Both the position numbers and the translations under genes were made by a program. Below are positions 1-64,000 of a stretch of DNA of 64,000 nucleotides, one piece after another. Where the stretch lies: positions 20,544-84,543 of the IMG/VR virus record IMGVR_UViG_3300030419_003252; one strand, written 5' to 3'. The notes under the pieces were generated by a model. It ran no database searches and was not told where the DNA came from. It saw only the letters and a program-made list of their open reading frames with translations. The stretch is from a virus. Positions within the stretch are counted from its first letter, which is position 1. The number at the start of each line of letters is the position of its first letter.

Positions 1-1
1 T

Positions 2-1159
2 GCAACAATCGTTGGTACCACTAAAGTTTCAGGTGTGACAGTTACTGGTACTGATGCTTTATTTACTAATGCAACTGCTGCTAATGTTACGGGTACAACT
101 TTAGTTTCTGGAGCTATTGTTTCTGGAGCTGTTGGTCGATATGGAACTTTAACGGGTACTACTGCAACATTTACTCAAACTGCATCTGGTGCAGTTATTA
201 CTGGTGATGCTGGTCAATTTACAGTTTTAACAGGTGGGACAATTGAAGCTAGTACAAAATTATCAGGTACTGTTGTTACTGGTAGTACTTCTATTAGTGC
301 TCCGTTAATTACAGGTGCAACAATTGTTGGTACAACTAAAGTTTCGGGTACAACAGTAACAGGTGCTAGTGGTGCATTTACTTCAGTTACTGGTACAACA
401 GGTGTCTTTACTACACTTGCGTCTGGAGCAATTGTTAGTGGTGATGCTATTCAAGGAACAGTAATAACTGGAGGAACAGTTGTAGGTACCACCCTTGTTT
501 CAGGATTAACAGTCAGTGGTAATACAGGTAAATTTACAGATTTAACAGCTACCAATATTACAGGAACAATTATCACAGGTAGTACCAAAATACTTTCTCC
601 ATTAATTACTGGAGCAACAATTGTAGGTACCACTAAAGTCTCAGGATTAGTCGTTACAGGTGATACAGGTCAATTTACTAATGTTACTGCTCAAGACTTT
701 ACTGTTGAAGATGATTTTATAGTTGCTGATGATGTTACTGTTAGTGGTGATTTAGAAGTTGAAGGAACGATTAGTGGAGTAACAGTTACAGGAACTACTG
801 CTAATTTCATTACAGTTAATGCAGATGATTTAAATGTTTCTGATGATTTAGTTATTTCAGATAAATTAACAGTTACTGGAGAAATAGAAGGTAAAGGTGC
901 AAAAATTAGTGGTTTAATAATCACTGGTAGTACAAAAGTTTTATCACCCCTAATTACGGGAGCTACAGTTGTAGGTACCACCACAGTATCGGGTACAACA
1001 GTCACAGGTACTCATGGTCAATTCACAAATATGACAGCAGCTAATATCACAGGCTCAACATTAATTACTGGTACAACAATCAAAATGAGTGGAGATACAG
1101 TTGCAACTCAAACTTATGCAACAGATAGTTCAATTGTCTTTGCTATAGCTCTTGGATAA
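2..1159 (+). CDS. Repetitive tail-fibre/adhesin protein, 5' end cut off
   Basis: The frame is open to the left edge of the window, so the visible part is only the C-terminal portion; the GTG at 35 is just the first possible start inside the window. The protein is built almost entirely of short Val/Thr/Gly repeats such as SGTTVTGxxGxFT and PLITGATVVGTTKVSG. Such repeats usually form a beta-solenoid or a trimeric fibre shaft. There are almost no charged residues except in an acidic stretch around codons 230-300. It lacks the EEGTxTPT C-terminus of its neighbours. It probably forms part of a tail fibre, but no receptor-binding or catalytic domain is recognisable. Confidence 0.75.
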   Translation, partial: ATIVGTTKVSGVTVTGTDALFTNATAANVTGTTLVSGAIVSGAVGRYGTLTGTTATFTQTASGAVITGDAGQFTVLTGGTIEASTKLSGTVVTGSTSISAPLITGATIVGTTKVSGTTVTGASGAFTSVTGTTGVFTTLASGAIVSGDAIQGTVITGGTVVGTTLVSGLTVSGNTGKFTDLTATNITGTIITGSTKILSPLITGATIVGTTKVSGLVVTGDTGQFTNVTAQDFTVEDDFIVADDVTVSGDLEVEGTISGVTVTGTTANFITVNADDLNVSDDLVISDKLTVTGEIEGKGAKISGLIITGSTKVLSPLITGATVVGTTTVSGTTVTGTHGQFTNMTAANITGSTLITGTTIKMSGDTVATQTYATDSSIVFAIALG

Positions 1160-1166
1160 GTGAACT

Positions 1167-1172
1167 TATAAT
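1167..1172 (+). promoter_or_regulatory. Candidate -10 element (TATAAT)
   Basis: A perfect sigma70-type -10 hexamer lies 32 bases upstream of the ATG at 1204. No convincing -35 hexamer is seen at the usual distance, so this is only a candidate. Confidence 0.3.
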
Positions 1173-1203
1173 TAAATTATTAGTGCTAAGGTTTTACAAA
1201 TAA

Positions 1204-1584
1204 ATGGCTCGTTTTCAATCGGTTTGCCGAGCAAGTATTTCAAATAATTCTGGCTCACCAACTACAATTATAACTGGGTCAACAAACTCAAGTGGAGTTC
1301 CTGCTACAACTTACGGAGTTATATTAAGTATTCTGGCATCAAATAAAACAGCTAACTCAGCAGATGTCACAGTTAATTTGATTAAGGCAGGTGGTACTGG
1401 AAGTCAAGTTATAAGTTCTTTAATTACTTCTGGAAATGTTCCAAATAAATCTTCTTTAGAATTTATGACGGGAAATAAAATTATTATCGAACCAGGGGAT
1501 TGGATTAAAGCTTACGCAGGAACTGCAAGTGCAATAGATATAACTGTTTCTTACATGCTTAACCCACAAGATACAACTATCTGA
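1204..1584 (+). CDS. Small fibre-associated virion protein (unknown)
   Basis: A 126-residue protein starting at ATG, 45 bases after the repetitive fibre gene and ending 2 bases before the next fibre gene. The sequence is rich in Ser, Thr, Ile and Asn, has no signal peptide or membrane segment, and ends in a hydrophobic beta-strand-like stretch (ITVSYMLNP). The composition and position fit a small beta-sandwich virion protein, perhaps a fibre tip, collar or adaptor. A TATAAT box at 1167-1172 may supply a promoter. I do not recognise the family. Confidence 0.65.
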   Translation: MARFQSVCRASISNNSGSPTTIITGSTNSSGVPATTYGVILSILASNKTANSADVTVNLIKAGGTGSQVISSLITSGNVPNKSSLEFMTGNKIIIEPGDWIKAYAGTASAIDITVSYMLNPQDTTI

Positions 1585-1586
1585 TC

Positions 1587-3545
1587 ATGCCATATATAGG
1601 TAACATTACTTCTGATTTCAGTATTGATACTGGAAATATAACTAATAGGGCAGTCACTGCTACAAAGTTAAGCCCTTCAAGTGTTGGTTCTAATGGTCAA
1701 GTATTAAGTATAGATGGAAGTGGAAATTTACAATGGGGAAATGATGCTAATGCTCCAGAAGGTACAGCTGTTTTATCTACAGGTGAATCAGGAACTACTA
1801 AATATTTAAGAGTAGATGGAGATGGAACTTGTTCTTGGCAGTTAGCAGTTGATGCAACAAAAACAACATTAACAGGAAGTACAGATAATACTATTACAAC
1901 CGTTACAGGTGCAAATGCGATTCAAGGTGAAGCAAACTTAACTTTTGATGGAAGCACTCTAGCTCTTGCTGGCAATATGCAGTTTACTGCTGCTAATGCA
2001 CAAATTGAATTTAATAATGGAGGTCCAAGATTTTGGAGTCCAGCAGCAAATACACTTACTATTCATACTGGTGGTGGATTTGATTCAACAGATTATGAAA
2101 GACTTCGTGTTGATTCAAGTGGAAATGTAGGTATAGGTACAACAAGTCCAACTGCTAGATTAGATGTTCGACGTGGTGATGAAGACGGTAAAATTGCAGA
2201 ATTTCATACAAGTACTGGTTTCGGATTTGAACTAGGTTCAAGTCAAACAGTGGCTTATATTGCATCTGGTAATGCCCAGATATTTCATCTAAAAACTCAT
2301 AATGGTACAAACTCACTAGAACGGTTAACAATTAAATCTGATGGAAAAGTAGGTATTGGTACAACTAGTCCAGAAGATTTATTACATATAAAAAGTGGAA
2401 AAATAAGAATAGAAAATGAAATAGTTTCAAATAACGATTCGACTATTAGTTACGACAATTCAGATTTTCTTATAGATGTAGATCCAAATAATGTTAGAGG
2501 TTCTAGTCAATTCCAAGTTAAAATAGACACGGTAGCTGGCTTAACTATTGATGATAATAGAAGAGTTGGAATAGGTACAACAAGTCCTGATTCATTACTT
2601 CATGTTGAATCAAGTGGTGCTACTTCTACAAGAATATCTGGCAATAGAGGTGATAGTAATAATTTACATATAGCAAATATTGAATTTGAAAATACTTTTG
2701 ATACTCAAGGTGTAATTGCAGAAATCAAAGCTATTACTGGTAGTAGTGGTACTCAAAGTACTAAAGGTCAACTTACTTTCTCTACAGATGATGGATCTAC
2801 ATTTGCAGAACGTTTGCGTATAGATTCAGTTGGAAGAATACTTCTAGGAACTCAAAAATCATTTGGTACTCAAAGTTATTATGATGATATTACTATTAAT
2901 AATAGTGATAGTGATTCTGGAGCTGCAGGTGGAACAGGAATTAGTTTAATTTCTGGTAATAATAGTTGGGGTGCAATATTATTTGGTGATAGTGATGATG
3001 ATGATGTTGGATATATTAAATATGCACATAGTGGCGACTATATGAGGTTTGCTACAGGTACTGGTATTAGATTTAGAATAGATAGTGATGGTGTTAAATT
3101 TAACGGTGAGACAGCAGCAGTTAATGGATTAAACGACTATGAAGAAGGTACATTCACACCAACTTTAAGAGCTTATTTTAATGGTGCTTGGCGAGATAGT
3201 TCTTATACTACAGCTCCTAGTGAAACAGTTGGTTATTTTACAAGAGTTGGAAATCTTGTGTATATCTTTGGAAGATTTGTAGGTTTTGATTTGGATTCTG
3301 ATTCAGATGGTGCTTATGCTGGATTTGGAGGATTACCATTTGATTCGGCATCAGGTACTGGAAAATATCCAATAATTCAAACATTTAATGCTAATTGTTT
3401 TGCTGATGCTGGTATTGGATTTTATATAGGTGCAAGTTCTAAATATGCTTACAGTGCTAGATATGATTCTGATGATGGACATACTACTTGGAGTAGCAGT
3501 AGTGGTAGAGGTTTTTGGTTCTGGGCTACTTATTTTGCTGCTTAA
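1587..3545 (+). CDS. Tail fibre with VGIGTTSP repeats and EEGT C-terminus
   Basis: A 652-residue fibre-like protein. VGIGTTSP motifs occur at about residues 181, 255 and 327, a spacing of 72-74 residues that suggests repeated shaft modules. Each is preceded by a Ser-Gly/Asn-Gly turn and followed by a Leu-rich strand. The motif NDYEEGTFTPTL at about residue 516 opens a C-terminal domain of about 135 residues, rich in Gly and aromatics, that probably forms the receptor-binding tip. Three other genes in the window share this layout. The stop codon is followed at once by a conserved 22-base element (3550-3571). Fibre assignment is by repeat type and composition; the receptor is unknown. Confidence 0.8.
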   Translation: MPYIGNITSDFSIDTGNITNRAVTATKLSPSSVGSNGQVLSIDGSGNLQWGNDANAPEGTAVLSTGESGTTKYLRVDGDGTCSWQLAVDATKTTLTGSTDNTITTVTGANAIQGEANLTFDGSTLALAGNMQFTAANAQIEFNNGGPRFWSPAANTLTIHTGGGFDSTDYERLRVDSSGNVGIGTTSPTARLDVRRGDEDGKIAEFHTSTGFGFELGSSQTVAYIASGNAQIFHLKTHNGTNSLERLTIKSDGKVGIGTTSPEDLLHIKSGKIRIENEIVSNNDSTISYDNSDFLIDVDPNNVRGSSQFQVKIDTVAGLTIDDNRRVGIGTTSPDSLLHVESSGATSTRISGNRGDSNNLHIANIEFENTFDTQGVIAEIKAITGSSGTQSTKGQLTFSTDDGSTFAERLRIDSVGRILLGTQKSFGTQSYYDDITINNSDSDSGAAGGTGISLISGNNSWGAILFGDSDDDDVGYIKYAHSGDYMRFATGTGIRFRIDSDGVKFNGETAAVNGLNDYEEGTFTPTLRAYFNGAWRDSSYTTAPSETVGYFTRVGNLVYIFGRFVGFDLDSDSDGAYAGFGGLPFDSASGTGKYPIIQTFNANCFADAGIGFYIGASSKYAYSARYDSDDGHTTWSSSSGRGFWFWATYFAA

Positions 3546-3549
3546 AATC

Positions 3550-3571
3550 CTAAATGTACTACGAATAAAAT
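3550..3571 (+). repeat. Fibre-gene 3' element, copy 1
   Basis: This is one of four copies of CTAAATGTAnTACGAATAAA followed by AT. It begins 5 bases after the stop codon of the EEGT-type fibre gene. The other copies are at 6432-6453, 7717-7738 and, on the minus strand, 24547-24568, each directly behind a gene of the same type. It could be a late promoter for the next gene or a recombination site for fibre cassettes. Confidence 0.7.
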
Positions 3572-3594
3572 ATATGTAATATCAATTAAATAAA

Positions 3595-3933
3595 ATGGCT
3601 GTTGTTTGGAATGTAGTTGCCTTAGATCGTGCTCCTACAGAAGGTTCTCTTGCTGATGTCGTTAAAACTGTACATTGGACTGCTCAAGATTCAGAAACTG
3701 TAGGTTCTGGTGATTCTGCTGTTACTCATACAGGTTCTTCTTATGGTTCTATTTCATTAGGTGCTGCTGATGCTAGTAATTTCACAGCATATGATTCAAT
3801 TACTAAAGACAATGCAGTTGCTTGGGCAAAAGCTGCTCTTGGTTCTGATCAAGTTACAGCCATAGAAACAGGAGTTGCGGCACAGATTACTGAGTCGAAA
3901 ACACCGACCTCTAAAACTGGTGTCCCTTGGTAG
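3595..3933 (+). CDS. Conserved cyanophage-type protein, unknown function
   Basis: A 112-residue acidic protein that starts MAVVWNVVALDRAP and contains a repeated VHWTAQDSE-type strand region. It resembles small proteins commonly seen beside fibre genes in marine cyanophages, recognised by pattern rather than by search. There is no signal peptide and no membrane segment. A protein of similar size and layout is encoded on the minus strand at 24197-24505, and that gene also sits next to an EEGT-type fibre gene. The two may therefore be partners of the fibres, but no role is established. Confidence 0.65.
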   Translation: MAVVWNVVALDRAPTEGSLADVVKTVHWTAQDSETVGSGDSAVTHTGSSYGSISLGAADASNFTAYDSITKDNAVAWAKAALGSDQVTAIETGVAAQITESKTPTSKTGVPW

Positions 3934-3969
3934 GATTTGATATATAATTAAAATAGTTTTTAAAGAGTC

Positions 3970-4164
3970 ATGCCTTCCATAGACGAAAGAATCAGTACAT
4001 TAACTGAAGAATTAAAAGGAGCTGTTGAAAAACATAATCAAGCTTTAGAAGTTGTTAATACTGAAAAAGAAAAAGCATTTGGTCTTCAAAAACAGCTTGA
4101 ACTACTAAATGAAATGAAAGCAGAAGAGAATCCAGAAGAAGCAACAGTAACTGAAGTTGTTTAA
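3970..4164 (+). CDS. Small coiled-coil protein
   Basis: A 64-residue, highly charged protein. A heptad-like pattern runs from residue 5 to about 50 (ISTLTEELKGAVEKHNQ and onward), so most of it should form a single helical coiled coil. The C-terminus is acidic and disordered. It lies between fibre genes, 36 bases after the previous stop. A fibre chaperone or trimerisation partner is possible but not shown. Confidence 0.6.
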   Translation: MPSIDERISTLTEELKGAVEKHNQALEVVNTEKEKAFGLQKQLELLNEMKAEENPEEATVTEVV

Positions 4165-4220
4165 ATATTCTCGCTAGAGTTAGTCAATTTAGAATAGTTA
4201 AGAGTTAGTGGTATGGAAGC

Positions 4221-4880
4221 TTGTCTTACATTGGACAAAGACCTGTTGTTGGTAGATATACCAAGTTAGATCAGATTAATACTGGTTTTAATGGTAATAC
4301 TGCTACGTTTAATTTAACTGCTGGTAGTCAAGCAGTTTTACCAGGTACAGAGCAAAATTTATTATTGTCGTTAGGTGGTGTAATACAGGAACCAAAAACA
4401 GATTTCACAATTTCTGGTTCACAAATTACTTTTACCACTGCACCTGTTGCTAATACAACATTCTTTTGTGTTGTTTTTGGCGACATGCAATCAATTGGGC
4501 AACCAAGTGATGGCACAGTTATACCAGCTAGTATTGCAAGCACAGGAGATTTTACTTTTCCTGCTGATATTAAATCTGATGGTACTGGAGGAGTTAAAGT
4601 TCCTGTTGGTAATACAGCACAACGACCTTCTAATGCAGCTGGATATATAAGATATAACAGTCAAATATCTAAATTTGAAGGTTATGGATCTAGTTGGGGA
4701 CTATTAGGAGGTGGTGCAACTGGTGGTGGAGCAGATAAAGTTTTCGTAGAAACAAATCAAGATATAACAACGTCTTATACATTGACTACAAATTTTAATG
4801 CAATGACTGCAGGTCCAGTAGACATTGCAGCATCAGCTACTGTCACTGTCCCAGCTGGGGCTTCTTGGGTAATTGTTTAG
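4221..4880 (+). CDS. Fibre-associated structural protein starting MSYIGQ
   Basis: A 219-residue protein with a TTG start that gives (M)SYIGQRPVVGRYTKLDQI. No ATG lies in frame nearby, and I know SYIG-type N-termini from phage fibre proteins, so the TTG is accepted. An N-terminal beta domain (LLSLGGVIQEPKTDFTISG, residues about 50-70) resembles the particle-attachment domain of some phage fibres. It is followed by a Gly-rich linker and a C-terminus ending TVPAGASWVIV. It overlaps nothing and lies 8 bases upstream of the next start, whose ribosome site spans its stop codon. Confidence 0.65.
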   Translation: MSYIGQRPVVGRYTKLDQINTGFNGNTATFNLTAGSQAVLPGTEQNLLLSLGGVIQEPKTDFTISGSQITFTTAPVANTTFFCVVFGDMQSIGQPSDGTVIPASIASTGDFTFPADIKSDGTGGVKVPVGNTAQRPSNAAGYIRYNSQISKFEGYGSSWGLLGGGATGGGADKVFVETNQDITTSYTLTTNFNAMTAGPVDIAASATVTVPAGASWVIV

Positions 4881-4888
4881 GAGATACT

Positions 4889-6427
4889 ATGGCACTCACA
4901 CTTAACGGAACAACAGGACTTTCAGGTATTGTAGGTAGTGCAGGAACACCAGCATTACAAGGAGGTGATACCAATACTGGTTATTTTTTTGGTACAGATA
5001 CTTTAGGTTTAAGTACAGGTGGTACTCAAAGACTTCAGATTGATTCTAGTGGAAATATAAAACTAGGTTCAGGAGCTACTCAAACGTTAGCTATAAAAGA
5101 TTATGGATATAGTGGAACTTACAAAAATATAATGATTGGAAATCCTGGTTCAAATGTAGGATCAGTAGGTATATGCGTAGATGTTTCAACAATATCTGGA
5201 GGTAATTTTGCAGCTCAACATCAGGCAATATTAGGCAAAAATGGATTTCTTATGCCTAATGAAGCAGGTGATAATTATATTGGAGTATTACGTAGAGATT
5301 CAAGTGCAAATAAACTTTATATTGGTCCAGGTATATCAAGTGGTCTTACAAGTGGTCCTTTAACTCTTGAAACTTCATATGTAGGTATTGGTACAACAGC
5401 TCCTACAGCAGAATTAGAAATTTTTCATGCTACTGATCCAGAAATACATTTAAATATTAATACTCATGGTGATGTAGGAAAAATACTGGGTGATGCAGAT
5501 GGCTTAACATTAACTGGAAACGGAAGTAGCAACCAAATTAGATTTAAAACTAATAATGAGCACCGAATGCGTATAGATTCCAGTGGGAGACTCTTAAAAG
5601 GTGTTCTTAGTTCCGAAGCATCAAGAAGTAATACAAGTACAAGAAATCCACACGTTCAACTTTCAAGTCCTTGGTCTAGTGGATTAGGTAGTACGTCAAT
5701 TACTTGTACAGATGACTATCCAATTCTATTTATTAATAGTAATGCAAATTACGTAGATAATGCTGGAGCAGGTGTAATAACATTTAGTATCAAAGATGGT
5801 GCAGGTAATTATTGCAATACTGCTGAAATAAGATCTCAAATAGATGGTAGTCCAGGTAATGATGATTCCCCTGGAGAATTATCATTTAGAACAACTGCTG
5901 ATGGGTCTTGTCAGCCTACTGAAAGGTTGAAAATCCATAGAAATGGAAATGTTGAAATTAATGATGGTGATTTAATAATAGGAACTGCTGGTCACGGTAT
6001 TGACTTTTCTCAAACTAATTCTTCTGAAACAGGTGTTACCGTTGATGAAGAGGTTTTAGATCATTTTGAAGAAGGAACCTGGACACCAACTCAGCCTACT
6101 GTAGGTTGGTATAGTGGTACAGAAATAGAAGGAAAATACCAACGAGTTGGACATTGGGTTACAGCTAGTTTTATTGTTAGATTTGCGAGTAATGCTAGTG
6201 CTATTGCTGGTTATATAGATGGGCTTCCATATGTTAGTGCTGGAGCTAATACTGAATATAAGTATGGTGGTTCTGTTTCATACACTACTGATAGTAATGT
6301 TAATAGTTTTTTAGTTGAAAATGCTACTGCTCGAATACATTTATATAACGATACTGGTGGGGGTATTCAATTAACTCATTTAGATGATGATTATGTAAGA
6401 GGAACAGTTATATATAGAGTCGCATAG
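4889..6427 (+). CDS. Tail fibre with GIGTT repeats and EEGT C-terminus
   Basis: The start is the ATG at 4889, preceded by AGGAG at 4879-4883, rather than an upstream TTG. The 512-residue product has MALTLNGTTGLSG at the N-terminus, a region with TQRLQIDSSGNI and VGIGTTAP repeats, and the motif DHFEEGTWTPTQ near residue 390 leading into a C-terminal tip domain of about 120 residues. The repeats match those of the neighbouring fibre genes, while the tip domain differs. A conserved 22-base element follows the stop. Confidence 0.8.
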   Translation: MALTLNGTTGLSGIVGSAGTPALQGGDTNTGYFFGTDTLGLSTGGTQRLQIDSSGNIKLGSGATQTLAIKDYGYSGTYKNIMIGNPGSNVGSVGICVDVSTISGGNFAAQHQAILGKNGFLMPNEAGDNYIGVLRRDSSANKLYIGPGISSGLTSGPLTLETSYVGIGTTAPTAELEIFHATDPEIHLNINTHGDVGKILGDADGLTLTGNGSSNQIRFKTNNEHRMRIDSSGRLLKGVLSSEASRSNTSTRNPHVQLSSPWSSGLGSTSITCTDDYPILFINSNANYVDNAGAGVITFSIKDGAGNYCNTAEIRSQIDGSPGNDDSPGELSFRTTADGSCQPTERLKIHRNGNVEINDGDLIIGTAGHGIDFSQTNSSETGVTVDEEVLDHFEEGTWTPTQPTVGWYSGTEIEGKYQRVGHWVTASFIVRFASNASAIAGYIDGLPYVSAGANTEYKYGGSVSYTTDSNVNSFLVENATARIHLYNDTGGGIQLTHLDDDYVRGTVIYRVA

Positions 6428-6431
6428 TTAT

Positions 6432-6453
6432 CTAAATGTATTACGAATAAAAT
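6432..6453 (+). repeat. Fibre-gene 3' element, copy 2
   Basis: Same element as at 3550-3571. Here identity with copy 3 extends over 35 bases (6428-6462 against 7713-7747) and runs up to the leader of the next fibre gene. AAATGTATT occurs twice within it as a direct repeat. Confidence 0.75.
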
Positions 6454-6473
6454 GTATTTAAGGGATTGATATT

Positions 6474-7712
6474 ATGGCACTTAGACTTCGGGGAGCTACA
6501 TCTGGTTATATCGAGTTAAAAGCTCCTGCATCTGCTGGAGATAATACTTTAACTCTGCCAACAAATAACGGAGGTGCTAATCAACTTTTAAAAATAGATG
6601 GTTCAGGAAATTTAAGTTGGCAAGCAAATCTTACTTTTGATGGAACACAATTAAATGTCAAGGGATCAGGAACAGATATTTTAAAGATTGAATCTACTGA
6701 TGCTGGTGCTCAAGGAACAAATTTAATCTTACAGCATAGTCCTGGTGCAGGAAATATGGCTGCTAATGATGTTATTAGTTTGCTTCAATTTAATGGTGTA
6801 GACGATAGCAATAATCCTACTACATACTCTTCAATTCGAGCAGTTGCAACTGATGTTTCTAATAATTCTGAGAAGGGTGATTTAACATTCTTTACTCGTA
6901 ATGGTAGTACTTTTGCTGAATGTATGCGTATAAATTCTAATGGTGATTTAAATCTTGGAAATAATCCAACCAATCAATATGGATATAAATTAAATATACA
7001 AGATAGTGCAATTTTATATGCACAGACTGCATCAAATAATGGAACAGAACTGAAGTTATATTTAGATCACGGAAATACAGTTGCTAATTTTGGAACAGTA
7101 TCAACATCTCATTTAGCATTTGTAACAGCAAACACAGAAAAAGTTCGTATTACATCTGATGGTGATTTAACTATTGATAACGGTGATCTAAAAATAGGAA
7201 CAGCTGGCAAAGGTATTGACTTTAGTATCAATTCTGATGGTTCCAGAGCAGTAACTACTAATGGAAATCTATTTGACGACTATGAAGAAGGGACATTTAA
7301 TGCTCAATTAGGAGGAGCAACTAATCATGGTACACATGAAATAACTGGAGGTGGTACTTATACAAAAATAGGTAGAAAAGTATATATGCAAATATCATTT
7401 CAAAACAGTGATTTAAATGATGGTGCTTCTGGTCAAGTAATAATTAAAAATTTACCATTTACTTTTGTTGATTCAACTGTTAATAGCAGTCATGTTTGTG
7501 CTGGAGTAAGTGCTGATTTTGTTACTACTAATGTTACCTATCCTCATAGTGGAGACATGAACCGATACGTTTGGCAATTAATAGCTTCTGCTGGTCACAT
7601 TAAAGGATATAGAGTTAATGATGGAGGCAGTATGACAGATTGGGATGCTAGTCATTGGGTAGCATCTAGTATGGAACTTAGACTTAATATTAGCTCATTA
7701 ACAGCAACTTAA
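6474..7712 (+). CDS. Tail fibre, EEGT type
   Basis: A 412-residue protein starting MALRLRGATSGYIELKAP, an N-terminal sequence type I associate with marine phage fibres. The middle has SNGDLNLGNNP and ITSDGDLTIDNGDL repeats, and DDYEEGTFNAQL near residue 266 starts the C-terminal domain of about 145 residues. It is shorter than the neighbours because it has fewer shaft repeats. The leader and 3' flank are both nearly identical to those of the adjacent fibre gene, which suggests duplication or exchange of whole cassettes. Confidence 0.78.
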   Translation: MALRLRGATSGYIELKAPASAGDNTLTLPTNNGGANQLLKIDGSGNLSWQANLTFDGTQLNVKGSGTDILKIESTDAGAQGTNLILQHSPGAGNMAANDVISLLQFNGVDDSNNPTTYSSIRAVATDVSNNSEKGDLTFFTRNGSTFAECMRINSNGDLNLGNNPTNQYGYKLNIQDSAILYAQTASNNGTELKLYLDHGNTVANFGTVSTSHLAFVTANTEKVRITSDGDLTIDNGDLKIGTAGKGIDFSINSDGSRAVTTNGNLFDDYEEGTFNAQLGGATNHGTHEITGGGTYTKIGRKVYMQISFQNSDLNDGASGQVIIKNLPFTFVDSTVNSSHVCAGVSADFVTTNVTYPHSGDMNRYVWQLIASAGHIKGYRVNDGGSMTDWDASHWVASSMELRLNISSLTAT

Positions 7713-7716
7713 TTAT

Positions 7717-7738
7717 CTAAATGTATTACGAATAAAAT
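7717..7738 (+). repeat. Fibre-gene 3' element, copy 3
   Basis: Third copy of the element, 4 bases after the stop of the fibre gene at 6474-7712 and 20 bases before the ATG at 7759. It is identical to copy 2 over 35 bases. Confidence 0.75.
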
Positions 7739-7758
7739 GTATTTAAGAGACTGAGATT

Positions 7759-9405
7759 ATGGCAACACTTAAAGTCACAAATATAAAGAACGATGGTTTT
7801 GCTGGTGATCAGCTTTATCTTAAATCAGATGGAAAAATTGGTATAGGTACAGCAAGTCCAGGACATAAATTAGTTATTTCTCAAACGAATAGTGGTGGTA
7901 TAGCAGCAATTCATTTACCTGTTGATGAAAGTACAATATTAGGTCCAAATGCAAATACCTATTTAAAAATGGGTGGAAATGTTGTATTAGGAGCGAATGG
8001 TCAAATAGATCTTACAACTTCAGGTGCTTCAAAATTAACAATAAAAAATGATGGAAATGTAGGTATAGGGACAACAAATCCAACTAATTTATTAGAAATC
8101 TCAGGTGGATTAGTTAGATGTCTTGGTACTGCTTCTGCAAGATTTACAGTTAATAATGGCGCAGCAGAAGGCTTTTTTGGATGGAATAGTGGAACGTTAT
8201 ATCTTGGAGGGGCTTCTGCATTATTAAATATAACTGCATCAGGTAGTAACAATATTCAATTAGAGACTAATAGTTCTACAAGGATGACTATTAAATCAGA
8301 TGGAAATATAGAAGTAGGTGGTAATTTAAAAACTAATAATTTACCTGGTAAAAATTTAGTTATTAACGGTGCGATGCAAATCGCTCAAAGAAGTTCATCA
8401 TCTTCAACTATAGGATATCATACTGTTGATAGGTTTCAAATAGGATATGGAGGGCATGATGAAGTTCTTACAGCTAGTCATCATAGTTTAACTTCTTCTG
8501 ATACTGGACCTTGGGAAGAAGGATTTAGAAAATCTTTCCATGTACAGAATGGAAACCAGACAAGTGGTGCTGATGCAGGAGATTACTCTCAAATAATTTA
8601 CAAACCTGAAGGGCAAGATATAAATCGCTCTGGGTGGAATTTTACAGACCCTAATAGTAAGATAACTCTTTCTTATTGGATTAAAGCTAGTGTTGCACAG
8701 AACTACTATGGATTCATAGAAGCAGGTGGTCCAACACGAATATTTGGTTGGGAAACAGGAGCATTAACTGCTAATACTTGGAAAAAAGTAACTGTTACTA
8801 TTCCAGGCTACGCTAGTTTAGCGATTCCTGATACTAGTGGAACTGCCTTCAGCATTGCCTTCATTCCTTATTATGGGACTAATTATACTGCTGCTAGTGG
8901 TCGAGATGTAGGACAATGGTACACAGCCTATAATTATCTTCCTACTAATACATCTACTTGGTGGACTACTAATGATTCAACATTTGAAATAACAGGCGTT
9001 CAGCTTGAAGTTGGATCTATAGCTACAGAGTTTGAACATAGATCGTATGGTGATGAATTAACTAGGTGTCAGAGATATTTTGTTTCTTATGGTAAGACAA
9101 CAGGTTTTCATATTGGAATGGGAACAGCATATAGTGCAAGTGCTTTAAATATTAGTGTTCCTTTACCAGTGCCTATGAGAGCTGACCCGACAGTTGCTAA
9201 AATTGCAAATGGTAGTAGTGAATGGTTACATGCATATGTTGGAGCAACAGGAACAATCAGTGATCCTACTCCACAATTAGGAGAATCTGGAATGAGTGTT
9301 TATCGTGTATATGTTCCTAGTGCTGGAAGTGGTTGGACCGCTGGAGATTCTTTTTGGTGTCAAATACGTCCTGATGCTAGATTGACTTTTAGTGCTGAAT
9401 TATAA
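7759..9405 (+). CDS. Tail fibre with C-terminal jelly-roll-like domain
   Basis: A 548-residue protein. The N-terminal 200 residues carry KIGIGTASPG and NVGIGTTNPTNLL repeats like the other fibres. From NLVINGAMQIAQRSS (residue about 198) it changes to a domain of a kind frequent at the ends of phage fibres. That domain contains Trp-rich strands (ITLSYWIKAS, TANTWKKVTVTIPG) and the motif VQLEVGSIATEFEHRSYGDE before CQRYF. It resembles carbohydrate-binding jelly rolls, so glycan binding is a reasonable inference. It lacks the EEGT motif, and the conserved 3' element is also missing behind it. Confidence 0.78.
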   Translation: MATLKVTNIKNDGFAGDQLYLKSDGKIGIGTASPGHKLVISQTNSGGIAAIHLPVDESTILGPNANTYLKMGGNVVLGANGQIDLTTSGASKLTIKNDGNVGIGTTNPTNLLEISGGLVRCLGTASARFTVNNGAAEGFFGWNSGTLYLGGASALLNITASGSNNIQLETNSSTRMTIKSDGNIEVGGNLKTNNLPGKNLVINGAMQIAQRSSSSSTIGYHTVDRFQIGYGGHDEVLTASHHSLTSSDTGPWEEGFRKSFHVQNGNQTSGADAGDYSQIIYKPEGQDINRSGWNFTDPNSKITLSYWIKASVAQNYYGFIEAGGPTRIFGWETGALTANTWKKVTVTIPGYASLAIPDTSGTAFSIAFIPYYGTNYTAASGRDVGQWYTAYNYLPTNTSTWWTTNDSTFEITGVQLEVGSIATEFEHRSYGDELTRCQRYFVSYGKTTGFHIGMGTAYSASALNISVPLPVPMRADPTVAKIANGSSEWLHAYVGATGTISDPTPQLGESGMSVYRVYVPSAGSGWTAGDSFWCQIRPDARLTFSAEL

Positions 9406-9407
9406 CT

Positions 9408-9569
9408 ATGGCTGATTATAAATTAAACATCACACCTCCTTCTGAGACTGTTAATTCTGTTTTTAGAAAATCAGATAATGTTTGTATTCCTTTTGCAATA
9501 GGAAATAAAGATTATGATGATTATTTAGAATGGGTAGCAGAAGGAAATACTCCTGATCCTGCTGACTGA
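9408..9569 (+). CDS. Small tail protein ending GNTPDPAD
   Basis: A 53-residue protein whose ATG lies 2 bases after the fibre stop. It ends DYLEWVAEGNTPDPAD, a C-terminal pattern (YxxWxxxGNxPxPAD) that I know from short phage proteins found at the ends of tail-fibre operons, sometimes grouped with XkdW-like or fibre-assembly proteins. Tight coupling to the fibre gene supports a role in fibre assembly or attachment. The exact role is unknown. Confidence 0.65.
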   Translation: MADYKLNITPPSETVNSVFRKSDNVCIPFAIGNKDYDDYLEWVAEGNTPDPAD

Positions 9570-9590
9570 TAAGTCTATTTCTCATATAAT
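9562..9590 (+). promoter_or_regulatory. Sigma70-like promoter candidate
   Basis: CTGACT (9562-9567), a 17-base spacer and a perfect TATAAT (9585-9590) sit 25 bases upstream of the ATG at 9615. The -35 part overlaps the end of the preceding small gene. Spacing and -10 are ideal; the -35 is only a partial match. Confidence 0.5.
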
Positions 9591-9614
9591 TAGGACATCA
9601 ATTACTTTTTCATT

Positions 9615-9866
9615 ATGCAAAAAATAATTAATGTACTTTCTATTGCGTCTTTCGTTATATCTGCTTCCGTTGTTGGTGCTGGTGTTTACATATATGCAAA
9701 TAAGGATGCACTCCTAGAAAGTGCTAAAGAAAAAATTATGAAGCAAGTAGGAGCTGCAGCTGTAGGAGAAGCTTTAAAAAATCTTCCAACTCCAGAACTA
9801 CCTAGTATGACTGGTCCTGTTGCACCAAGAAGTGGAAGAAGTGGGCTAGGAGTTCCTCAGTTCTAA
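9615..9866 (+). CDS. Small membrane-anchored virion-module protein
   Basis: An 83-residue protein. Residues 4-27 form a single hydrophobic helix (INVLSIASFVISASVVGAGV), followed by a charged amphipathic helix (residues 34-55) and a Pro/Gly-rich tail. The stop overlaps the next start in TAATG, so the two genes are translationally coupled. The type resembles conserved small cyanophage proteins near tail genes. No function is known to me. Confidence 0.6.
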   Translation: MQKIINVLSIASFVISASVVGAGVYIYANKDALLESAKEKIMKQVGAAAVGEALKNLPTPELPSMTGPVAPRSGRSGLGVPQF

Positions 9867-10648
9867 TGCCTGAAATACCAGAAATTGGTATCCATAATAT
9901 TGAAATAAGAACAACAGAAATACCAGATTACGACTCAATTCTTAAGTTAAATCTTCCTAGAACTCCTCCTGTAACTTTAAGTATTGGATCTCCAATTATC
10001 GAGTTACCTGGGTGTGTTGAATATAATTCTGGTAACAAGGAATCTAATCAATTAGTTGATGATGATCCGAGAGGTAATCGAATCTTATGTGATGGTACAG
10101 TTCCTAGTTATGACCCCATAGATTACACACCAGAGAACTTAGTACTCACTAAAGCAGCTGAAGTACCAATGGTTCCATTAGATAATAATGAGATAGCTGA
10201 ACCTATTAATCCAGAATTACCTCAACCATCTCTCCCTGAAATTATTTGTCCCCCAAATGACGCTCCTATAGTCGGTACTAAGGTTGAGGGAAACAAAAAA
10301 ATAAGTGGATATGAATTACAGAATGGTCGTTGTATTACTCTTTACGAAGAAGTTCCAATTATTGAACAAGTAGTTACAGCATTACCTACAGCTGGAGCTG
10401 TAACGACTACTGCATCTATTGCTCTTGTGGCAACGTCATCGGCAGTCCTAGCAAAGCCCCTGGCTGATCTTGTTCTGAAGGCAATAAAGCCTCTGATAAA
10501 GACTTCAATGAAGAAGATTCAGAAACTTCTTGGGAAGAAACCGAGGACTTTGAATCGAGCTGAGATTGTTGCGAATCAGTATCGAGAGAAGAAAGGTCTT
10601 CCTGCTCTGAAGGAACTGAAGAAGAAGAAGAAGAAGGAGAAGAAATAA
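9866..10648 (+). CDS. Conserved Pro-rich virion-module protein with Lys-rich tail
   Basis: A 260-residue protein. The N-terminal half is rich in Pro, Ile and Glu (MPEIPEIGIHNIEIRTTEIP) with two or three Cys. Residues 165-205 are hydrophobic and could form a membrane or buried helix (TALPTAGAVTTTASIALVAT). The end is extremely basic (KELKKKKKKEKK). It is coupled to the membrane protein before it. The last 233 bases overlap a convergent minus-strand gene whose C-terminus is Ser/Glu-rich. I recall similar proteins in cyanophages but know no function. Confidence 0.6.
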   Translation: MPEIPEIGIHNIEIRTTEIPDYDSILKLNLPRTPPVTLSIGSPIIELPGCVEYNSGNKESNQLVDDDPRGNRILCDGTVPSYDPIDYTPENLVLTKAAEVPMVPLDNNEIAEPINPELPQPSLPEIICPPNDAPIVGTKVEGNKKISGYELQNGRCITLYEEVPIIEQVVTALPTAGAVTTTASIALVATSSAVLAKPLADLVLKAIKPLIKTSMKKIQKLLGKKPRTLNRAEIVANQYREKKGLPALKELKKKKKKEKK

Positions 10649-11273
10649 TATGTTGATGTTGTGGAATCACTCCATGAGGATTGGTTACAACAATATCGGC
10701 ACAAATTTGAAATGATGGTGATTTTGGATGAAATGAAACGCCTAACCTTTTTTGCTCGGCACAGTGCTTGAGTCGTGCCATTTCAAAATCCAACCGTTTA
10801 TTAGCCAATAGCTGTTTAGTTAAATCTGTTTGAGTATTAGCTGCTCTCAAACAACCTTCATGGTGACGTTTATCTAATGGTATAGATATGGTTGCACTAA
10901 TACCTAATGAAATATTGTTATTTGCTTTCTGCCCAGTCCTTGTAGGAACGTAATACAAGATAGAGCCTGGATTATTCAGATTACCATCATCATCCGTTGT
11001 CATGTCATAGACAGGCGAATCCCAGTAAGATTCATAAGGATCTTTCCAAGAATTACTTCCTGTCACAAATGGCGTGATATTTAACGTTGGTCCTTGACAC
11101 GAGACTCCATTCCCATACGAATTAGTAACGTATGGTCCTTGGAGGACTTGGATGGCTTGATTTGTAACGCTGCCACTACTATTAGCAACAGGAGCAGCGG
11201 AAGCACTAACGCCACCAACGCTTTCTGCACGTACTGACTGGGGGAATAGTGATACCGCATTGAGCAGAGCCAA
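10416..11273 (-). CDS. Secreted/exported protein with Ser-rich tail
   Basis: I place the start at a TTG (11273), giving an N-terminus MALLNAVSLFPQSVRAES with a short signal-peptide-like stretch that ends in VRA. A longer frame begins at 11456, but its first 61 codons overlap the preceding gene and look non-coding. The mature part contains Tyr/Trp/Gly-rich strands, two His- and Cys-containing segments (HHEGCL, LKHCAEQKR), and a C-terminal tail of Ser, Gln and Glu that is antisense to the plus-strand Lys-rich tail. It is the third gene of a run of export-type proteins. Function is unknown; host-surface or virion attachment is possible. Confidence 0.5.
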   Translation of the reverse strand: MALLNAVSLFPQSVRAESVGGVSASAAPVANSSGSVTNQAIQVLQGPYVTNSYGNGVSCQGPTLNITPFVTGSNSWKDPYESYWDSPVYDMTTDDDGNLNNPGSILYYVPTRTGQKANNNISLGISATISIPLDKRHHEGCLRAANTQTDLTKQLLANKRLDFEMARLKHCAEQKRLGVSFHPKSPSFQICADIVVTNPHGVIPQHQHIISSPSSSSSSVPSEQEDLSSLDTDSQQSQLDSKSSVSSQEVSESSSLKSLSEALLPSEQDQPGALLGLPMTLPQEQ

Positions 11274-11284
11274 TAAGATATATT

Positions 11285-11710
11285 TTACTGACTGAATGTT
11301 GAAACGGTATCTGTGACTGATGTTATGTCTGTTGTACGAGTTATTATAGTTTGCGACTTCATCCCTGGTTGACTGACAGTTGTTGTTAATTGCCAAGGCA
11401 AATCTGGATTCTTGATTGTAAAATCTGGCATTTGATTTGCATCCAAACTTGTCCACGTTGTAACCACCCCATTAACGGTATTAGATGTCGAACTTGCAGT
11501 AGGAACTAAACTATCTGCACTTGTAGTTATGTTATTTCCTGTAACTACATATTGCCACCCTGTTTGATAATCTATCACGTTAATCGTTTCGCTTACTTTA
11601 CTAGTAGTCTCCGTATGAGATGTCATCGAACCACTTTGAAAATTTGGCGTGACGGGAACAGAAAAAGCAGGGATTGGTGCTAACAATAAAAGCAGTAAAA
11701 GCCGCTTCAT
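11285..11710 (-). CDS. Secreted Thr-rich protein
   Basis: A 141-residue protein with a clear signal peptide (MKRLLLLLLLAPIPAFS, cleavage probably after AFS) and a mature part dominated by Thr, Ser and Val beta-strands. It lies 5 bases downstream of a second signal-peptide gene and just ahead of a third. Three successive exported proteins are unusual for a phage and suggest action at the host envelope or addition to the particle surface. I recall similar proteins from cyanophages, without known function. Confidence 0.65.
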   Translation of the reverse strand: MKRLLLLLLLAPIPAFSVPVTPNFQSGSMTSHTETTSKVSETINVIDYQTGWQYVVTGNNITTSADSLVPTASSTSNTVNGVVTTWTSLDANQMPDFTIKNPDLPWQLTTTVSQPGMKSQTIITRTTDITSVTDTVSTFSQ

Positions 11711-11715
11711 GACTG

Positions 11716-12234
11716 CTACTTAACGGTTATTTCACTTACGAATTGGCCTACAGCCGAGGTGTTCGCACCTCCAGCGGTTAGAGTCATGACTCCCGAACTC
11801 AAAATAGTACCTGCGAGGGAACCTGCCACACCGCCCGATTGAGTTGTGGTATTACCAAAAGCTGGCATGTCAGCCACTACACCAGAGGTCACGTCAACAC
11901 CAGTACCGATAGGATTTACGGCATCTCCTGCTGTAAAACTTTCCGAAAAACTGAAAGCAGATCCTGCAGTATTTATGTCATATGTACCAGGGTCAAGAGT
12001 TGCTGCTGCGTTATTACTAGGTGCCAATAATTTTCCAAAATGATCATCACCAGATGCAACTTTGATATTAGATCCAGAAACCGCATAAGTTGAACCGATG
12101 CGTTCAGATGTTGTACTAGCTCCTCCCACGTTTAATTGTGTACTAGTTGATAGACGATGAATCAGGTCTGCACGTACTGAAAGTGGACTAAATATTAATA
12201 TCAAAAATGAAAGTAACTTCCACATTTTAAACAT
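11716..12234 (-). CDS. Secreted Gly/Thr-rich protein
   Basis: A 172-residue protein. The N-terminus MFKMWKLLSFLILIFSPLSVRADL is a typical signal peptide with cleavage after VRA. The mature part is rich in Gly, Ala, Ser and Thr and ends in a hydrophobic strand (VGQFVSEITVK), a composition like that of surface or adhesin-like beta proteins. It is the first gene of the exported trio. A second start two codons later (MWKLL) is possible. Confidence 0.65.
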   Translation of the reverse strand: MFKMWKLLSFLILIFSPLSVRADLIHRLSTSTQLNVGGASTTSERIGSTYAVSGSNIKVASGDDHFGKLLAPSNNAAATLDPGTYDINTAGSAFSFSESFTAGDAVNPIGTGVDVTSGVVADMPAFGNTTTQSGGVAGSLAGTILSSGVMTLTAGGANTSAVGQFVSEITVK

Positions 12235-12257
12235 TTACATTACTTAATTAAAGTCTA

Positions 12258-12713
12258 TCACCTACAAATTGATTCCCTTTCTTGATAATATTTATCCAAT
12301 ATCCAAGAACTACTATTAATTTTATCGTCACCTCCAACGCTCCAAACAAACTCTACTCTTGGATCTAAACCATAACGTTTTAATTCAGGTGTATTATTTG
12401 AACTACGATCTCCACCATTAGCAAAATAAATCTTATTAGTTAATTGAAAACATTTTTGAATTGCTCTACATGCAGAGTTATCTGAATCATCCCAATCTAT
12501 AACAATATTAACCATATCTAAATGACTAATTATATTTGCACGTTCTTTCCAAGTCTGGAAGTATTGTCCTTTTTTATTAACCAACCATTGATCACTATTT
12601 AAACCAACAACTAAACAATCAGATAATTTTTTAGCATTTTCAAAATATTTTATATGTCCACTATGTATAGGATCAAATCCTCCTGTAACAAGAGCAATTG
12701 AATCAAAAAACAT
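12258..12713 (-). CDS. Cytidylyltransferase-like nucleotidyltransferase
   Basis: A 151-residue protein of the HIGH-motif nucleotidyltransferase superfamily (TagD/RfaE C-terminal type). The nucleotide-binding motif GGFDPIHSGHIKYF is at residues 11-24, and VVGLNSDQW follows at about 35-43. The second conserved block of the family (ISSS-type) appears as KINSSSWILDKY near the C-terminus. Such enzymes activate a sugar phosphate or polyol phosphate with CTP or ATP. With the glycosyltransferases and cupin at 16-18.7 kb it suggests nucleotide-sugar chemistry. The substrate cannot be told from sequence. Confidence 0.8.
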   Translation of the reverse strand: MFFDSIALVTGGFDPIHSGHIKYFENAKKLSDCLVVGLNSDQWLVNKKGQYFQTWKERANIISHLDMVNIVIDWDDSDNSACRAIQKCFQLTNKIYFANGGDRSSNNTPELKRYGLDPRVEFVWSVGGDDKINSSSWILDKYYQERESICR

Positions 12714-12740
12714 TGAAGTATTCTTTCTAACTACAATATA

Positions 12741-12881
12741 TTACATTCGTCTAATTTTTTTTACAATTGTCTTTGCTCGATGTAATGCTCGACGGAGCAT
12801 ATTTTCTTTTCTAACGAAGTCGATTGTTATATCTTTCTTTGAGTGATATTGCCAATTAGGAATATAAAGTGGACTGTTCAT
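12741..12881 (-). CDS. Small basic protein
   Basis: A 46-residue protein beginning MNSPLYIPNWQYHSKKDITI and ending in a strongly basic helix (LRRALHRAKTIVKKIRRM). It has an excellent ribosome site, GGAGG at 12889-12893, 7 bases before the ATG, one of the best in the minus-strand block. It lies between the holin-like and cytidylyltransferase genes. Nucleic-acid or membrane binding is possible. I do not recognise the family. Confidence 0.6.
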   Translation of the reverse strand: MNSPLYIPNWQYHSKKDITIDFVRKENMLRRALHRAKTIVKKIRRM

Positions 12882-12915
12882 AAGTAAACCTCCTTAGTTA
12901 TGTTCCTCTTTAATT

Positions 12916-13380
12916 TTACATCTGGTACTTAGTTTCCTTACTAGGTGTTTCTGCCTTAATTACTAATGGAGCTTGTTCAATTCTTACAGTTTGTACAGCA
13001 GCAGTTGATGCAGCTTTTGCAATCATTTCTTCCATATCTTTTTTACTAATTTGACCATTATTTTCACCATTCATTTTCATAGTTCCATCGCTTTTTTTAG
13101 ATGCTGTAGTAATATTAAAGGAAGCCAAAACTCCTGTAAATACTGAAGCTATGAATGTTGGATCTATTTTCTGTTGAGGTATTCCTGGGATAGAAACATA
13201 ATTTAATGTTAATATCGCACCCGACCACCCAAGAACTACAATTTTTATCAGTGTAGTAATTGCATTGGCTTGTTCTTCTTTATCATCCAAACCTTCTTTT
13301 AGTTTCTGTAAAGGATTTTTCTTATCAACTTTTTTATCCTTTTTTTCTTCTAGGATTTCCGCATCTTTCTTCTCTGGCAT
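12916..13380 (-). CDS. Putative holin-like membrane protein
   Basis: A 154-residue protein. A Lys/Glu-rich N-terminus (residues 1-40) precedes two hydrophobic segments, about 45-65 (LIKIVVLGWSGAILTLNYV) and 76-92 (FIASVFTGVLASFNI), separated by a short loop with IPGIPQQKIDP. The C-terminal third is soluble and charged. I recall this arrangement in cyanophage proteins listed as possible holins or membrane proteins. No endolysin is visible nearby, so the lysis role is tentative. Confidence 0.6.
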   Translation of the reverse strand: MPEKKDAEILEEKKDKKVDKKNPLQKLKEGLDDKEEQANAITTLIKIVVLGWSGAILTLNYVSIPGIPQQKIDPTFIASVFTGVLASFNITTASKKSDGTMKMNGENNGQISKKDMEEMIAKAASTAAVQTVRIEQAPLVIKAETPSKETKYQM

Positions 13381-13416
13381 TTGTAATATTTAACTGCTAA
13401 TGATTAGTATAGGATT

Positions 13417-13572
13417 ATGACATTTAATAGACACAAGGATATAACTGTAAACGTGTGCTATGAAGTACACGGAGAAAGAAAATGCATCACACTAAATAAG
13501 TATGATGCATTCAATTTACGTAATTACGTTAATAAAGAAGAAGGTGTTGTTTGGTGGTTTACTGCTATTTAG
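13417..13572 (+). CDS. Small plus-strand protein, unknown
   Basis: A 51-residue protein (MTFNRHKDITVNVCYEVHGE to VWWFTAI) encoded on the strand opposite to its neighbours. The codons read like real protein, with an alternating beta pattern and an aromatic C-terminus. Its stop overlaps the end of the convergent minus gene by 8 bases. The region upstream (13381-13416) has AT-rich sequence but no clear promoter. Function is unknown. Confidence 0.5.
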   Translation: MTFNRHKDITVNVCYEVHGERKCITLNKYDAFNLRNYVNKEEGVVWWFTAI

Positions 13573-13738
13573 CTTGCTTTCCTCCAGGGAATAAACCATT
13601 TTTTATAAATACAACTGCTTTATCATCAACAGTATTATCCGTTGAATCAGCAAGTTTAGTTAATAAATCAATAATCAATTGCTTGACTTGAGGAGTATTA
13701 ACAAATTTAAAAAGCAATGGACGAATGAGAGCAATCAT
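13565..13738 (-). CDS. Small conserved phage protein
   Basis: A 57-residue protein from the ATG at 13738, reading MIALIRPLLFKFVNTPQVKQ and ending GLFPGGKQAK. The open frame continues upstream to a CTG that overlaps the previous stop (TGAGTAA), so about ten more N-terminal residues (SKINLVSNDQ) may be translated. The pattern of an amphipathic helix followed by DSTDNTVDDKAVVFIKNG resembles small cyanophage proteins of unknown role near lysis genes. Confidence 0.55.
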   Translation of the reverse strand: MIALIRPLLFKFVNTPQVKQLIIDLLTKLADSTDNTVDDKAVVFIKNGLFPGGKQAK

Positions 13739-13763
13739 TTGATCGTTTGAAACTAAATTTATT

Positions 13764-13967
13764 TTACTCAGCCCTATAAAAAAATAAAGTCTTCCATTTA
13801 GGATTTGCTATCCAATTTGGATCTTCATGTGTTTCAAACCACTTTTTCCAAATTCTAAATTGTTTCTCAGATAAAGCAGATTCACAACGTAAATTAATAG
13901 AATCACCAACTGGTATTTCTTTCATCCATTTTCTAATTTGATAGATAACCATTAATTGAGGTTTCAT
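13764..13967 (-). CDS. Small helical protein, unknown
   Basis: A 67-residue protein from the ATG at 13967 (MKPQLMVIYQIRKWMKEIPV). A TTG at 13994 would add nine residues (MTGKGRTDA) and overlap the preceding stop. The longer frame to 14201 is a shadow of the upstream gene. The sequence is rich in Trp and Lys (FRIWKKWFETHEDPNWIANPKW), which suggests a compact helical domain. No family is recognised. Confidence 0.5.
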   Translation of the reverse strand: MKPQLMVIYQIRKWMKEIPVGDSINLRCESALSEKQFRIWKKWFETHEDPNWIANPKWKTLFFYRAE

Positions 13968-13983
13968 TGCATCTGTTCTACCT

Positions 13984-14211
13984 TTACCTGTCAAACACGA
14001 ATCCATCGAGCGTCTTCTTCTGTTTTCCTTTCTCATCAACCAATCGTTGATTTGTCTCATACTTTTTCCTATAGCCATGCTTGCCAGCCATATCGTTCCG
14101 TCGTTTGTATATATCCATGGCGTCAGCCTCGCTTTCAAAATATGATCGCCAATACGAGTTATCATCACTTTCTTGGTCCTGGTTGTTCTTAAAGTCATCA
14201 TTAACAGTCAT
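13984..14211 (-). CDS. Small charged protein, unknown
   Basis: A 75-residue hydrophilic protein with start ATG at 14211, 11 bases inside the upstream gene. It is rich in Asp, Asn, Lys and Arg with YWRSYFESEADAMDIYKRRN in the middle, and is probably helical. Similar short acidic/basic proteins occur in cyanophage virion-accessory regions, but no function can be given. Confidence 0.5.
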   Translation of the reverse strand: MTVNDDFKNNQDQESDDNSYWRSYFESEADAMDIYKRRNDMAGKHGYRKKYETNQRLVDEKGKQKKTLDGFVFDR

Positions 14212-14473
14212 AAATTTTACATTGTTGTAGAAAGGGAATACGTTCACATTCTTCTTTAAATCTAGCGGGTAAATCTAATTGGTTCTGAGTCGATTTCCAT
14301 TTACAATATTGTTCATCTAAAATTTCAGTATATAAGTTTGAGTCCATAAGTTTTTCATCCTTTAATTGTTGTGCTCTTTCTTCAAGTGCTCTTGCACTAT
14401 TTATAGCTATTTCATCGTAAAATGTATCATCAAAACCTAGATAAGGTTTGTTTGGTACTCGATTAATAGTCAT
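14201..14473 (-). CDS. Small conserved protein, unknown
   Basis: A 90-residue protein (MTINRVPNKPYLGFDDTFYD) with a helical middle (NSARALEERAQQLKDEKL) and a C-terminus containing three Cys (ECERIPFLQQCKIYDC). The Cys pattern is not a standard zinc finger. It lies 8 bases after the end of the larger upstream gene and overlaps the next gene by 11 bases, so these are one operon. Function is unknown. Confidence 0.55.
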   Translation of the reverse strand: MTINRVPNKPYLGFDDTFYDEIAINSARALEERAQQLKDEKLMDSNLYTEILDEQYCKWKSTQNQLDLPARFKEECERIPFLQQCKIYDC

Positions 14474-14481
14474 AAGAAGTC

Positions 14482-15204
14482 TTATGGTTTTGTAGTTAGA
14501 GGAATTAAAGCATCAGGGAATTTTTCATAAGCTTGACGTTCACGACTCCATGCTGTTTTCCATTCTGTAAGAGAATGTTCATGATCCTCTGCTCCAGTAT
14601 AGTTTGGAGTTGTATCACAAATAATATCGTCTTGAGTTGCTGTTGTTTCTAATATCAATCGGTCATAATCTTCAGTAAGTAAAACAGGAAATGGATCAGC
14701 CATTTCTACTACTACACCTACTGCATAATCAAATGGTGTATTAAGATTACTAGAGACACAAAGTAAGTACTCACCTATGTTTAAAGGATAATATCTTGAG
14801 TCTCCTTTATCTAATCGTCTTGCATCAAAATTATTATATAAATCAGATTGAGCACCCATTACATGACCAATATATGGATTTAATACTTTTCCATCTGATG
14901 TGATTGTTATACTATCATCATCAAAAATTGCTCGGCCTTGAATAGGATTTCTATTTATATCGTAAGCAGAAACATTAAACCATTTTTCCCATCCACCAGC
15001 TTTCGTTAATATTATCCAAGCAGAAGTTTCAATCTTAAATTTAAACCAATGGTTAACTGCCCCTCCACCATATCCACCTGATCTTGGAACATGAGTTCCA
15101 CCAAGTTTACCTGTTAAATAACGAATAGAAGTTTGGTCAAATGTTCCAACTAATAACGGATCTTGAGCAGTTCTTTGGCGTTGTGTGGTCTGGTTGCGAG
15201 CCAT
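14482..15204 (-). CDS. Conserved phage protein, possibly virion beta-sandwich
   Basis: A 240-residue protein. A basic N-terminus (MARNQTTQRQRTAQD) is followed by PLLVGTFDQTSIRYLTGKLG and a Gly-rich turn (RSGGYGGGAVNHW). Then come beta-rich segments with Trp pairs (WIILTKAGGWEKWFNVSAYD) and a C-terminal helical part. Composition and size suit a virion or surface protein, and I recall related uncharacterised proteins in cyanophages. No catalytic motif is visible. Confidence 0.55.
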   Translation of the reverse strand: MARNQTTQRQRTAQDPLLVGTFDQTSIRYLTGKLGGTHVPRSGGYGGGAVNHWFKFKIETSAWIILTKAGGWEKWFNVSAYDINRNPIQGRAIFDDDSITITSDGKVLNPYIGHVMGAQSDLYNNFDARRLDKGDSRYYPLNIGEYLLCVSSNLNTPFDYAVGVVVEMADPFPVLLTEDYDRLILETTATQDDIICDTTPNYTGAEDHEHSLTEWKTAWSRERQAYEKFPDALIPLTTKP

Positions 15205-15221
15205 TATTGTTTAACACTAGT

Positions 15222-15875
15222 CTATCCCTCATCATAATCGGGGGTATCTTTGACTGTTAAAGGATGTGCAATAGTTTTTTGATATTTTTCTTGAATAATT
15301 TCTTGTTCTCTATTTAATAATTTAGCTTTACTTAGTCTCATTAATTTGGCTGCATCAAATGTTGTAGTAAAAGGTTGAATCTTATCTGGATAGAATTTTC
15401 TATTCCATTTAGATTTCATATGCAAAGGATTTAAACACCAAGGATTGCCACAAATACGAGTAACAAATAAAGAACCTATATCTCCCCATGCACAATGATA
15501 AATAATTTTATGAGCTGTTATATTTTCTGCTTTCTGACAACTATATTGTGAACGATATGAAGGAAAGCAAACTCGATGAGGACCACGCTTCCCTGGAAGA
15601 CTAGCTTCCCAACATTCATTAAAATCTTTTATTTTTATATGACCCCATAAAGTATTAAATTTTGTTTTGTAATCTTTATGCAAGTAATTTAAATCAAATC
15701 CACAGACATTAGATTGGATTTTTACAGCACAGTGATAACACCAATGTTCTTCTTTATCTCGAATTACATGTTGATGAGGACAAGGAAATCCAATGTAATA
15801 TCCATGTTTATCTAATTCTCTATCAGTTAGATTATTTATATTTTCAACATACCTAAAAGAATTAATACTTGACAT
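15222..15875 (-). CDS. HNH-like protein with extra Cys/His sites
   Basis: A 217-residue protein. An N-terminal Cys/His cluster (CPHQH ... HWCYHC, residues about 32-49) may bind zinc. The C-terminal part has the GNPWCLNPLHM motif (residues about 140-150) typical of phage HNH endonucleases, preceded by AHKIIYHCAWGD, and ends in a basic helix. Such proteins may be homing nucleases or help cleave DNA during packaging. It is followed by 17 bases to the next gene and lies downstream of another short HNH-like gene that overlaps it by 14 bases. Confidence 0.7.
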   Translation of the reverse strand: MSSINSFRYVENINNLTDRELDKHGYYIGFPCPHQHVIRDKEEHWCYHCAVKIQSNVCGFDLNYLHKDYKTKFNTLWGHIKIKDFNECWEASLPGKRGPHRVCFPSYRSQYSCQKAENITAHKIIYHCAWGDIGSLFVTRICGNPWCLNPLHMKSKWNRKFYPDKIQPFTTTFDAAKLMRLSKAKLLNREQEIIQEKYQKTIAHPLTVKDTPDYDEG

Positions 15876-16185
15876 ACGAAAAATATGTAGGCTTTAATTC
15901 TAATCGGTTATCTTTGTTTCGGTTAGACATTTCATGTTGAACACCATGATTATCAGGGCATTCTTTTGTTCTTAAATAATAAACAATACGATGAGCTTGA
16001 TAAGGTTCATTATCGACAAATACTGTGTAATAACCAGTACTAATATTTCTTTTCCCTGCTGGATCGCCAATTTTATTTCCTGCTTTATTAATTGCCCAGG
16101 CTAGTCCACTAGGATATTTATCGGATAAGATAAACAATTCTTCTAATCTCCAAAGCTTTGGCATTGGTTTGTAATTACGAGACAT
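15862..16185 (-). CDS. Short HNH-type endonuclease
   Basis: A 107-residue protein from the ATG at 16185 (MSRNYKPMPKLWRLEELF). The region AHRIVYYLRTKECPDNHGVQ, followed by EMSNRNKDNRLELKP, matches the HNH_3-type signature in which a His and an N-K/R-DNR-x-ENL-like element form the active site. The usual H of the HxD step reads as HEMSNRNKDNR. It is typical of free-standing phage homing endonucleases. It overlaps the next HNH-like gene by 14 bases. Confidence 0.7.
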   Translation of the reverse strand: MSRNYKPMPKLWRLEELFILSDKYPSGLAWAINKAGNKIGDPAGKRNISTGYYTVFVDNEPYQAHRIVYYLRTKECPDNHGVQHEMSNRNKDNRLELKPTYFSYVKY

Positions 16186-16228
16186 GCACAAAAACCAAGA
16201 ATGAGATTAAAATTTCTTAACTCTAGAG

Positions 16229-16993
16229 CTAGATTACACTTTCATTCTCTCTTTTATAGATCTCCTTAAGTTTTTCTTCATTTTTTTCTGAATATTCATA
16301 GGTTCCTATGTGACCTAAACTAACTTTGGATGCTAAATAACTTTTAAATCCAATATCATTTGCACGTTTTACAAAAGAATAATCTTCGCCTAAAAACATA
16401 TTATCTCTATCTTTATCAATCATTGTTTCAAATATATGGCAATGTGTTTCTCCTTGATAAGACATATTTAAATCTGTATAATGTTCAACCATTTTCTCTA
16501 ATACGTGTCTTTTGATACACATAAATCCTGTTGTAAGAAAACGACTTTCTACAAAATCACCTTCTTCTTTTATTTGTTCTTTTAAAAGTTTTTCAGGAAT
16601 TCTTTCTCTGGGATTAAGATTAGGATATTGATCTATTAACCATTTTTTTATTTTATCGGGACCAGATGCAGATTTTAAAGGTAAACTTTTGGCTGGATAA
16701 AATCCAGTAACAATATCTTTATCTGCTGCTAATAAATAATGTACGTGCTTAGGTTCCCAATAAACATCAGCATCAAGCCAAAAAAGATGAGTCCATTCTT
16801 TTTCTTTTAAAGCAGCTGTAACCATCATTGTTCGTCCTAAAGAAATTAATGAACAATTTCTTAAAGTTTGAACTTCATAATTTATACCGTTTTCATCTGC
16901 ATATGGTATGAAATTTAAAAAACTATGGAAACATTTAGCCATTATGTTTCCGCCATAACAAGGAATTGCAAAACGAACTGTAGGAGGTTCCAT
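16229..16993 (-). CDS. Glycosyltransferase, GT-A fold
   Basis: A 254-residue protein. The N-terminus RFAIPCYGGNIMAKCFHSF has the nucleotide-sugar-binding strand of GT-A enzymes, and FWLDADVYWEPKHVHYL around residues 91-107 carries the DxD motif (DAD) that binds metal and sugar nucleotide. SRFLTTGFMCIKRHVLEKM is an acceptor-side block, and EDYSFVKRANDIGFKSYL resembles the ED-x-D motif of inverting family 2 enzymes. With the GT4 enzyme and cupin downstream it forms a sugar module. The acceptor could be virion protein, DNA or host glycan. Confidence 0.78.
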   Translation of the reverse strand: MEPPTVRFAIPCYGGNIMAKCFHSFLNFIPYADENGINYEVQTLRNCSLISLGRTMMVTAALKEKEWTHLFWLDADVYWEPKHVHYLLAADKDIVTGFYPAKSLPLKSASGPDKIKKWLIDQYPNLNPRERIPEKLLKEQIKEEGDFVESRFLTTGFMCIKRHVLEKMVEHYTDLNMSYQGETHCHIFETMIDKDRDNMFLGEDYSFVKRANDIGFKSYLASKVSLGHIGTYEYSEKNEEKLKEIYKRENESVI

Positions 16994-17075
16994 AAAAATT
17001 ATTATTACTTAATTAGTATAGACAAGAAACCAAGAATGAAAGTGTTATTTAATTTATAGTTAAGAAAAAAATAGG

Positions 17076-17435
17076 TCATTCTGGGTTTTTCTGCACACGC
17101 CCATAGTCATCTTCAATACGTACAATGTCGTTTTCAGAAATTTTTTCCCCAAATTGAACTTCTATAAGAACTAAATCTGTTTCGTCTGCTTTGATACGAT
17201 GCGTTCCCATGACAGGGATATGAATACATTTACCTGTTCTAGCTTTTTGCCATATACCATTTGCAAAAACTTCTCCTACTCCTGATGCAATAATCCAAGT
17301 TTCACTGCGATGCTTATGATACTGAAGACTAAGTTGCTGCCCTTTTTTTACATTAATAATTTTGGCTAGATAGCCAGGTCCTTGAAATAAAGCTTGCCAC
17401 CAACCCCAAGGACGAAAGGTAATCTTTCTAAGCAT
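17076..17435 (-). CDS. Cupin, mannose-6-phosphate isomerase/ManC C-terminal type
   Basis: A 119-residue single-domain cupin. RPWGWWQALF at residues 8-17, the metal-binding motif QLSLQYHKHRSETWIIASG at 34-52 and the end motif ENDIVRIEDDYGR match the C-terminal cupin of bifunctional mannose-6-phosphate isomerase/mannose-1-phosphate guanylyltransferase proteins. His and Glu of HxHxxE are present. It would interconvert fructose-6-phosphate and mannose-6-phosphate or bind a related sugar. Its start overlaps the end of the glycosyltransferase gene by 8 bases. Confidence 0.82.
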   Translation of the reverse strand: MLRKITFRPWGWWQALFQGPGYLAKIINVKKGQQLSLQYHKHRSETWIIASGVGEVFANGIWQKARTGKCIHIPVMGTHRIKADETDLVLIEVQFGEKISENDIVRIEDDYGRVQKNPE

Positions 17436-18681
17436 TACCTATTTTCCTCTTCTTACGATTTTTTTTCTTAAGTGGAACTTTTTTTACGGAATGATCTACA
17501 CCTTTAATAGCATCTTCAAATATACCTGCAAATTGAGCACCAATAACTTCCCAAGTAAATTGTTTTTCTAAAGCTCTTTCATAACAAAGTTCAGCTGTTG
17601 CTTGTAGTTTTTTCGGATTTTTATATAGTTCATTTAGTATTTCTGTTAAATGATCTGTAGAAGGACAAGGCATTTCCCTACCGAAATTAGTATCAGTATC
17701 TATATGATCACAACGTATAAGTTGACCATAGCCTTCAAAAATTTCTTTACAAGATGTATGTCCTGGTACAACTTGAGCAACTTTACAAGCAGCTTGTTCA
17801 AAATTAACAAGACCCCAACCCTCACCTTTGCAGGTATTCACACCAACATCAGCTGCGTTATAAATCGTATTGAGCATTTCTAATTCAACACTTGGAGGAC
17901 CATCAACATCTGCTGTCAAAATGATTCTGTTATTTGGATCTAATTTATTTCGTTTCATTTCTCGATCAAAGAGATGCATAATATCCCAACCTTGATCCTT
18001 TTTACCCATATGTAAGTACAACTGGGTATTGGGTTTATCTCTTGCAAACTTAGCGAAGGCAGCAATGGTTATATCAATTCGTTTACGGAATTGGTTTCGA
18101 TTACCATTGAAGACAATAAATATATCTTCTTTTATATTTAATTTTTTTCTAGCTTCCGCTTTATCTATAGGAAAGAATTGCCCTGGTGTTACACCATGAG
18201 GAACAACAGCTATTGGTTTTGTAATACCACCTTGAATAAATTCATAAGCACCAAACTGTGTATAAGAAATAACTCCATCCCAATCATTAGCAGTATCAGC
18301 TAAACAACCAATCCAACCATAAGAATCCATTGGTGAATAACCAACAAATTTAAATTTTTTATCTTTATGAAAATCTTGTATACGTCTATATTGTTCATTA
18401 ATGATCCACATATCATTAATGGTAAAAACTAAATCTGGTTTTTCTATTTGAACAATTTCTCGAATTCGATCTTCTCCAAACGGTGCAGTTTGAAATCTAT
18501 TCGATGAAGGATACATCTTATATTTCTTTTGAAAGGGTGTTGGATCACCCCACCAGTTATGGGCTAAGACAACAATATTGAATTGTTTTGCTAGGAAAGG
18601 TAAAACATTTTCTGTTACACGAGCGAATCCAGTTTTTGCAGCTATATCACCACACCATAAAAGCTTTGGTTTTTTTGCCAT
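17428..18681 (-). CDS. Glycosyltransferase family 4-like
   Basis: A 417-residue two-domain GT-B enzyme. The N-terminal domain starts LLWCGDIAAKTGFARVTENV, a Gly-rich acceptor loop. The C-terminal domain contains FIVFNGNRNQFRKRIDITI (residues about 188-206) and the retaining-GT signature GVNTCKGEGWGLVNFEQAAC (about 286-305), with the EGWGLVNFE glutamates that contact the nucleotide sugar. A Lys/Arg-rich tail ends the protein. It should transfer a sugar to an unknown acceptor and is coupled to the cupin gene. Confidence 0.85.
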   Translation of the reverse strand: MAKKPKLLWCGDIAAKTGFARVTENVLPFLAKQFNIVVLAHNWWGDPTPFQKKYKMYPSSNRFQTAPFGEDRIREIVQIEKPDLVFTINDMWIINEQYRRIQDFHKDKKFKFVGYSPMDSYGWIGCLADTANDWDGVISYTQFGAYEFIQGGITKPIAVVPHGVTPGQFFPIDKAEARKKLNIKEDIFIVFNGNRNQFRKRIDITIAAFAKFARDKPNTQLYLHMGKKDQGWDIMHLFDREMKRNKLDPNNRIILTADVDGPPSVELEMLNTIYNAADVGVNTCKGEGWGLVNFEQAACKVAQVVPGHTSCKEIFEGYGQLIRCDHIDTDTNFGREMPCPSTDHLTEILNELYKNPKKLQATAELCYERALEKQFTWEVIGAQFAGIFEDAIKGVDHSVKKVPLKKKNRKKRKIGNA

Positions 18682-18738
18682 TACAATTCTATTTCTGTAT
18701 TAAATATACATAGATTAGACAGAAATAGTAATAATTAA

Positions 18739-21315
18739 TTACCGATCTTCTCTTTCTTTCTTATCAAGAACTTCACCATATTCTTCTCTCCATTTTTCTT
18801 TATTCAATCCAACTTCAATTAATGAAGGGTAATCTTGATACTTGGGATCAGAGGTACGACAAGCAATGTTCTTAACTCTCATGCCTCTACGATCTTTAAA
18901 TTTATAAACATTTAGTCTTAATTGATGAACACAAACATCCATTAATAGTGTTTCAAATCTGCTACGGCCAAGGATATTACTATTTGATCCTTTAGAAAAT
19001 TCACAATAGCTTGCATAAAGCCACTTATCCCAAGACATATAAACGTTAGATGATCCTGGTTGAGAACTTTTAGCTAAACCAATTGGAGCAGTAGTATCTG
19101 GATCAAATACTAAACAATGATCCATCCAATCCATAATCTGATTTGATTTAAGGATTTGTTCTCGATGATGTTTAGCAAAGAACTTAACTTTATTATTTGT
19201 TTCCATTAGATACTCCCGCATTTCCATCTCGGTCATATCTAATAACCAATTCACCAATCCTGGAAGTAATGAAGCGAAATCACCAAATGGTGTTCCACTG
19301 TCATCCATATCAATTAAGGTGCGTTGTTCAGCTGAACTGCCAGTGAAAGGTCTATCAAAAGGAATAGTAAGACGACGACGTGCAAGCCCAGATGTAGGAT
19401 CTGTCGTTTGTATTGGTTCATTTGCAGTTATCATTACCAACCCATTAAATTTAAACGGCTTTAATGAACCAGATTGAAATTTACGTTCATTCCGAATTAA
19501 ATCACGACCAGTAATTGCTTTTAATACTGAGACTGAACCACCATATCTTTCAACATCATTGAACAAAAGTAATTTCTTTTTATACAAGTTAGCTGTTTCA
19601 AATCTACTCTTTTCTAAGTGATCAAGAGAAGAGATGATAGCGTTTGTATCTCCTACTAATGCATGAGCAAGGTTGGAATAAGTAGACTTACCAGACTTAC
19701 CTGGACCAACAATTTCAACGAATTTCTGTATATCTGAATGACTTAATAGCACAGCACGTAACCATGCTCTAAGGACTTGTACACGTCCCCAGCTACCATC
19801 TTGTACATGTTTTAACCATTTAATAATTGGCTCACAAGAAGCTGAAGGATCATAAGCATATGGCAATTGTTGAGTCATATGCATATCTCTATCAAATGGT
19901 ATTAATTCTTTTGTCTCAACTATTAAAATTCCGTTTGTAAAAAGTAGATGTTCATTACCTTCGTACCAATCATCAAATATGACACTAATTTTTAATTGCT
20001 CTAATACATCATTTACTAAATTCATACTGTACCCATTAGGTAGCAGTTCTTTCTTTAACATCTCTAATCGACCTTTTATTTCACCTCTCATTTCAGTATC
20101 AGAGAGTGCTGTCCATAATCCTTTACTCTCTACCTCATAAAGTAAGAAACAATTTTGTGCTTGACTATATCTTAAATTTCCTTGATAACTCTGAAGTAAA
20201 ACACTTGCAATAATATCGGAAGAAGGATTCCTTGGCTTTTGTTCTCGACCTTTTGAATTAATTCGAGGATTACGAATCACCTTTTTGGTTGGAGCTGGAG
20301 TTGTAACTGGATCGAATTCAGTGAGCATTTTTGATACCTTGTCTAATGTTTCTTCGTCAATTTCACGATTGATTACCTTGTGATCTTCTGAAGGTCGCCA
20401 ACCATTTTGTTTTGCATGATGGAACAATGAACCAAGTGTTCTTGCTCCTCCTTTGTTGAAAGTACGCCAACGATTTTGACATTCACCTTCTTTATATTTT
20501 TCAGACTGTTTAGACCATTGATCCCAATCATCTAATAGAGATTCATCTAATTGATGCAAGGACTGACCAACAGTAATCCAAATATCGTAGTCATCAGCTG
20601 CTTCTGGAGGCATAGCCCACATAGCTTCTGATGCAAGTTGCATGTCTCTTTCGAGAGCAGCTTCAGCATTAATAGCAAAGCTTGGACCTACTATTCTAGT
20701 CGTTTCCTTTGCTGGTACACCTTGTTTTACGTTTTTGTTAATGATGCAATCAAGTAACCATTCAGGAAATTCAGGTAACTTTGAGATCCATTCAAATCCT
20801 TCTTCTGGAGCTGTAAAATATCCATCCGTATCGGGATGTAAACCCATCAAAACTCCTTGATGCTTTTTCCAAAGAATTTCTAGTTTTTCTTTTGCAGTCT
20901 CTGCATGCCAGGTATATTTATTGCGAACAAAGTGTTTATGTTTTTCTCTTGGTAGACGATAGAGCTTTCTTTCCCTACCTTCTTTTCCACTAAGAATAGT
21001 TAATGTTTTAGGTAATGCCTGATCTAATTCTTTATCAGATAAACCTTCAATCAGGTTGTATACACTAGGGCCATCAACATCAACCCATACCAAACCATAA
21101 GGGTGATTAAAAACTGGACCCGATATAAGACCGATGGCTTTGCATCGCCCTGCAAGTATTTCAGCTTCAATTTCATGGAGACTACAAGGATTGTTTTGCC
21201 AACCAGAGATATATGGATCTTTATTGCCTCCTAATGGAGTAAGAGGCCAGTCAGCTGAAATGAATTCAAGTTTTACTTCGCCTGGTCTGATTGATTTTGG
21301 AGTTGAGTTAGTCAT
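18739..21315 (-). CDS. Primase-helicase, AEP primase plus D5-type SF3 helicase
   Basis: An 858-residue replication protein. The N-terminal domain contains GLVWVDVDGPSVY (DVD at residues 79-81), the metal-binding motif of archaeo-eukaryotic type primases. Residues 224-306 match the PriCT-2 linker domain (ISVG-like DIWITVGQSLHQL ... WRTF). The C-terminal helicase has Walker A GPGKSGKST (537-545), Walker B LLLFNDVE (582-589) and the sensor strand NGLVMITANEP (624-634), as in D5/phage P4-alpha-type helicases. It would prime and unwind DNA for the family A polymerase. It shares an ATGA overlap with the small gene upstream. Confidence 0.88.
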   Translation of the reverse strand: MTNSTPKSIRPGEVKLEFISADWPLTPLGGNKDPYISGWQNNPCSLHEIEAEILAGRCKAIGLISGPVFNHPYGLVWVDVDGPSVYNLIEGLSDKELDQALPKTLTILSGKEGRERKLYRLPREKHKHFVRNKYTWHAETAKEKLEILWKKHQGVLMGLHPDTDGYFTAPEEGFEWISKLPEFPEWLLDCIINKNVKQGVPAKETTRIVGPSFAINAEAALERDMQLASEAMWAMPPEAADDYDIWITVGQSLHQLDESLLDDWDQWSKQSEKYKEGECQNRWRTFNKGGARTLGSLFHHAKQNGWRPSEDHKVINREIDEETLDKVSKMLTEFDPVTTPAPTKKVIRNPRINSKGREQKPRNPSSDIIASVLLQSYQGNLRYSQAQNCFLLYEVESKGLWTALSDTEMRGEIKGRLEMLKKELLPNGYSMNLVNDVLEQLKISVIFDDWYEGNEHLLFTNGILIVETKELIPFDRDMHMTQQLPYAYDPSASCEPIIKWLKHVQDGSWGRVQVLRAWLRAVLLSHSDIQKFVEIVGPGKSGKSTYSNLAHALVGDTNAIISSLDHLEKSRFETANLYKKKLLLFNDVERYGGSVSVLKAITGRDLIRNERKFQSGSLKPFKFNGLVMITANEPIQTTDPTSGLARRRLTIPFDRPFTGSSAEQRTLIDMDDSGTPFGDFASLLPGLVNWLLDMTEMEMREYLMETNNKVKFFAKHHREQILKSNQIMDWMDHCLVFDPDTTAPIGLAKSSQPGSSNVYMSWDKWLYASYCEFSKGSNSNILGRSRFETLLMDVCVHQLRLNVYKFKDRRGMRVKNIACRTSDPKYQDYPSLIEVGLNKEKWREEYGEVLDKKEREDR

Positions 21316-21497
21316 GGGATTTGATTAGGTTTGAAGGTTACTTCAAAATGCTTGTCTGGGAAGACCTCTTCACTTAATAGCTTGAATGCGTGAAGATGCA
21401 TAGAAGTTGGCAAATGAAAACAATCCCCTTCCGTCGCATCTTTCATGCGATTTTGAAGGCTATTCATCCACTCACCAACGGAAACGTGTATTTCCAT
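21312..21497 (-). CDS. Small protein coupled to primase-helicase
   Basis: A 61-residue protein (MEIHVSVGEWMNSLQNRMKD to FKPNQIP) whose stop overlaps the primase-helicase start in ATGA. It is rich in His, Phe and Leu with a predicted helix at the N-terminus. It probably serves the replication module through translational coupling. I do not recognise its family. Confidence 0.55.
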   Translation of the reverse strand: MEIHVSVGEWMNSLQNRMKDATEGDCFHLPTSMHLHAFKLLSEEVFPDKHFEVTFKPNQIP

Positions 21498-21576
21498 TGG
21501 GGTTATTTTTTTCGTGTTCTTTTATCCTAATCCGAAGAAACCAAAATAAATTGTTCAAAATATTAAGGTTCAATTT

Positions 21577-22431
21577 TTAAATTAGATCAGGATCGTAAAC
21601 ATTACAATTATCAATTTGTTTATAATATTCTTCTACAATTTTTAACCAATCTTTTTGTAGCATATCTAAATAACGTCTTGAAATTTTAAATACTTGAGTT
21701 CTTATAGGAGTTGAAACTAAGACAGCAGCCTGTTGAACTTTTATATTTAAAGTCTGTTGTATAGCTAGATCATAGGCAGCTAATTGTTTACAACATTTTT
21801 TAAATTTCATATGACCACTTAATAAATCTCTCCATTCTTTTGATCCTTTTTCAAATTGTTTAGGCCACTTTCTACTATATGGTTTTACACTTGTTTTTAA
21901 ATCTGCAAGTGTAAGTTTGTTATTAGCAACGCCAATAATATCTGGTGCACCAGCCCAAGCTCTACCTTCTTTATCACAGCCCCAAACACGAGCAACATCA
22001 TCAGCTCCAAGAGTAAATTTATATTTATCTAATACAGGAGATTCAGCCCAAAGAACTTCTGAAAACTGATCAAGTATTGGAGGCATACCACCCCAGTAAT
22101 CCTCATACTCAGTAGGTATTTCAGGTTCTTTATTTCCTTTAAGATATTGTTCCATACCAAAATGGATGGCTGTTCCACGTTCAGCTGCTTTTTCTTTTAC
22201 ACCTGGATTAGCCTTAGACCACATTTCTAATTTTCTTTTATTTGCTTCTGAAGCTGTTTCTGAAATAATTGTTGTTACTGAAGGAGCTGGTCCTGTGAAT
22301 AGTGGAGTTGTATAGTGCCGCTTACCATTAACAGTTATCCGAGCTGCAGTTTTATTTATATCCCGCATTAACGCAGGGTTTATCTCCTGATCTTCTTTAT
22401 CACATTCGAGAATATTAGTTGAACTCATCAA
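21577..22431 (-). CDS. PD-(D/E)XK nuclease, RecB/Cas4-like
   Basis: A 284-residue protein. ERGTAIHFGMEQYL (residues about 82-95) is the conserved helix of the PDDEXK_1/RecB nuclease group. GAPDIIGVANN, then LTLADLKTSVKPYS (about 160-187), gives the catalytic D ... D-L-K triad, and CKQLAAYDLAIQQ the QxxxY motif. These enzymes trim DNA ends and act in recombination or replication. All core residues are present. It is the first gene of the minus-strand run that includes the primase-helicase. Confidence 0.82.
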   Translation of the reverse strand: MMSSTNILECDKEDQEINPALMRDINKTAARITVNGKRHYTTPLFTGPAPSVTTIISETASEANKRKLEMWSKANPGVKEKAAERGTAIHFGMEQYLKGNKEPEIPTEYEDYWGGMPPILDQFSEVLWAESPVLDKYKFTLGADDVARVWGCDKEGRAWAGAPDIIGVANNKLTLADLKTSVKPYSRKWPKQFEKGSKEWRDLLSGHMKFKKCCKQLAAYDLAIQQTLNIKVQQAAVLVSTPIRTQVFKISRRYLDMLQKDWLKIVEEYYKQIDNCNVYDPDLI

Positions 22432-22496
22432 GGAGATTAATCTTTGCGTTTACGCTATCGTCCTTGTCAAGTATAGGAGGAAAAATAATATTTTAT

Positions 22497-22524
22497 CTGA
22501 CAAATTTTAGAAATTAGTTATATT
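22497..22524 (+). promoter_or_regulatory. Sigma70-like promoter candidate
   Basis: CTGACA at 22497-22502, a 16-base spacer and TATATT at 22519-22524 lie upstream of the plus-strand methyltransferase gene, with an AGAGG ribosome site following. The intergenic stretch separates divergent genes, so a promoter is expected here. Confidence 0.45.
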
Positions 22525-22548
22525 CAAAGAGGTAATCATTAGAGCAAA

Positions 22549-23136
22549 ATGACTTTTTGGAATGAATATTTCGAGGAAGTATCACAAAATTTAGCAGGAA
22601 GATCTGGTAGTTTTAAACAAATTTTTAAGTATTTAGATAGTCTTAAATGTAAAGAGGTATTCATTGTAGAGACAGGCTGCTACAGAGAAGAAGACAATTA
22701 TAGTGGTGATGGTTGTTCTACATTATTGTTTGACAATTATGTACAACACAGAGGTGGAAATGTTATATCAATTGATATTAATCCTAAAGCATGTGAGCTT
22801 GCCAGAAGTAATACGAGTAAGCAAGTTGAAGTTATTTGTGGTGACTCAGTAGAAGAACTTGGTTATTTAGAAGGAATGGTAGATTTACTTTACTTAGATT
22901 CATTTAACATCACAGACTGGGGAAATGATTGGGAATCATCTTCACATCATTTAAAAGAATTATTTGCAGCTAAAAATATTATCAAACCAGGAACTTTAAT
23001 TGTTGTAGATGATAATTTAAGAGCAGCAGATGGCAGACTACTAGGGAAAGGTCGCCTAATTGGTGAACTAATGGAAGCATTAGATTTGAAACCTTACATA
23101 GATGAATACCAAATAGGATGGATTTGGAAAGAATAA
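22549..23136 (+). CDS. Class I SAM-dependent methyltransferase-like protein
   Basis: A 195-residue protein. VFIVETGCYREED (residues about 38-50) is the Gly-containing SAM-binding motif I, VISIDINPKACELAR (about 72-86) motif II with its acidic ribose-binding residue, and VDLLYLDSFNITDW the motif IV region. IVVDDNLR follows. The order matches the small Methyltransf_24 group. The substrate may be a sugar, a small molecule or protein. It lies on the plus strand between minus-strand blocks, which suggests an inserted accessory gene. Confidence 0.72.
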   Translation: MTFWNEYFEEVSQNLAGRSGSFKQIFKYLDSLKCKEVFIVETGCYREEDNYSGDGCSTLLFDNYVQHRGGNVISIDINPKACELARSNTSKQVEVICGDSVEELGYLEGMVDLLYLDSFNITDWGNDWESSSHHLKELFAAKNIIKPGTLIVVDDNLRAADGRLLGKGRLIGELMEALDLKPYIDEYQIGWIWKE

Positions 23137-23152
23137 TACTTAAGTATTAATC

Positions 23153-23419
23153 ATGAGCTGGAAAAGCAGTAAAAAAAGAATACGAAAGAATAGAGAAAAA
23201 TTAATAAAGCATAAGAAAACATTATGCTGTAAAGCTTGTGGTTTAGATGATTATCGTGTCTTAGAATTTCATCATCTTGGAGATAAAGAAAACAATATTT
23301 CTCGCATGGTAGGAGTTGGCTACAGCTGGAAAAGTATTGTAAAAGAGATGGATAAATGTATTGCTTTATGTAGTAACTGTCATCGTATTGAACACTGGAC
23401 AGAAGTTGAATCAGCTTGA
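23153..23419 (+). CDS. HNH endonuclease, cyanophage type
   Basis: An 88-residue protein starting 16 bases after the methyltransferase. A basic N-terminus is followed by CCKACGLDDYRVLEFHHLGD (residues about 24-43) and then CIALCSNCHRIEHW (about 67-80). The two CxxC pairs bind zinc, and the HH and NCHR residues form the beta-beta-alpha-metal active site. It may be a mobile nuclease, perhaps brought in with the methyltransferase. Confidence 0.82.
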   Translation: MSWKSSKKRIRKNREKLIKHKKTLCCKACGLDDYRVLEFHHLGDKENNISRMVGVGYSWKSIVKEMDKCIALCSNCHRIEHWTEVESA

Positions 23420-23830
23420 TTGAGCTATAGCAGCTTGATGTGGTGAATCAGCTTGGCTAATAAAATTTTCTTTTGAAGGTTGCTTTAATTCTTCAACGCA
23501 TGCATCTTCACATTCTTGATCATTAATATCACATTCAGCAGAACAATTTAAATACTCATCTACTGGATCAGAAGTTGGTGCTGGTTCTAATTTAATTTCA
23601 CCACTTTCTACTTTTTGTACAAATTCCATACGATCAAACCATCCATCTCGCTGTGCTTTACCTGCTTCATTTAAACAGAAGTCTTCCCATAAACCAGTAA
23701 AAAGTCCATGCATTGGATGATCAGGATTATCTCGTCCTGCACATTTGTACATATGATTTTGAAAAATTACTCTACGGTTATTTTCTTCTAACCATTCACG
23801 AGTTCCAAGTTGATCAGCTTTGTTTGTCAT
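23411..23830 (-). CDS. Conserved Cys-containing protein, unknown
   Basis: From the ATG at 23830 (MTNKADQLGTREWLEENNRR) the protein has 139 residues. The middle region (FTGLWEDFCLNEAGKAQRDGW) is probably helical, and the C-terminal part has a Cys-rich acidic stretch (CSAECDINDQECEDACVEEL) that could bind metal or form disulfides. The stop overlaps the convergent HNH gene by 9 bases. It also overlaps the preceding gene by 17 bases. I have seen similar proteins in marine phages without known function. Confidence 0.55.
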   Translation of the reverse strand: MTNKADQLGTREWLEENNRRVIFQNHMYKCAGRDNPDHPMHGLFTGLWEDFCLNEAGKAQRDGWFDRMEFVQKVESGEIKLEPAPTSDPVDEYLNCSAECDINDQECEDACVEELKQPSKENFISQADSPHQAAIAQSS

Positions 23831-24020
23831 TTTCCTCAATAGCTATAAGGGAAGTATAGACGTTTTTAACTGCAGGATTTATATCAAATAAAACTTCATG
23901 TAGTTCTGCTTCAATATATTTAATAAATTCTTGTTGAGTTTTGCCTTTAAAAGGATCATAATCTAAATCTAAATCAACAGAAAAGCTTAAAGTCAAACGA
24001 GGTATTGGAATGGAATCCAT
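23814..24020 (-). CDS. Small protein, unknown
   Basis: A 68-residue protein (MDSIPIPRLTLSFSVDLDLD). An N-terminal beta segment is followed by an amphipathic helix (TQQEFIKYIEAELHEVLFD). It overlaps the following gene by 17 bases, which points to coupled translation. No family is recognised. Confidence 0.5.
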   Translation of the reverse strand: MDSIPIPRLTLSFSVDLDLDYDPFKGKTQQEFIKYIEAELHEVLFDINPAVKNVYTSLIAIEENDKQS

Positions 24021-24064
24021 TTAATTTACTAATGATATATTTACGATAGCAGTCTTTAATTTCT

Positions 24065-24196
24065 ATGGATGGAGCAGTAGATGCTTGGCATAGTTTAAGT
24101 TGGTTTGATGGAGTCGCATTCTCAATCTGGCTTGGTATTTTGTACTATGGCAAATTGAGAATAGATCTCCATTTTGAACGTAAGCGTAAGAAATAA
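24065..24196 (+). CDS. Small membrane protein
   Basis: A 43-residue plus-strand protein (MDGAVDAWHSLSWFDGVAFS). A short hydrophobic segment (VAFSIWLGILYYG) is followed by a basic tail HFERKRKK, giving a single-pass topology with the C-terminus inside. The stop abuts the end of the convergent minus gene at 24197. The size and type are typical of small phage membrane proteins. Function is unknown. Confidence 0.5.
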   Translation: MDGAVDAWHSLSWFDGVAFSIWLGILYYGKLRIDLHFERKRKK

Positions 24197-24505
24197 TTAC
24201 TCAGCTGGTTTCTCAGCAATTAATTTAGCTTTCCACGCATTTTTTACGTCTGTGGTCCAAGCTGCTGTGCAAATGCTTTTTACTTCGTCTGCAATATCAG
24301 TTGTACCATCTGGTTCTTTTGATAAAGGATTATCAACAAGATTATCAGATGCATCAAGAGTACCTGGATCAAGTACAAATCTATGAAATGAACGAGTTAG
24401 TTCAACACCATCTTTTTTGATGACTGTTGCTTTTCTAACTTGTACATGTTTGTATTGTCCTACGACTTCTATTTTGTCGTATTCAATTGTTTCAGTTAAT
24501 GCCAT
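24197..24505 (-). CDS. Conserved small protein beside fibre gene
   Basis: A 102-residue protein (MALTETIEYDKIEVVGQYKH) with an N-terminal beta region (VQVRKATVIKKDGVELTRSF) and a C-terminal helical part with two Trp. It lies directly downstream of the minus-strand fibre gene and the copy 4 element, the same relation that the 112-residue protein at 3595 has to its fibre gene. This points to a fibre-associated role, unproven. A GGAGG ribosome site precedes the ATG. Confidence 0.6.
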   Translation of the reverse strand: MALTETIEYDKIEVVGQYKHVQVRKATVIKKDGVELTRSFHRFVLDPGTLDASDNLVDNPLSKEPDGTTDIADEVKSICTAAWTTDVKNAWKAKLIAEKPAE

Positions 24506-24546
24506 TAGGAAAATCCCTCCGAATTAAACAGGTTTAGGCATTCAGT

Positions 24547-24568
24547 ATTTTATTCGTACTACATTTAG
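24547..24568 (-). repeat. Fibre-gene 3' element, copy 4 (minus strand)
   Basis: Fourth copy, here reading on the minus strand directly behind the stop of the large minus-strand fibre gene. It matches copy 1 over the complete 22 bases (CTAAATGTAGTACGAATAAA against CTAAATGTACTACGAATAAA, then AT), with one base different. Confidence 0.75.
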
Positions 24569-24572
24569 ATAT

Positions 24573-27032
24573 CTAAGCAGCCATATAAGTCGCAGAACCA
24601 TAAAGATAATTATCACCACTACCAGCTGCAAAATCACTTCCTTGAACTTGAGTTGATACAGTACTATTTGTTGCTTGTTTATACCAGTAGATAGTAGTAC
24701 CTCCAGAAATTAATCCCCTAAAATTAGGCATATCAGTATTCCATTCTCTTACAAAAGAAAAAGATAGACCAAATCGAGAGCTACTGTGATCTAAACAAGA
24801 AAAAGGAAGACCAGTTAAAGTAAAATTACCGCTAGGAGAATTAATAGCAGTAGTATAAAATGTCCAAGTAATATTAACTATTCTACCTACTCTTGTAAAA
24901 TGTCCACTAGCTACGACAGTTGCTGACCCTGAAGTTTCAAAATTTGCTACAGGAGTCCAAGTCCCTTCTTCGTAGTGATCTAAAACTTCTCCAGGTGAGG
25001 CATCTGTTGTAGCTCCTGTAGCAGAAGTACCAGTTTGAGCACTAAAGTCAATACCTTTACCAGCAGGTGCTTTTAAATTTCCATCAGTAGTTAGTTCCCA
25101 TGTTCTATTAACACCTGCAGCAGCATCACTCACTTTGAAAGTTTGTCTTCCATTACCAGACTGCACATACATAGCACTGCCAGTGGCATAAAGTCGTCCA
25201 CCAGATGCAGAATCAGAACTATTTACATGAATCGTTCCATCACTTGTTATACGAAATCTTTCACTACTACCAGTAGCAAAACGAAGTTCACTACCTCTTA
25301 TACCAAAACCTGCTAAAGTATCAGCTTCATCATTAGTTGCTTGGAAACCAGCAAGATTACCAATTTCTCCAATACTACCGCTATATAAAATATTTTTATC
25401 TTCTCCACAATGAATATGGAAAAATGCTGAAGGTGCAACCGTTCCATCACCTGTTCCTATAGCAACTCCAGTAGAAGTTATTTCCATTTTTTGAGCAACA
25501 GCTTGTGTTCCTGTGCCAGCAGCAAATCTTAAACTGGTACCTCTAAGTCCTAGATGCGTTATTAAATGACTATCATTAATAGGAACTATACAAGGAACAG
25601 AACCTACTTCTCCTTGATCACCACTATAGACAATATGTTTATCTGTATCAAGTTTTACATGGAATGGAGCTTGTGGACTTGTTGTACCTATACCTACTTT
25701 TCCGTCTGACTTTATATACATACGTGTATTGGAACCAGCACGAAGTAAAAGATTGTCACCATTTGCTCCAACCATTACTCCAGTATCAGTTGTGGTGTTA
25801 TCTCTTATTTGAATCCAGGCATTTGCATCATCAGATTTAAACAGAGCAGTTACGTCTGTACCTGATACTGCTTCAACAGATAATCTATAATCTGGACTTG
25901 TTATACCAATACCTACGTTCCCAGTACTACCTTGTACTGTCATTAATGTTGAATCATTTACCTGTAAAAAAACATCTCTATTAACACTACCCGCATTTAA
26001 TTTTAAATCATTTCCTGTTTTAGAACGTAATTCGTTTAAACATTCAATAGTTCCTTCTACGTCTAATGTTTCACTAGGACTTGTTGTACCTATACCTACC
26101 AGGCCATCTGATGTAATACGAACATGTTCTTCATTGTTAGTAGTGGAATTTGAAGTTGATAATGTTAAATATGTTGTTATTCCATTTACTCCTGAATACA
26201 TTCTTAACCCACCAACAACTCCCACCCCTGCACCAGATGGGTCTTGCTTTTCAAATTCAAAACCACCTATTAATTGATCAGTGTTTAAGCTCGTGTCAGT
26301 ATTTTCTAGGCGTATTACTGCTGTATCTGCTCCTGCTAAATGCAGTAATGTATCTGGACTTGTTGTACCAATACCTACATTTCCAGATTCCCTAATAGTC
26401 ATACGAGTAGAAGGATTACTTCCACTTTCTGACGTACCAAAGAAGATTATTCCATCATCTTTATTAGTAGTATCTAAACCTGAACGAAAACCTAATATTG
26501 TAACTTCATTATCATTCCAAAAACCACTAACACCTCCTAAGAAATCATCATCTCCAGTAGCTGCATTTCCTATTTTGACTTTATATCCCGATGTGTCAGA
26601 TGATTTAAGACGTAGATGCCCATCAGTTATATGTATTTTTTCACTAGGATTTGTTGTACCGATACCTATCTTTCCATCAAATTTTATATGAAAATTTGTT
26701 GCTCCTTTATTTTTTACAGCAAAATATGATTGGTTATTTGAAGCATTAGTAGGATCGTTATCAATAACAAATGCATTAACAGTTCGATCTAGAATTATGT
26801 CACCGTAACCACTATTACCTGTATGCTGGAATCTTACTGTTGTATCTGTTCCACTTGGAGATTTAGTTAAAATTCTTGTACCATTAACAGTTAATAATTC
26901 AGCAGAATTAATTCCTAAAGATATAGTATTAGCTGCTGACAAATACATCCCATTAGCTGGAGCACTGGATGTCCCTGTAAAATTTAATGCTTGAACTAAA
27001 TCACTAATTAATTGGGCTTTTGTTTGTGACAT
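24573..27032 (-). CDS. Large tail fibre with many VGIGTTSP repeats, EEGT type
   Basis: An 819-residue fibre, the largest complete one here. The N-terminus MSQTKAQLISDLVQALNFTG is followed by at least seven units ending in VGIGTTSP or a close form (for example KIGIGTTNPSEKI, NVGIGITSPDYRL), alternating with Asn/Asp-rich strands. LDHYEEGTWTPV near residue 685 begins the C-terminal tip domain. It lies on the minus strand among replication and accessory genes, about 17 kb from the main fibre block, and it carries the block's 3' element. It may be an alternative or additional adhesin. Confidence 0.8.
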   Translation of the reverse strand: MSQTKAQLISDLVQALNFTGTSSAPANGMYLSAANTISLGINSAELLTVNGTRILTKSPSGTDTTVRFQHTGNSGYGDIILDRTVNAFVIDNDPTNASNNQSYFAVKNKGATNFHIKFDGKIGIGTTNPSEKIHITDGHLRLKSSDTSGYKVKIGNAATGDDDFLGGVSGFWNDNEVTILGFRSGLDTTNKDDGIIFFGTSESGSNPSTRMTIRESGNVGIGTTSPDTLLHLAGADTAVIRLENTDTSLNTDQLIGGFEFEKQDPSGAGVGVVGGLRMYSGVNGITTYLTLSTSNSTTNNEEHVRITSDGLVGIGTTSPSETLDVEGTIECLNELRSKTGNDLKLNAGSVNRDVFLQVNDSTLMTVQGSTGNVGIGITSPDYRLSVEAVSGTDVTALFKSDDANAWIQIRDNTTTDTGVMVGANGDNLLLRAGSNTRMYIKSDGKVGIGTTSPQAPFHVKLDTDKHIVYSGDQGEVGSVPCIVPINDSHLITHLGLRGTSLRFAAGTGTQAVAQKMEITSTGVAIGTGDGTVAPSAFFHIHCGEDKNILYSGSIGEIGNLAGFQATNDEADTLAGFGIRGSELRFATGSSERFRITSDGTIHVNSSDSASGGRLYATGSAMYVQSGNGRQTFKVSDAAAGVNRTWELTTDGNLKAPAGKGIDFSAQTGTSATGATTDASPGEVLDHYEEGTWTPVANFETSGSATVVASGHFTRVGRIVNITWTFYTTAINSPSGNFTLTGLPFSCLDHSSSRFGLSFSFVREWNTDMPNFRGLISGGTTIYWYKQATNSTVSTQVQGSDFAAGSGDNYLYGSATYMAA

Positions 27033-27092
27033 TCTTTCCCACGAATACTGGCGATAGTATTATTTTAACGCCAGCATTTTTAGGAATAACTA

Positions 27093-27359
27093 TTATTTAT
27101 CAATCATTTTTTCAAGAGCATGGACTTGGTTCTGTCTGTAATAAGCCAAGCGTTCCTGGATCAGGTTGTAATAATTGATCGCACCATCAACCATTTCTTG
27201 TGCCTCCATGCTTCCTGCTAAATTTTCATTAGCAAGCATTGCAGCTGTTAAAACAGTAACACCCCATTCAATTTTGCTACCAATTAAAGCCTCCAGAGGA
27301 GTCCCTTCCTGAGTAAACCCAGCGAGCAAATTGTATAGATTAGCTGGATCTTTCTCCAT
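27093..27359 (-). CDS. Small helical protein, unknown
   Basis: The ATG at 27359 follows GAGGAG by 4 bases and gives an 88-residue protein (MEKDPANLYNLLAGFTQEG). An upstream TTG frame is possible but overlaps the previous gene. The protein is predicted all-helical, rich in Ala, Leu and Glu. It ends HALEKMIDK. Its place after the Gp157-like gene suggests an accessory replication or host-takeover role, which is not shown by sequence. Confidence 0.55.
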   Translation of the reverse strand: MEKDPANLYNLLAGFTQEGTPLEALIGSKIEWGVTVLTAAMLANENLAGSMEAQEMVDGAINYYNLIQERLAYYRQNQVHALEKMIDK

Positions 27360-27394
27360 GAACTCCTCTATTCTTTTTTCTATTCTATAAGAAT

Positions 27395-27802
27395 TTATCC
27401 TTCTGTCTTTTGCATCCAGTACCAATAGCAATGCTTCGCATTCTGATGAAACCGTTTTCCTTGAAGTAATTTAAACTTCTTTTCTTCTAGTTCGTGCATT
27501 TTATCTTCGTTATAAGGGAGAGGTTCTCCATTATCACAAAGCATTGCCATCTCTAATTCGTTCAGTTCCATCTGGACTGTGTAGTCTTCAAGGTTATGTT
27601 GATGACAGCACATCCATGTATGGGCATCTTCAAGATTCTTCGGTGGTTGAAGCTTCAGGAAAAAGCTGTCGGGAATGCTCGGATGTTTCCAGTTCCAATT
27701 TGCCATTTCCGTGTGCTCGTCTACGGAGTATTGCGATGGTGGGGTATACGTAAACTCCTTCGGGGAGTCGTTCGTTACTTTTGTTTGCGTTGCGGAGGGC
27801 AT
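27395..27802 (-). CDS. Protein overlapping the Gp157-like gene, unknown
   Basis: A 135-residue protein from the ATG at 27802 (MPSATQTKVTNDSPKEFTYT). The core has aromatic and His/Cys residues (WMCCHQHNLEDYTVQMELNE) and the end HCYWYWMQKTEG. It overlaps the 3' part of the upstream gene by 173 bases in another frame; both frames look protein-like there. A start nearer 27710 (MANWNWKHPS) would remove most of the overlap. Function is unknown. Confidence 0.5.
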   Translation of the reverse strand: MPSATQTKVTNDSPKEFTYTPPSQYSVDEHTEMANWNWKHPSIPDSFFLKLQPPKNLEDAHTWMCCHQHNLEDYTVQMELNELEMAMLCDNGEPLPYNEDKMHELEEKKFKLLQGKRFHQNAKHCYWYWMQKTEG

Positions 27803-28352
27803 CTTTGTTGGGAATAATTTTGACTTGAGATTTGGTTGAAGTACTTTCGTCAAGCACATCACCTTGTATAGAACGTACCACGGTTTTTGTAGTAGTTACA
27901 ACTTCTGTTTTGGTTAAAAACTTTTGTTGTTGTTCTTGTGTCCAATCTTCAGGATTAGAATCTATTCTGATACTAGAAGTTGATTTCTTACTAAGAAGAA
28001 ATTTATATTTATTCCCAGTTAAACTATTTTTCCCAACAGGTAACATTCGACCTATATATCTAAGTAATCCTTCAAGACGATCTATTTTGTTTTGATAAGA
28101 TTTCTTAGCAGTCTTAAGAAGTTCTTCTTCTTTCTTTACTCTTTCTAAACAATCTTCATTGTTTACAAGATAAGAATAGATCATGTCTACTCTTGCAGAT
28201 TTCTCATTAATCGCTAACTCTAATTCTTCTGTTATCTTCTTTTCCTCTTCAGGAGTTAATAAAGATTTATCAGAAGAAAGTAAAGCTCTTTCATGATTGA
28301 GAACCTGGAGGAGATCCATCTTAGATAGATCCATTGAATTGTTTTGTGTCAT
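27630..28352 (-). CDS. Gp157-like phage protein
   Basis: A 240-residue protein with the general layout of siphovirus Gp157 proteins: an N-terminal helix, LTPEEEKKITEELELAINEK (residues 37-56), a long coiled coil with VKKEEELLKTAKKSYQNKID, then a conserved beta part (YKFLLSKKSTSSIRID) and LTKTEVVTTTKTVVRSI. The family was first named for phage resistance in Streptococcus thermophilus; its biochemical role is not known to me. LPEGVYVYPT looks like the normal end, so the last 30 residues, which overlap the next gene, may be an extension. Confidence 0.65.
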   Translation of the reverse strand: MTQNNSMDLSKMDLLQVLNHERALLSSDKSLLTPEEEKKITEELELAINEKSARVDMIYSYLVNNEDCLERVKKEEELLKTAKKSYQNKIDRLEGLLRYIGRMLPVGKNSLTGNKYKFLLSKKSTSSIRIDSNPEDWTQEQQQKFLTKTEVVTTTKTVVRSIQGDVLDESTSTKSQVKIIPNKDALRNANKSNERLPEGVYVYPTIAILRRRAHGNGKLELETSEHSRQLFPEASTTEES

Positions 28353-28400
28353 TTAAAAATGGAGTTGAGTTGATTAGTTTTACATCATTTCGGATGGAGG

Positions 28401-28604
28401 CTACTCCTCAAAGTATTTATTTAAAACTTCCAAGCGATCATGATGAGTAGAAATAATATCTAACTGATCATGAACAGCTGATAAGACATCAGAGTGTTCT
28501 CCAATACCTGTAGGGTTTTTTAAATAAATTTCAACATTAGCTTTGGCTTTTTGTATGTGACCTTCAGCATGTGCTTTGGCTGCATCAATAATTGTTCGTC
28601 TCAT
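28401..28604 (-). CDS. Small conserved cyanophage protein
   Basis: A 67-residue protein (MRRTIIDAAKAHAEGHIQKA) that is almost all helical, with the conserved-looking centre VEIYLKNPTGIGEHSDVLSA and a coiled-coil C-terminus. I recall very similar short proteins in marine T4-like cyanophages, function unknown. It is the last gene before a divergent plus-strand membrane protein. Confidence 0.65.
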   Translation of the reverse strand: MRRTIIDAAKAHAEGHIQKAKANVEIYLKNPTGIGEHSDVLSAVHDQLDIISTHHDRLEVLNKYFEE

Positions 28605-28694
28605 TCTTAATCATTAGCTACTACTATCTTAATCTTTCTTGCATCGAAATAAATTTTGAAGTAGTCTTCTTAAACATGATTAGATTTGAATTGA

Positions 28695-28862
28695 ATGAAA
28701 AATAAACCAGTACGACATCAAATTAAATCGAGTTGGTACTATCTATTTTGGGCAATCATGACAGCAGCTGTTGTTACTGGCCAGTTATATGTTGGGACTA
28801 GTTATAAAGCAATGTCAAATAGTATTGAAAGATTAATTAATAATGGAATCATTATTAGATAA
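28695..28862 (+). CDS. Small membrane protein, cyanophage type
   Basis: A 55-residue plus-strand protein (MKNKPVRHQIKSSWYYLFWA). A basic N-terminus is followed by one membrane helix (FWAIMTAAVVTGQLYVG) and a polar tail. The pattern RHQIKSSWYYxFW is one I associate with conserved small cyanophage proteins. Its 3' end overlaps the convergent minus gene by 8 bases. Confidence 0.65.
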   Translation: MKNKPVRHQIKSSWYYLFWAIMTAAVVTGQLYVGTSYKAMSNSIERLINNGIIIR

Positions 28863-29037
28863 ATAAATCATACTCTTCATCTCTGATTTTTAATTTTGCA
28901 TGTTTCTTAGCTTTCTTATAAATAGATCTGCCAAGTTTATAACTTGCGAAACTAATTGCAGCAATAGTGACAGGATTACCAATAGCAGTAAACACACCTG
29001 CGCCCATTAATGCCAGAGGACCGAACTTGTTAATCAT
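28855..29037 (-). CDS. Small membrane-associated protein
   Basis: A 60-residue protein from the ATG at 29037 (MINKFGPLALMGAGVFTAIG). A Gly/Ala-rich hydrophobic helix covers residues 6-32, and the C-terminus is basic then acidic (YKKAKKHAKLKIRDEEYDLF). A start at 29058 would add seven residues. It shares its 5' region with the divergent gene at 29085. Function is unknown. Confidence 0.5.
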   Translation of the reverse strand: MINKFGPLALMGAGVFTAIGNPVTIAAISFASYKLGRSIYKKAKKHAKLKIRDEEYDLFI

Positions 29038-29084
29038 TAGATGTGATCCTGGATGCATGTAGAATAGAAAAAGAAGGAGGTCTT

Positions 29085-29312
29085 ATGGAAAAAAGTCGTG
29101 AAAACAAGATTGATTTCTTAGAGTATCAAATACCTTTAGAAGACCAATTTGTCTTTGAAAGACTTAAGAGAAGCGTTGAAGGTTCTGAGAATGTAGAAGC
29201 TATAAAAATGATGGCAATCTATTTCGCACAGATTGCCACCCAACGTAATGCAATTATAAAGGGACTAATTAAAGATCTAATTAGCCCCGATAATATAATC
29301 CTTAAATCATAA
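29085..29312 (+). CDS. Small helical protein, unknown
   Basis: The ATG at 29085 follows a perfect AGGAGG (29075-29080), so this start is preferred to an upstream in-frame one. The 75-residue product (MEKSRENKIDFLEYQIPLED) is charged and helical and ends RNAIIKGLIKDLISPDNIIL. The 3' end overlaps the convergent minus gene by 6 bases. No family is recognised. Confidence 0.6.
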   Translation: MEKSRENKIDFLEYQIPLEDQFVFERLKRSVEGSENVEAIKMMAIYFAQIATQRNAIIKGLIKDLISPDNIILKS

Positions 29313-30329
29313 GGAAGTATCTTCACCAGTAGGAAGTGTTTTAACTTCTACTTCAGTAGTAGTTGTATCATCTTCAGATCCTTTAGGAAGAATACGAAGA
29401 CCTTCTTTAATACCGTAAGCACCACCTAGTTTCTTAGCATCTTGCATTGAATGCTGATTGATATAATCCTGATACCAAGGATCATCAAGCTTGCCCCATA
29501 CTTTAGCTCTATCTTCATCTGGAATAGTCAGACTATGTAGAGATTCAAGTGCAGCTTCTTGAGTGCTGTAATCAGGAACATCAAAGCCTTCGATAGCACA
29601 GATTTCAACGTTATTATTACCTCTCATGTCTGAAGCAAGAGTAGGAATAAAGACTGTTGTTGAATGAAATCTCTCATTAAATTTAAGAGGGACTTCTGTA
29701 CTTAATGCTTTAGATAAACACTTGCTCATTTCTTTTTCAAAGAGACGAACTTTATCTGCCATATCTGTTCCATTTAATCCTTTTAATGTAAGGACAATAG
29801 GAATCTTATGTGCAGGAGTATTATCTGATTTAAGAATGTTAACCAAGTATTTGGTTCTTACACCGTACTTGCGTTTGTACATTTCATTCTTAGATGAGGC
29901 AAGCTCTGATGCAGCTTTATCATCATCGAATTTTGCTTTAACAATAGGATCATCAAAACATCCAATTGTTGTTCTTAATCCAAATGTTTCTTCTACCATT
30001 AAAGGAGAACGCATTAGGATTTGTACTCTTGGTTGAGTAAAGTTTAAACCTTCTTCAACAGAAGTATGTGGTGGCATACCAAAGGTTTGTTTATAGTCCC
30101 AAGCAACAGAGCCTTTATCAAAGTCAGATGCTTCAGCTGTCCAACCGCAAGTATCAAGATCTGATTTACGAATAAACCAACCTCTTTGTTTTGATTTGTT
30201 TAGGGGCTGAATTGTGACAAAAGATTGAAGTCCATCAACAAATTCTTTTTCCTTAAACATAAGGAAAGAATCAATGGATCTTTTAGAAAGAGCAGATTGT
30301 TTCTTAGTAGGACTCATAGAAATAGTCAT
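29307..30329 (-). CDS. Conserved replication-module protein, unknown (DUF5895-like?)
   Basis: A 340-residue protein. The N-terminus has two nearby ATGs (MTISMSPTKKQ). The middle contains RGWFIRKSDLDTCGWTAEAS and GLNFTQPRVQILMRSPLMVE, which recall a protein family found in cyanobacteria, their plasmids and phages (possibly DUF5895; not verified). A beta-rich core is followed by an acidic Thr-rich tail (EDDTTTTEVEVKTLPTGED). It sits directly downstream of the ssDNA-binding candidate and near the polymerase, which suggests a replication or recombination role. Confidence 0.5.
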   Translation of the reverse strand: MTISMSPTKKQSALSKRSIDSFLMFKEKEFVDGLQSFVTIQPLNKSKQRGWFIRKSDLDTCGWTAEASDFDKGSVAWDYKQTFGMPPHTSVEEGLNFTQPRVQILMRSPLMVEETFGLRTTIGCFDDPIVKAKFDDDKAASELASSKNEMYKRKYGVRTKYLVNILKSDNTPAHKIPIVLTLKGLNGTDMADKVRLFEKEMSKCLSKALSTEVPLKFNERFHSTTVFIPTLASDMRGNNNVEICAIEGFDVPDYSTQEAALESLHSLTIPDEDRAKVWGKLDDPWYQDYINQHSMQDAKKLGGAYGIKEGLRILPKGSEDDTTTTEVEVKTLPTGEDTSL

Positions 30330-30350
30330 AGAAATAAGCAGGGTTAAAAA

Positions 30351-30390
30351 CTAGGTCTTACACCAGCACTGGTGGGAACTGGATGCCTAG
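30351..30390 (-). promoter_or_regulatory. GTAAGTCC-family leader hairpin 1
   Basis: On the minus strand CTAGG and CCTAG form an outer stem that encloses a CACCAG/CTGGTG inner hairpin, followed by TGTAAGACC. The element lies 21 bases before the gene starting at 30329. It shares its layout with the elements at 34670, 37961, 41221, 42579 and 46052. Confidence 0.6.
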
Positions 30391-30395
30391 AAAAG

Positions 30396-31232
30396 TTAGA
30401 AAGGATCAGTTTCTGATACAGCTTCTACAGGAGTTTCTTGATTCATGATTGGAGATGGATTTGGATTTGGAGCTATACTCCATTCTGGTCCATCAGTTGC
30501 AGGACTGGAATCACTTGTTACAGTTCTCAATTTAGTTGTGTCAGTTTTCTGACTTGCGTTGTTATTAAAAGGTTCTAACTTACTACTGAGAGTTATACCT
30601 TGTTTATCAGCAATTAAAAGTAGACTTGAGAACCGATCTTCTTGAGTAGCTTTATCTTTCCAAGTTTCAGTAACGAGTGATCCTCTTATGGTTGCACCTA
30701 TATTCTTTTTATTTAGGAAGTTCATTATGTGTTCTGCATAATTAATTCCTTTGTACTTATTATTAGTATTATAGTTAGCCTTAAAAGTATAGAAAGCAGG
30801 AGAATCTACCTTATTCCATACAGCTAATCTTTGTTTAGCACTCATAAAACCAGAGGAATGATGTAAACAATCTTTTTCAGTTAAATCATTTACACAACGA
30901 CCAGCAAGAGTAAAGGAATTAAATTCTTCTCCATCATTAAAGCCTTGAGGTACAAGGATTACATTGCCTTGTTGTAACCATTTGTTTTGTACTTTTGTTT
31001 CTTTATTATAAGAAAAGTAAAGTTGTGTACCTTCTACAAAGATCCTATGACCTTTCTTAACAGACTTAAGTTTGTCTTTAGCAGGTCCCCAAATTCTTAA
31101 TTCAAGTTGGGTAGGAACATACTTTCCATATCTAGGAGCAGGGATTTCTATTTGACAGAAAACACCTGGTACTTCTCTGCCTGTTTCTCTTGCATCTTCA
31201 AGAGCAACAGCAGTTAGAGTTGCATAATTCAT
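30396..31232 (-). CDS. Putative ssDNA-binding protein with two OB folds
   Basis: A 278-residue protein. The first part (residues 20-90) has alternating strands with LELRIWGPAKDKLKSVKKG and RIFVEGTQLYFSYN. The second (105-215) begins FNSFTLAGRCVNDLTEKD, followed by IRGSLVTETW and RFSSLLLIADKQG; both resemble OB-fold domains of SSB type. The C-terminal 60 residues are disordered and end EAVSETDPF, like the acidic DDxPF tip by which SSB proteins recruit partners. Its position between the polymerase and an unknown replication protein supports the role. Confidence 0.6.
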   Translation of the reverse strand: MNYATLTAVALEDARETGREVPGVFCQIEIPAPRYGKYVPTQLELRIWGPAKDKLKSVKKGHRIFVEGTQLYFSYNKETKVQNKWLQQGNVILVPQGFNDGEEFNSFTLAGRCVNDLTEKDCLHHSSGFMSAKQRLAVWNKVDSPAFYTFKANYNTNNKYKGINYAEHIMNFLNKKNIGATIRGSLVTETWKDKATQEDRFSSLLLIADKQGITLSSKLEPFNNNASQKTDTTKLRTVTSDSSPATDGPEWSIAPNPNPSPIMNQETPVEAVSETDPF

Positions 31233-31285
31233 AAGTTGAATTGAACAGTAAGTGAATAATAGTTTAACGTCATTTCGGACAAAAG

Positions 31286-33160
31286 TTAATGGGTTTCAGC
31301 CCAGTTTTTACCAAGCTTATAATCCCCTTCAATTTTACATTTAAAATTAAAGAACTCTCCAGCTTGGATAAAGGATTTCATAACCTCTTTATATATAGAT
31401 TCCTTATGTTGTTTTGCACATGTAAGTTGTACTTCGTCATGGATCATTAGCAGTTGTTCCCATCCATCTCCATAAGGTAACTTTAGATTTTGTTGTATAT
31501 TGTTGTGAATGTTTACAACTACTTGTTTCATAATGATTGAACCAGCTGATTGTAATAAAACATTAAGAGCTTTATAGTCTTCTCGACAATAAAGAACACG
31601 ACGATCTAAACCTACTAAGTAACCACGAGTAGCTAAAGTATCTTTAATTTTTTCTCTTAATTTTTTTAGTGCAGGCAAGCTATTCATAAAGTTATCAATC
31701 CTTGTTCTACCAATCTGTTTCAGTTTTTGTTCATTAGTTTCAGAAGAATCAAATATCTTTCCAGCTTTAAGATCTCCGCTTCCATAAAGTATTCCATAAA
31801 GAAGAGTTTTAGCTTTATCTTTTTCATTTACACCAAACTTTTGCATGTTGTATTCATGAATATTTTCAAAGCCAACTTTCTTTGGATTAACAACAATGTC
31901 TGCATATTCACCACCATCCCAGATAGCTAAGTATCCAGCAAGGCAACGAACTTCTAAACCTTTAGCATCAAACCCCATCATTTCCCAATCATATGGGGCA
32001 TGAAATAAACTTCTGCACTCATTACCATAGGGACTTTTAACTTTTGGAACCTGGCTACAGTTGGGATTTCGATGTGAACATCGACCTGTAATTGTTCCAT
32101 TAGTTATAACATCACCATGGATACGACTATTAGAATTGTCTACTAATTTTAGCCAAGCATTATTACCATCAGCTATTTGGCCTAGTCGTTTCTTTAATAA
32201 TTGATACTCAGCTAAGGCTTTAGCTTCTGGGAAATCGAGGTTTTCAAGGACTGTATCGTCAAGTTTTGGATTACCTTTCTCAGTTCTTCCTTCTGGAACC
32301 CATTGGTACTTTGCTTGTAAGCGTTCAATAATTTGTTTACGTGATCCTGGGTTGAAATGTTCATAAGTTATTTTCTCAAATGGAACACCCTTCTGATAAC
32401 CACGCTTTTGATTGTTTACTTTAGGAGTAAAAAATTCAGAGCGTTTTATAGGAGGAAATAATTCAATTAAATGTTTCTCAAGTTTTTCTTTCTTTGCTCT
32501 GAGTACATCCACAAGATCAAGACATCTATCCACATCGAATGGAACTCCTGATCTAATTTGTCTGTTAATTGCTGTAGCAAACTCATGCTCAAGAGATAAG
32601 GCTGCTTGAGAATAGTTCTGTTTAATAATGTGTTGCCACAATTTTTCAGTAACCCGAACATCTTGGATGCAATAGTCGAGCATCTCTTGGGAGTACTCGG
32701 AGAAATCGTTAAACTCAATCTTTTCATCTGAGAGCCTGTAGCCCCAGGACTTGAGTGAGTGAGCACCTTTGTATTTCGGTGGAACTTGCGAATAGAATTC
32801 TTCATCTCTAGCAAATCGAATTTCTTTAGGCCAAATCAAACGACTACAAATAAGCGTGTCAATGATTCGAGCTTTAAAAGTTACTGAAAATAATTTATTT
32901 AAAACAGGTATGTCATAAAAAAGAATGTTGTGACCGATTAAAACATCAGCGGTGTCCAGATGACTAATAGCGTTATCAATAGCATCAGGGCCATAGCTGA
33001 AAGTGTTTCCTGATTGAAGGTCATAAATAACCAAGCAATGGATTTTTGAAACGTCATCATAAAGTCCATCAGACTCTAAATCAAATATAAGCCAAGATTC
33101 ATTTTCTGAATCTGCCGTAGTCTTGAATTGAGAAGTCTTCACGTTTAAGCTTTGGGTCAT
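31286..33160 (-). CDS. Family A DNA polymerase with 3'-5' exonuclease
   Basis: A 624-residue replicative polymerase, T7-like in layout. Exonuclease motifs are FDLESDGL (D27, E29), GHNILFYDIPVL (N78, D83) and YCIQDVRV (Y163, D167). Polymerase motif A is MGFDAKGLEVRCLAG (D398, E403), motif B KDKAKTLLYGILYGSG (K451, Y455) and motif C MIHDEVQL (H574-E576); all catalytic residues are present. The residue equivalent to E. coli Phe762 is Tyr455, as in T7. At 624 residues it is shorter than T7 polymerase (704). It overlaps the small gene upstream by 62 bases. Confidence 0.93.
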   Translation of the reverse strand: MTQSLNVKTSQFKTTADSENESWLIFDLESDGLYDDVSKIHCLVIYDLQSGNTFSYGPDAIDNAISHLDTADVLIGHNILFYDIPVLNKLFSVTFKARIIDTLICSRLIWPKEIRFARDEEFYSQVPPKYKGAHSLKSWGYRLSDEKIEFNDFSEYSQEMLDYCIQDVRVTEKLWQHIIKQNYSQAALSLEHEFATAINRQIRSGVPFDVDRCLDLVDVLRAKKEKLEKHLIELFPPIKRSEFFTPKVNNQKRGYQKGVPFEKITYEHFNPGSRKQIIERLQAKYQWVPEGRTEKGNPKLDDTVLENLDFPEAKALAEYQLLKKRLGQIADGNNAWLKLVDNSNSRIHGDVITNGTITGRCSHRNPNCSQVPKVKSPYGNECRSLFHAPYDWEMMGFDAKGLEVRCLAGYLAIWDGGEYADIVVNPKKVGFENIHEYNMQKFGVNEKDKAKTLLYGILYGSGDLKAGKIFDSSETNEQKLKQIGRTRIDNFMNSLPALKKLREKIKDTLATRGYLVGLDRRVLYCREDYKALNVLLQSAGSIIMKQVVVNIHNNIQQNLKLPYGDGWEQLLMIHDEVQLTCAKQHKESIYKEVMKSFIQAGEFFNFKCKIEGDYKLGKNWAETH

Positions 33161-33341
33161 TTTCCTTAATCCAATTCAAGAATTTTTGCATCTGAGTTCG
33201 ATGCGGGTTATGAAAAAGTTTAGAAACATTAGAAGGTGAATCAAGTGGAACTAAACTAAATTTGTCTTTTTCTACTCGTATTCCATACGGAAGTCCCTTC
33301 TTCCAACAGGCAATTACGTAAGACATTGTTGTTTTCTTCAT
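33099..33341 (-). CDS. Small basic protein upstream of polymerase
   Basis: An 80-residue protein (MKKTTMSYVIACWKKGLPYG), basic, with beta strands first and a C-terminal helix (TQMQKFLNWIKENDPKLKRE). It overlaps the first 21 codons of the polymerase gene, so translation is coupled. No family is recognised. Confidence 0.55.
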   Translation of the reverse strand: MKKTTMSYVIACWKKGLPYGIRVEKDKFSLVPLDSPSNVSKLFHNPHRTQMQKFLNWIKENDPKLKREDFSIQDYGRFRK

Positions 33342-33385
33342 GGAAGATTTCGCATAAATACTAATACAATTTTTATTAAATTCAA

Positions 33386-33679
33386 CTAACTAATAGCAGT
33401 TGATTTGTGTTCTGCTTTGATTATGGTTGAAAGAGAAACTTGATAAATAGTGGACCATTCCTTACGAGATAGCATATATTTATTTCGTTTTATTAATTCA
33501 GATTGATACTGATTTAATGCTTCTTTTGGACCTGTCCTTATAGTTGTAGTGAGATACCTTTCAATTGTTCTAAACTTTGCTTTACAATCTAAACATTTAC
33601 AATATCTTTTAGTAAATTCTCCACGACCTTCAGTTGTACCAACTCTTGTGTTGGTTGATTTACATTCAGGACATTGCAT
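33386..33679 (-). CDS. Zinc-ribbon protein
   Basis: A 97-residue protein. CPECKSTNTRV at residues 3-13 and CKCLDCKAKFRTIERY at 27-42 form a four-Cys zinc ribbon like those at the N-terminus of NrdR or of transcription-factor-type phage regulators. The C-terminal part is helical and basic. It may bind DNA or RNA as a transcription regulator. It sits upstream of the polymerase and has an AATTC-containing leader. Confidence 0.65.
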   Translation of the reverse strand: MQCPECKSTNTRVGTTEGRGEFTKRYCKCLDCKAKFRTIERYLTTTIRTGPKEALNQYQSELIKRNKYMLSRKEWSTIYQVSLSTIIKAEHKSTAIS

Positions 33680-33782
33680 TTTGATTTGTTAATGAATTGT
33701 TAAATTTGTATTCTTTGTTACAAGCTGAACTACAAAGATCCCTTCTATGGAATACTATTAATTCAGTAACAAAGGCTACCAA

Positions 33783-33926
33783 ATGACTTGTAAATTAACT
33801 TACAGAGGTATCGCCTATATCAAGAAAGATACAGGCAGATACTTGAAAGACACTCCAGCTAATAGAGAAATTCTATTAGATGCAAAGCGATTTGCCGCTA
33901 AGAAGAAGCCTCTTGCGGTTGTTTAG
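33783..33926 (+). CDS. Small DUF4278-like protein
   Basis: A 47-residue plus-strand protein. It starts MTCKLTYRGIAYIKKDTGRY, and the pattern LxYRGxxY near the N-terminus is that of the short DUF4278 proteins widespread in cyanobacteria. The C-terminus is basic (AKRFAAKKKPLAVV). The 3' end overlaps the convergent minus gene by 29 bases. A cyanobacterial-type small protein supports the host assignment. Function unknown. Confidence 0.5.
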   Translation: MTCKLTYRGIAYIKKDTGRYLKDTPANREILLDAKRFAAKKKPLAVV

Positions 33927-34233
33927 GAACAGGAATTTTATCTAGTTCCAATTGATCAAGTGCATAAAGTATTGTTTGTGCACCTGCAAATCCAAAAGAA
34001 TCACAGATAGCATCCTCCCGTTTTTCTTTCGATTGAAGATAGAAATTCAGGAGGAGTTCTTCTGCTTTCTTGAAATTTAAGCGATCACCTGTTAGTTGTT
34101 CGATATATTCTGCTGGCATTGTTTTAACAATTTGAACAGATATTTCATCTATAACTAAAGGCCAAGTATGTTCTGGAATTAAATCCATTGTTTCTTTGAC
34201 AAGACCGCTATCAATAATTTTCTGTTTAGACAT
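33898..34233 (-). CDS. Small conserved protein, unknown
   Basis: A 111-residue protein from the ATG at 34233 (MSKQKIIDSGLVKETMDLIP); a start at 34254 would add seven residues. It is mostly helical, with LINFY-like and DSFGFAGAQTILYALDQLEL regions, and has an acidic N-terminal half. No motif is recognised. The end is convergent with the DUF4278-like gene. Confidence 0.5.
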   Translation of the reverse strand: MSKQKIIDSGLVKETMDLIPEHTWPLVIDEISVQIVKTMPAEYIEQLTGDRLNFKKAEELLLNFYLQSKEKREDAICDSFGFAGAQTILYALDQLELDKIPVPKQPQEASS

Positions 34234-34262
34234 ACAAGGTTTACGTAACTTCACACTTAAGT

Positions 34263-34625
34263 TTACGCAGGTTGAGTTTGTGCGTCTATAGCATGTTCCA
34301 TTAAACCTTGTTCTTTAAGCTTATCTATCATTTTGCTCATAACGATTGCATGCTTCTGAGTTTGTTTCATGTACCACTGAACACGATCAGCTTCCATGAT
34401 ATGTTCTGAACCATTTGGCTCAACATATTTCCAACTTCCATCAGGTTGAGGATCACCTTGAAGAGCTAAACTTTCACTGTTACGTGTATAACGTAGCTCA
34501 AGATTATGATGATCTTGTAGACCATCTTCTGATACCCAAGTAGCACCTATATGATAACGTTTATCGCTATCACTAAATGCATGGAACTGAGGGATAATTG
34601 CTTTTGCAGCTTGAATAATTTGCAT
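34263..34625 (-). CDS. Small protein, unknown
   Basis: A 120-residue protein from the ATG at 34625 (MQIIQAAKAIIPQFHAFSDS). The longer frame to 34670 lies inside the leader hairpin and is less likely. The middle has Trp/His-rich strands (YHIGATWVSEDGLQDHHNLE) and the end is helical with KQTQKHAIVMSKMIDKLKEQ. The leader contains CAATTCAACTC in place of a Shine-Dalgarno site. No family is recognised. Confidence 0.5.
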   Translation of the reverse strand: MQIIQAAKAIIPQFHAFSDSDKRYHIGATWVSEDGLQDHHNLELRYTRNSESLALQGDPQPDGSWKYVEPNGSEHIMEADRVQWYMKQTQKHAIVMSKMIDKLKEQGLMEHAIDAQTQPA

Positions 34626-34669
34626 AGTCGTAATAAAAGTGAACAGAGTTGAATTGTGCATAAAAAGCA

Positions 34670-34700
34670 CACTAGGACTTACACATTAAGATGCCTAGTG
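34670..34700 (-). promoter_or_regulatory. GTAAGTCC-family leader hairpin 2
   Basis: On the minus strand a perfect 7-bp stem CACTAGG/CCTAGTG closes a loop that contains GCATC and GTGTAAGT. It sits between the gene ending at 34725 and the gene starting at 34625. Confidence 0.65.
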
Positions 34701-34724
34701 AAAGATTTCAAGTAATGTTAATGA

Positions 34725-35207
34725 CTATAAATAACCAGCTAATTCACAACCTGGCTCATCAAAAAACCAAGAGATATTTATGTCTTCAAACTTTTCTCTT
34801 AGAGCAGAACAAATATATTCTGGCGGTCCCCAAGGAGTTTCAAAAGTATAAATTATCTGGTGGTCATCCCAATCTTGAATCTCTATGTCTTTGGTATCAA
34901 GATCCCATTTGATACCCCAGTTATTAATCCTCCAGTTGTACCATCTTTCATCTGGACGACCTGTAGATTTAAATCTAGGAGTACCCCATTTTTCATCAGG
35001 ATCTGGTGGGACTGGAAGCTCACCTTTCTTTGCGATTGGATTATCAGCAGTATCTTTTAGATCTGTTTCTGCTGGGGTATTAAGCCAATCTGGTTCAGGA
35101 ATAATTTGATGAAATGGACGTTCAGATTCAAAGATAGATTTAATTTGTTTTAAATCTTCTGAATTATCAGAGTATATTTCAACTCTGTTATGGCACCAAT
35201 TAGGCAT
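34725..35207 (-). CDS. Api92/YubB-like ferredoxin-fold protein
   Basis: A 160-residue protein. MPNWCHNRVEIYSDNSEDLK followed by PFHQIIPEPDW is the signature of the phage and plasmid Api92-like (DUF1281) proteins, which start MxNWCxNxV and have PFxxIxPxP. WYNWRINNWGIKWDLDTKDI and YTFETPWGPPEYICSALRE complete the pattern (NWGTKWD and FxTAWSPP in relatives). The function is unknown, but the family is linked to conjugative plasmids and antirestriction neighbourhoods, as here. Confidence 0.8.
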   Translation of the reverse strand: MPNWCHNRVEIYSDNSEDLKQIKSIFESERPFHQIIPEPDWLNTPAETDLKDTADNPIAKKGELPVPPDPDEKWGTPRFKSTGRPDERWYNWRINNWGIKWDLDTKDIEIQDWDDHQIIYTFETPWGPPEYICSALREKFEDINISWFFDEPGCELAGYL

Positions 35208-35679
35208 TTACTTTTTCCTCCTTTTCTTGAAGGTCATCGTATTCTTGTCCAGCTTTAGCTGAGACTTCCTCATACTTTTTCCAGTTCTTCTTTAACTCTT
35301 CCTTGGCTTTATCTATATCTTGTTGTAATAAAGCAATGGCACAACATTCATTGATTTGAAGAGTATCTAAATCTTCTGAGACAGAGCCATGTCTATGGAT
35401 CCAATACTCATCACAATAACCTGTAGTTGTATGAAGAGTATCGTGAACATTTAGACCTTTCTCTTTCTCATCTTGAAGAGTGTAAGCAACATCATATCCT
35501 TTATTTTCTAAAGTATATGAAGCAAAATACCAATCATTTATGGTATGAAGTTTCTTAGAAATTTGCTGCTTCCAATCTTTAATTTCAGCAAAGATATTCC
35601 TTCGATCAGAAAGAATTTTCTTAACTTTTGGTTGAGCATCAATCCAGTTGGATCGTTTCATTGAAGTAGATTCTGGCAT
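35200..35679 (-). CDS. Charged helical protein, unknown
   Basis: A 159-residue protein from the ATG at 35679 (MPESTSMKRSNWIDAQPKVK); a second start lies 6 codons later. It has a central part with His, Tyr and Cys (HTTTGYCDEYWIHRHGSVSE) and a C-terminal coiled coil (KAKEELKKNWKKYEEVSAKA). The stop overlaps the next start by 8 bases. It accompanies the ArdC-like gene. No family is recognised. Confidence 0.5.
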   Translation of the reverse strand: MPESTSMKRSNWIDAQPKVKKILSDRRNIFAEIKDWKQQISKKLHTINDWYFASYTLENKGYDVAYTLQDEKEKGLNVHDTLHTTTGYCDEYWIHRHGSVSEDLDTLQINECCAIALLQQDIDKAKEELKKNWKKYEEVSAKAGQEYDDLQEKEEKVNA

Positions 35680-35683
35680 GAGA

Positions 35684-36634
35684 TTAATTAGATTTGGTTT
35701 GAGATTTTGTTTTATCCTGCTTTGGATGAAGGATAAAATTCTTAGCACGATTAGCTTCTCTTAAAGACTCTTTAAGAATAGATGGATCTCTGCGTAAACA
35801 TTTGATCCATGACTGTAAATAGTTTGCATGATTTCTTGTATCTGAATTAATTTGTAACTCATCTGAAATCAAGAAGGCAGCTAGTTCAGCTACTAATTCT
35901 TCTTCTGCATAACTAGTTAAGCCATATTTTCCTGACATAGGACGCTTTAAACGTTTTTCATGTCCAGTTGAGTGAGCTAATTCATGTGCCCAGGTGGAGT
36001 ACAAGGCATGAGCAGAATGGAACTTCTTACGCTCAGGCATTGTGACTATATCTAAAGAAGGAGTGTAATAAGCCCTTTCACCAGCCCATTGGGTTTCTAA
36101 CCTTTCTTGACGGTGGTATGCAGCGAATAACTTTTCGCATTTTTCCATCCGTTCAGGTTCAGGTCTTGGTTGTTCAGCTTCTCCTTGATGTCTAGCAATA
36201 ACTTCATTTTTATCTTCTCCTTCTATGTCTTTGACATTAAAGATAGGAGAGAAATAAAAGTTGCCAATTCTAGACTCTTTAACCTTTTCACCAAAGGAAT
36301 TTTCTACATCAACTTGATACATTGATGGAACACATATGTAACAAGCCTTTGATCCTTTACGGATACGCCAACCTTTAGATTTAATTTGACCGCCTCCAGC
36401 CCATAAGGGTAGAGGATAACCTCTAGCTATTTGATAGAAGGATAATAATGCAGGATTTTGTCCTGTATAAATGTGATGACTAAGGATGTTTTGTTGTTTA
36501 CCTCCATTAGTACAATCCCATTCTTTTCTCCAAGGTTGTCTACCTGATTCCATTAAGGTAATTAGTTCTTCAACTAATTTTTCTTCTGGAGTAGGTTTAT
36601 TGCCTTTGGATTTTGAGCGAGTTTTTGTTGTCAT
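35684..36634 (-). CDS. ArdC-type antirestriction protein with zincin domain
   Basis: A 316-residue protein. The N-terminal part, with RQPWRKEWDCTNGGKQQNIL and RIRKGSKACYICVP, matches the ssDNA-binding ArdC N domain of antirestriction and TraC-like proteins. The C-terminal metallopeptidase-like domain has HELAHSTGHEKRLKR (HELAH at residues 217-221) and YAEEELVAELAAFLI with the third zinc ligand (about 242-256). ArdC protects incoming DNA from host restriction or degradation. All zinc residues are present. Neighbours are plasmid-like, suggesting transfer from a conjugative element. Confidence 0.85.
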   Translation of the reverse strand: MTTKTRSKSKGNKPTPEEKLVEELITLMESGRQPWRKEWDCTNGGKQQNILSHHIYTGQNPALLSFYQIARGYPLPLWAGGGQIKSKGWRIRKGSKACYICVPSMYQVDVENSFGEKVKESRIGNFYFSPIFNVKDIEGEDKNEVIARHQGEAEQPRPEPERMEKCEKLFAAYHRQERLETQWAGERAYYTPSLDIVTMPERKKFHSAHALYSTWAHELAHSTGHEKRLKRPMSGKYGLTSYAEEELVAELAAFLISDELQINSDTRNHANYLQSWIKCLRRDPSILKESLREANRAKNFILHPKQDKTKSQTKSN

Positions 36635-36833
36635 TTGAATTGAGCTTGATTTGTTTTTGAAGTTTTAATGCGGCAGCTTCTGCATCTGATCGTAGGGGAT
36701 ATAAAGTCCCCCACCAAACAGTTTTGCCATCGTAATACCAAGGTTTAAATTCATAAACTAAACCTTGTATGACAGGTTCAACGCCACATTTATCTGGATA
36801 TAGATCACTAGATCTATAGGCGTGAAATTCCAT
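36597..36833 (-). CDS. Small protein coupled to ArdC gene
   Basis: A 78-residue protein (MEFHAYRSSDLYPDKCGVEP). The core is aromatic (GLVYEFKPWYYDGKTVWWGT) and the tail helical and basic. It overlaps the ArdC-like gene by 38 bases, implying coupling. It ends only a few bases after the following plasmid-type gene in the same operon. No family is recognised. Confidence 0.55.
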   Translation of the reverse strand: MEFHAYRSSDLYPDKCGVEPVIQGLVYEFKPWYYDGKTVWWGTLYPLRSDAEAAALKLQKQIKLNSNDNKNSLKIQRQ

Positions 36834-36836
36834 AGA

Positions 36837-37136
36837 TTAATAATCTTCTGGATAAAGAACCGTTGTATTACACATATCAGGATTCTTAGGATCATTACCA
36901 TAACCTTCAGTAATAACCCAAAGAGTTTTACCTTCGTGTGCTTTCTTATAAACAGAATGGATTCTTCCTCCATTCTTTTGTTCAAGACTTGATTGATTTA
37001 ATTGAGCATCTTCATCACATAAGTCACCCCAATCATTAGTGAAGTGACGTATGAGAAGACGACCAACTATATTTGGAGGTACTGTTCTATCTACTTGAGC
37101 AGTAGAAACTAAAGTACCAAAAGAGTTGTGAATCAT
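36837..37136 (-). CDS. Plasmid-type protein, HFTNDWGDLxEED family
   Basis: A 99-residue protein. RHFTNDWGDLCDEDAQLNQS, followed by KTLWVITEGYGNDP and NTTVLYPEDY, matches a widespread small plasmid protein with the pattern HVxGDWGDLxEED ... WIITEADRSxTTILLPxEY. In databases that family is sometimes misnamed as a type I restriction subunit. Its function is unknown. It supports the view that the ArdC region came from a plasmid-like source. The start overlaps the preceding stop. Confidence 0.75.
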   Translation of the reverse strand: MIHNSFGTLVSTAQVDRTVPPNIVGRLLIRHFTNDWGDLCDEDAQLNQSSLEQKNGGRIHSVYKKAHEGKTLWVITEGYGNDPKNPDMCNTTVLYPEDY

Positions 37137-37315
37137 AGAGAAGGGTTTCGTTGAGCTGCAGTTAAACTTGGATGACCATCATGGGACCAATAGACTTCAG
37201 ATTCATAAATGTCTCTGGCTATGTCCATGCGTTCATCTTCTGTGAGATTGGGATGATCTTCACAGACAATTTCCCAGATGCGTTCTTTCGCTTCCTGGCT
37301 TAGTGGATCACTCAT
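37133..37315 (-). CDS. Small acidic protein, unknown
   Basis: A 60-residue acidic protein (MSDPLSQEAKERIWEIVCED) with two helices and DERMDIARDIYESEVYWSHD in the middle. The start has a strong GGAGG site within the preceding tiny gene, and the stop overlaps the next start in ATGA. No family is recognised. Confidence 0.6.
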   Translation of the reverse strand: MSDPLSQEAKERIWEIVCEDHPNLTEDERMDIARDIYESEVYWSHDGHPSLTAAQRNPSL

Positions 37316-37398
37316 GAGTTACCTCCTAAGTAGTAGTTAATTAACAATAAGATCCCAATGATGGAAGAAGATTCCATGAAAGCTCTTAAAGCATTCAT
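37312..37398 (-). CDS. Tiny membrane peptide with ATGA overlaps at both ends
   Basis: A 28-residue peptide, MNALRAFMESSSIIGILLLI then NYYLGGNS. Residues 12-22 are strongly hydrophobic, so one short membrane helix is likely. Its start overlaps the stop of the upstream gene in ATGA and its stop overlaps the start of the downstream gene in ATGA. The exact coupling on both sides argues that it is translated. Function unknown. Confidence 0.55.
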   Translation of the reverse strand: MNALRAFMESSSIIGILLLINYYLGGNS

Positions 37399-37601
37399 TT
37401 ACCTAAAGCCTGTTTAGATAAGTATTGATTAAATAGATCTGCATCCCATTGGTTTCTAAGTTTGATTGACAAACCTAGATAAGCCATCTTCTCATTACCC
37501 ATAGGAAGGCTATTAGCATGATGGCAAAGATGATCTTCTAACATTTTAAATTCTCGTTCATTCAAAAGGAATAAACGAGTGGAACCATCTTCAAGATTCA
37601 T
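37395..37601 (-). CDS. Small protein, unknown
   Basis: A 68-residue protein from the ATG at 37601 (MNLEDGSTRLFLLNEREFKM), which overlaps the previous stop in TAATG. It has a beta hairpin then helices (LEDHLCHHANSLPMGNEKMA). No family is recognised. Confidence 0.55.
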   Translation of the reverse strand: MNLEDGSTRLFLLNEREFKMLEDHLCHHANSLPMGNEKMAYLGLSIKLRNQWDADLFNQYLSKQALGK

Positions 37602-37936
37602 TAGCACTTCTCCTTATTAATAAGTAATTTGGCATGATATTCTGCAACAGATTTCATACCAGTAAAGAAACTAGAAGCAATATCTTTTTCAGCTGCTAGA
37701 TGTTCTTGGTATTCACGTCGAATTGTTTCATTATCAAAGGCACTGCCTTCAGCATATTTACCAAAGACATCTTTGAATTCATTAACAATTCTAACTTTTC
37801 TATCAGGATCTGATTTCTTCCAGAAATTTAGCAAGGCTGATTCAGATGAACCAGTTCCATACTTTTCAAAACACCAGATAGCAAAAGGCGTGGTGTATTT
37901 TTCGGTGATAGATGTCACCTCATTTGAGTTAGTCAT
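37601..37936 (-). CDS. Small conserved protein, unknown
   Basis: A 111-residue protein from the ATG at 37936 (MTNSNEVTSITEKYTTPFAI). It is helical and charged, with WCFEKYGTGSSESALLNFWK, and ends AKLLINKEKC. The leader hairpin at 37961-37987 and an AGCTT-containing AT-rich leader precede the start. Function is unknown. Confidence 0.55.
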   Translation of the reverse strand: MTNSNEVTSITEKYTTPFAIWCFEKYGTGSSESALLNFWKKSDPDRKVRIVNEFKDVFGKYAEGSAFDNETIRREYQEHLAAEKDIASSFFTGMKSVAEYHAKLLINKEKC

Positions 37937-37960
37937 AAGCTGAATAAAGTAAATAAAAAC

Positions 37961-37987
37961 TTGGGACTTACACCAAAGGATGCCCAA
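37961..37987 (-). promoter_or_regulatory. GTAAGTCC-family leader hairpin 3
   Basis: On the minus strand TTGGG and CCCAA pair around CATCCTTTGGTGTAAGT, with CC/GG as a small inner pair. The element fills the gap between the ParB-like gene and the gene starting at 37936. Confidence 0.65.
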
Positions 37988-37991
37988 TAGA

Positions 37992-38867
37992 TCAACGATT
38001 CTTGATAATATCTATAATATTTGTTCCATAAATTTCATCTCTTGGGATGATTGGTAACATTGGAGGAGTATTAGGAGACATAAACTTTTTAACTGCTTTA
38101 CCTTTCTTCCAATCGTTAAAGCACTTAATCTGTGAATTCAATTGGATCTGAGCAGCAAAACCACCATTACCTCTTCTTCTGAAAGAAGGATTACTTAATT
38201 GATTCCTAAAGGAAAGAATTGAAGATTCAGCAGGTAGGTTTGCACCAGTAGAAAGAAGAGTAAAGTATTCCATTATTTCTTCTACACGCCATTCATAATC
38301 ATCCGCTATTAGTGAGAATGTTAAAGCCGCACTCTTACTAAAGCATTTGAATTGCTTATGGCATTTAGTTAGAAATGGAAAGAATGTCTCAATAATTTCC
38401 TGTTTCGTATTCCAATATCTAACAATCTTGGCATGGTTAGGACCATTGGCAGATCCCCATCTAACTCTTGGGTTCTCTGTATAAGAGATATACATCTTAA
38501 TTGCTGCAGCTAACGTATTGTGATTTGCTGCACATCCTGAAAGAGTGAGCATATCACCAGCAGTACGAGTTGCACCAATATCAATAACTCCAAAGGTAGA
38601 TGGATCACAGTTAGTACCAAGAAGGATACGAACTGCTTTTCTAGCTTTAACTATGGCTGCCAAACGATGTTGTCCATCTAGCAGATTTCCTTCTGGATCT
38701 AAAGCAATACCTTGATTAGTAATTTTCCAGTCACCCGCTTCAATTGAACGGGTATACATCATTAGTTTTGATGTACGAATCTTACGATTCTTATTGTTAT
38801 TTTGTGTTAAGATTTTTTCTGCCCATTCGGGAGTCATTAACACAACTTCAAAGTGTGGATCAGGCAT
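37992..38867 (-). CDS. ParB-like (DGQHRL) phage/plasmid protein
   Basis: A 291-residue protein. ALDPEGNLLDGQHRLAAIVK around residues 55-74 is the core of the ParB/sulfiredoxin-like nuclease fold (GxxxDGQHRL), and the preceding IEAGDWKITNQG and following VIDIGATRTAGDML blocks match phage and plasmid proteins that share it. Some relatives are nucleases or CTP-binding switches. The role here is unknown, perhaps DNA binding or regulation. The start has a CAATTCAAATC leader. The C-terminal part is helical and basic. Confidence 0.72.
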   Translation of the reverse strand: MPDPHFEVVLMTPEWAEKILTQNNNKNRKIRTSKLMMYTRSIEAGDWKITNQGIALDPEGNLLDGQHRLAAIVKARKAVRILLGTNCDPSTFGVIDIGATRTAGDMLTLSGCAANHNTLAAAIKMYISYTENPRVRWGSANGPNHAKIVRYWNTKQEIIETFFPFLTKCHKQFKCFSKSAALTFSLIADDYEWRVEEIMEYFTLLSTGANLPAESSILSFRNQLSNPSFRRRGNGGFAAQIQLNSQIKCFNDWKKGKAVKKFMSPNTPPMLPIIPRDEIYGTNIIDIIKNR

Positions 38868-38930
38868 GATTTGAATTGCGATTGAATGTAATAAACAGTT
38901 TAAAGTCTTGCTTATTACTGGACTCGTAAC

Positions 38931-39134
38931 TTAAAAGATTTTAATGTTACGTTTAGACACGCCTGTTCCGTCTAGTGCAATAGATGCACGAACACCAGAC
39001 TTTCTACCATTCAGTGTTAGACGCAGCGGTCCAAGTTTCAATGACTTGGACGCTGATTGCGGTCCTCTTTCTGTGACATTAACTCCGAAGATTGTTTTAT
39101 CGAAGTTGATGAAGGATCGTTTCCTTTTTGCCAT
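38931..39134 (-). CDS. Small basic protein with DUF4236-like core
   Basis: A 67-residue protein (MAKRKRSFINFDKTIFGVNV). The second half, SLKLGPLRLTLNGRKSGVRA then DGTGVSKRNIKIF, resembles the short beta-sheet DUF4236 family with its GPxRLxxxxxGxxxS pattern, although the match is by eye. Its start lies inside the 3' part of the upstream gene (about 97 bases overlap), with an AAATCAAC leader. Function unknown. Confidence 0.5.
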   Translation of the reverse strand: MAKRKRSFINFDKTIFGVNVTERGPQSASKSLKLGPLRLTLNGRKSGVRASIALDGTGVSKRNIKIF

Positions 39135-39343
39135 TGAGTTTTAGTTGATTTGGTTTTAATAGTGTAGCTCCGAGGCCGCCACTGTGGATCATTGTACTCG
39201 TTCACTTTTAACCTTCTGATGTGTTTGAGTTTAAGATTTAAGTTACAAAAGAATTCTGTATTCTTTTTACATAACGAGACTAAATGTTCCATTTCGACTA
39301 ATTCAATTAAGCAAGTAAGTTCTTCCTGATTTAAATTAGTCAT
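39038..39343 (-). CDS. Small protein overlapping the next gene, unknown
   Basis: A 101-residue protein (MTNLNQEELTCLIELVEMEH). The first 60 residues look like a normal helical domain with KKNTEFFCNLNLKLKHIRRL. The last 32 codons overlap the next gene in another frame and are Ser/Lys/Gln-rich, so the true end of function may be earlier. I cannot tell whether the overlap is real or reflects a lost stop codon. Confidence 0.45.
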   Translation of the reverse strand: MTNLNQEELTCLIELVEMEHLVSLCKKNTEFFCNLNLKLKHIRRLKVNEYNDPQWRPRSYTIKTKSTKTQWQKGNDPSSTSIKQSSELMSQKEDRNQRPSH

Positions 39344-39349
39344 AAAGAT

Positions 39350-39613
39350 TTAATCCTCAATGTTACCTTGTATCCTTGGACCAAATGTACGATCTATATG
39401 TTTATAAATCACACGATCTACATGTTGATGACGAAGCCCATTTGTTTCATCTTGAACTTCAAGAAAAACACGATCAGCTTCTTCTAAGGAGTTACAAGGA
39501 ATATAGCCTCGCCTAATTTCGTAAACGTTGATTCTCCAAGGACCTTTATCTTCTTTACTGTTTTGATACCAATTACTTAGGTAATCATGCTCATACCAGG
39601 TACTATCTTTCAT
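39350..39613 (-). CDS. Small protein, unknown
   Basis: An 87-residue protein (MKDSTWYEHDYLSNWYQNSK) with aromatic and charged residues and a basic middle (RHQHVDRVIYKHIDRTFGPR). The start overlaps the stop of a tiny membrane peptide gene in ATGA. No family is recognised. Confidence 0.55.
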   Translation of the reverse strand: MKDSTWYEHDYLSNWYQNSKEDKGPWRINVYEIRRGYIPCNSLEEADRVFLEVQDETNGLRHQHVDRVIYKHIDRTFGPRIQGNIED

Positions 39614-39702
39614 AATGGATGATTAGGATGTGAATTATTAATAAGTAGTCTTATTAATAAATAACAAATGAAAATAGAACATGCAACGAAAATGTAACTC
39701 AT
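39610..39702 (-). CDS. Tiny membrane peptide with ATGA overlaps at both ends
   Basis: A 30-residue peptide, MSYIFVACSIFICYLLIRLL then INNSHPNHPL. Residues 3-21 form one strong membrane helix. As with the peptide at 37312-37398, both ends overlap neighbouring genes in ATGA, so it fits exactly into a coupled series and is probably real. Function unknown. Confidence 0.6.
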   Translation of the reverse strand: MSYIFVACSIFICYLLIRLLINNSHPNHPL

Positions 39703-39926
39703 AGTTTTAATTGATTATCAAAAGCCATAGTAGATACATTTCCAGTTGCTTTACCTTTAACCCAATAAATCCATTGAGACATTCCTCTATCTACTTTTAC
39801 AATTTTGTAGGGTTTACCATGAATAAGGCTTGAGCCTTGATTGGTTGTTGCTGTAACAATGTCACCTACTTTAAACTTAGGTGCATCATCGGTGATGCCT
39901 ATACCTTTTAATTCAGTATTATCCAT
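39699..39926 (-). CDS. Small SH3/KOW-like protein
   Basis: A 75-residue protein (MDNTELKGIGITDDAPKFKV). FKVGDIVTATTNQGSSLIHG then YKIVKVDRGMSQWIYWVKG looks like a small beta-barrel of the KOW or SH3 kind. A second protein of this type is encoded at 42677-42937. Start and upstream stop overlap. Its role may be RNA or protein binding, which is not proven. Confidence 0.6.
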   Translation of the reverse strand: MDNTELKGIGITDDAPKFKVGDIVTATTNQGSSLIHGKPYKIVKVDRGMSQWIYWVKGKATGNVSTMAFDNQLKL

Positions 39927-40351
39927 TAGCTATGCACCGCAAGATGTTCTTTCGATGCTTTGCTATGCATTTCATCTAAGGTAATAGGTGGTTCACCAAC
40001 TAAACCCAATTCTTCATCAGTTGGATCAGGCCATGGGTCCCATTCCTTTTTAATCGCTTCAGTTATTACTTCATCACGATCCATTGAGAATGTAAGAACT
40101 CCAAGGTCTTCTAAGTATTCAGAAGCTCGATCTTCATCTTGTTGAGTACAATATTTGAGCGCATTATTTATACGTTCTACATCAGCATCATTCTTTTGCT
40201 TTTGCCATACATGATCAGTAAGGAGCAAAGCTTCTCTAAAGTATTCATCCTTTAGGTCAGGATCTGGAATGCCATGTGAAATAGTCGTTAACTTTTTAGA
40301 TAACGCTATACATAATTCTTTCCAGGCAGATTCAGATGTAAGTGATGTCAT
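39926..40351 (-). CDS. Acidic helical protein, unknown
   Basis: A 141-residue acidic protein (MTSLTSESAWKELCIALSKK) with helices in the first half and a Pro/Asp-rich stretch (KKEWDPWPDPTDEELGLVGE). It is coupled to the SH3-like gene. No family is recognised. Confidence 0.55.
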   Translation of the reverse strand: MTSLTSESAWKELCIALSKKLTTISHGIPDPDLKDEYFREALLLTDHVWQKQKNDADVERINNALKYCTQQDEDRASEYLEDLGVLTFSMDRDEVITEAIKKEWDPWPDPTDEELGLVGEPPITLDEMHSKASKEHLAVHS

Positions 40352-40406
40352 AGGTAGGTAATAGAAATTACTTGGTTGTGGCTGTTAATCGGGGGTGTGG
40401 GGGAGA

Positions 40407-40553
40407 TTATTTACTCCCCTTTAATACACCCCATTTAATTCCTTTGCTTGAAAAATCTTTCCATTCTTTACGAATGTAATCAATTGCTACAAGTGTTAGA
40501 ACAATAATAGCTGTGATGATGTGTTCATCAATCAGAGTTTTCTTAGACATCAT
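40407..40553 (-). CDS. Small membrane protein
   Basis: A 48-residue protein beginning MMSKKTLIDEHIITAIIVLT. One membrane helix covers residues 11-25, followed by a basic tail (IRKEWKDFSSKGIKWGVLKG). The start overlaps the stop of the upstream gene (TGATG-like). It is too short for most gene finders but has normal codon patterns. Function unknown. Confidence 0.55.
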   Translation of the reverse strand: MMSKKTLIDEHIITAIIVLTLVAIDYIRKEWKDFSSKGIKWGVLKGSK

Positions 40554-40717
40554 GAGTTGCTCGGATAACGAGTACCAAAATTAATACCAATCCATTCTTG
40601 AATAGCTTGAGAACTAAGCTGTTCAATAGGAATATGATCATGCTTAGAGATAATCTCTAATTTGTCGTGGATTTCTTTTGGTACGACTACATTTTCGATC
40701 TTTAAATAATGATTCAT
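40550..40717 (-). CDS. Small ribbon-helix-helix-like protein
   Basis: A 55-residue protein, MNHYLKIENVVVPKEIHDKL then EIISKHDHIPIEQLSSQAIQ and EWIGINFGTR. A beta strand followed by two helices (VPKEIHDKLEIISKHDHI, PIEQLSSQAIQEWI) fits a ribbon-helix-helix DNA-binding fold or a CopG-like small regulator. Its start overlaps the preceding stop in ATGA-like fashion, and its stop overlaps the next start. It may act as a repressor. The assignment is by pattern only. Confidence 0.55.
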   Translation of the reverse strand: MNHYLKIENVVVPKEIHDKLEIISKHDHIPIEQLSSQAIQEWIGINFGTRYPSNS

Positions 40718-41073
40718 GTCCAGTCTGAAGGTTCAGTCTCATACATCTCATCATTATTTTGCATCCAGTCAGGCAACATGTCATCTGTTACCTCTTGGTT
40801 GAAGTAACAATTCGTTTGCTCTGCTTGGATTTTCATTCGTTCCTCATATTTGTCTGCTTCATGGTCAAGAATGTCCATGTTGGCATCGACAAGGAACTGG
40901 GGATCTTCCTTACCTTTATTGGAATAACAAACATAATCCTCAAGGTTATGTTCTGGGAAATCAATCTTATAGTTATCAAGATTCTTTACACCAGGAGGAA
41001 GTGGTTCTTGCCAATACCAATCTTTTGGTTTCGGATGATCAGTGTGATACTCATCATCATGATTAATAGTCAT
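40714..41073 (-). CDS. Acidic protein, unknown
   Basis: A 119-residue very acidic protein (MTINHDDEYHTDHPKPKDWY) rich in Asp, Glu, Asn and Trp. It is related in composition to the small proteins around it and may be a DNA-mimic or a host-binding protein, which is a guess from charge. It overlaps both neighbours by 3-4 bases. No family is recognised. Confidence 0.55.
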   Translation of the reverse strand: MTINHDDEYHTDHPKPKDWYWQEPLPPGVKNLDNYKIDFPEHNLEDYVCYSNKGKEDPQFLVDANMDILDHEADKYEERMKIQAEQTNCYFNQEVTDDMLPDWMQNNDEMYETEPSDWT

Positions 41074-41207
41074 AAGTTCTCCTGTTGGTTTTTAAGCCAC
41101 TTAAAGTAAGTGCTTCTTGTAGCACCTGCTTTCCCATACTTAAGGATAGAATCCTTTTTGCTGGAATTCGGCTTGCGAATCTTTGAAGCTTTCTTTGGAC
41201 GTGGCAT
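41070..41207 (-). CDS. Small basic protein, possible DNA binder
   Basis: A 45-residue basic protein, MPRPKKASKIRKPNSSKKDS then ILKYGKAGATRSTYFKWLKN. The GKAGATRSTYFKWLK part could be the recognition helix of a minimal helix-turn-helix. It is the first gene of a short coupled run and is preceded by the leader hairpin at 41221-41257 and a divergent intergenic region. A regulatory role is possible but unproven. Confidence 0.55.
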   Translation of the reverse strand: MPRPKKASKIRKPNSSKKDSILKYGKAGATRSTYFKWLKNQQENL

Positions 41208-41220
41208 GTTTAAACAGCTC

Positions 41221-41257
41221 GACTGGGACTTACGCAAGATTAACTTGCAGCCCAGTC
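41221..41257 (-). promoter_or_regulatory. GTAAGTCC-family leader hairpin 4
   Basis: Clearest member: on the minus strand a 7-bp stem GACTGGG/CCCAGTC encloses a GCAAG/CTTGC inner hairpin, then GTAAGTCC. It lies 14 bases before the gene that starts at 41207. Confidence 0.7.
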
Positions 41258-41318
41258 TTTCTAAAGTTTATAGAGAATAATTACAGGTAAAATGGGTATA
41301 TAGATTTGTATAAAACGT

Positions 41319-42116
41319 GTGTTACTTCAGAGACTTGCAGGAACGACTCAAGGGATGAGTCCTATTACTAGTCTTAGAGATAGAAGATTAGTACCAAACA
41401 AATTTAGATATGTTCAGGACTTAATCCTTCCTGAAGCAGGAGGCACACGTTTAAGTAAGACAATCAATACACCAGAAGGTCCAATGATTGTTTCCATAGA
41501 TCATCATCAATCTATGGGTCTTGATCGAGGTATTCCTGAAGGTATAGCTTCAGATCTTCAAGACGTGTTTAGAAGAGATAGACATGCTTTAGTTACTGCT
41601 AATCAACCTTTGCTTAATGAAATTCAAGCTAAAGGTACAGGGGTTTCTGGTTTAGGAACTCTATCTTTTGGTTGGGACACAGAAGCAATGGGTCGTCAAG
41701 GATATGACCATTTACATGCACCTAGAAAGGGCATGGGTGCAGGTACAAGTCGAGGCTTATTAAACCAAGTTAAAGAGGTTTATCAAGATGACTTAATACC
41801 ACAAATGGTTGCAATGAATCCTGGTCAAACCATACTTCTAAGTAATGAACCAACCAGTTTACAAAGAGCTTCTCTTTACCAAAGAGCAGGTTTAATGGGA
41901 GGATTAGATCCAATTGGTATGCAGTATTCAATGGTGCAACCAACTGGTCAAATACAACCTATTCAACTCTTTGGAGGTCATTTACCTACTGCGATGACTA
42001 TTCCAGCAGCACAAGATATGGTACGTAAAGCCAAGCTATACAGTGAAGTTCCAGGACAAGAGGCTAAAGTCAAGAGCTTATATCAGAGAGCTGCTGCTTT
42101 AGGTTGGACTCCTTGA
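41319..42116 (+). CDS. Isolated plus-strand gene, unknown
   Basis: A 265-residue protein reading from a GTG at 41319, with an ATG at 41355 as an alternative (MSPITSLRDRRLVPNKFRYV). Motifs such as PGQTILLSNEPTSLQRASLY then QRAGLMGGLDP recall the LYxRAGF strand of GNAT acetyltransferases, but no full GNAT motif is clear. The composition resembles the virion-block proteins. It is the only plus-strand gene in more than 12 kb of minus genes and is convergent with the next minus gene (overlap 34 bases). Function unknown. Confidence 0.5.
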   Translation: MLLQRLAGTTQGMSPITSLRDRRLVPNKFRYVQDLILPEAGGTRLSKTINTPEGPMIVSIDHHQSMGLDRGIPEGIASDLQDVFRRDRHALVTANQPLLNEIQAKGTGVSGLGTLSFGWDTEAMGRQGYDHLHAPRKGMGAGTSRGLLNQVKEVYQDDLIPQMVAMNPGQTILLSNEPTSLQRASLYQRAGLMGGLDPIGMQYSMVQPTGQIQPIQLFGGHLPTAMTIPAAQDMVRKAKLYSEVPGQEAKVKSLYQRAAALGWTP

Positions 42117-42556
42117 ACTTGAGGCATAGATAAACTTGTTACTGTTACATACATCATCTCTGGTAGTTTCTCTGGATAAAAGTCTGCTAATACAGGACAT
42201 AACCAGATGAAACTCTCTTCTGGTTGTAGGAAGTCTTCTAACTGTAGGTAATCAAGACAATGATAAATAGATCCACCAAGTTCATCTTTAGGTAGATGAC
42301 ACTTGAGTCTTAAATCATAATCTGTTTCGTATTCTTCAGTAGAGAATTCAACTTTGATCAATCCATCTTGAATCTTCTTAATATGTTCTTCACCATACTT
42401 CTGTTTAAGTAAGGCATTTACTAGCTTTGTTGCTGAGTGCAATAGTGGTTCATCTTCTATGCAACTTCCATTAGGAAACTCATAGTCGAAGCACCAAAGT
42501 TTCTGGTCATCTTGTCCTAATTGATTCTGGATGTAATGACAGGTGATTGTAAACAT
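42083..42556 (-). CDS. Acidic conserved protein, unknown
   Basis: A 157-residue protein (MFTITCHYIQNQLGQDDQKL) with Cys, Trp and acidic residues and an alternating strand-helix pattern (CFDYEFPNGSCIEDEPLLHS). The leader CTCAACTCAACTC precedes the ATG. Its 3' end overlaps the convergent plus gene. No family is recognised with confidence. Confidence 0.5.
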   Translation of the reverse strand: MFTITCHYIQNQLGQDDQKLWCFDYEFPNGSCIEDEPLLHSATKLVNALLKQKYGEEHIKKIQDGLIKVEFSTEEYETDYDLRLKCHLPKDELGGSIYHCLDYLQLEDFLQPEESFIWLCPVLADFYPEKLPEMMYVTVTSLSMPQVQGVQPKAAAL

Positions 42557-42578
42557 AGAGTTGAGTTGAGGTTAATAA

Positions 42579-42617
42579 TGGGACTTACATAGATGTTATG
42601 GTTATGCAGACCTATGT
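42579..42617 (-). promoter_or_regulatory. GTAAGTCC-family leader hairpin 5
   Basis: On the minus strand ACATAG (from CTATGT at 42612-42617) pairs with CTATGT (ACATAG at 42587-42592), and GTAAGTCCCA follows. It lies 23 bases before the ATG at 42556. The outer stem is weaker than in other copies. Confidence 0.5.
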
Positions 42618-42618
42618 T

Positions 42619-42642
42619 CTCTTGGCCCCTTAATTCCAAGAG
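42619..42642 (-). other. Intercistronic hairpin CTCTTGG/CCAAGAG
   Basis: A perfect 7-bp stem with a 10-base loop lies downstream of the gene ending at 42677 and immediately upstream of leader hairpin 5. There is no T-run, so it is not a simple terminator. Confidence 0.5.
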
Positions 42643-42676
42643 AAATACATCTATTGCCCAGCTTCGCTGCTAGACG

Positions 42677-42937
42677 TTACTCTTTCCCATTGGTGATGGG
42701 TGCAGCGGTGGGGGTTTGGGGTACTAGAGATAAACGATTTTGACCGTGGCGAGAGACTCGTCCACTATCAAATTTCACTTCGTAATACCAATGAACACGT
42801 CCAACTTTATTGGCCTGTGGTATAGCTTTAAGGACTTTCCCATAGTCCACTCGTGGTCCAGATGCTGTTCCACCTGTTCCTACTTTGACTACGGGATCTC
42901 CGAGCTTAAACTTTTGGCCAACTGTTGGATTTGTCAT
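42677..42937 (-). CDS. SH3/KOW-like protein
   Basis: An 86-residue protein (MTNPTVGQKFKLGDPVVKVG) with beta-barrel-like alternation (FKLGDPVVKVGTGG, VHWYYEVKFDSGRVSRHG) and a Pro/Ala-rich tail. It is a likely paralogue of the protein at 39699-39926. The start overlaps the preceding stop in ATGA. Function unknown. Confidence 0.6.
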   Translation of the reverse strand: MTNPTVGQKFKLGDPVVKVGTGGTASGPRVDYGKVLKAIPQANKVGRVHWYYEVKFDSGRVSRHGQNRLSLVPQTPTAAPITNGKE

Positions 42938-43140
42938 TGATTGGGTTTCCTTCTCTTAATCTTTTTAATCAAGACCTTGGATTTGTCAAGCTTTGGTAGT
43001 CGTTCACCTTTTGGAAAGGTAAACTCCAAATTCTGGACAATTCCATCATGATAAGTCTTCTTAATAGAAAAGTATACACGATCATCTGTAGTAATTACAG
43101 TGACGTGATCAGGAGAAGTAATATCAATTTGTTCCTTCAT
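42934..43140 (-). CDS. Small basic beta protein, unknown
   Basis: A 68-residue protein (MKEQIDITSPDHVTVITTDD) with beta strands and a very basic C-terminus (KVLIKKIKRRKPNQ). The gene overlaps the upstream gene by 17 bases and is coupled to the SH3-like gene. No family is recognised. Confidence 0.55.
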   Translation of the reverse strand: MKEQIDITSPDHVTVITTDDRVYFSIKKTYHDGIVQNLEFTFPKGERLPKLDKSKVLIKKIKRRKPNQ

Positions 43141-43315
43141 CTTCTAGTATTGTTGGAATTTGATTGAGACTTGAGCCGTCCCAATCGTGGTCTTCCAGGT
43201 ACTCAAGCCTTGCAGCATCGAGTGCCTTGTTGAGCTTGTACTCTTCATAAGCTTGTTCAGCTAGTTCGTCACGCTCTTCTTTTCGCTGACGATCATATTC
43301 ACTCATAGTTGACAT
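43124..43315 (-). CDS. Small charged helical protein
   Basis: A 63-residue protein from the ATG at 43315 (MSTMSEYDRQRKEERDELAE); the leader TATTCAAATC abuts this start, matching other genes here. MSEYDRQ at 43306 is an alternative. It is almost fully helical and charged, and ends GSSLNQIPTILEDEGTN. Function unknown. Confidence 0.55.
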   Translation of the reverse strand: MSTMSEYDRQRKEERDELAEQAYEEYKLNKALDAARLEYLEDHDWDGSSLNQIPTILEDEGTN

Positions 43316-43334
43316 GATTTGAATAGAAATAGGG

Positions 43335-43517
43335 TTAATAGCCAAGCTTGTCACAAAGAACTCTAAACTTGTCAGGGTTCTTTGCGATGTAGTTTGGGTT
43401 ATCACAATCACGTTGCAATACGAAACGCATTGAAGTGAGTGATGATAGGGGTAATATAACTGCTACTGAAAGCATAAAGATGCAAGCAGTCATAAAAATT
43501 TTAGTGTGATTTTCCAT
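43335..43517 (-). CDS. Small exported or membrane protein
   Basis: A 60-residue protein (MENHTKIFMTACIFMLSVAV). Residues 7-28 are hydrophobic (signal peptide or anchor), followed by a polar part with two Cys (QRDCDNPNYIAKNPDKFRVL, then CDKLGY). The pattern is close to that of a 63-residue protein at 44845-45036, whose C-terminus also has CDDFGYP, so the two are probably related. Function unknown. Confidence 0.6.
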   Translation of the reverse strand: MENHTKIFMTACIFMLSVAVILPLSSLTSMRFVLQRDCDNPNYIAKNPDKFRVLCDKLGY

Positions 43518-43535
43518 AGGATTAAATCAACAATA

Positions 43536-43574
43536 GAGGGAAAGAATCCCTCAGTCTGCCCCCGAAGGAGCAGA
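43536..43574 (-). other. Tandem hairpins with UUCG tetraloop
   Basis: On the minus strand an 8-bp stem TCTGCTCC/GGGGCAGA closed by a TTCG loop (43555-43574) is followed by GAGGG/CCCTC with a 7-base loop (43536-43552). They fill the gap between the gene ending at 43585 and the gene starting at 43517. C(UUCG)G hairpins are very stable. There is no T-run. Confidence 0.65.
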
Positions 43575-43584
43575 GGGAGAGAAT

Positions 43585-43839
43585 CTAGATGTGCTCTTCA
43601 AATATGCCATCAACCATGGATTGATAGTAGTAATTCTGCATTTCGGATTTCATATCCAAGAGTCTTGTTGTTGGAGGTAACTCTTTCGAGTCAATCCTCC
43701 TCCAAGTCTTAGAGAAATCACTGAAGAACTCAAGGTGTAACCAGAGTTGTTCAAATTTAGAATTAGGCTGCTTATCAATATTCCAGAAGACACGTTGATC
43801 TTCTTGGGGTTGGTAATAGCAGGATGTGAAGTGTTCCAT
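43585..43839 (-). CDS. Small protein, unknown
   Basis: An 84-residue protein from the ATG at 43839 (MEHFTSCYYQPQEDQRVFWN). It is aromatic and charged, with FEQLWLHLEFFSDFSKTWRR. It starts just past the stop of the gene upstream, so the two are coupled. No family is recognised. Confidence 0.5.
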   Translation of the reverse strand: MEHFTSCYYQPQEDQRVFWNIDKQPNSKFEQLWLHLEFFSDFSKTWRRIDSKELPPTTRLLDMKSEMQNYYYQSMVDGIFEEHI

Positions 43840-43840
43840 C

Positions 43841-44227
43841 TTAGAAAAGGATGCCCCAGATGAATACAACAGCGGCAAGCACAAGTGCAAAGTCACGCTC
43901 TTGTCTTAAATCATCAATTGTTTTGGCATCCTCAGCCTGTATTACACAAGCTTCATCAATGATGTCGGCTTTCAAGGATTTCTCAGTGATCTCCTGGATA
44001 GGTTCTACTGATACTTCCTTAGCTTTAGACACCTTGGGAGCTTGTATTTTCACAGGCTCTACAATCTTCTTAACTGCTTCTAACTCTTTGAGCTGTTGCT
44101 CTAGAGGAGTAGCAATTGCAAGTTGAGCTTGAAGGTCTTCCTTAGCTTGAGCAATTTCTGCTTCAATAGGATGAACAGCATGTTTTGCAACAGGGTTGTT
44201 CTTACGACTTCTAGTTCTTCGTGCCAT
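43841..44227 (-). CDS. Membrane-anchored coiled-coil protein
   Basis: A 128-residue protein from the ATG at 44227 (MARRTRSRKNNPVAKHAVHP). The N-terminus is basic, the middle is a coiled coil (EAEIAQAKEDLQAQLAIATP to EQQLKELEAVKKIVEPVKI), and the C-terminus ends in one membrane helix (FALVLAAVVFIWGILF). C-terminal anchoring with a cytoplasmic coiled coil suggests a scaffold at the inner membrane. Leader CAATTCAATTC precedes the start. Confidence 0.6.
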   Translation of the reverse strand: MARRTRSRKNNPVAKHAVHPIEAEIAQAKEDLQAQLAIATPLEQQLKELEAVKKIVEPVKIQAPKVSKAKEVSVEPIQEITEKSLKADIIDEACVIQAEDAKTIDDLRQERDFALVLAAVVFIWGILF

Positions 44228-44255
44228 AGGAATTGAATTGTAGTTGAGTAGTGTG

Positions 44256-44285
44256 GTCGGACTAGTTCCACTAATTAAAGTCCAA
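44256..44285 (-). other. Second hairpin of junction 6 (GGACT/AGTCC)
   Basis: Minus-strand GGACT and AGTCC flank TTTAATTAGTGGAACT-type sequence. It is nearly the same as the hairpin at 44780-44806 (GTATTGGACTyTAAyyAGTG core), which shows a duplicated element. It lies about 30 bases before the start at 44227. Confidence 0.55.
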
Positions 44286-44287
44286 TA

Positions 44288-44332
44288 CGAGGGAGGGGAG
44301 TTGAACCCCTCCAAAGATGCCTACATCTCTCG
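44288..44332 (-). other. T-loop minihelix, junction 6
   Basis: On the minus strand CGAG (44332-44329, inside the last codons of the SSB gene) pairs with CTCG (44291-44288). Inside is a perfect 7-bp hairpin GGAGGGG/CCCCTCC with loop TTCAACT, which fits the tRNA T-loop consensus TTCRANY. There is no anticodon or D arm, so it is not a tRNA gene. Confidence 0.7.
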
Positions 44333-44758
44333 GTTAGCCATTGATACGCCAACATTGCCAGCGCAATCAGTAGCTATTGTTCCACCAGAAGCTTTCGCCT
44401 CTGCTGTCGCTTCAGCTAATTCACGTAGTTCTCTACTGATCTTTCCAAGACCATTATCGACTGAACGTGAAGAGGTGACAACAACCTGATACCTACCACG
44501 AGGTTCTCCAGTATTCTTGTCAGTCCAAGTGTTGTAGGAGTTACGTGTCGTTAAGGCAATGTTATCGCCTTTGTTGAAACGTTCGGAGATCTTCTTACCA
44601 TCGCCATTGAAAGCAATGACAGGTTGAGCGGATTCTCCGTCTCTAGAACCCATTGGGATGACACGGAATTCAGTGATGGCTACACCATCCTTTGGATAAC
44701 GTGTGGTGATGTCGGTCACGATGCGACCTACAAGAGTACCTTGGTTGAATACAGACAT
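44321..44758 (-). CDS. ssb: Single-stranded DNA-binding protein, SSB type
   Basis: A 145-residue protein from the ATG at 44758 (MSVFNQGTLVGRIVTDITTR). LVGRIVTDITTRYPKDGVAI then FRVIPMGSRDGESAQPVIAF, NKGDNIALTTRNSYNTWTDK and YQVVVTSSRS reproduce the strand order of bacterial SSB OB folds. It lacks the acidic DDxPF tip and ends SMANREM, so it may not recruit host partners, in contrast to the 278-residue candidate at 30396. Leader CACAATTCAAATCAGCTC precedes the start. The last codons form the outer stem of a minihelix. Confidence 0.75.
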   Translation of the reverse strand: MSVFNQGTLVGRIVTDITTRYPKDGVAITEFRVIPMGSRDGESAQPVIAFNGDGKKISERFNKGDNIALTTRNSYNTWTDKNTGEPRGRYQVVVTSSRSVDNGLGKISRELRELAEATAEAKASGGTIATDCAGNVGVSMANREM

Positions 44759-44779
44759 GAGCTGATTTGAATTGTGTGG

Positions 44780-44806
44780 CTGGACTAGTTCCACTGGTTA
44801 GAGTCC
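44780..44806 (-). other. Second hairpin of junction 5 (GGACT/AGTCC)
   Basis: On the minus strand TGGACT and AGTCCA flank a region nearly identical to that at 44256-44285. It lies about 22 bases before the SSB start. Confidence 0.55.
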
Positions 44807-44810
44807 AATA

Positions 44811-44855
44811 CCAAGCCAGGAGATTTGATCTCCCAGCATCACGCTTATGACTTGG
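44811..44855 (-). other. T-loop minihelix, junction 5
   Basis: On the minus strand CCAAG (44855-44851, end of the upstream gene) pairs with CTTGG (44815-44811). The inner hairpin GGGAG/CTCCT has a 7-base loop ATCAAAT, similar to a T-loop at positions 2-7. Confidence 0.6.
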
Positions 44856-45036
44856 TTGGGTATCCAAAATCATCACAGAAGTTGAGATGATTCTGGTGTA
44901 AGTGTTCAGGCCAATCATGTGTAAGGCACTGATGAGCAGTAGCCTTATCAATTAGATGACCAATCACAGAGGGAATGCCTATAAAGAAAGCTGCCGTAGC
45001 AGCTACTGATAGAACAGCTTTATAAGGGGTAGGCAT
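44845..45036 (-). CDS. Small exported or membrane protein
   Basis: A 63-residue protein (MPTPYKAVLSVAATAAFFIG) with a hydrophobic helix at residues 7-29 and a His/Cys-rich polar tail (CLTHDWPEHLHQNHLNFCDD, then FGYPTKS). It resembles the protein at 43335-43517 in layout and in the C-terminal CDxxGYP motif. The start is 5 bases after a hairpin-T-run. Function unknown. Confidence 0.6.
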   Translation of the reverse strand: MPTPYKAVLSVAATAAFFIGIPSVIGHLIDKATAHQCLTHDWPEHLHQNHLNFCDDFGYPTKS

Positions 45037-45040
45037 GGTT

Positions 45041-45066
45041 AAAAAAAACTACTCTCAGCGAGTAGT
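45041..45066 (-). terminator. Terminator-like hairpin beside a start codon
   Basis: Minus-strand ACTACTC/GAGTAGT (7 bp, loop GCTGA) is followed by eight Ts, the form of an intrinsic terminator. The T-run ends only 4 bases before the ATG at 45036. It may attenuate transcription or shape the ribosome site. It resembles the hairpins at 45528-45546 and 45288-45304, which lack the T-run. Confidence 0.6.
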
Positions 45067-45069
45067 AAT

Positions 45070-45110
45070 ACCGAGGGAGGGGAATCGAACCCCTCCTTCA
45101 CCTTCTCGGT
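45070..45110 (-). other. T-loop minihelix, junction 4
   Basis: Best example. A 6-bp outer stem ACCGAG/CTCGGT begins at the last base of the upstream gene (45110). It encloses a perfect 7-bp hairpin GGAGGGG/CCCCTCC with loop TTCGATT, an exact TTCRANY match. It is followed 3 bases later by the terminator-like hairpin. Confidence 0.75.
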
Positions 45111-45274
45111 TAGTGAATCAACTTTGGATCAGATACAAGATTAGTGATCCATGCATCCCATTCCTCTGGGGAGAAATTATCTGCAACGATCTTTGGAAAA
45201 TCTTGTGCAATGAGTCCAAGATCCTTAAGGATTCTTGTGTCATGTTTAAATCTACGTTGATTTGAGTTAGCCAT
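45110..45274 (-). CDS. Small protein, unknown
   Basis: A 54-residue protein from the ATG at 45274 (MANSNQRRFKHDTRILKDLG). It has one basic helix and an acidic helix (NFSPEEWDAWITNLVSDPKL). A longer frame upstream runs through a hairpin and is unlikely. The leader is TTTATTCAGCTCA. Function unknown. Confidence 0.55.
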   Translation of the reverse strand: MANSNQRRFKHDTRILKDLGLIAQDFPKIVADNFSPEEWDAWITNLVSDPKLIH

Positions 45275-45287
45275 TGAGCTGAATAAA

Positions 45288-45304
45288 CCATCCTCAGTGG
45301 ATGG
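45288..45304 (-). other. Second hairpin of junction 3 (RCTGA loop)
   Basis: CCATCC/GGATGG with loop ACTGA on the minus strand, 13 bases before the ATG at 45274. The 5-base loop is the same as in the hairpin at 45528-45546. Confidence 0.6.
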
Positions 45305-45308
45305 CAAT

Positions 45309-45353
45309 GGATAAGGGAGGGATTGCACCTCCCACTAGCCTTACGCTTTATCC
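45309..45353 (-). other. T-loop minihelix, junction 3
   Basis: Outer stem GGATAA/TTATCC, beginning in the last codons (GAG GAT AAA) of the upstream gene and spanning its stop. The inner 6-bp hairpin GGGAGG/CCTCCC has loop TGCAATC. Confidence 0.7.
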
Positions 45354-45517
45354 TCTTCCTTAGCAGCAGGAAGTTGTGGTTCCGTGTAGATCATCTGGGC
45401 GATGCCTCTACGGAGATCTCTAGTAGCAGTTCTAATTTGCTTAGGGTTTTCAATGACATCACCTGTCATATGGAATCCTTTAGCAACTATGCTCTGTACT
45501 TTAGATAAGATCTTCAT
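45341..45517 (-). CDS. Small protein, unknown
   Basis: A 58-residue protein, MKILSKVQSIVAKGFHMTGD then VIENPKQIRTATRDLRRGIA and ending PQLPAAKEEDKA. It is helical and basic with an acidic tail. It is embedded between two complex intercistronic RNA structures. Codons and tight spacing suggest that it is real. Function unknown. Confidence 0.55.
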   Translation of the reverse strand: MKILSKVQSIVAKGFHMTGDVIENPKQIRTATRDLRRGIAQMIYTEPQLPAAKEEDKA

Positions 45518-45527
45518 TGGTTTAATG

Positions 45528-45546
45528 ACTACTCTCAGTGAGTAGT
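45528..45546 (-). other. Second hairpin of junction 2 (RCTGA loop)
   Basis: ACTACTC/GAGTAGT with loop ACTGA on the minus strand, 10 bases before the ATG at 45517. It has the same stem as the terminator-like hairpin at 45041-45066 but lacks a T-run. Confidence 0.65.
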
Positions 45547-45550
45547 AATG

Positions 45551-45593
45551 GCTATTGGGGGAGTTGCACCCCCCATGCCCCTAACGGGATAGC
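45551..45593 (-). other. T-loop minihelix, junction 2
   Basis: Outer stem GCTAT/ATAGC on the minus strand, with the 5' side in the last codons (AAG CTA TCC) of the upstream gene. The inner stem GGGGG/CCCCC has a 7-base loop TGCAACT. Confidence 0.7.
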
Positions 45594-45796
45594 TTTAGGC
45601 GTATGCCTACGTCACATTTCTCTGCATATGCCCGTGTTGAAAAATCACCACTGAGCATTGCAATACGAGCGTTAACTTCGCCTAAGAAGGCAGCAGTACT
45701 GATATTAGAAATATCAGCTGAGTTAACGATGACGTTAAAACCGTTCAATAGGTTTCCAGCTGCTTGCCAGCATCTGTTCCAGAAGAGATCGGTCAT
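45581..45796 (-). CDS. Small protein, unknown
   Basis: A 71-residue protein (MTDLFWNRCWQAAGNLLNGF), mostly helical, Ala-rich and with a basic end (KCDVGIRLKLSR). The last codons form part of the junction 2 minihelix. Function unknown. Confidence 0.55.
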   Translation of the reverse strand: MTDLFWNRCWQAAGNLLNGFNVIVNSADISNISTAAFLGEVNARIAMLSGDFSTRAYAEKCDVGIRLKLSR

Positions 45797-45819
45797 TGTT
45801 TGGATAACTCCAAAGGTGT

Positions 45820-45841
45820 GGTACCTATCTCCACGGGAGGT
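45820..45841 (-). other. Second hairpin of junction 1
   Basis: On the minus strand TACCT and AGGTA flank CTCC/GGAG. It has no RCTGA loop, but occupies the same place between minihelix and next start. Confidence 0.4.
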
Positions 45842-45844
45842 AAG

Positions 45845-45887
45845 ACTGAGGGAAGGGAGTTGAACCCCTCCTTAAAACCCACTCAGT
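45845..45887 (-). other. T-loop minihelix, junction 1
   Basis: Outer stem ACTGAG/CTCAGT starts in the last sense codon and stop (AAC TGA) of the upstream gene. The inner 7-bp hairpin GGAGGGG/CCCTTCC has one G-U pair and loop TTCAACT, an exact T-loop consensus. Confidence 0.7.
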
Positions 45888-46017
45888 TAGTTGGTACATA
45901 TGAATGCCATGAGCCGCTGTAATGATGAGTAGCAAAGGCCATTCCTATGCAGAAGACTGCAAATGGAATTGGATGCTCGTCAATCATGTAAGCGAAAGCT
46001 GCAAAGATGCGATTCAT
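45883..46017 (-). CDS. Small membrane-like protein, first gene of the minus block
   Basis: A 44-residue protein, MNRIFAAFAYMIDEHPIPFA then VFCIGMAFATHHYSGSWHSY. Two short hydrophobic segments (residues 4-12 and 18-30) and aromatic/His residues suggest membrane association. AAGGAG lies before the start. It is the first gene after the putative origin, so its transcript carries the leader hairpin at 46052-46083. Function unknown. Confidence 0.6.
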   Translation of the reverse strand: MNRIFAAFAYMIDEHPIPFAVFCIGMAFATHHYSGSWHSYVPTN

Positions 46018-46051
46018 TTAAGTAACTCCTTGAGTTGAAGTGAACAAAAGC

Positions 46052-46083
46052 CTGGGCTTACAACTGCTTACGCAGAACGCCAG
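46052..46083 (-). promoter_or_regulatory. GTAAGTCC-family leader hairpin 6
   Basis: CTGG/CCAG outer stem with a CTGC/GCAG inner hairpin, then TTGTAAGCCCAG on the minus strand. It lies at the probable 5' end of the long minus-strand transcript that starts near 46090. Confidence 0.55.
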
Positions 46084-46093
46084 AGTTATTACA

Positions 46094-46117
46094 GTTCTAT
46101 ATAACGTTTGTCAGGCG
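46094..46117 (-). promoter_or_regulatory. Minus-strand promoter candidate
   Basis: The minus strand reads CTGACA, then AACGTTATATAGAACTGTAA. TATATA or TGTAAT could be the -10 with a short spacer. A promoter is expected here because the minus block starts downstream. The motif ACGTTnTATA also occurs in the intergenic region at 41270-41318. Confidence 0.35.
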
Positions 46118-46146
46118 ACGATTCTCTCCCCAATTTCGGGCGCAAC

Positions 46147-46188
46147 TGTGGAAAAACTCAGGGATTTTGTGGAAAAACCTGTGGAATT
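46147..46188 (-). promoter_or_regulatory. DnaA-box-like cluster
   Basis: Two copies of TTTTCCACA on the minus strand, 21 bases apart start to start, plus AATTCCACA. They are in one orientation and on one face of the helix. Confidence 0.6.
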
Positions 46189-46284
46189 CAGAGGAGAATG
46201 TCTGTGAAACGGAACATTCGACTCGGCGCGTTCTCTTCGCCGAAATCGGCGGCGTTCACCACGTCTCGTCGGTGAGAATGTATA

Positions 46285-46315
46285 AGTAGGGGGCTTCGCC
46301 CTTTCTTTTTTTCTA
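46285..46315 (+). terminator. Terminator-like hairpin, plus strand
   Basis: GGGGGC, loop TTC, GCCCTT, then TCTTTTTTTC. Four G-C pairs plus G-U pairs with a T-run form a plausible intrinsic terminator. No plus-strand gene precedes it, so it might stop leftover transcription across the origin or end a short origin transcript. Confidence 0.45.
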
Positions 46316-46505
46316 TGCGGGTTTATATTCAGGAGGCTGTTGGGAGACTACTCAGATAATTTTTCACCCTATTTGAGGTATACACGGCCCAATTTTTTGA
46401 ACAAAAAGTCTAATTTTGTAGCGAAATTCCCCAATTAGCCCAAGAATGGGGCCAAAAAGTGCGGATGCTAAATATTACTTAACCTAAATATTACTAATCG
46501 TTGAC

Positions 46506-46715
46506 TTATACAAGTACGTTCTTATATTTACCTGCAGCTTTTACAGCTTTACGGAAAGCTTCTTCATCTGGAACTTCAAATGCGAGTTCTCTTTTAGCAG
46601 AATTGATAAAATCTTTAACGGTAAGGTCATCTTCACCACCAACGGACATTTCCAAAGCCTTATCCTTTATGGCTTCCATCGCCTCCACTCTCTTCATTCG
46701 TGTATTAGCGTCCAT
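46506..46715 (-). CDS. Small helical protein, unknown
   Basis: A 69-residue protein (MDANTRMKRVEAMEAIKDKA). It is helical, with acidic and basic residues mixed, and ends KAVKAAGKYKNVLV. It is the last minus gene, divergent from the plus-strand virion block. Function unknown. Confidence 0.6.
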   Translation of the reverse strand: MDANTRMKRVEAMEAIKDKALEMSVGGEDDLTVKDFINSAKRELAFEVPDEEAFRKAVKAAGKYKNVLV

Positions 46716-46816
46716 AAATCTATTGATTTGTCTTATCTACTAATAATAATCGCACTATTTTTTAGATTTGTGAAGAATAGAATGATTACAAGGAAAATAT
46801 TGGATAAGAAGCTGAT

Positions 46817-49528
46817 ATGGCTGTCTCACCTGCAGATTTTTACGCATATAGCCAAGCGACGGGTACACCAGTGCCTCAAGATAAGAGATCTCAAGCATTA
46901 TTAGCACCAGCAGTCTTTCAATGGCGTAAATCACAACTTCAACGTGCAGAAAATGAAGGAAATGTTGTAGATACCGTAGGAAAAGTAGCATTAGGAGCAG
47001 GAGCCTTGGCAGGAGGTGGATTTGGTGCTCGTCGTTTAGTTCGAGCATTACGATCTTCACCTCAAACTGCTCAAAAAGTTGCGGATACAGTTACAGATGA
47101 AGCTGCAGTTAGAAATGCTGCAGCAGGAGTGATAGATACTAGAAATCGTTCTGGAACAGTTGATTTAAGTCAGAAGAAACAAAGCTTAGATAATTTAGTA
47201 GCAGAGCAAGCCTTGGATGCAGGTCAATCTTCATCCGACCAGTTAGATCAAATAGCTGAAAGTGCATTACAAAGAGATACTGATTCTATTAAATATGGCA
47301 AGGCACAAGTTTTACAAGAAGAAATAAGAGATGCTCAGATCCGTGAAACAAAACCTGGCTTTACTCCAGACTATACAAAGAAAGGACTTACTCAAGCAGA
47401 TCTTGATGTACTTAATCAAACACAAGTAGGAAAAGTTTTACAGTCAGAAAGATATGGAGGAGAACTATCACCTCAAGGTGATATTGAAATACGTACACGT
47501 TCAGGTAGTGAAGGTTTAAGTGCAGCTAGTACTTCTGCTGTATATACAACTGATTCCTTAAAAGCAAGACCTGGTATTACAGGACAAGAAATTAGAGATC
47601 GTACTCTTGCAGCAGCTAAGTTTGATCGTGGTAGTACAGAACAAAATTTGTTATTAAATCCAAATGTAGCAACAGAAGACGTTAGAGATTTATTAACAAC
47701 AACTTATGTTGAAACTCCAAGAGGTGGTTACATTAATCCTACGGATGAAGTTATAGGTGGTGCAAGAGCATCTATGACAGAGGTAGATAATTTAGTTGAT
47801 GATGCTCTTATAGGATCTTCTACACCTGAAAATTTAGAAGCACAAATGAGTTCTGCAGGGTTCTTAGATGAGTTTATAGATAAAGATATGGATGGAAGTC
47901 GAGGAGTTGTAGGTACAGGCGGTCCTTTACGTGAAACTAAATCTTATGTTGAAAGAATACGAGGTAAAGGAACAACAAATGTACCTGGACAAGTTGAATT
48001 AGTTGATTCTCCAGGAACTATTGGTTCTACAAGACAAGAACGTCAATTAGATGAAGTTATATCAACTCGCTCTGATGCAGGAGAAGTAGGTACAGGTGTT
48101 TTATTTAAAGATGATCCAGAAATATCTGTTTTAGATACAATTACTGATAAGCCTAGAACAACAAAACAGACTGATGTACTTGATAGACAATTAACTTTAG
48201 AAGGTAGTGCAAAGAGAGATTTATCTGCTTGGGCAAATGATCCACGCTATTTAAATGAATATGGAGAAGTTGATCCTAAGAAGATTCCTCTTCGTGAAAG
48301 ATTACAAGCTCCATTAATTTCAAATGATGTAAATATTGAAGGTAGTAAGAAAGTAGGAAATATTGAGTCGGTAGCTCCTGAACAAGCTTTCACATTAGGT
48401 CAGCAAGCTGATGGATCAAATATTAGTATTATTCAAGGTACACAAAAAGATCCTAATAGATTAATTGTTGTTAGAAATCAAAGAGGTCAAGGTGGAAAAC
48501 CTATTACCCAACAAATATGGGATATGCCAGAGGCAGATAATCTTTTAACTTTCAATCAAACTATAGAGTCAGGTTCTGATGTTCTTAATACACAACCATA
48601 TATGTTTGGGGTGGTTGAAAGAGATCCTAGAACAGGGCAAGAATATCTTGGTACAAGAGCGAAAAGAGGTCCTTTATTACAACGTGTGACTAATACTAGA
48701 GGTCAAACTGAATTAAGACCTACGCAAGTTAGTCGTAGTGACTTAAAGAATATAGCTGATCAAGCCTCAACTAGATGGGAAGCACCTGGAGTTAAACAAG
48801 CATGGATGGAAGCGAATGCTCCTGAAGCAGTTGATCCAAGAACAAAAGCTTTTGTCGAAAAGCCTTATCATAAGAATACATTTATTGCTCAACAACTTAA
48901 GCAACAATTAGCACAAGGCAAAGTTGTTAAAAAAGCAGATATTCCTATTGTTAAGACAAAACCTATGCTTACTGGAGATGGGCGTGTTCTTCCTGGACAA
49001 AATATTGCAATAGGTCCTGCAGGTCCAGAGAAGACGACAAGAGTTGGACAAATTGATTTACCAGTATTAGACGATACTAGAAGTGGAGCTGCTGATCGTT
49101 TTGTTCAAGATTTAATGCGAACAAGTGGTGATTCAGAATTTAGAGGTAGACCACTTCCAGAAGGTCCAAACTTAAGAGCACGAAAAAAATTAGTTGATTG
49201 GGAAGCAGATAAAGTTGTTGTTCCTGGTGTTACTAGAGAGACAAAAGGATTAGGAGGTATTGATCCTATGCAATTAGAAGATGCAGCTTCTTCTGAGAAT
49301 GTTGCATACTTTACTCCTCGATTAGAAAGTAAACCTCCACAACAGAAACCTGATACTTTACCTTCACAACGTAAGGAGTTATGGGATGTAGGTAATCCTG
49401 CACCTCCTAGAGTTGCTTCACAAGATAGTATTGATGATTTAAATTTAAAGGTAGATAATTTAGCTAACTCGTTATTAAATCAAAGTGCTAAATCTGCACG
49501 TAGAGCTGGCAAAAGGAGGGGACGCTAA
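46817..49528 (+). CDS. Very large virion-block protein, unknown
   Basis: A 903-residue protein that opens the plus-strand virion block. The N-terminus (MAVSPADFYAYSQATGTPVP) is followed by a hydrophobic Gly-rich segment at about 55-75 (VALGAGALAGGGFGARRLVR). The rest is long, hydrophilic and repeat-poor with many Arg/Thr/Asp residues and a helical C-terminus (IDDLNLKVDNLANSLLNQSA). The layout suggests an internal virion or ejection protein. There is no recognisable enzyme motif. Leader AAGAAG precedes the ATG. Confidence 0.6.
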   Translation: MAVSPADFYAYSQATGTPVPQDKRSQALLAPAVFQWRKSQLQRAENEGNVVDTVGKVALGAGALAGGGFGARRLVRALRSSPQTAQKVADTVTDEAAVRNAAAGVIDTRNRSGTVDLSQKKQSLDNLVAEQALDAGQSSSDQLDQIAESALQRDTDSIKYGKAQVLQEEIRDAQIRETKPGFTPDYTKKGLTQADLDVLNQTQVGKVLQSERYGGELSPQGDIEIRTRSGSEGLSAASTSAVYTTDSLKARPGITGQEIRDRTLAAAKFDRGSTEQNLLLNPNVATEDVRDLLTTTYVETPRGGYINPTDEVIGGARASMTEVDNLVDDALIGSSTPENLEAQMSSAGFLDEFIDKDMDGSRGVVGTGGPLRETKSYVERIRGKGTTNVPGQVELVDSPGTIGSTRQERQLDEVISTRSDAGEVGTGVLFKDDPEISVLDTITDKPRTTKQTDVLDRQLTLEGSAKRDLSAWANDPRYLNEYGEVDPKKIPLRERLQAPLISNDVNIEGSKKVGNIESVAPEQAFTLGQQADGSNISIIQGTQKDPNRLIVVRNQRGQGGKPITQQIWDMPEADNLLTFNQTIESGSDVLNTQPYMFGVVERDPRTGQEYLGTRAKRGPLLQRVTNTRGQTELRPTQVSRSDLKNIADQASTRWEAPGVKQAWMEANAPEAVDPRTKAFVEKPYHKNTFIAQQLKQQLAQGKVVKKADIPIVKTKPMLTGDGRVLPGQNIAIGPAGPEKTTRVGQIDLPVLDDTRSGAADRFVQDLMRTSGDSEFRGRPLPEGPNLRARKKLVDWEADKVVVPGVTRETKGLGGIDPMQLEDAASSENVAYFTPRLESKPPQQKPDTLPSQRKELWDVGNPAPPRVASQDSIDDLNLKVDNLANSLLNQSAKSARRAGKRRGR

Positions 49529-49749
49529 TGGCTGAAAAAAAGAAAAGTAAAAAGAAGTGGATAGGAGATGCCATTAGTCGCCCTGGTGCTTTTACAGCGA
49601 AAGCGAAAAAGAAGGGTATTACTTCTGCACAGCTTCAAGAAAACGTTTTAGCCAACCCAGATGACTATGACGAAAAAACGGTGAAGCAAGCCAACTTACG
49701 TAAAACCCTAGTAAGTTTAAATAAGAATAAAAAGTCTAAAAAAGAATGA
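49528..49749 (+). CDS. Small basic phage protein, WIxxAIxxPGA type
   Basis: A 73-residue basic protein (MAEKKKSKKKWIGDAISRPG). KWIGDAISRPGAFTAKAKKK is a motif seen in small basic proteins of many large DNA phages (W-I-x-x-A-I-x-x-x-G-A-L-x-x-x-A-K), usually ending QARLxxTL; here KQANLRKTL. It overlaps the preceding stop in TAATG. The role may be nucleic-acid binding or capsid-associated, not known. Confidence 0.65.
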   Translation: MAEKKKSKKKWIGDAISRPGAFTAKAKKKGITSAQLQENVLANPDDYDEKTVKQANLRKTLVSLNKNKKSKKE

Positions 49750-50393
49750 AAGATTCCAGACTTGATTTAGGACGCTATATCAGTAATCCCTTTAATAGAA
49801 GGGGACAGATGCCTAAGCGTTTAGATTTTGATGATCTGTTTTCTTCAAAAGCTAGAGAAGGAGAATATCCTTGGAACCCTTCAAGATTTGGAACCAAAGA
49901 TTTATTAAAGCGATCACAAACTCGCAAAATGAATTTAAACCCTGATTTGAATTTTGTTGGGAACTCACCATTCTTTGATGAAAATCCTGAAAAAATAAAT
50001 TCTGATTATGAATTATTTGAAGGTCTTGGCAGATTTAATCGACCATTTGATTATGACTTTGATGAAGGTAGACCATTAACAAAACAACGTCCACAACAAC
50101 AACCAGACTTTAATCCTATGTGGAAAGAGGCTTATGATTTTAGTCCAACTTTAAGTCCTGAAAAATCTTCTAAGAACCCAATGCCTCGCATGCGCAACCC
50201 TGATCCAAATGGATACCTCATGCGTGTAGCTGAAGCAGATGTTGAAAATGAATTTGAAGGTAATAAATCTGTTGCTCAATTACTTAGCAAAGCAGGTGGA
50301 AGAGTTAATCAAGTTGCTAAAGAACAAGAAGAAGCACAAGGTAAAAAATCAATTGATGAAGCAAAGGATAGTCCAGATAAAATAGATAAATAA
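49746..50393 (+). CDS. Virion-block protein, unknown
   Basis: A 215-residue hydrophilic protein (MKDSRLDLGRYISNPFNRRG) rich in Pro, Asn and Phe, with no membrane segment and a helical Lys/Glu-rich end. The start overlaps the preceding stop in ATGA. It may be disordered and internal to the particle. No family is recognised. Confidence 0.55.
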   Translation: MKDSRLDLGRYISNPFNRRGQMPKRLDFDDLFSSKAREGEYPWNPSRFGTKDLLKRSQTRKMNLNPDLNFVGNSPFFDENPEKINSDYELFEGLGRFNRPFDYDFDEGRPLTKQRPQQQPDFNPMWKEAYDFSPTLSPEKSSKNPMPRMRNPDPNGYLMRVAEADVENEFEGNKSVAQLLSKAGGRVNQVAKEQEEAQGKKSIDEAKDSPDKIDK

Positions 50394-50408
50394 TCGGAGA
50401 GAATACTT

Positions 50409-50975
50409 GTGGCGTGGGGACAAGCATTAAAATTAGCTGGTAGAGGTGCTCTCAGATCTATGAGAGATCCAATTGGTAGAGAGTTAGTAAGACAATCAAT
50501 TCCTGGCGCAGTTTTAAATGCAGGAGCTACAACATTATTTACAGGTAATCCATTACTAGGACTAGCTTCTGGAGGATTAGATTTTGCAGGAAGTGCAGGA
50601 ATGTCAAGAGGAATGCATCACTTAGGCGTAAAACATAAGTTACCTTGGTTAGTAGGAAGCACAGATAAAGTCACAAATCAAGTTACAGGAAAAGTTAGAG
50701 ACATGTATACTCCAAGCGTTGTTCAAAATATTGGAATATATGGAACAAGTTTCGGAGCACCAATGGCTGTAGAAGGTATGTTTATGAATCGTCAACCTGG
50801 TGCTATGCAACTAGCAGGACAAGGAGGATCTATTAATCAACAAGTTGGACAAAGACAAGCAATTAATAATTTACGTAGCGAACAGTTAGCAAGAAATACA
50901 ATGTATCAAACTGGTGGTTTACCTTATCGAGTTACTCATCAGTATGCCGATGACATCGTGAGAGGGATTACTTAA
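50409..50975 (+). CDS. Hydrophobic virion-block protein
   Basis: A 188-residue protein starting at GTG (MAWGQALKLAGRGALRSMRD) with GGAG 9 bases upstream. Residues 30-60 form a Gly/Ala-rich hydrophobic hairpin (PGAVLNAGATTLFTGNPLLG), suggesting membrane penetration or ejection. It ends ADDIVRGIT and overlaps the next start in TAATG. Function unknown. Confidence 0.55.
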   Translation: MAWGQALKLAGRGALRSMRDPIGRELVRQSIPGAVLNAGATTLFTGNPLLGLASGGLDFAGSAGMSRGMHHLGVKHKLPWLVGSTDKVTNQVTGKVRDMYTPSVVQNIGIYGTSFGAPMAVEGMFMNRQPGAMQLAGQGGSINQQVGQRQAINNLRSEQLARNTMYQTGGLPYRVTHQYADDIVRGIT

Positions 50976-51958
50976 TGAACCCTATTAAGTATTTACAATC
51001 TTTAGGTGATTCTTATAAGCAAGGATTTCAAGCAGCCAATATTCGGATGCTTAAAAAGGGTGATAGGACTCATGGAATATTACCTGTTCAAAAAAGAACT
51101 AGAGAATTTTATAGATACTTAGGAGAAGATGTACCTGCATTTGAACATCCAATGCCAGGTGGTCAACCAGCTAAAAAATATGAAGCTTCTAAAGGAATAA
51201 AAGTAACAGAACCAGTTAAATATGCAGGTGCTTTAGGAGCACGTTTATTAACTGATCTTTCAGAAGATGCCACTCGTCATTTGTATTGGAGGCATAACCA
51301 TCCAATGGCAATTGCTGATCGTATTTCAGATGCAGTTGTTGGAGATCGTTTATATAAGGCTGGTTATACTCCTACCCAAAGAGCAGCGATTACCTTGGCT
51401 GGTATTGGAGCACCTACCGCTGCTTCTCTTGGAGTATGGGATATTACAAATCCAGGAGAACAATTTAGACCAAAAGGTTATGCACAAAGCTATGCAGATG
51501 TAGGTTCAGAAGATCGTAGAAAAACTGGACAACCTGGATTAGAAACTGTAGAACGTATGGTCTTAGGTAGACGTGGTAGACCATTAAAATATGAAACAGC
51601 TAAAGCAGAAATTCCTAATTTAACTCCACAAAAATATAGTCAATTTATGCGTGACTATTACCAAAATAAAGGACTAACTGGTTTAGGTTTAGTGAAAGGA
51701 ACAATGGAAAATATTGAAGGTCATCCTGAATTAAGGATCATAGGATTCCCTGTTGGCCTACAAGCCGCTGGAGCATTAGCTGGAGGCACAACTGCTATTC
51801 GTGCTGCTTTACCTAAAGGAGGAAGTCCTAGAGCACGTATGGTTATGGCTGCTGGTGCTTTAGGTGCAGGTGGTGGTATGGCTGCAGGTAAGTTAACTAA
51901 CATGGCGATTGCAGCTGCTAACAGACCTACCTATCCTTCAACATACAATTATCAATAG
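50975..51958 (+). CDS. Virion-block protein with Gly/Ala-rich hydrophobic segments
   Basis: A 327-residue protein (MNPIKYLQSLGDSYKQGFQA). Two or three hydrophobic stretches near residues 128-150 and 255-310 (AAGALAGGTTAIRAALPKGG, AGALGAGGGMAAGKLTN) could insert in membranes. Between them lies a basic region. Composition matches the previous protein, so these may be partners of an internal core or ejection complex. No family is recognised. Confidence 0.55.
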   Translation: MNPIKYLQSLGDSYKQGFQAANIRMLKKGDRTHGILPVQKRTREFYRYLGEDVPAFEHPMPGGQPAKKYEASKGIKVTEPVKYAGALGARLLTDLSEDATRHLYWRHNHPMAIADRISDAVVGDRLYKAGYTPTQRAAITLAGIGAPTAASLGVWDITNPGEQFRPKGYAQSYADVGSEDRRKTGQPGLETVERMVLGRRGRPLKYETAKAEIPNLTPQKYSQFMRDYYQNKGLTGLGLVKGTMENIEGHPELRIIGFPVGLQAAGALAGGTTAIRAALPKGGSPRARMVMAAGALGAGGGMAAGKLTNMAIAAANRPTYPSTYNYQ

Positions 51959-52007
51959 ATATGTACACTGATAAAATAAATATATTAGATCAGAAATGAA
52001 AAATTAA

Positions 52008-52715
52008 ATGGGCATATATTCTGACTATTGGAGTGGAGCATCTTTAAGGCAGCCTACAGTTGTGCAAAACACTGGAGGGACACCAGATCCATTTACATAT
52101 CAGATGTTAATGGGTGGAGTAAATAAACCAAATCAATGGATTAATCAAGGACTTGCAGGATTTTTTCCAAAGACAGCAAATGTAAGAGGATTATCTGGAT
52201 TAGCTCCAGGTATGCAAGGACCTGTTACTAAAGCTGCCTTAATGAAAGGTGGTATGAATGTTGCTCGATTAGGTGGTAGAAGAATTCCAATTCTTGCAGG
52301 TGGTATTCAAGCTTTGAGTGGTGATCCTATTGGAGGAATTGGTACTGCAGGTGGTGGAATAATAGGAGGAATGTTAGGAGCACCTCTAGGACCTGTTGGT
52401 GTTGCGGCAGGTTCAATTATTGGTTCATCTATTGGTTCTGGTCTTGCTAAAGGTACAGCTAATACTGTAGGCGGTATTGTAGGCATTAATCCTAATGATC
52501 CTTTAAGTGGTCCTGATTGGAATATTGGTCCATTTGCTGTAACACCTTATGCAAAAACTAAGAAGAGAACTAGAAGAGGAATTGAATTAGCTAGAATGCA
52601 AATGCCTTTATACGATGAAATTGAAGATAAAAGAAATGAACGTCTAATGCAAAGAGATATGCTCCAACAACGTGCTCAGTTGGTCAGCAATATTCTTACT
52701 TCATCACCATATTGA
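52008..52715 (+). CDS. Gly-rich hydrophobic virion-block protein
   Basis: A 235-residue protein (MGIYSDYWSGASLRQPTVVQ). Residues 85-165 are a long Gly-rich hydrophobic region (GGIIGGMLGAPLGPVGVAAG and SIIGSSIGSGLAKG), typical of membrane-interacting phage ejection proteins or holin-like Gly-zipper domains. The C-terminus is charged and helical. A TAAAATA motif upstream may be a late promoter. Function inferred only. Confidence 0.55.
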   Translation: MGIYSDYWSGASLRQPTVVQNTGGTPDPFTYQMLMGGVNKPNQWINQGLAGFFPKTANVRGLSGLAPGMQGPVTKAALMKGGMNVARLGGRRIPILAGGIQALSGDPIGGIGTAGGGIIGGMLGAPLGPVGVAAGSIIGSSIGSGLAKGTANTVGGIVGINPNDPLSGPDWNIGPFAVTPYAKTKKRTRRGIELARMQMPLYDEIEDKRNERLMQRDMLQQRAQLVSNILTSSPY

Positions 52716-52725
52716 GGACATAATA

Positions 52726-53490
52726 ATGAGCGAACAAAAGTTAGTTAATCCTAAAGGCAATTGGTTCCAAAGATTTGCAAAAGAATGGGGTAAAACTAAT
52801 ATGCTTCAAAAGATGGGTCTACAACATGATCCTAATCAAAAGCATTTTGGAATAAATCCTTTAATGGCGAATCCTATTACTGCAGGTATAGGAATAACTT
52901 CATGGGCTTTACAAAAAGCAAATAGAGATCATACAGGTACAGATACTGTAGTTGAAGATGGGATACTTAAAGCGAAAGATAGACCAGGTAATTTGATGAG
53001 AGGAATAACAGGAACAGCTGATTTTGTTGGAGATTTAACTGGACAATCATGGGATTTTGATAGACAAGGACAATGGTTTGGAAATCAAGGAAAAGCAGAA
53101 GAAGGAAAAATAGGAAGTCTTGCACCTAATTATGAAATAATTGGAGGTCAAGTTCAAGCTAAAAAAAATACACAATTAAAACCAGGAGAAAACGAAGGAG
53201 GTGAATTAATGTCGGAAAGTGATATAGAAGACGAGGAAAGAGAAGACTTTGATAAATGGCAGGAGAAATTAAAAGAAACAGAAGCGGCTGGTAATCGTTT
53301 AGCTGATAGAAACTTAATTAGGAAAAATATTGCAGCTCTTCCTGCATTAATGGCAGCTGGTAATTTAGGTGTTGCTGATGCTGCTAGACATCATTCAGAA
53401 CAGACTGTAAAGGCAATGGCTCATATCCCACAATTACAATTAGCTTCTATGTCTTATCAGCCAATGATCAATTATTCATTAGGTCGATAA
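52726..53490 (+). CDS. Virion-block protein, unknown
   Basis: A 254-residue protein from the ATG at 52726 (MSEQKLVNPKGNWFQRFAKE); upstream in-frame sequence overlaps the previous gene and is ignored. It has one modest hydrophobic patch (MANPITAGIGITSWALQ), a Gly/Asp middle with SLAPNYEIIGGQVQAKKN, a very acidic stretch (ESDIEDEEREDFDKWQEKLK) and a helical Ala-rich end. No family recognised. Confidence 0.55.
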   Translation: MSEQKLVNPKGNWFQRFAKEWGKTNMLQKMGLQHDPNQKHFGINPLMANPITAGIGITSWALQKANRDHTGTDTVVEDGILKAKDRPGNLMRGITGTADFVGDLTGQSWDFDRQGQWFGNQGKAEEGKIGSLAPNYEIIGGQVQAKKNTQLKPGENEGGELMSESDIEDEEREDFDKWQEKLKETEAAGNRLADRNLIRKNIAALPALMAAGNLGVADAARHHSEQTVKAMAHIPQLQLASMSYQPMINYSLGR

Positions 53491-53521
53491 CTTTAGGTTT
53501 AAAGGTACTAAACTAGATAGG

Positions 53522-53545
53522 AGTATTAGCTGACCCATTAATACT
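53522..53545 (+). other. Intercistronic hairpin AGTATTA/TAATACT
   Basis: A perfect 7-bp palindrome with a 10-base loop lies between two virion-block genes, 17 bases before the ATG at 53563. No T-run follows. It may be an mRNA processing or stability element. Confidence 0.45.
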
Positions 53546-53562
53546 TATGAAACAGGGTACAT

Positions 53563-54132
53563 ATGAGATTTCTAACCAATCTTTTTGGAGGACAGAATGA
53601 CAATAAAAAGTCTAAAAGTGACTCCTCTGGTAATGGAGGTGGGTTTGGTGGGTTATTGGGAGGCCAGGGAGGAGGGGATATGTGGGGTGCAATAGGTAGT
53701 TCTTTAATTAGCGGAATATTTGCTGGTCGAGCTGCTTCTCAGCAAGCAAATGCTCAGATGCGCATGACAGAAGCGCAAGATAGAAGATTTAATAATATGA
53801 TCCTCGAAAATCGAGGGATAGGTAAGTTAAAAATTGCGAATGCATTGTGGCAGGATTGGGCCAATGATCGCATGCAAAATAATAATTTAGAAAGACAAAA
53901 AGATGCTGCATTGTTTGAAGCTAAAACATTAGCTCCTTGGCAAAATGCTGCTGAAGTTGATCGAGCGGAACGACTGACAAACTTTGCTTTAAGTGAAGAT
54001 GCAACAGAACAAAGACGACGACAAAATGTTGCGCAGCTTGGTGCTAATCTATTAAATAAACGTGCAACTATGGCAGGATTATTTGGTGAAACTTATATGG
54101 ATCAAAGAGATTATCAAAGAGCGAGGACTTAA
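53563..54132 (+). CDS. Virion-block protein with helical core
   Basis: A 189-residue protein (MRFLTNLFGGQNDNKKSKSD). A Gly-rich N-terminus with GLLGGQGGGDMWGAIGSSLI leads into a hydrophobic segment, followed by long Gln/Arg/Ala-rich helices. This general pattern is seen in phage internal virion (ejection) proteins. Function inferred weakly. Confidence 0.55.
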   Translation: MRFLTNLFGGQNDNKKSKSDSSGNGGGFGGLLGGQGGGDMWGAIGSSLISGIFAGRAASQQANAQMRMTEAQDRRFNNMILENRGIGKLKIANALWQDWANDRMQNNNLERQKDAALFEAKTLAPWQNAAEVDRAERLTNFALSEDATEQRRRQNVAQLGANLLNKRATMAGLFGETYMDQRDYQRART

Positions 54133-54134
54133 TT

Positions 54135-55193
54135 ATGGGCGGTACTAGAGTAACTTACAATCCACCACCACCACCTCCAAAGGATGATTTTCCTGAAAAA
54201 TATTTAGCGTATCAACAAAAGAAAGATGAAGATCGTGATTATGTAGATTGGACTAAACAATTACAAAAGTATCAAACTCAGAAGAGTCAACAAGCAAGTG
54301 GTAGAGCAGGTTGGCAAGATTTTAAAACAGGAATTCAGAATCAACTTGGTCAAAATTTATTAACTTATGAAGGAGCTAGAAAAGCATTAACAGATTATGC
54401 AAGTAAATATAATTTAGCTGGGGGCTTACAGGGACCTGGTGCTGACCCTCGTAAGAATTGGGAACGTTATCAAACTGATGGTCCTGAAGGTGGATTTACG
54501 GAATTACCTGATTATCAAACACCTGATAGTTGGAAAGATTGGAGTGTTCAAGGTGCATTAACGGAGTTACACAACAAGTATGCTGGTGCATCTGTTGATG
54601 ATCCGTCAACACCTGATATTGATGAAAGTTTAGGTATTAGAGGTACACGATTTAAAGCAGGTGTGAATCAGCTTTATAAAGAACTTTTAGGTCAAGATGC
54701 GACTGCAGATCAATTAAGCACTGCAATGTCGAATTATAAACTAGGAGTTAATGCTGATATTGATTCACTTAGAACATCAATAATATCAAGTAAAGATTAT
54801 AAAGATAAATTCCAGAAGAGTTATTTAGAAAATTATTATGATAGTGAATTTGGTGAAGCATTAAAAGATGCTGAAGGTAAATCTACTAAACAACGTACTT
54901 GGAAATTTAATAAGAATTTATTACCTAAATATGCTGAAGGTTTAGGAGGTAAAACAGGTATAACAACTCCTGAATTTACAGATACGTTTACAGGAACTCC
55001 AAGTGAAATTAAGGAACAAATTCAAAATGTCAGAGATACTCGTAAATTCTTATATAGTGCTGGGCTAACAAATCTTCAAGGAGATATTGATAAAGAAACT
55101 CAGAAACTTAAGAACGAAGGTGGTAGAGAAATTGCAAGAATTGGTAAAGAAGGAGATATTTATCAAAGTGTAGTAGGTGCTTTTAATTTCTAA
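54135..55193 (+). CDS. Virion-block protein, unknown
   Basis: A 352-residue hydrophilic protein (MGGTRVTYNPPPPPPKDDFP). A Pro-rich N-terminus is followed by many Tyr/Lys/Gln-rich helices with KAGVNQLYKELLGQDATADQ, which recalls EF-hand-like or DUF4214-type repeats (a guess). It starts 2 bases after the previous stop. Function unknown. Confidence 0.55.
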   Translation: MGGTRVTYNPPPPPPKDDFPEKYLAYQQKKDEDRDYVDWTKQLQKYQTQKSQQASGRAGWQDFKTGIQNQLGQNLLTYEGARKALTDYASKYNLAGGLQGPGADPRKNWERYQTDGPEGGFTELPDYQTPDSWKDWSVQGALTELHNKYAGASVDDPSTPDIDESLGIRGTRFKAGVNQLYKELLGQDATADQLSTAMSNYKLGVNADIDSLRTSIISSKDYKDKFQKSYLENYYDSEFGEALKDAEGKSTKQRTWKFNKNLLPKYAEGLGGKTGITTPEFTDTFTGTPSEIKEQIQNVRDTRKFLYSAGLTNLQGDIDKETQKLKNEGGREIARIGKEGDIYQSVVGAFNF

Positions 55194-55198
55194 AAGTA

Positions 55199-55211
55199 TC
55201 CTTGCTATAAT
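55199..55211 (+). promoter_or_regulatory. Extended -10 promoter candidate
   Basis: TTGCTATAAT (TATAAT at 55206-55211) has the TGn extension of extended -10 promoters, 33 bases before the ATG at 55244 and just after the stop at 55193. The -35 is poor, which is common for this class. Confidence 0.5.
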
Positions 55212-55243
55212 TATTTCAGTATTTAATCTCGCAGAGGAAAAGC

Positions 55244-55432
55244 ATGTCCGATGATCTATTAACTCAACCAGAAGGACAAACTGGTGGCGATGATTATTTT
55301 GATATTTATAAATTTGAGAATCTCCTTTCTCGTTTAGAAGCTTCAAAAGGTCGTCAACAACGTCAGAAATCTTTAGAAGGTCGCCGTGATACATTCGCAG
55401 CTGGTCTTTCTAACATGATGAGCAATTTCTAA
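55244..55432 (+). CDS. Small virion-block protein with DDYF motif
   Basis: A 62-residue protein (MSDDLLTQPEGQTGGDDYFD). GGDDYFDIYKFENLL near residues 14-28 shares a short motif with the next gene and with the protein at 56236. The remainder is helical and basic. AGAGGA precedes the ATG. Function unknown; a docking peptide is inferred. Confidence 0.6.
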   Translation: MSDDLLTQPEGQTGGDDYFDIYKFENLLSRLEASKGRQQRQKSLEGRRDTFAAGLSNMMSNF

Positions 55433-55454
55433 ATTCTCTTAGTTTATTTTCGTC

Positions 55455-55709
55455 ATGGCTACTGGTAACACTGTCCCTACAGGACAAACTGATGTCGATG
55501 ATTGGTTTGACCTGGATAAGTATAGAGAAGCTGCTGGAGTAGCCTACGAATTTTCCAAAAAGAAAATGGAGGCTGCTGGTGAAGAAGATAGAAAAACTAT
55601 CGGTGAAAAAGGTACCCAACAAAGAACCTCTGCAAAACAAGAGCAGGAATTCCGTCAAAAAGACGAAGAGAGAGACTACAAGCAGGCGCAACGAGCTTAT
55701 AGATATTGA
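55455..55709 (+). CDS. Small protein with DDWF motif, upstream of terminase-small-like gene
   Basis: An 84-residue protein (MATGNTVPTGQTDVDDWFDL). DVDDWFDLDKYREAAG at residues 13-28 is the second example of the DDxF motif. The rest is a charged helix ending RDYKQAQRAYRY. The stop TGA (55707-55709) lies at the start of the conserved part of the next frame, so ribosomes could shift +1 there and produce a fusion. It may be either a free protein or the N-terminal part of a longer one. Confidence 0.55.
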   Translation: MATGNTVPTGQTDVDDWFDLDKYREAAGVAYEFSKKKMEAAGEEDRKTIGEKGTQQRTSAKQEQEFRQKDEERDYKQAQRAYRY

Positions 55710-56196
55710 GCTATTTGATGCATGGGTTGATAATTTAGATTCATCAACTCAAGAGTCTTTTTGTTCTTTTTCTTCCGATAATTATTCAGTCATCGAAATA
55801 TATTTATATTCCCGATTCCTTGGTTATCGGGGATCTATTACTGCGTGTGATCTTTGGATAAAAAATAACTATAAAAAACCAGATCATCGTCAAAAGCTTT
55901 TATTTGAAATAGATGAGATGCAAGAAGATATTCGTAAATTAAGAGCTGATGTAGAAACAGGTTTAGTTAAACGTGATGCAGGGGTTGCACGTATTGCTTC
56001 TATGCAAAAAGAAGTACGTGGTCATATAGATCAAGTTGATAAATTTACAAATACTAAAGATAGAAAAGGATTATTAATGGCTGGTGCAGATCGAGCTATT
56101 AGAGAATTAATGTTTATTTTTAAAGACGATCCAATTGAAATACCTTTAGAAGAAGCAACTATGAGTGTCTGGGCAAGAATGCAGTTAGAAGAGTAA
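55579..56196 (+). CDS. Possible terminase small subunit, start uncertain
   Basis: The frame opens at GTG 55579 and gives 205 residues, but the first 40 overlap the previous gene and look like its shadow. Convincing protein starts near ELIDIELFDAWVDNL (about 55695) and includes YSVIEIYLYSRFLGYRGSIT and a C-terminal coiled coil (EIDEMQEDIRKLRADVETGL). There is no ATG until 55917. Translation may use GTG, a non-AUG codon or a +1 shift from the upstream gene. Lying 1.8 kb before the large terminase gene, it is a candidate small subunit; the fold cannot be verified. Confidence 0.5.
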   Translation: MKKIEKLSVKKVPNKEPLQNKSRNSVKKTKRETTSRRNELIDIELFDAWVDNLDSSTQESFCSFSSDNYSVIEIYLYSRFLGYRGSITACDLWIKNNYKKPDHRQKLLFEIDEMQEDIRKLRADVETGLVKRDAGVARIASMQKEVRGHIDQVDKFTNTKDRKGLLMAGADRAIRELMFIFKDDPIEIPLEEATMSVWARMQLEE

Positions 56197-56204
56197 TAGA
56201 AGTA

Positions 56205-56229
56205 AAATAGATTATATAAAAATTAGAAG
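56205..56229 (+). promoter_or_regulatory. TAAAATA late-promoter candidate 1
   Basis: TAAAATAGATTATATAAAAA lies just upstream of the gene at 56236. It matches the motif at 57141-57162 (TAAAATAGTTTTATATAAAA) in sequence and position, and weaker forms precede the genes at 52008 and 60096. It is probably a late promoter or a shared AT-rich leader. Confidence 0.5.
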
Positions 56230-56235
56230 CAAAAA

Positions 56236-57123
56236 ATGGGTGCTAATAAAGAACCAAAAGCTATGCAAGCTGCTGTAGATCAATTAGAAGCTGCGAAGCG
56301 ATCTAGAGAAGAACGTGCAGGAGCTAATAAACGTAGAGATGCTCAACCTTCTTCTCAAGGACCAAAGACATTTGATGCATTAATTTCTGGCTTACAAGCT
56401 GCAGCAAGAAATAGAAAAGAGCAACAAGCAGCAGAGAGAAGACCATTAAGTGAACCTGCTCCTGTCGGTGCTCCTCCTCCTAGAGATGATTATTTTAGTC
56501 CAGATCGTTTTGCAGCTATGGGTGGAGATTTAAATGCATTAGCGGAAATGCGAAACAAAGTAAAAGGTGGAATCACCCCATCAGGTTGGACACCAGATGC
56601 TCCTAGTCCTACTCCTGCTAGAAATGATTATTTTGATAGAGATCGTTTTGCAGCTATGGGTGGAGATCTAAATAAATTAGATGAAATTAGAGGTAATCCT
56701 CGGACACCAGATGCTCCTAGTCCTACTCCTGCTAGAAATGATTATTTTGATAGAGATCGTTTTAATGAAATGCGAGAAAGAATTGAAGAAAGACGAGCAG
56801 GCAGAAGAAAATCTTTAGATGAAAGAAGAAAATCTTTGGATGAAAGAAGAAGAAGACAAGAAGAATTTAAGAGAGAATTGATAAGAAGAAGAAGAGGTAT
56901 TGATTTTGGTCCTGGAAGAGGTCGTCGTATAGAAGGTCGTCCTGTAGATAGAAATATAGTAAGAGGTCGATATGAAGACCAAATGAATACAGGAGTTTCA
57001 CCATTTGGAGGTTCTTTAGGAGATGGCGATTTTATAAATCCTGAAGATGCTAAAAGAGGTCAACAATATTTAGATTTTATGAAACGAATAATGCGTCAGA
57101 AACAAGGTCAATTCGATAGATAA
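56236..57123 (+). CDS. Virion-block protein with 38-residue repeats and NDYF motifs
   Basis: A 295-residue protein (MGANKEPKAMQAAVDQLEAA). It has three units with (D/N)DYFxxDRFxxM: DDYFSPDRFAAMGGDL, NDYFDRDRFAAMGGDL and NDYFDRDRFNEMRERI, separated by Pro-rich linkers such as TPDAPSPTPARND. A 62-base DNA repeat is exact at 56588-56649 and 56702-56763 (period 114 bases = 38 codons). A basic Arg-rich coil and a flexible C-terminus follow. It may be a scaffold or docking protein, since neighbours share the motif. Confidence 0.65.
   Translation: MGANKEPKAMQAAVDQLEAAKRSREERAGANKRRDAQPSSQGPKTFDALISGLQAAARNRKEQQAAERRPLSEPAPVGAPPPRDDYFSPDRFAAMGGDLNALAEMRNKVKGGITPSGWTPDAPSPTPARNDYFDRDRFAAMGGDLNKLDEIRGNPRTPDAPSPTPARNDYFDRDRFNEMRERIEERRAGRRKSLDERRKSLDERRRRQEEFKRELIRRRRGIDFGPGRGRRIEGRPVDRNIVRGRYEDQMNTGVSPFGGSLGDGDFINPEDAKRGQQYLDFMKRIMRQKQGQFDR
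56588..56763 (+). repeat. In-frame tandem repeat, period 114 bases
   Basis: Two 62-base identical segments, 56588-56649 and 56702-56763, encode the same TPDAPSPTPARNDYFDRDRF peptide, a sign of recent duplication inside the gene. Confidence 0.8.
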
Positions 57124-57138
57124 GAAAAGAATAACTAA

Positions 57139-57162
57139 GCTAAAATAGTTTTATATAAAATT
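57139..57162 (+). promoter_or_regulatory. TAAAATA late-promoter candidate 2
   Basis: GCTAAAATAGTTTTATATAA lies about 15 bases upstream of the ATG at 57176, in the same place relative to its gene as the copy at 56205. Confidence 0.5.
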
Positions 57163-57175
57163 GATGTGTTAGAAA

Positions 57176-57820
57176 ATGGGTGGCGTAGTAAAAGCAGTAA
57201 CTAAACCATTAGCAGGTGCATTTAATTTTGTCACTAAAGCGACAGGTTTAGGTAAAGCAAGTGACTGGAAAGAGAAAAGTAGTACATTTAAAGATCCTAA
57301 TCGTCTTGCATATCAATGGGATGTAGTAAACCAACATCAAGATTCAGCAGCAAGAGGTGATCTATCTAAAGCTAGAGGTGGCTTTACAGGACAAACTACT
57401 GATTATGCTACTTTAGCTCGAGACGCTAGAGCTGCTACTGATGCAACAGGATCACAGGCACAAAAAGAAGCTTTAAATAGAGCTAAAAATAGAAGAGCAG
57501 CACTACAGAGAGAAATGGAAGAAAAACGAAGTGCTATAGCTGGAATGAGAGCTGACGCTAGAGCACAACTAGAAAAAGATATGAGAGATAATGTTGTAGA
57601 TAGAATTCAAGGTGAAACTGCTGAAAGTAGAGCGAAAAGAATGAGAGAAAGAGTTCAAAAAGAAAGAGATATGAATATTTTTGGTAGTAGATCAGATATA
57701 AAAATGCCAGGCGATCCAGGATATGGTGAGATGCAAGAAGAGGAAGAGAAGTTTAAAAAGCCAGCTTATAGAGAATTTTTAGAAAGAATAGCTGCTGCTA
57801 AGAAAGGAGACTTCGGTTAA
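57176..57820 (+). CDS. Virion-block protein, helical, Arg-rich
   Basis: A 214-residue protein (MGGVVKAVTKPLAGAFNFVT). A short amphipathic N-terminal helix is followed by long Arg/Ala/Glu-rich coiled-coil regions (ALNRAKNRRAALQREMEEKR) and a flexible end. The stop overlaps the next small gene in TAATG. It may form part of an internal scaffold. Function unknown. Confidence 0.55.
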   Translation: MGGVVKAVTKPLAGAFNFVTKATGLGKASDWKEKSSTFKDPNRLAYQWDVVNQHQDSAARGDLSKARGGFTGQTTDYATLARDARAATDATGSQAQKEALNRAKNRRAALQREMEEKRSAIAGMRADARAQLEKDMRDNVVDRIQGETAESRAKRMRERVQKERDMNIFGSRSDIKMPGDPGYGEMQEEEEKFKKPAYREFLERIAAAKKGDFG

Positions 57821-57984
57821 TGGCTAAAGGTAAAATGCCACCTCAATTAGTAGAGTATTTTAAAAAAAAGAATGCTAAAAAAAATGATGGCACAGAGATG
57901 GATGACAAAGAAAAACGTAAAGCTGCTTTAGAAAAAGCTCGTAAATATCAAGAGCAAAAAAAAAATAAGCCAAAAGAAAAGTAA
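57820..57984 (+). CDS. Small Lys-rich protein
   Basis: A 54-residue extremely basic protein, MAKGKMPPQLVEYFKKKNAK then KNDGTEMDDKEKRKAALEKA and ending QKKNKPKEK. The MPPQLxEYFKKKxAK opening is one I associate with small phage proteins encoded near terminase genes. Its start overlaps the previous stop in TAATG. It may bind DNA or packaging factors. Confidence 0.65.
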   Translation: MAKGKMPPQLVEYFKKKNAKKNDGTEMDDKEKRKAALEKARKYQEQKKNKPKEK

Positions 57985-58041
57985 TTCAGATTGCGGATGT
58001 AATCATTAGTTATTATTAAAGTAATACTTTGATGATTTGTC

Positions 58042-59568
58042 GTGCCTTCTTATACCCATCTTGCTTATAGACGTAATGCGAAGGCTGCAGCACGTAATCA
58101 ACAAATAAAAAAACCTAAAAATTTAGAATCTTTAGAACGAGCAAGAGAAGATTTTGGATTCTTTTGTGATTATGTAGCTGATAAACCTCCTGCATATCAT
58201 CACAAAGAGTGGAATAGAAATTTTATAACAAATGAAAATAGTAGTTGTTTAATAAAAATTGCTGGACCAAATGTAGATCTTCTTGCTCCTCGTGGTTCTG
58301 CAAAATCAACTGTTCTTGGTTTATTAACTGCGTGGGCTATTGGAATTCATACACAAGCTGGTAAACCATTACAAGTTCTTTATCTTTCTTATACTGTTGA
58401 TATTGCACGATCTAAATCTGCAACTATTAAACGAATTATTGAAAGTAAACGATACCAAGAAGTCTTTCCTAAAGTACGTCTACTTAAAAATGTAACTAGT
58501 AATGAATATTGGTCTATTGATCATAAATTTGCAGGAATAGATACCACTGGTGAAGAACAATTTACGCTTTGTGCTGCTGGATTAAAAGGGTCTGTGACTT
58601 CTAAACGTTCTCATCTAGTTATGATTGATGACGCTATAAAATCAGCTGCTGATATCGCCAATCCTGATATTCGTAAAACAATGCAGGAAAATTGGAATGC
58701 AGTTATCGCTCCGACTATGTTTGAAGGGGGTCGGGCTATTTGTCTTGGGACTCGTTTTAGGCATGACGATATTCATTCCACCACCTTTAACGAACAAAAT
58801 AATTGGACTCAAATTGTACTCTCCGCTATACAAAATGATCCTATAACAGGTGAAGAGAAATCTTATTGGCCTGAGATGTGGTCGTTAGATTATTTAAAAG
58901 AAAAGAAACGTCAATCACCAATTGCTTTTTCTTTTCAATACATGAATAAAGTCGTTCGACAAAATGAATTATCACTTGCACCTGAACTGATTGTTAAAGC
59001 AGAAATATCAACTGAATTTGATACGTTAGGAGTAGGAGTTGATTTATCAGCAGGTATTCGAGAAAAGAATGATTACACCGTTATGGTTCTTGGAGGAAGA
59101 ATTGAAGATCGAATACACATTATTGATTACAGACGAATACGAGTTATGGGTAATTTAGAAAAATTAGATGCTCTAAAAGAATTACTTAATGACTGGTCAA
59201 TCATTGGAATTGATCAAAATAAAATTTATTACCCAACTCATTCCACATGCGACATTTGGTCTGAAGCTGTTCAATATCAAGCATCTTTAGAAGCTGACTT
59301 TAAACGTATTTGTTTGCAAAATGAAAATTTATATAATCTAATTTGGCATCCAGTTAAAGGTTTTAGAGGAGATAAGTTAGCTAGATTCCGTGGAATTATG
59401 GGCATGTTTGAAGATAGAAAAATTATATTTAACCGCTATCGAAACTTTACAAATATGTTTGAAGAATTAACTAACTTTGGTGTTAGTGGACATGATGATT
59501 GTGTAGATGCTCTTGTTTGGTTAGTTACTGGACTAATGAAAAAAGGTTCACTTCAATTAGACTTTTGA
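58042..59568 (+). CDS. terL: Terminase large subunit
   Basis: A 508-residue protein starting at GTG. Walker A APRGSAKST (residues 82-90) and Walker B HLVMIDD (191-197) mark the packaging ATPase, and LCLGTRF-type ICLGTRFRHDDIH (233-245) is the coupling motif region. The RNase H-like nuclease has GVGVDLSAGIREKNDYTVMV (D334 first acidic residue) and GHDDCVDALVWLV (483-495) near the end. All key residues are present, so it should cut and pump DNA into the procapsid. Confidence 0.92.
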   Translation: MPSYTHLAYRRNAKAAARNQQIKKPKNLESLERAREDFGFFCDYVADKPPAYHHKEWNRNFITNENSSCLIKIAGPNVDLLAPRGSAKSTVLGLLTAWAIGIHTQAGKPLQVLYLSYTVDIARSKSATIKRIIESKRYQEVFPKVRLLKNVTSNEYWSIDHKFAGIDTTGEEQFTLCAAGLKGSVTSKRSHLVMIDDAIKSAADIANPDIRKTMQENWNAVIAPTMFEGGRAICLGTRFRHDDIHSTTFNEQNNWTQIVLSAIQNDPITGEEKSYWPEMWSLDYLKEKKRQSPIAFSFQYMNKVVRQNELSLAPELIVKAEISTEFDTLGVGVDLSAGIREKNDYTVMVLGGRIEDRIHIIDYRRIRVMGNLEKLDALKELLNDWSIIGIDQNKIYYPTHSTCDIWSEAVQYQASLEADFKRICLQNENLYNLIWHPVKGFRGDKLARFRGIMGMFEDRKIIFNRYRNFTNMFEELTNFGVSGHDDCVDALVWLVTGLMKKGSLQLDF

Positions 59569-59596
59569 TTTAGAATAAAGAAAAAGAGTTAGTCCA

Positions 59597-59890
59597 GTGG
59601 GACCCGATTATCTGACACTTTTATTAACTGCTGTTATCTCTTCTATTACAGGAGGAGGATGGATAGCAAGTAAAGTTTTAGATAGACATCGAGAACGATT
59701 AAAAGACTCTATTCAAAATTTAGAAAATCAAAGAATGCGTATCAATGCATTGGAGGAACATGTGAATAGAATGCCTTTGGAATATGTTTTAAAAGTTGAT
59801 TTTGTTCGGGAACTACAAGATATGAACGATCACTTTAGAGCAATTCATAATAAGCTTGATAAGCTAATGGAAAAGCTTATAGAAAAATGA
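59597..59890 (+). CDS. Small membrane-anchored coiled-coil protein
   Basis: A 97-residue protein with a GTG start (MGPDYLTLLLTAVISSITGG). A membrane helix covers residues 6-27 and a coiled coil follows to about 75, then Lys/Glu-rich helices. I recall this type in cyanophages directly after terminase; an inner-membrane spanin-like or lysis role is possible. It overlaps the next gene in ATGA. Confidence 0.65.
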   Translation: MGPDYLTLLLTAVISSITGGGWIASKVLDRHRERLKDSIQNLENQRMRINALEEHVNRMPLEYVLKVDFVRELQDMNDHFRAIHNKLDKLMEKLIEK

Positions 59891-60069
59891 CTTACATACT
59901 GGAATTAGAAGATAATGCTTTTGGCGATTTATGTATTAGTTTTCCACCAGAAATAACAGATGAATTGCAATGGGAAAGAGGAGATCATTTAGAGTGGGAC
60001 ATTAAAGGTATAGGAATCATTTTGACTAAATTAAATGATCCCAAAGGTTATAAAGTACAGGAAGAGTAA
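59887..60069 (+). CDS. AbrB/SpoVT-like small protein
   Basis: A 60-residue protein (MTYILELEDNAFGDLCISFP). PPEITDELQWERGDHLEWDI is the typical swapped-hairpin strand-helix-strand motif of AbrB/MazE-type domains (xLGWxxGDxLxW). Such proteins bind DNA as regulators or antitoxins, but no toxin neighbour is seen. Similar proteins sit in virion blocks of cyanophages. It is coupled to the gene before. Confidence 0.7.
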   Translation: MTYILELEDNAFGDLCISFPPEITDELQWERGDHLEWDIKGIGIILTKLNDPKGYKVQEE

Positions 60070-60095
60070 AATAAAAATATAGATTTTTTAACAAA

Positions 60096-60653
60096 ATGGC
60101 AAGTACTCGGTATTACGGAGAACAAAACGTGCCTGGTGCTCCTGGTCAAAGCTTTGTTCCTAATATGAATACAACAGGTGCTCCTGTTGGATATACACCA
60201 CAATTTACTGGTTCTATAGGATATGGAGATCCTATGCAACAAGCAGGAAATGCATCAACATTTTATGGTGGACCACAATTAGGAAACATGGCAGGAATAA
60301 GTTTTGATATTGGTGAAGGACATAAAGGTGCTAGTAGAGGAGCAAAAATGTATAACAAGACAAGAAATAATCCAAATACAAATGAAGTAGAGATGATAAA
60401 AAATATGTTAGGTGGACCACAACTTCCTCAAGCAATGCAAACAGGTGGAACAATGCCAGGTCAACCAGGAAATATGGCTTTTGAAGTAGCAGGTGGGAAT
60501 TTTTTAGATCCTCGTACTTGGATGAGTGGAGAAGCAGATAAACAAATTGATGCTGCTAGACAAGGTAAATATCAAGGTTCTGGAAAAGAAGGATTAACAG
60601 ATCAACTTTTAAAAAGAAATAGCGACATTCAAAATATGATTAATCAAATGTAA
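60096..60653 (+). CDS. Gly/Gln-rich virion-block protein
   Basis: A 185-residue protein (MASTRYYGEQNVPGAPGQSF) rich in Gly, Asn, Gln, Met and Pro, without hydrophobic helices. A Gly-Pro-rich first half and a helical tail (LTDQLLKRNSDIQNMINQM) suggest a structural or scaffold-related protein. It precedes the portal gene. Function unknown. Confidence 0.55.
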   Translation: MASTRYYGEQNVPGAPGQSFVPNMNTTGAPVGYTPQFTGSIGYGDPMQQAGNASTFYGGPQLGNMAGISFDIGEGHKGASRGAKMYNKTRNNPNTNEVEMIKNMLGGPQLPQAMQTGGTMPGQPGNMAFEVAGGNFLDPRTWMSGEADKQIDAARQGKYQGSGKEGLTDQLLKRNSDIQNMINQM

Positions 60654-60657
60654 TTCC

Positions 60658-60804
60658 ATGAAAACAAAAAAGCTTATTAAACAAGCTATAAAAAATAAAA
60701 AGCTATTTTCACAAGAAGAATTACTTTACTTTAAAAAGTGGTTATATCTTAAGAAACAAGCGAAAGCTGCTAAAATCATTAAAAGGAAAGGGGTAAAAGA
60801 TTAA
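60658..60804 (+). CDS. Small Lys-rich protein before portal
   Basis: A 48-residue basic protein, MKTKKLIKQAIKNKKLFSQE then ELLYFKKWLYLKKQAKAAKI. It is probably one or two basic helices. The stop overlaps the portal start in TAATG. FSQEELLYFKKWLYLKKQ fits a small conserved type in cyanophage virion blocks. Function unknown. Confidence 0.6.
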   Translation: MKTKKLIKQAIKNKKLFSQEELLYFKKWLYLKKQAKAAKIIKRKGVKD

Positions 60805-63146
60805 TGGCTACCGACGCTAAGGCCCGTCTTAAAGAAATTATTGATTCTTATCTTGAAAGAGATGGAGGAGGAGGAATTGATACTGGTATCGTAGCGTCAC
60901 ATTTAGCACAAATGAGACTCTTTGGTATTAGACAAGGAGTTGAATTTTTTCCTGCTCAAGACAATTTTGGTAATCAAAGAAAAGATTATATTGATCGAAT
61001 TATTAAATATAATCAACTTGATTCAAGATTAGATTCAATTTGGGATTATTTTTTATGTGATGGTCAAGGATTATTTTATATAAGACCAACACAAAATAAT
61101 TATCGTTTATATTTCTTCCGTAAACACGAATATCGTAGTTATTACAATGTAGATGGAGAATTAGATGAAGTTGTAATTATCTATAGTTATAAAAAAAGAA
61201 GAGGATTAGGAGGAGAACAACCTATAGCTGATTCTTCTTTAACAGGTCAAGATCCACATAGTAAACATGGTAAAAAACATTACATTCGGATTTCAATTAA
61301 AAGAAAAGAAATAGTTGAAACACATTCAGAACATGAAATAAAATTTGAAGCTCCCTATCCATCTATGCCAGGGAAAACAAAAGAGTTAAAAAATACTTTA
61401 GGTTTTATTCCTTGTGTAGAAATTTTCAATAATCCAAAAGGTTTTTCTTCTGAAGGTTCTGGAGAATTTGATGCTTTAGCTAATCACATCTGTACTCATG
61501 ATGAGATTATGCAAACCATGAGAAAGAACGTTACTTTCTTTGGTAATCCAACTTTATTATCGTCAAGACCTAAAACTGATTTAGTAGAAGCAGGTGGGGA
61601 AGCAAGTGTTCAACGTCCCTCTATTGCAGCTAATTCAGGATTCGTTGGACTGGGACCTTTAAGTGCTTCCCGCTATAAATCTGATCCTGTGTCTCGTGGT
61701 GTAGATGGTCAAATACGAGTACCTAGAATTATTGCAAATCTAGAACCAAATGATCGTGTAGGTTATATCGTTCCTGATGCAATCACTGGAGATCAAAATG
61801 CATTTTCTCGTCAATATCGAGAAGAAATACGTACAGCTTTAGGTGGTGTTGATGAGTTATCTATATCAGCTGGAGTAACAGCTACTGAATATAAATCATT
61901 ATTTGGACGAGTTGCAGCTACATCTAAAAAGAAAGCAAAAGCTATTTACGATTATGGTCTTTGCCGTTGTTTAGAATTAATTATTTTCCAAGAAGAAAAG
62001 TTATTTAAAGAAACTCTTGCAGCCGCTGCTGGACTAGAAAAACCAATTGAATTACCTGATGGTGCAAGTGAAGAAGATAATTATGCTTATGAACAAGCTC
62101 AAGCAATGTTTGACCAACAAGTTAAAAATTTAATGATGGCTTGTTTGCAAACTGAGCAAATACCTCCAGGTGTTATTGGTTTAATTCCTGATGGTGATGT
62201 AACAATCCAATGGAGATGGATGGGGCCAGTTTATGAGGACTCAACTCAAGACGTATTAAATAATTCAATTGTTGTAAGAAACCTACAAGAATTAGGGGTA
62301 GATAGCATAGAAGCACTGAAATATCTCTTTCCGTCCAAGACGGATGAGGAAAGAGCAGCAATGCTTTCGGGGTTCCCATTCAGAATGGTGAACGAATTGC
62401 AGGGTGCATACTCTCAATTTGCCAAATTAGTGGGGGGAATGATGCAGACTCCTCACCCACAGTCACCCGACTTACCTATGGCAGCAGATCCACGCCTAGA
62501 TCTGACACCATATCTGTATCGAACACTCGAGGCGTTACAAAAGGAGATGAGTTATGCAGGACGCTACCGTCCAATCGACCCAACCGACGAGCCAAGCACC
62601 AGCAGCCGTCGCACCGAACAGCTACGTGGCGGCAGCTCCAGCAGCTCCACAGGCGGTTCCACAGGCACCAGCCCCATATCAAGTGGGTACGAGCTTCCCT
62701 CAAGCCGTTCCACAGGCGGTCCCCAGTTACCAATCAGCCCCTACTCAGTACGCCCCCCAATCCCAGACTCCATCTTCGGAGGCGGGCAATCCATGGGAGT
62801 CGGCGTTCAACAAGGTGGTAGGGGTCCTGAGCGCACCAGTCCAATCCCCGTTCCAGGGTCAACAGTCGCAGATACCGACTCAGTATTCCCAGGCCAACTA
62901 CGGACAACCCAGCGTCCAGGCTACGCCACAATCGGCTCCGCAGACTTGGCAACCCAGCCAGACATCATCGCCCAACTATTCCCAAACCTCTTCGACTCCT
63001 TCTCAAGAGCGGCTCGCAGAGATAGCCCAGGAAGTGGGGATGAGCAACGACAGCAGGGTAGTGATCGACGCGTTCGGGATAGAGGCTCCAGCGATACTAA
63101 ACCAGTACGCAGTAAATCTAGAAGGAATGCTCGACAACGCAGTTGA
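60804..63146 (+). CDS. Portal protein with long Ser/Pro/Gly/Arg-rich C-terminal tail
   Basis: A 780-residue protein. An N-terminal helical region, WDYFLCDGQGLFYIRPTQNN (about residue 76-95), KTKELKNTLGFIPCVEIFNN and a central region with VPRIIANLEPNDRVGYIVPD and REEIRTALGGVDELSISAGV fit portal (gp8/SPP1-like) proteins of tailed phages. From about residue 583 (62550) the tail turns to Ser, Gly, Thr, Pro and Arg with high-GC codons and overlaps another gene for 593 bases. A portal normally forms the dodecameric DNA channel at one capsid vertex. Confidence 0.8.
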   Translation: MATDAKARLKEIIDSYLERDGGGGIDTGIVASHLAQMRLFGIRQGVEFFPAQDNFGNQRKDYIDRIIKYNQLDSRLDSIWDYFLCDGQGLFYIRPTQNNYRLYFFRKHEYRSYYNVDGELDEVVIIYSYKKRRGLGGEQPIADSSLTGQDPHSKHGKKHYIRISIKRKEIVETHSEHEIKFEAPYPSMPGKTKELKNTLGFIPCVEIFNNPKGFSSEGSGEFDALANHICTHDEIMQTMRKNVTFFGNPTLLSSRPKTDLVEAGGEASVQRPSIAANSGFVGLGPLSASRYKSDPVSRGVDGQIRVPRIIANLEPNDRVGYIVPDAITGDQNAFSRQYREEIRTALGGVDELSISAGVTATEYKSLFGRVAATSKKKAKAIYDYGLCRCLELIIFQEEKLFKETLAAAAGLEKPIELPDGASEEDNYAYEQAQAMFDQQVKNLMMACLQTEQIPPGVIGLIPDGDVTIQWRWMGPVYEDSTQDVLNNSIVVRNLQELGVDSIEALKYLFPSKTDEERAAMLSGFPFRMVNELQGAYSQFAKLVGGMMQTPHPQSPDLPMAADPRLDLTPYLYRTLEALQKEMSYAGRYRPIDPTDEPSTSSRRTEQLRGGSSSSSTGGSTGTSPISSGYELPSSRSTGGPQLPISPYSVRPPIPDSIFGGGQSMGVGVQQGGRGPERTSPIPVPGSTVADTDSVFPGQLRTTQRPGYATIGSADLATQPDIIAQLFPNLFDSFSRAARRDSPGSGDEQRQQGSDRRVRDRGSSDTKPVRSKSRRNARQRS
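62542..62546 (+). promoter_or_regulatory. Shine-Dalgarno inside portal gene
   Basis: AGGAG 7 bases ahead of ATG 62554 (AAAGGAGATGAGTTATG) supports internal initiation of the overlapping gene. Confidence 0.65.
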
Positions 63147-63540
63147 GTGGGGAAATAGAGCAGCTGAAAATATTAAAGGTTTTGCAAATTTTGCTGTTCA
63201 GGAACATCAAGAGAATTTAGCTTATAACGAAATTCTTACAAATCCTGACGTTCTTAGTGATTACACTTTGAAGTTCTTCGGTCCAGAAGGCCCTCATCCT
63301 GTATATGAGAACACAGCTCAGTTAGAGACAAGAGGTTATCCAACACAACCTGTTCAAGGTCAGCAAGTTGGACAACAGACTCAAATGCCAGCTCCTCCAG
63401 CTGCTGCTGCTCCACAGCAACCAGAAAATTTCTGGGGTAGCTTCAATGAGCAAATGGCAAGAGATCCACAGAATGCTTGGAAGATTCTTAACCAAGCACA
63501 GCCAGGAACCGTACAAAATAAACTCTTTGTAATGGAGTAA
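62554..63540 (+). CDS. Putative scaffold/head-assembly protein overlapping portal
   Basis: A 328-residue protein. Its N-terminal 195 residues are Pro/Ala/Gln-rich and disordered (SQAPAAVAPNSYVAAAPAAP), and its C-terminal part has helical segments (LAEIAQEVGMSNDSRVVIDA) and NEILTNPDVLSDYTLKFFGP. The last element resembles the end of cyanophage scaffold-type proteins. A Pro/Gln-rich disordered N-terminus with a compact helical end suits a scaffold. The first 593 bases are also read as the portal tail in another frame. The 3' part is AT-rich like the rest of the genome. Confidence 0.65.
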   Translation: MQDATVQSTQPTSQAPAAVAPNSYVAAAPAAPQAVPQAPAPYQVGTSFPQAVPQAVPSYQSAPTQYAPQSQTPSSEAGNPWESAFNKVVGVLSAPVQSPFQGQQSQIPTQYSQANYGQPSVQATPQSAPQTWQPSQTSSPNYSQTSSTPSQERLAEIAQEVGMSNDSRVVIDAFGIEAPAILNQYAVNLEGMLDNAVEWGNRAAENIKGFANFAVQEHQENLAYNEILTNPDVLSDYTLKFFGPEGPHPVYENTAQLETRGYPTQPVQGQQVGQQTQMPAPPAAAAPQQPENFWGSFNEQMARDPQNAWKILNQAQPGTVQNKLFVME

Positions 63541-63544
63541 AGAT

Positions 63545-64000
63545 ATGAATCCTGCCTATTACAGATATGGCATCCCTACTCTCGGCGGCGCAGTCGTCGG
63601 AGGAGTAGGTGCTGCTCAAGATGGCGGTGATTTTGGAAATGTTCTTGGCGGTACTCTCCTTGGTGCTGGCATAGGTGCTGGTGCTGCAGGAGCCGCAAGA
63701 TCATTTGATGTTGCTGGCCCAGCTGCTGAAAGGATTGCTGGAAAGGTTTCAAAAGTAGGAAAAGGTGGAAGACAAAGTTCTCAAGATTTTCTTAACCGAC
63801 AAATCGCACAACTTTTAAATCAAACACCTGACTCTGAAATACGTAAAGCTGCTTTAATTCAAGCAGGTAGAGGCAGCAAAGCTGTATTTAATCCTTTAAT
63901 TGCAACTAGTGCAGGAGACGTTTCTGGGCTAGGAGCAACAGCTTTAGGAATGGGAGCAATGCTTCCTGCAGGGGCAATAGCTGGAGGTGTTGCTTCTATG
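63545..64000 (+). CDS. Gly/Ala-rich membrane-interacting virion protein, 3' end cut off
   Basis: At least 152 residues from the ATG at 63545 (MNPAYYRYGIPTLGGAVVGG) to the window edge, with GGAGTAAAG before the start. Gly/Ala-rich hydrophobic stretches (NVLGGTLLGAGIGAGAAGAA, and ALGMGAMLPAGAIAGGVASM at the edge) alternate with charged helices. The composition is that of phage ejection proteins, as for several genes at 50-53 kb. The gene runs out of the window. Confidence 0.6.
   Translation, partial: MNPAYYRYGIPTLGGAVVGGVGAAQDGGDFGNVLGGTLLGAGIGAGAAGAARSFDVAGPAAERIAGKVSKVGKGGRQSSQDFLNRQIAQLLNQTPDSEIRKAALIQAGRGSKAVFNPLIATSAGDVSGLGATALGMGAMLPAGAIAGGVASM

Follow-up and report, generated by a model that had tools for sequence, protein, structure and literature searches.

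A conserved out-of-frame overlap between a portal gene and a probable scaffold gene in S-EIV1-like tailed phages

The head genes of T7 and P-SSP7 are arranged in the order portal-scaffold-capsid (gp8-gp9-gp10). The gp8 and gp9 genes of T7 are separate and 99 nt apart; whereas those of P-SSP7 overlap by 1 nt. In the lambda C/Nu3 pair the scaffold is made from an internal start within the upstream head gene, in the same frame, so this pair is not dual-coding. Long out-of-frame overlaps were reported from the phiX174-type Microviridae, for which internal and terminal overlaps are known (PMC8227390). The typical overlap in DNA viruses (mainly dsDNA viruses) is short, with a median of 15.6 nt (IQR 8.5-61); overlaps that are long and out of frame tend to go with tiny genomes, whereas large dsDNA phages usually overlap by few bases (PMC8903798). 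The Synechococcus phage S-EIV1 (KJ410740) is the only isolate of the lineage analysed here, and the genus-level group including S-EIV1 represented 3.3% of the cyanophage content in one marine survey (PMC5332604).

The window, which means the whole stretch of DNA analysed, covers the last 64 kb, at the right-hand end, of a virus record of 84.5 kb. Its portal (74% identity to that of S-EIV1), gene 2 (68%) and terminase (73-83%) place the virus in the S-EIV1-like lineage. The portal ORF (60804-63146, 780 aa) and the next ORF, gene 2 (62554-63540, 328 aa), have exactly 593 nt in common, and gene 2 is read in the +1 frame relative to the portal (Table 1). The initial 197-198 codons of gene 2 overlap the portal tail, and its ATG follows AAAGGAG with a spacing of 7 nt. 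The original prediction, made from the letters of the window, had described two frames open for 593 bases, a second gene with its own AGGAG and ATG, and an extension of 394 bases past the portal, and the ORF coordinates agree with it on each point. S-EIV1 has a similar overlap (554 nt) with the same Shine-Dalgarno sequence and start; however, its GenBank gene 2 starts at 59863, after the portal stop at 59840, whereas the full ORF runs from 59287, so that its first 192 codons were missed. Unlike the lambda C/Nu3 pair, the window pair is dual-coding; and unlike phiX174, which has a small ssDNA genome, the window lineage consists of tailed dsDNA phages of about 80 kb.

Table 1. Features of the portal/gene 2 region, in window coordinates.
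Feature	Coordinates	Strand	Evidence
Predicted folded core of the portal, residues 1-583	60804..62553	+	phrog_20475; Foldseek portal matches
Portal core stretch with lowered synonymous variation (0.60) and raised GC3; no second frame	62290..62553	+	
Putative Shine-Dalgarno AAAGGAG for gene 2, within the portal gene	62540..62546	+	invariant codons CAA-AAG-GAG in the window's clade
C-terminal tail of the portal, rich in Ser, Gly, Arg and Pro and basic at its end; dual-coding (gene 2 in the other frame)	62554..63146	+	open in 234/235 homologues; net charge; dNN/dSN
Gene 2, probable scaffold, ATG start	62554..63540	+	alternative-frame constraint; between portal and major capsid protein in S-EIV1
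Gene 2 non-overlapping half, conserved region predicted to be helical	63147..63540	+	synonymous ratio 0.92; low-confidence helices

These two ORFs are very likely a genuine dual-coding pair, which comprises a portal with a disordered, basic-ended tail and a probable scaffold made from its own internal start, both probably used in the procapsid. The portal matched phrog_20475 (E=2e-283), a profile named only 'virion structural protein', and no sequence match to a known portal family was detected in Pfam or by hhalign against gp8 of T7 and P-SSP7. Its AF2 model is of low confidence (mean pLDDT 41). Phage portal or portal-tail structures made up the whole of the best 28 Foldseek matches of this model (best E 4e-5), and the eight matches with E < 0.001, obtained with a query of mean pLDDT 41, were all phage portals. 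The predicted fold thus supports the assignment of the upstream ORF as a phage portal, and the name 'portal' given to it in the original prediction is borne out at the confidence of that model.

No homologue of gene 2 was detected in PHROGs, Pfam or the PDB sequences, and hhalign against gp9 of T7 and P-SSP7 gave no match (probability below 1%). The gp8 and gp9 proteins of these phages thus have no sequence similarity to the window portal or gene 2, whereas the apparent gene order and the portal fold are alike. The gene order in S-EIV1 is terminase, three small genes, portal, gene 2, small gene and major capsid protein, the last of which matches the major head protein phrog_1357 (E=1.4e-19). 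In the structural model of gene 2, which is weak because it was run from a single sequence, the first half is largely disordered and low-confidence helices are predicted at residues 178-229 and 231-241. Three parts of gene 2 are conserved across clades: a motif encoded within the overlap, PWxx[AS][FY], which occurs in all but three sequences; the surroundings of FGxEAPxxLN; and a segment with WxxF in the C-terminal part. The gene order and the predicted structure suggest that gene 2 is probably a capsid scaffold. The original prediction had called it 'scaffold-like'; the position and the helical, partly disordered prediction fit this description, whereas homology does not back it. Gene 2 might instead encode another head protein (internal, decoration or ejection), which would be compatible with dual coding and agrees with the lack of homology to any scaffold and with the low confidence of the single-sequence model. 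This alternative is somewhat unlikely, since gene 2 occupies the scaffold position of T7 and P-SSP7, between the portal and the major capsid protein; its size, disordered N-terminal half and long helix also fit scaffolds, and its C-terminal segment is conserved.

Hundreds of relatives were collected from IMG/VR, and further scans seeded with progressively distant members added two more clades. One of them, seeded from a MAG titled Blastopirellula, is called marine here purely as a label; the other is referred to as the third clade. The portals of the marine and third clades are each about 45-50% identical to that of the window. The overlap was intact in 234 of the 235 distinct complete portal homologues from the three clades, with a length of 443-641 nt and a start at the homologous position; in the one remaining homologue (L108) a stop lies nine bases from the end of the contig. 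The original prediction had named portals ending near 62550, or stops in one frame of close relatives, as evidence that would count against it. Both came out negative, as no homologous portal ends near this position and the tail stop is limited to that one contig. The closest matches listed from the viral scans and one genome scan included no outgroup without the overlap.

The synonymous analysis of the window's clade used 53 non-redundant members, with values expressed relative to the portal core. The portal-frame synonymous variation was 1.00 up to about 62290, 0.60 from there to 62553, and 0.30 in the overlap; the gene 2 frame showed 0.47 in the overlap and 0.92 past the portal stop. The portal-frame ratio in the overlap was 0.47 in the marine clade and 0.55 in the third clade, where the drop falls exactly at the gene 2 start. 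Moreover, the fastest codon position shifts from portal position 3 to portal position 1 (equal to gene 2 position 3) in the window's and marine clades; whereas it stays at portal position 3 in the third clade, with a much smaller contrast.

Selection was estimated with a pairwise method modelled on OLGenie and written for this analysis; its values are approximate, since the sequence pairs are not independent, the SS sites of the core are saturated, and the intervals (in parentheses) reflect codon resampling only. In the window's clade, dSN fell from 1.27 in the core to 0.21 in the overlap. The alternative-frame (gene 2) dNN/dNS was 0.42 (0.35-0.51) in the overlap versus 1.15 in the core control, and the reference-frame (portal) dNN/dSN in the overlap was 0.76 (0.61-0.94). 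The corresponding reference and alternative ratios were 0.76 (0.65-0.88) and 0.64 (0.56-0.74) in the marine clade, and 0.75 (0.64-0.88) and 0.85 (0.71-1.00) in the third clade, in which the gene 2 signal is thus weak. For the last third of the portal tail, dNN/dSN was 1.38 (0.89-2.13), which indicates no amino-acid constraint by this ratio. Both frames therefore test as being under purifying selection at the sequence level, which is weaker for gene 2 in the third clade and, judged by ratio, not seen over the final third of the tail. The original prediction had expected that both frames are constrained and proposed synonymous-site analysis across relatives; the fall of the portal-frame variation to 0.30, 0.47 and 0.55 in the three clades is in line with it.

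The portal tail might be a tolerated, stop-free read-through with little or no function, which would leave gene 2 as the sole functional product of the overlap. In favour of this explanation, constraint is stronger on gene 2 than on the portal frame and, as given above, is not apparent by ratio in the final third of the tail; the tail identity (0.69) is also lower than that of the core (0.85). However, a tail of 147-213 aa is kept open in nearly all homologues, and the upper bounds of its dNN/dSN are 0.94, 0.88 and 0.88 in the window's, marine and third clades, respectively. The end of the tail is also basic, with a net charge of at least +3 over the final 30 aa in 99%, and a [PS][IL]PxPG motif occurs in most members of two clades. 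A tail without function is therefore considered quite improbable.

The start signals bear on a further alternative, in which programmed ribosomal frameshifting from the portal would produce a portal-gene 2 fusion and no independent protein. Members of the window's clade share the start context AAAAGGAGATGAGTTATG with little or no variation. The codons CAA-AAG-GAG at the Shine-Dalgarno sequence are invariant in this clade; whereas in the portal core AAG makes up only 34% of the Lys codons and GAG 30% of the Glu codons. The Shine-Dalgarno sequence is taken as working because of this synonymous constraint on two minority codons. The marine clade has AAGGAG followed by GTG, one codon downstream of the window-clade start and kept in nearly all members; the shift accompanies an Ala-to-Ser difference in the Tyr-[Ala/Ser]-Gly motif of the portal. 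The third clade has an ATG start without a clear Shine-Dalgarno sequence, which, together with the +1 frame of gene 2, would be compatible with frameshifting. The invariant Shine-Dalgarno sequence and start codon of the window's clade and the retained signals of the marine clade argue against it, and make a frameshift product very improbable.

The GC content of the window is 0.58-0.63 in the overlap, about 0.30-0.36 upstream and 0.40-0.51 downstream, and the rise begins about 250 bases 5' of the overlap (about 62300). The original prediction was right about the high GC of the overlap and the low GC upstream; the 35% that it gave for the downstream flank is too low. Among the relatives, the GC of the overlap is 0.55-0.72 while that of the core is 0.33-0.66 (regression slope 0.36), and the elevation is smaller in the GC-rich relatives. 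The raised GC thus follows from the dual coding of Pro/Ala/Gln and Ser/Gly/Arg/Pro stretches in an AT-rich genome. In single-genome shuffles with the portal residues fixed, the fraction with an open second frame was 0.35% when core codon usage was applied and 2.9% when the tail codons were permuted. Chance opening is thus only mildly improbable within one genome, and the case for dual coding rests on the comparison. Across the relatives, the 234 open frames out of 235 and the sharply reduced synonymous variation exclude chance as the source of the open second frame. A GC-rich, low-complexity insertion that created an accidental second frame, which the original prediction had offered as its alternative, would agree with the composition of the overlap, the low complexity of both overlapping stretches and a shuffle fraction of only 0.0035-0.029, but as a sufficient explanation it is refuted, because the start position is the same in three deep clades, among them genomes of 33% and 66% GC, and the synonymous constraint starts at the gene 2 start (third clade) and stops at the portal stop.

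For the dual-coding pair, the following mechanism may be proposed. The start of gene 2 coincides with the end of the conserved portal core, so that one stretch of DNA specifies both the portal tail and, in the +1 frame, the first half of gene 2, which is predicted to be disordered. Translation of gene 2 would begin at its own start codon, which in two of the three clades is preceded by a strong Shine-Dalgarno sequence. Some ribosomes would initiate gene 2 internally on the portal message, whereas others would read on to complete the portal tail. Such independent initiation could allow many copies of gene 2 product relative to the twelve portal subunits. The portal tail and the gene 2 product would both be used inside the procapsid, where the portal C-termini would meet the scaffold. 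In the P22 procapsid, the C-terminal barrel of the portal is unstructured and the scaffold contacts the portal wing (PMC12005531), and by this analogy a meeting of portal tail and scaffold is plausible. It is also possible, though rather doubtful, that the overlap serves as a functional lock, in which the tail and the N-terminal half of the scaffold, both disordered, interact as arms and so seed procapsid assembly at the portal vertex; if so, the assembly partners would be inseparable by recombination and would co-evolve base by base. As gene 2 starts at the end of the portal core, loss of an ancestral portal stop codon might be an attractive origin of the overlap. The codon usage of neither overlap frame correlates with that of the core (0.12 and -0.16, not significant), and the codon-usage genealogy gave no decision on which frame came first.

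The portal core just upstream of gene 2 (62290-62553) also showed a GC3 of 0.47 versus 0.13 further upstream, and its lowered synonymous variation is strong only in the window's clade. A third coding frame was rejected for this stretch, as every alternative frame carries stops. A conserved RNA structure was not convincing either: compensatory changes occurred in only 8 of its 67 pairs, and the covariation term was small. The stretch might act on gene 2 as a control element, at the RNA or DNA level. No excess of sigma-70-like promoters or terminators over shuffles was detected. A stop lies in frame two codons 5' of the gene 2 start (62548-62550) in nearly all members, and its codon pairs differ by clade; a role as a reinitiation signal was rejected, since the stop is missing from several members.

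Overlapping genes are already known; a deeply conserved, out-of-frame portal/scaffold overlap of 443-641 nt in tailed phages appears to be undescribed. No description of the portal/gene 2 overlap was found in the open-access full text, a scope which does not include the original S-EIV1 paper. Given the usual overlap of few bases in large dsDNA phages, it is of interest that two probable head-assembly genes share a stretch of this length throughout a lineage with hundreds of environmental members. The gene caller Prodigal allows same-strand overlaps of up to 60 bp (PMC2848648). Under such a cap in a standard gene caller, these genes would be truncated in metagenomic annotation, as gene 2 of S-EIV1 is in GenBank. 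The overlap may also provide a clean natural test of two disordered proteins evolving on one sequence, and both the portal tail and the N-terminus of the putative scaffold would be accessible to proteomics on an isolate.

Some other features of these genomes were observed. The S-EIV1 terminase (846 aa, KJ410740 54080-56620) has an insertion of ~330 residues (about 200-531), intein-like in size and place, which is absent from the 508-aa terminase of the window and from six relatives of its clade. The major capsid protein of S-EIV1 (KJ410740 60784-62010) is misannotated, with a minus-strand ORF (60784-61545) over its N-terminal half; on the plus strand, the ORF is open without interruption between about 60859 and 62010. 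In the window, the gene after gene 2 (63545-64000) is Gly/Ala-rich with glycine-zipper-like stretches and runs off the end of the record; it might encode an internal or membrane-active protein.
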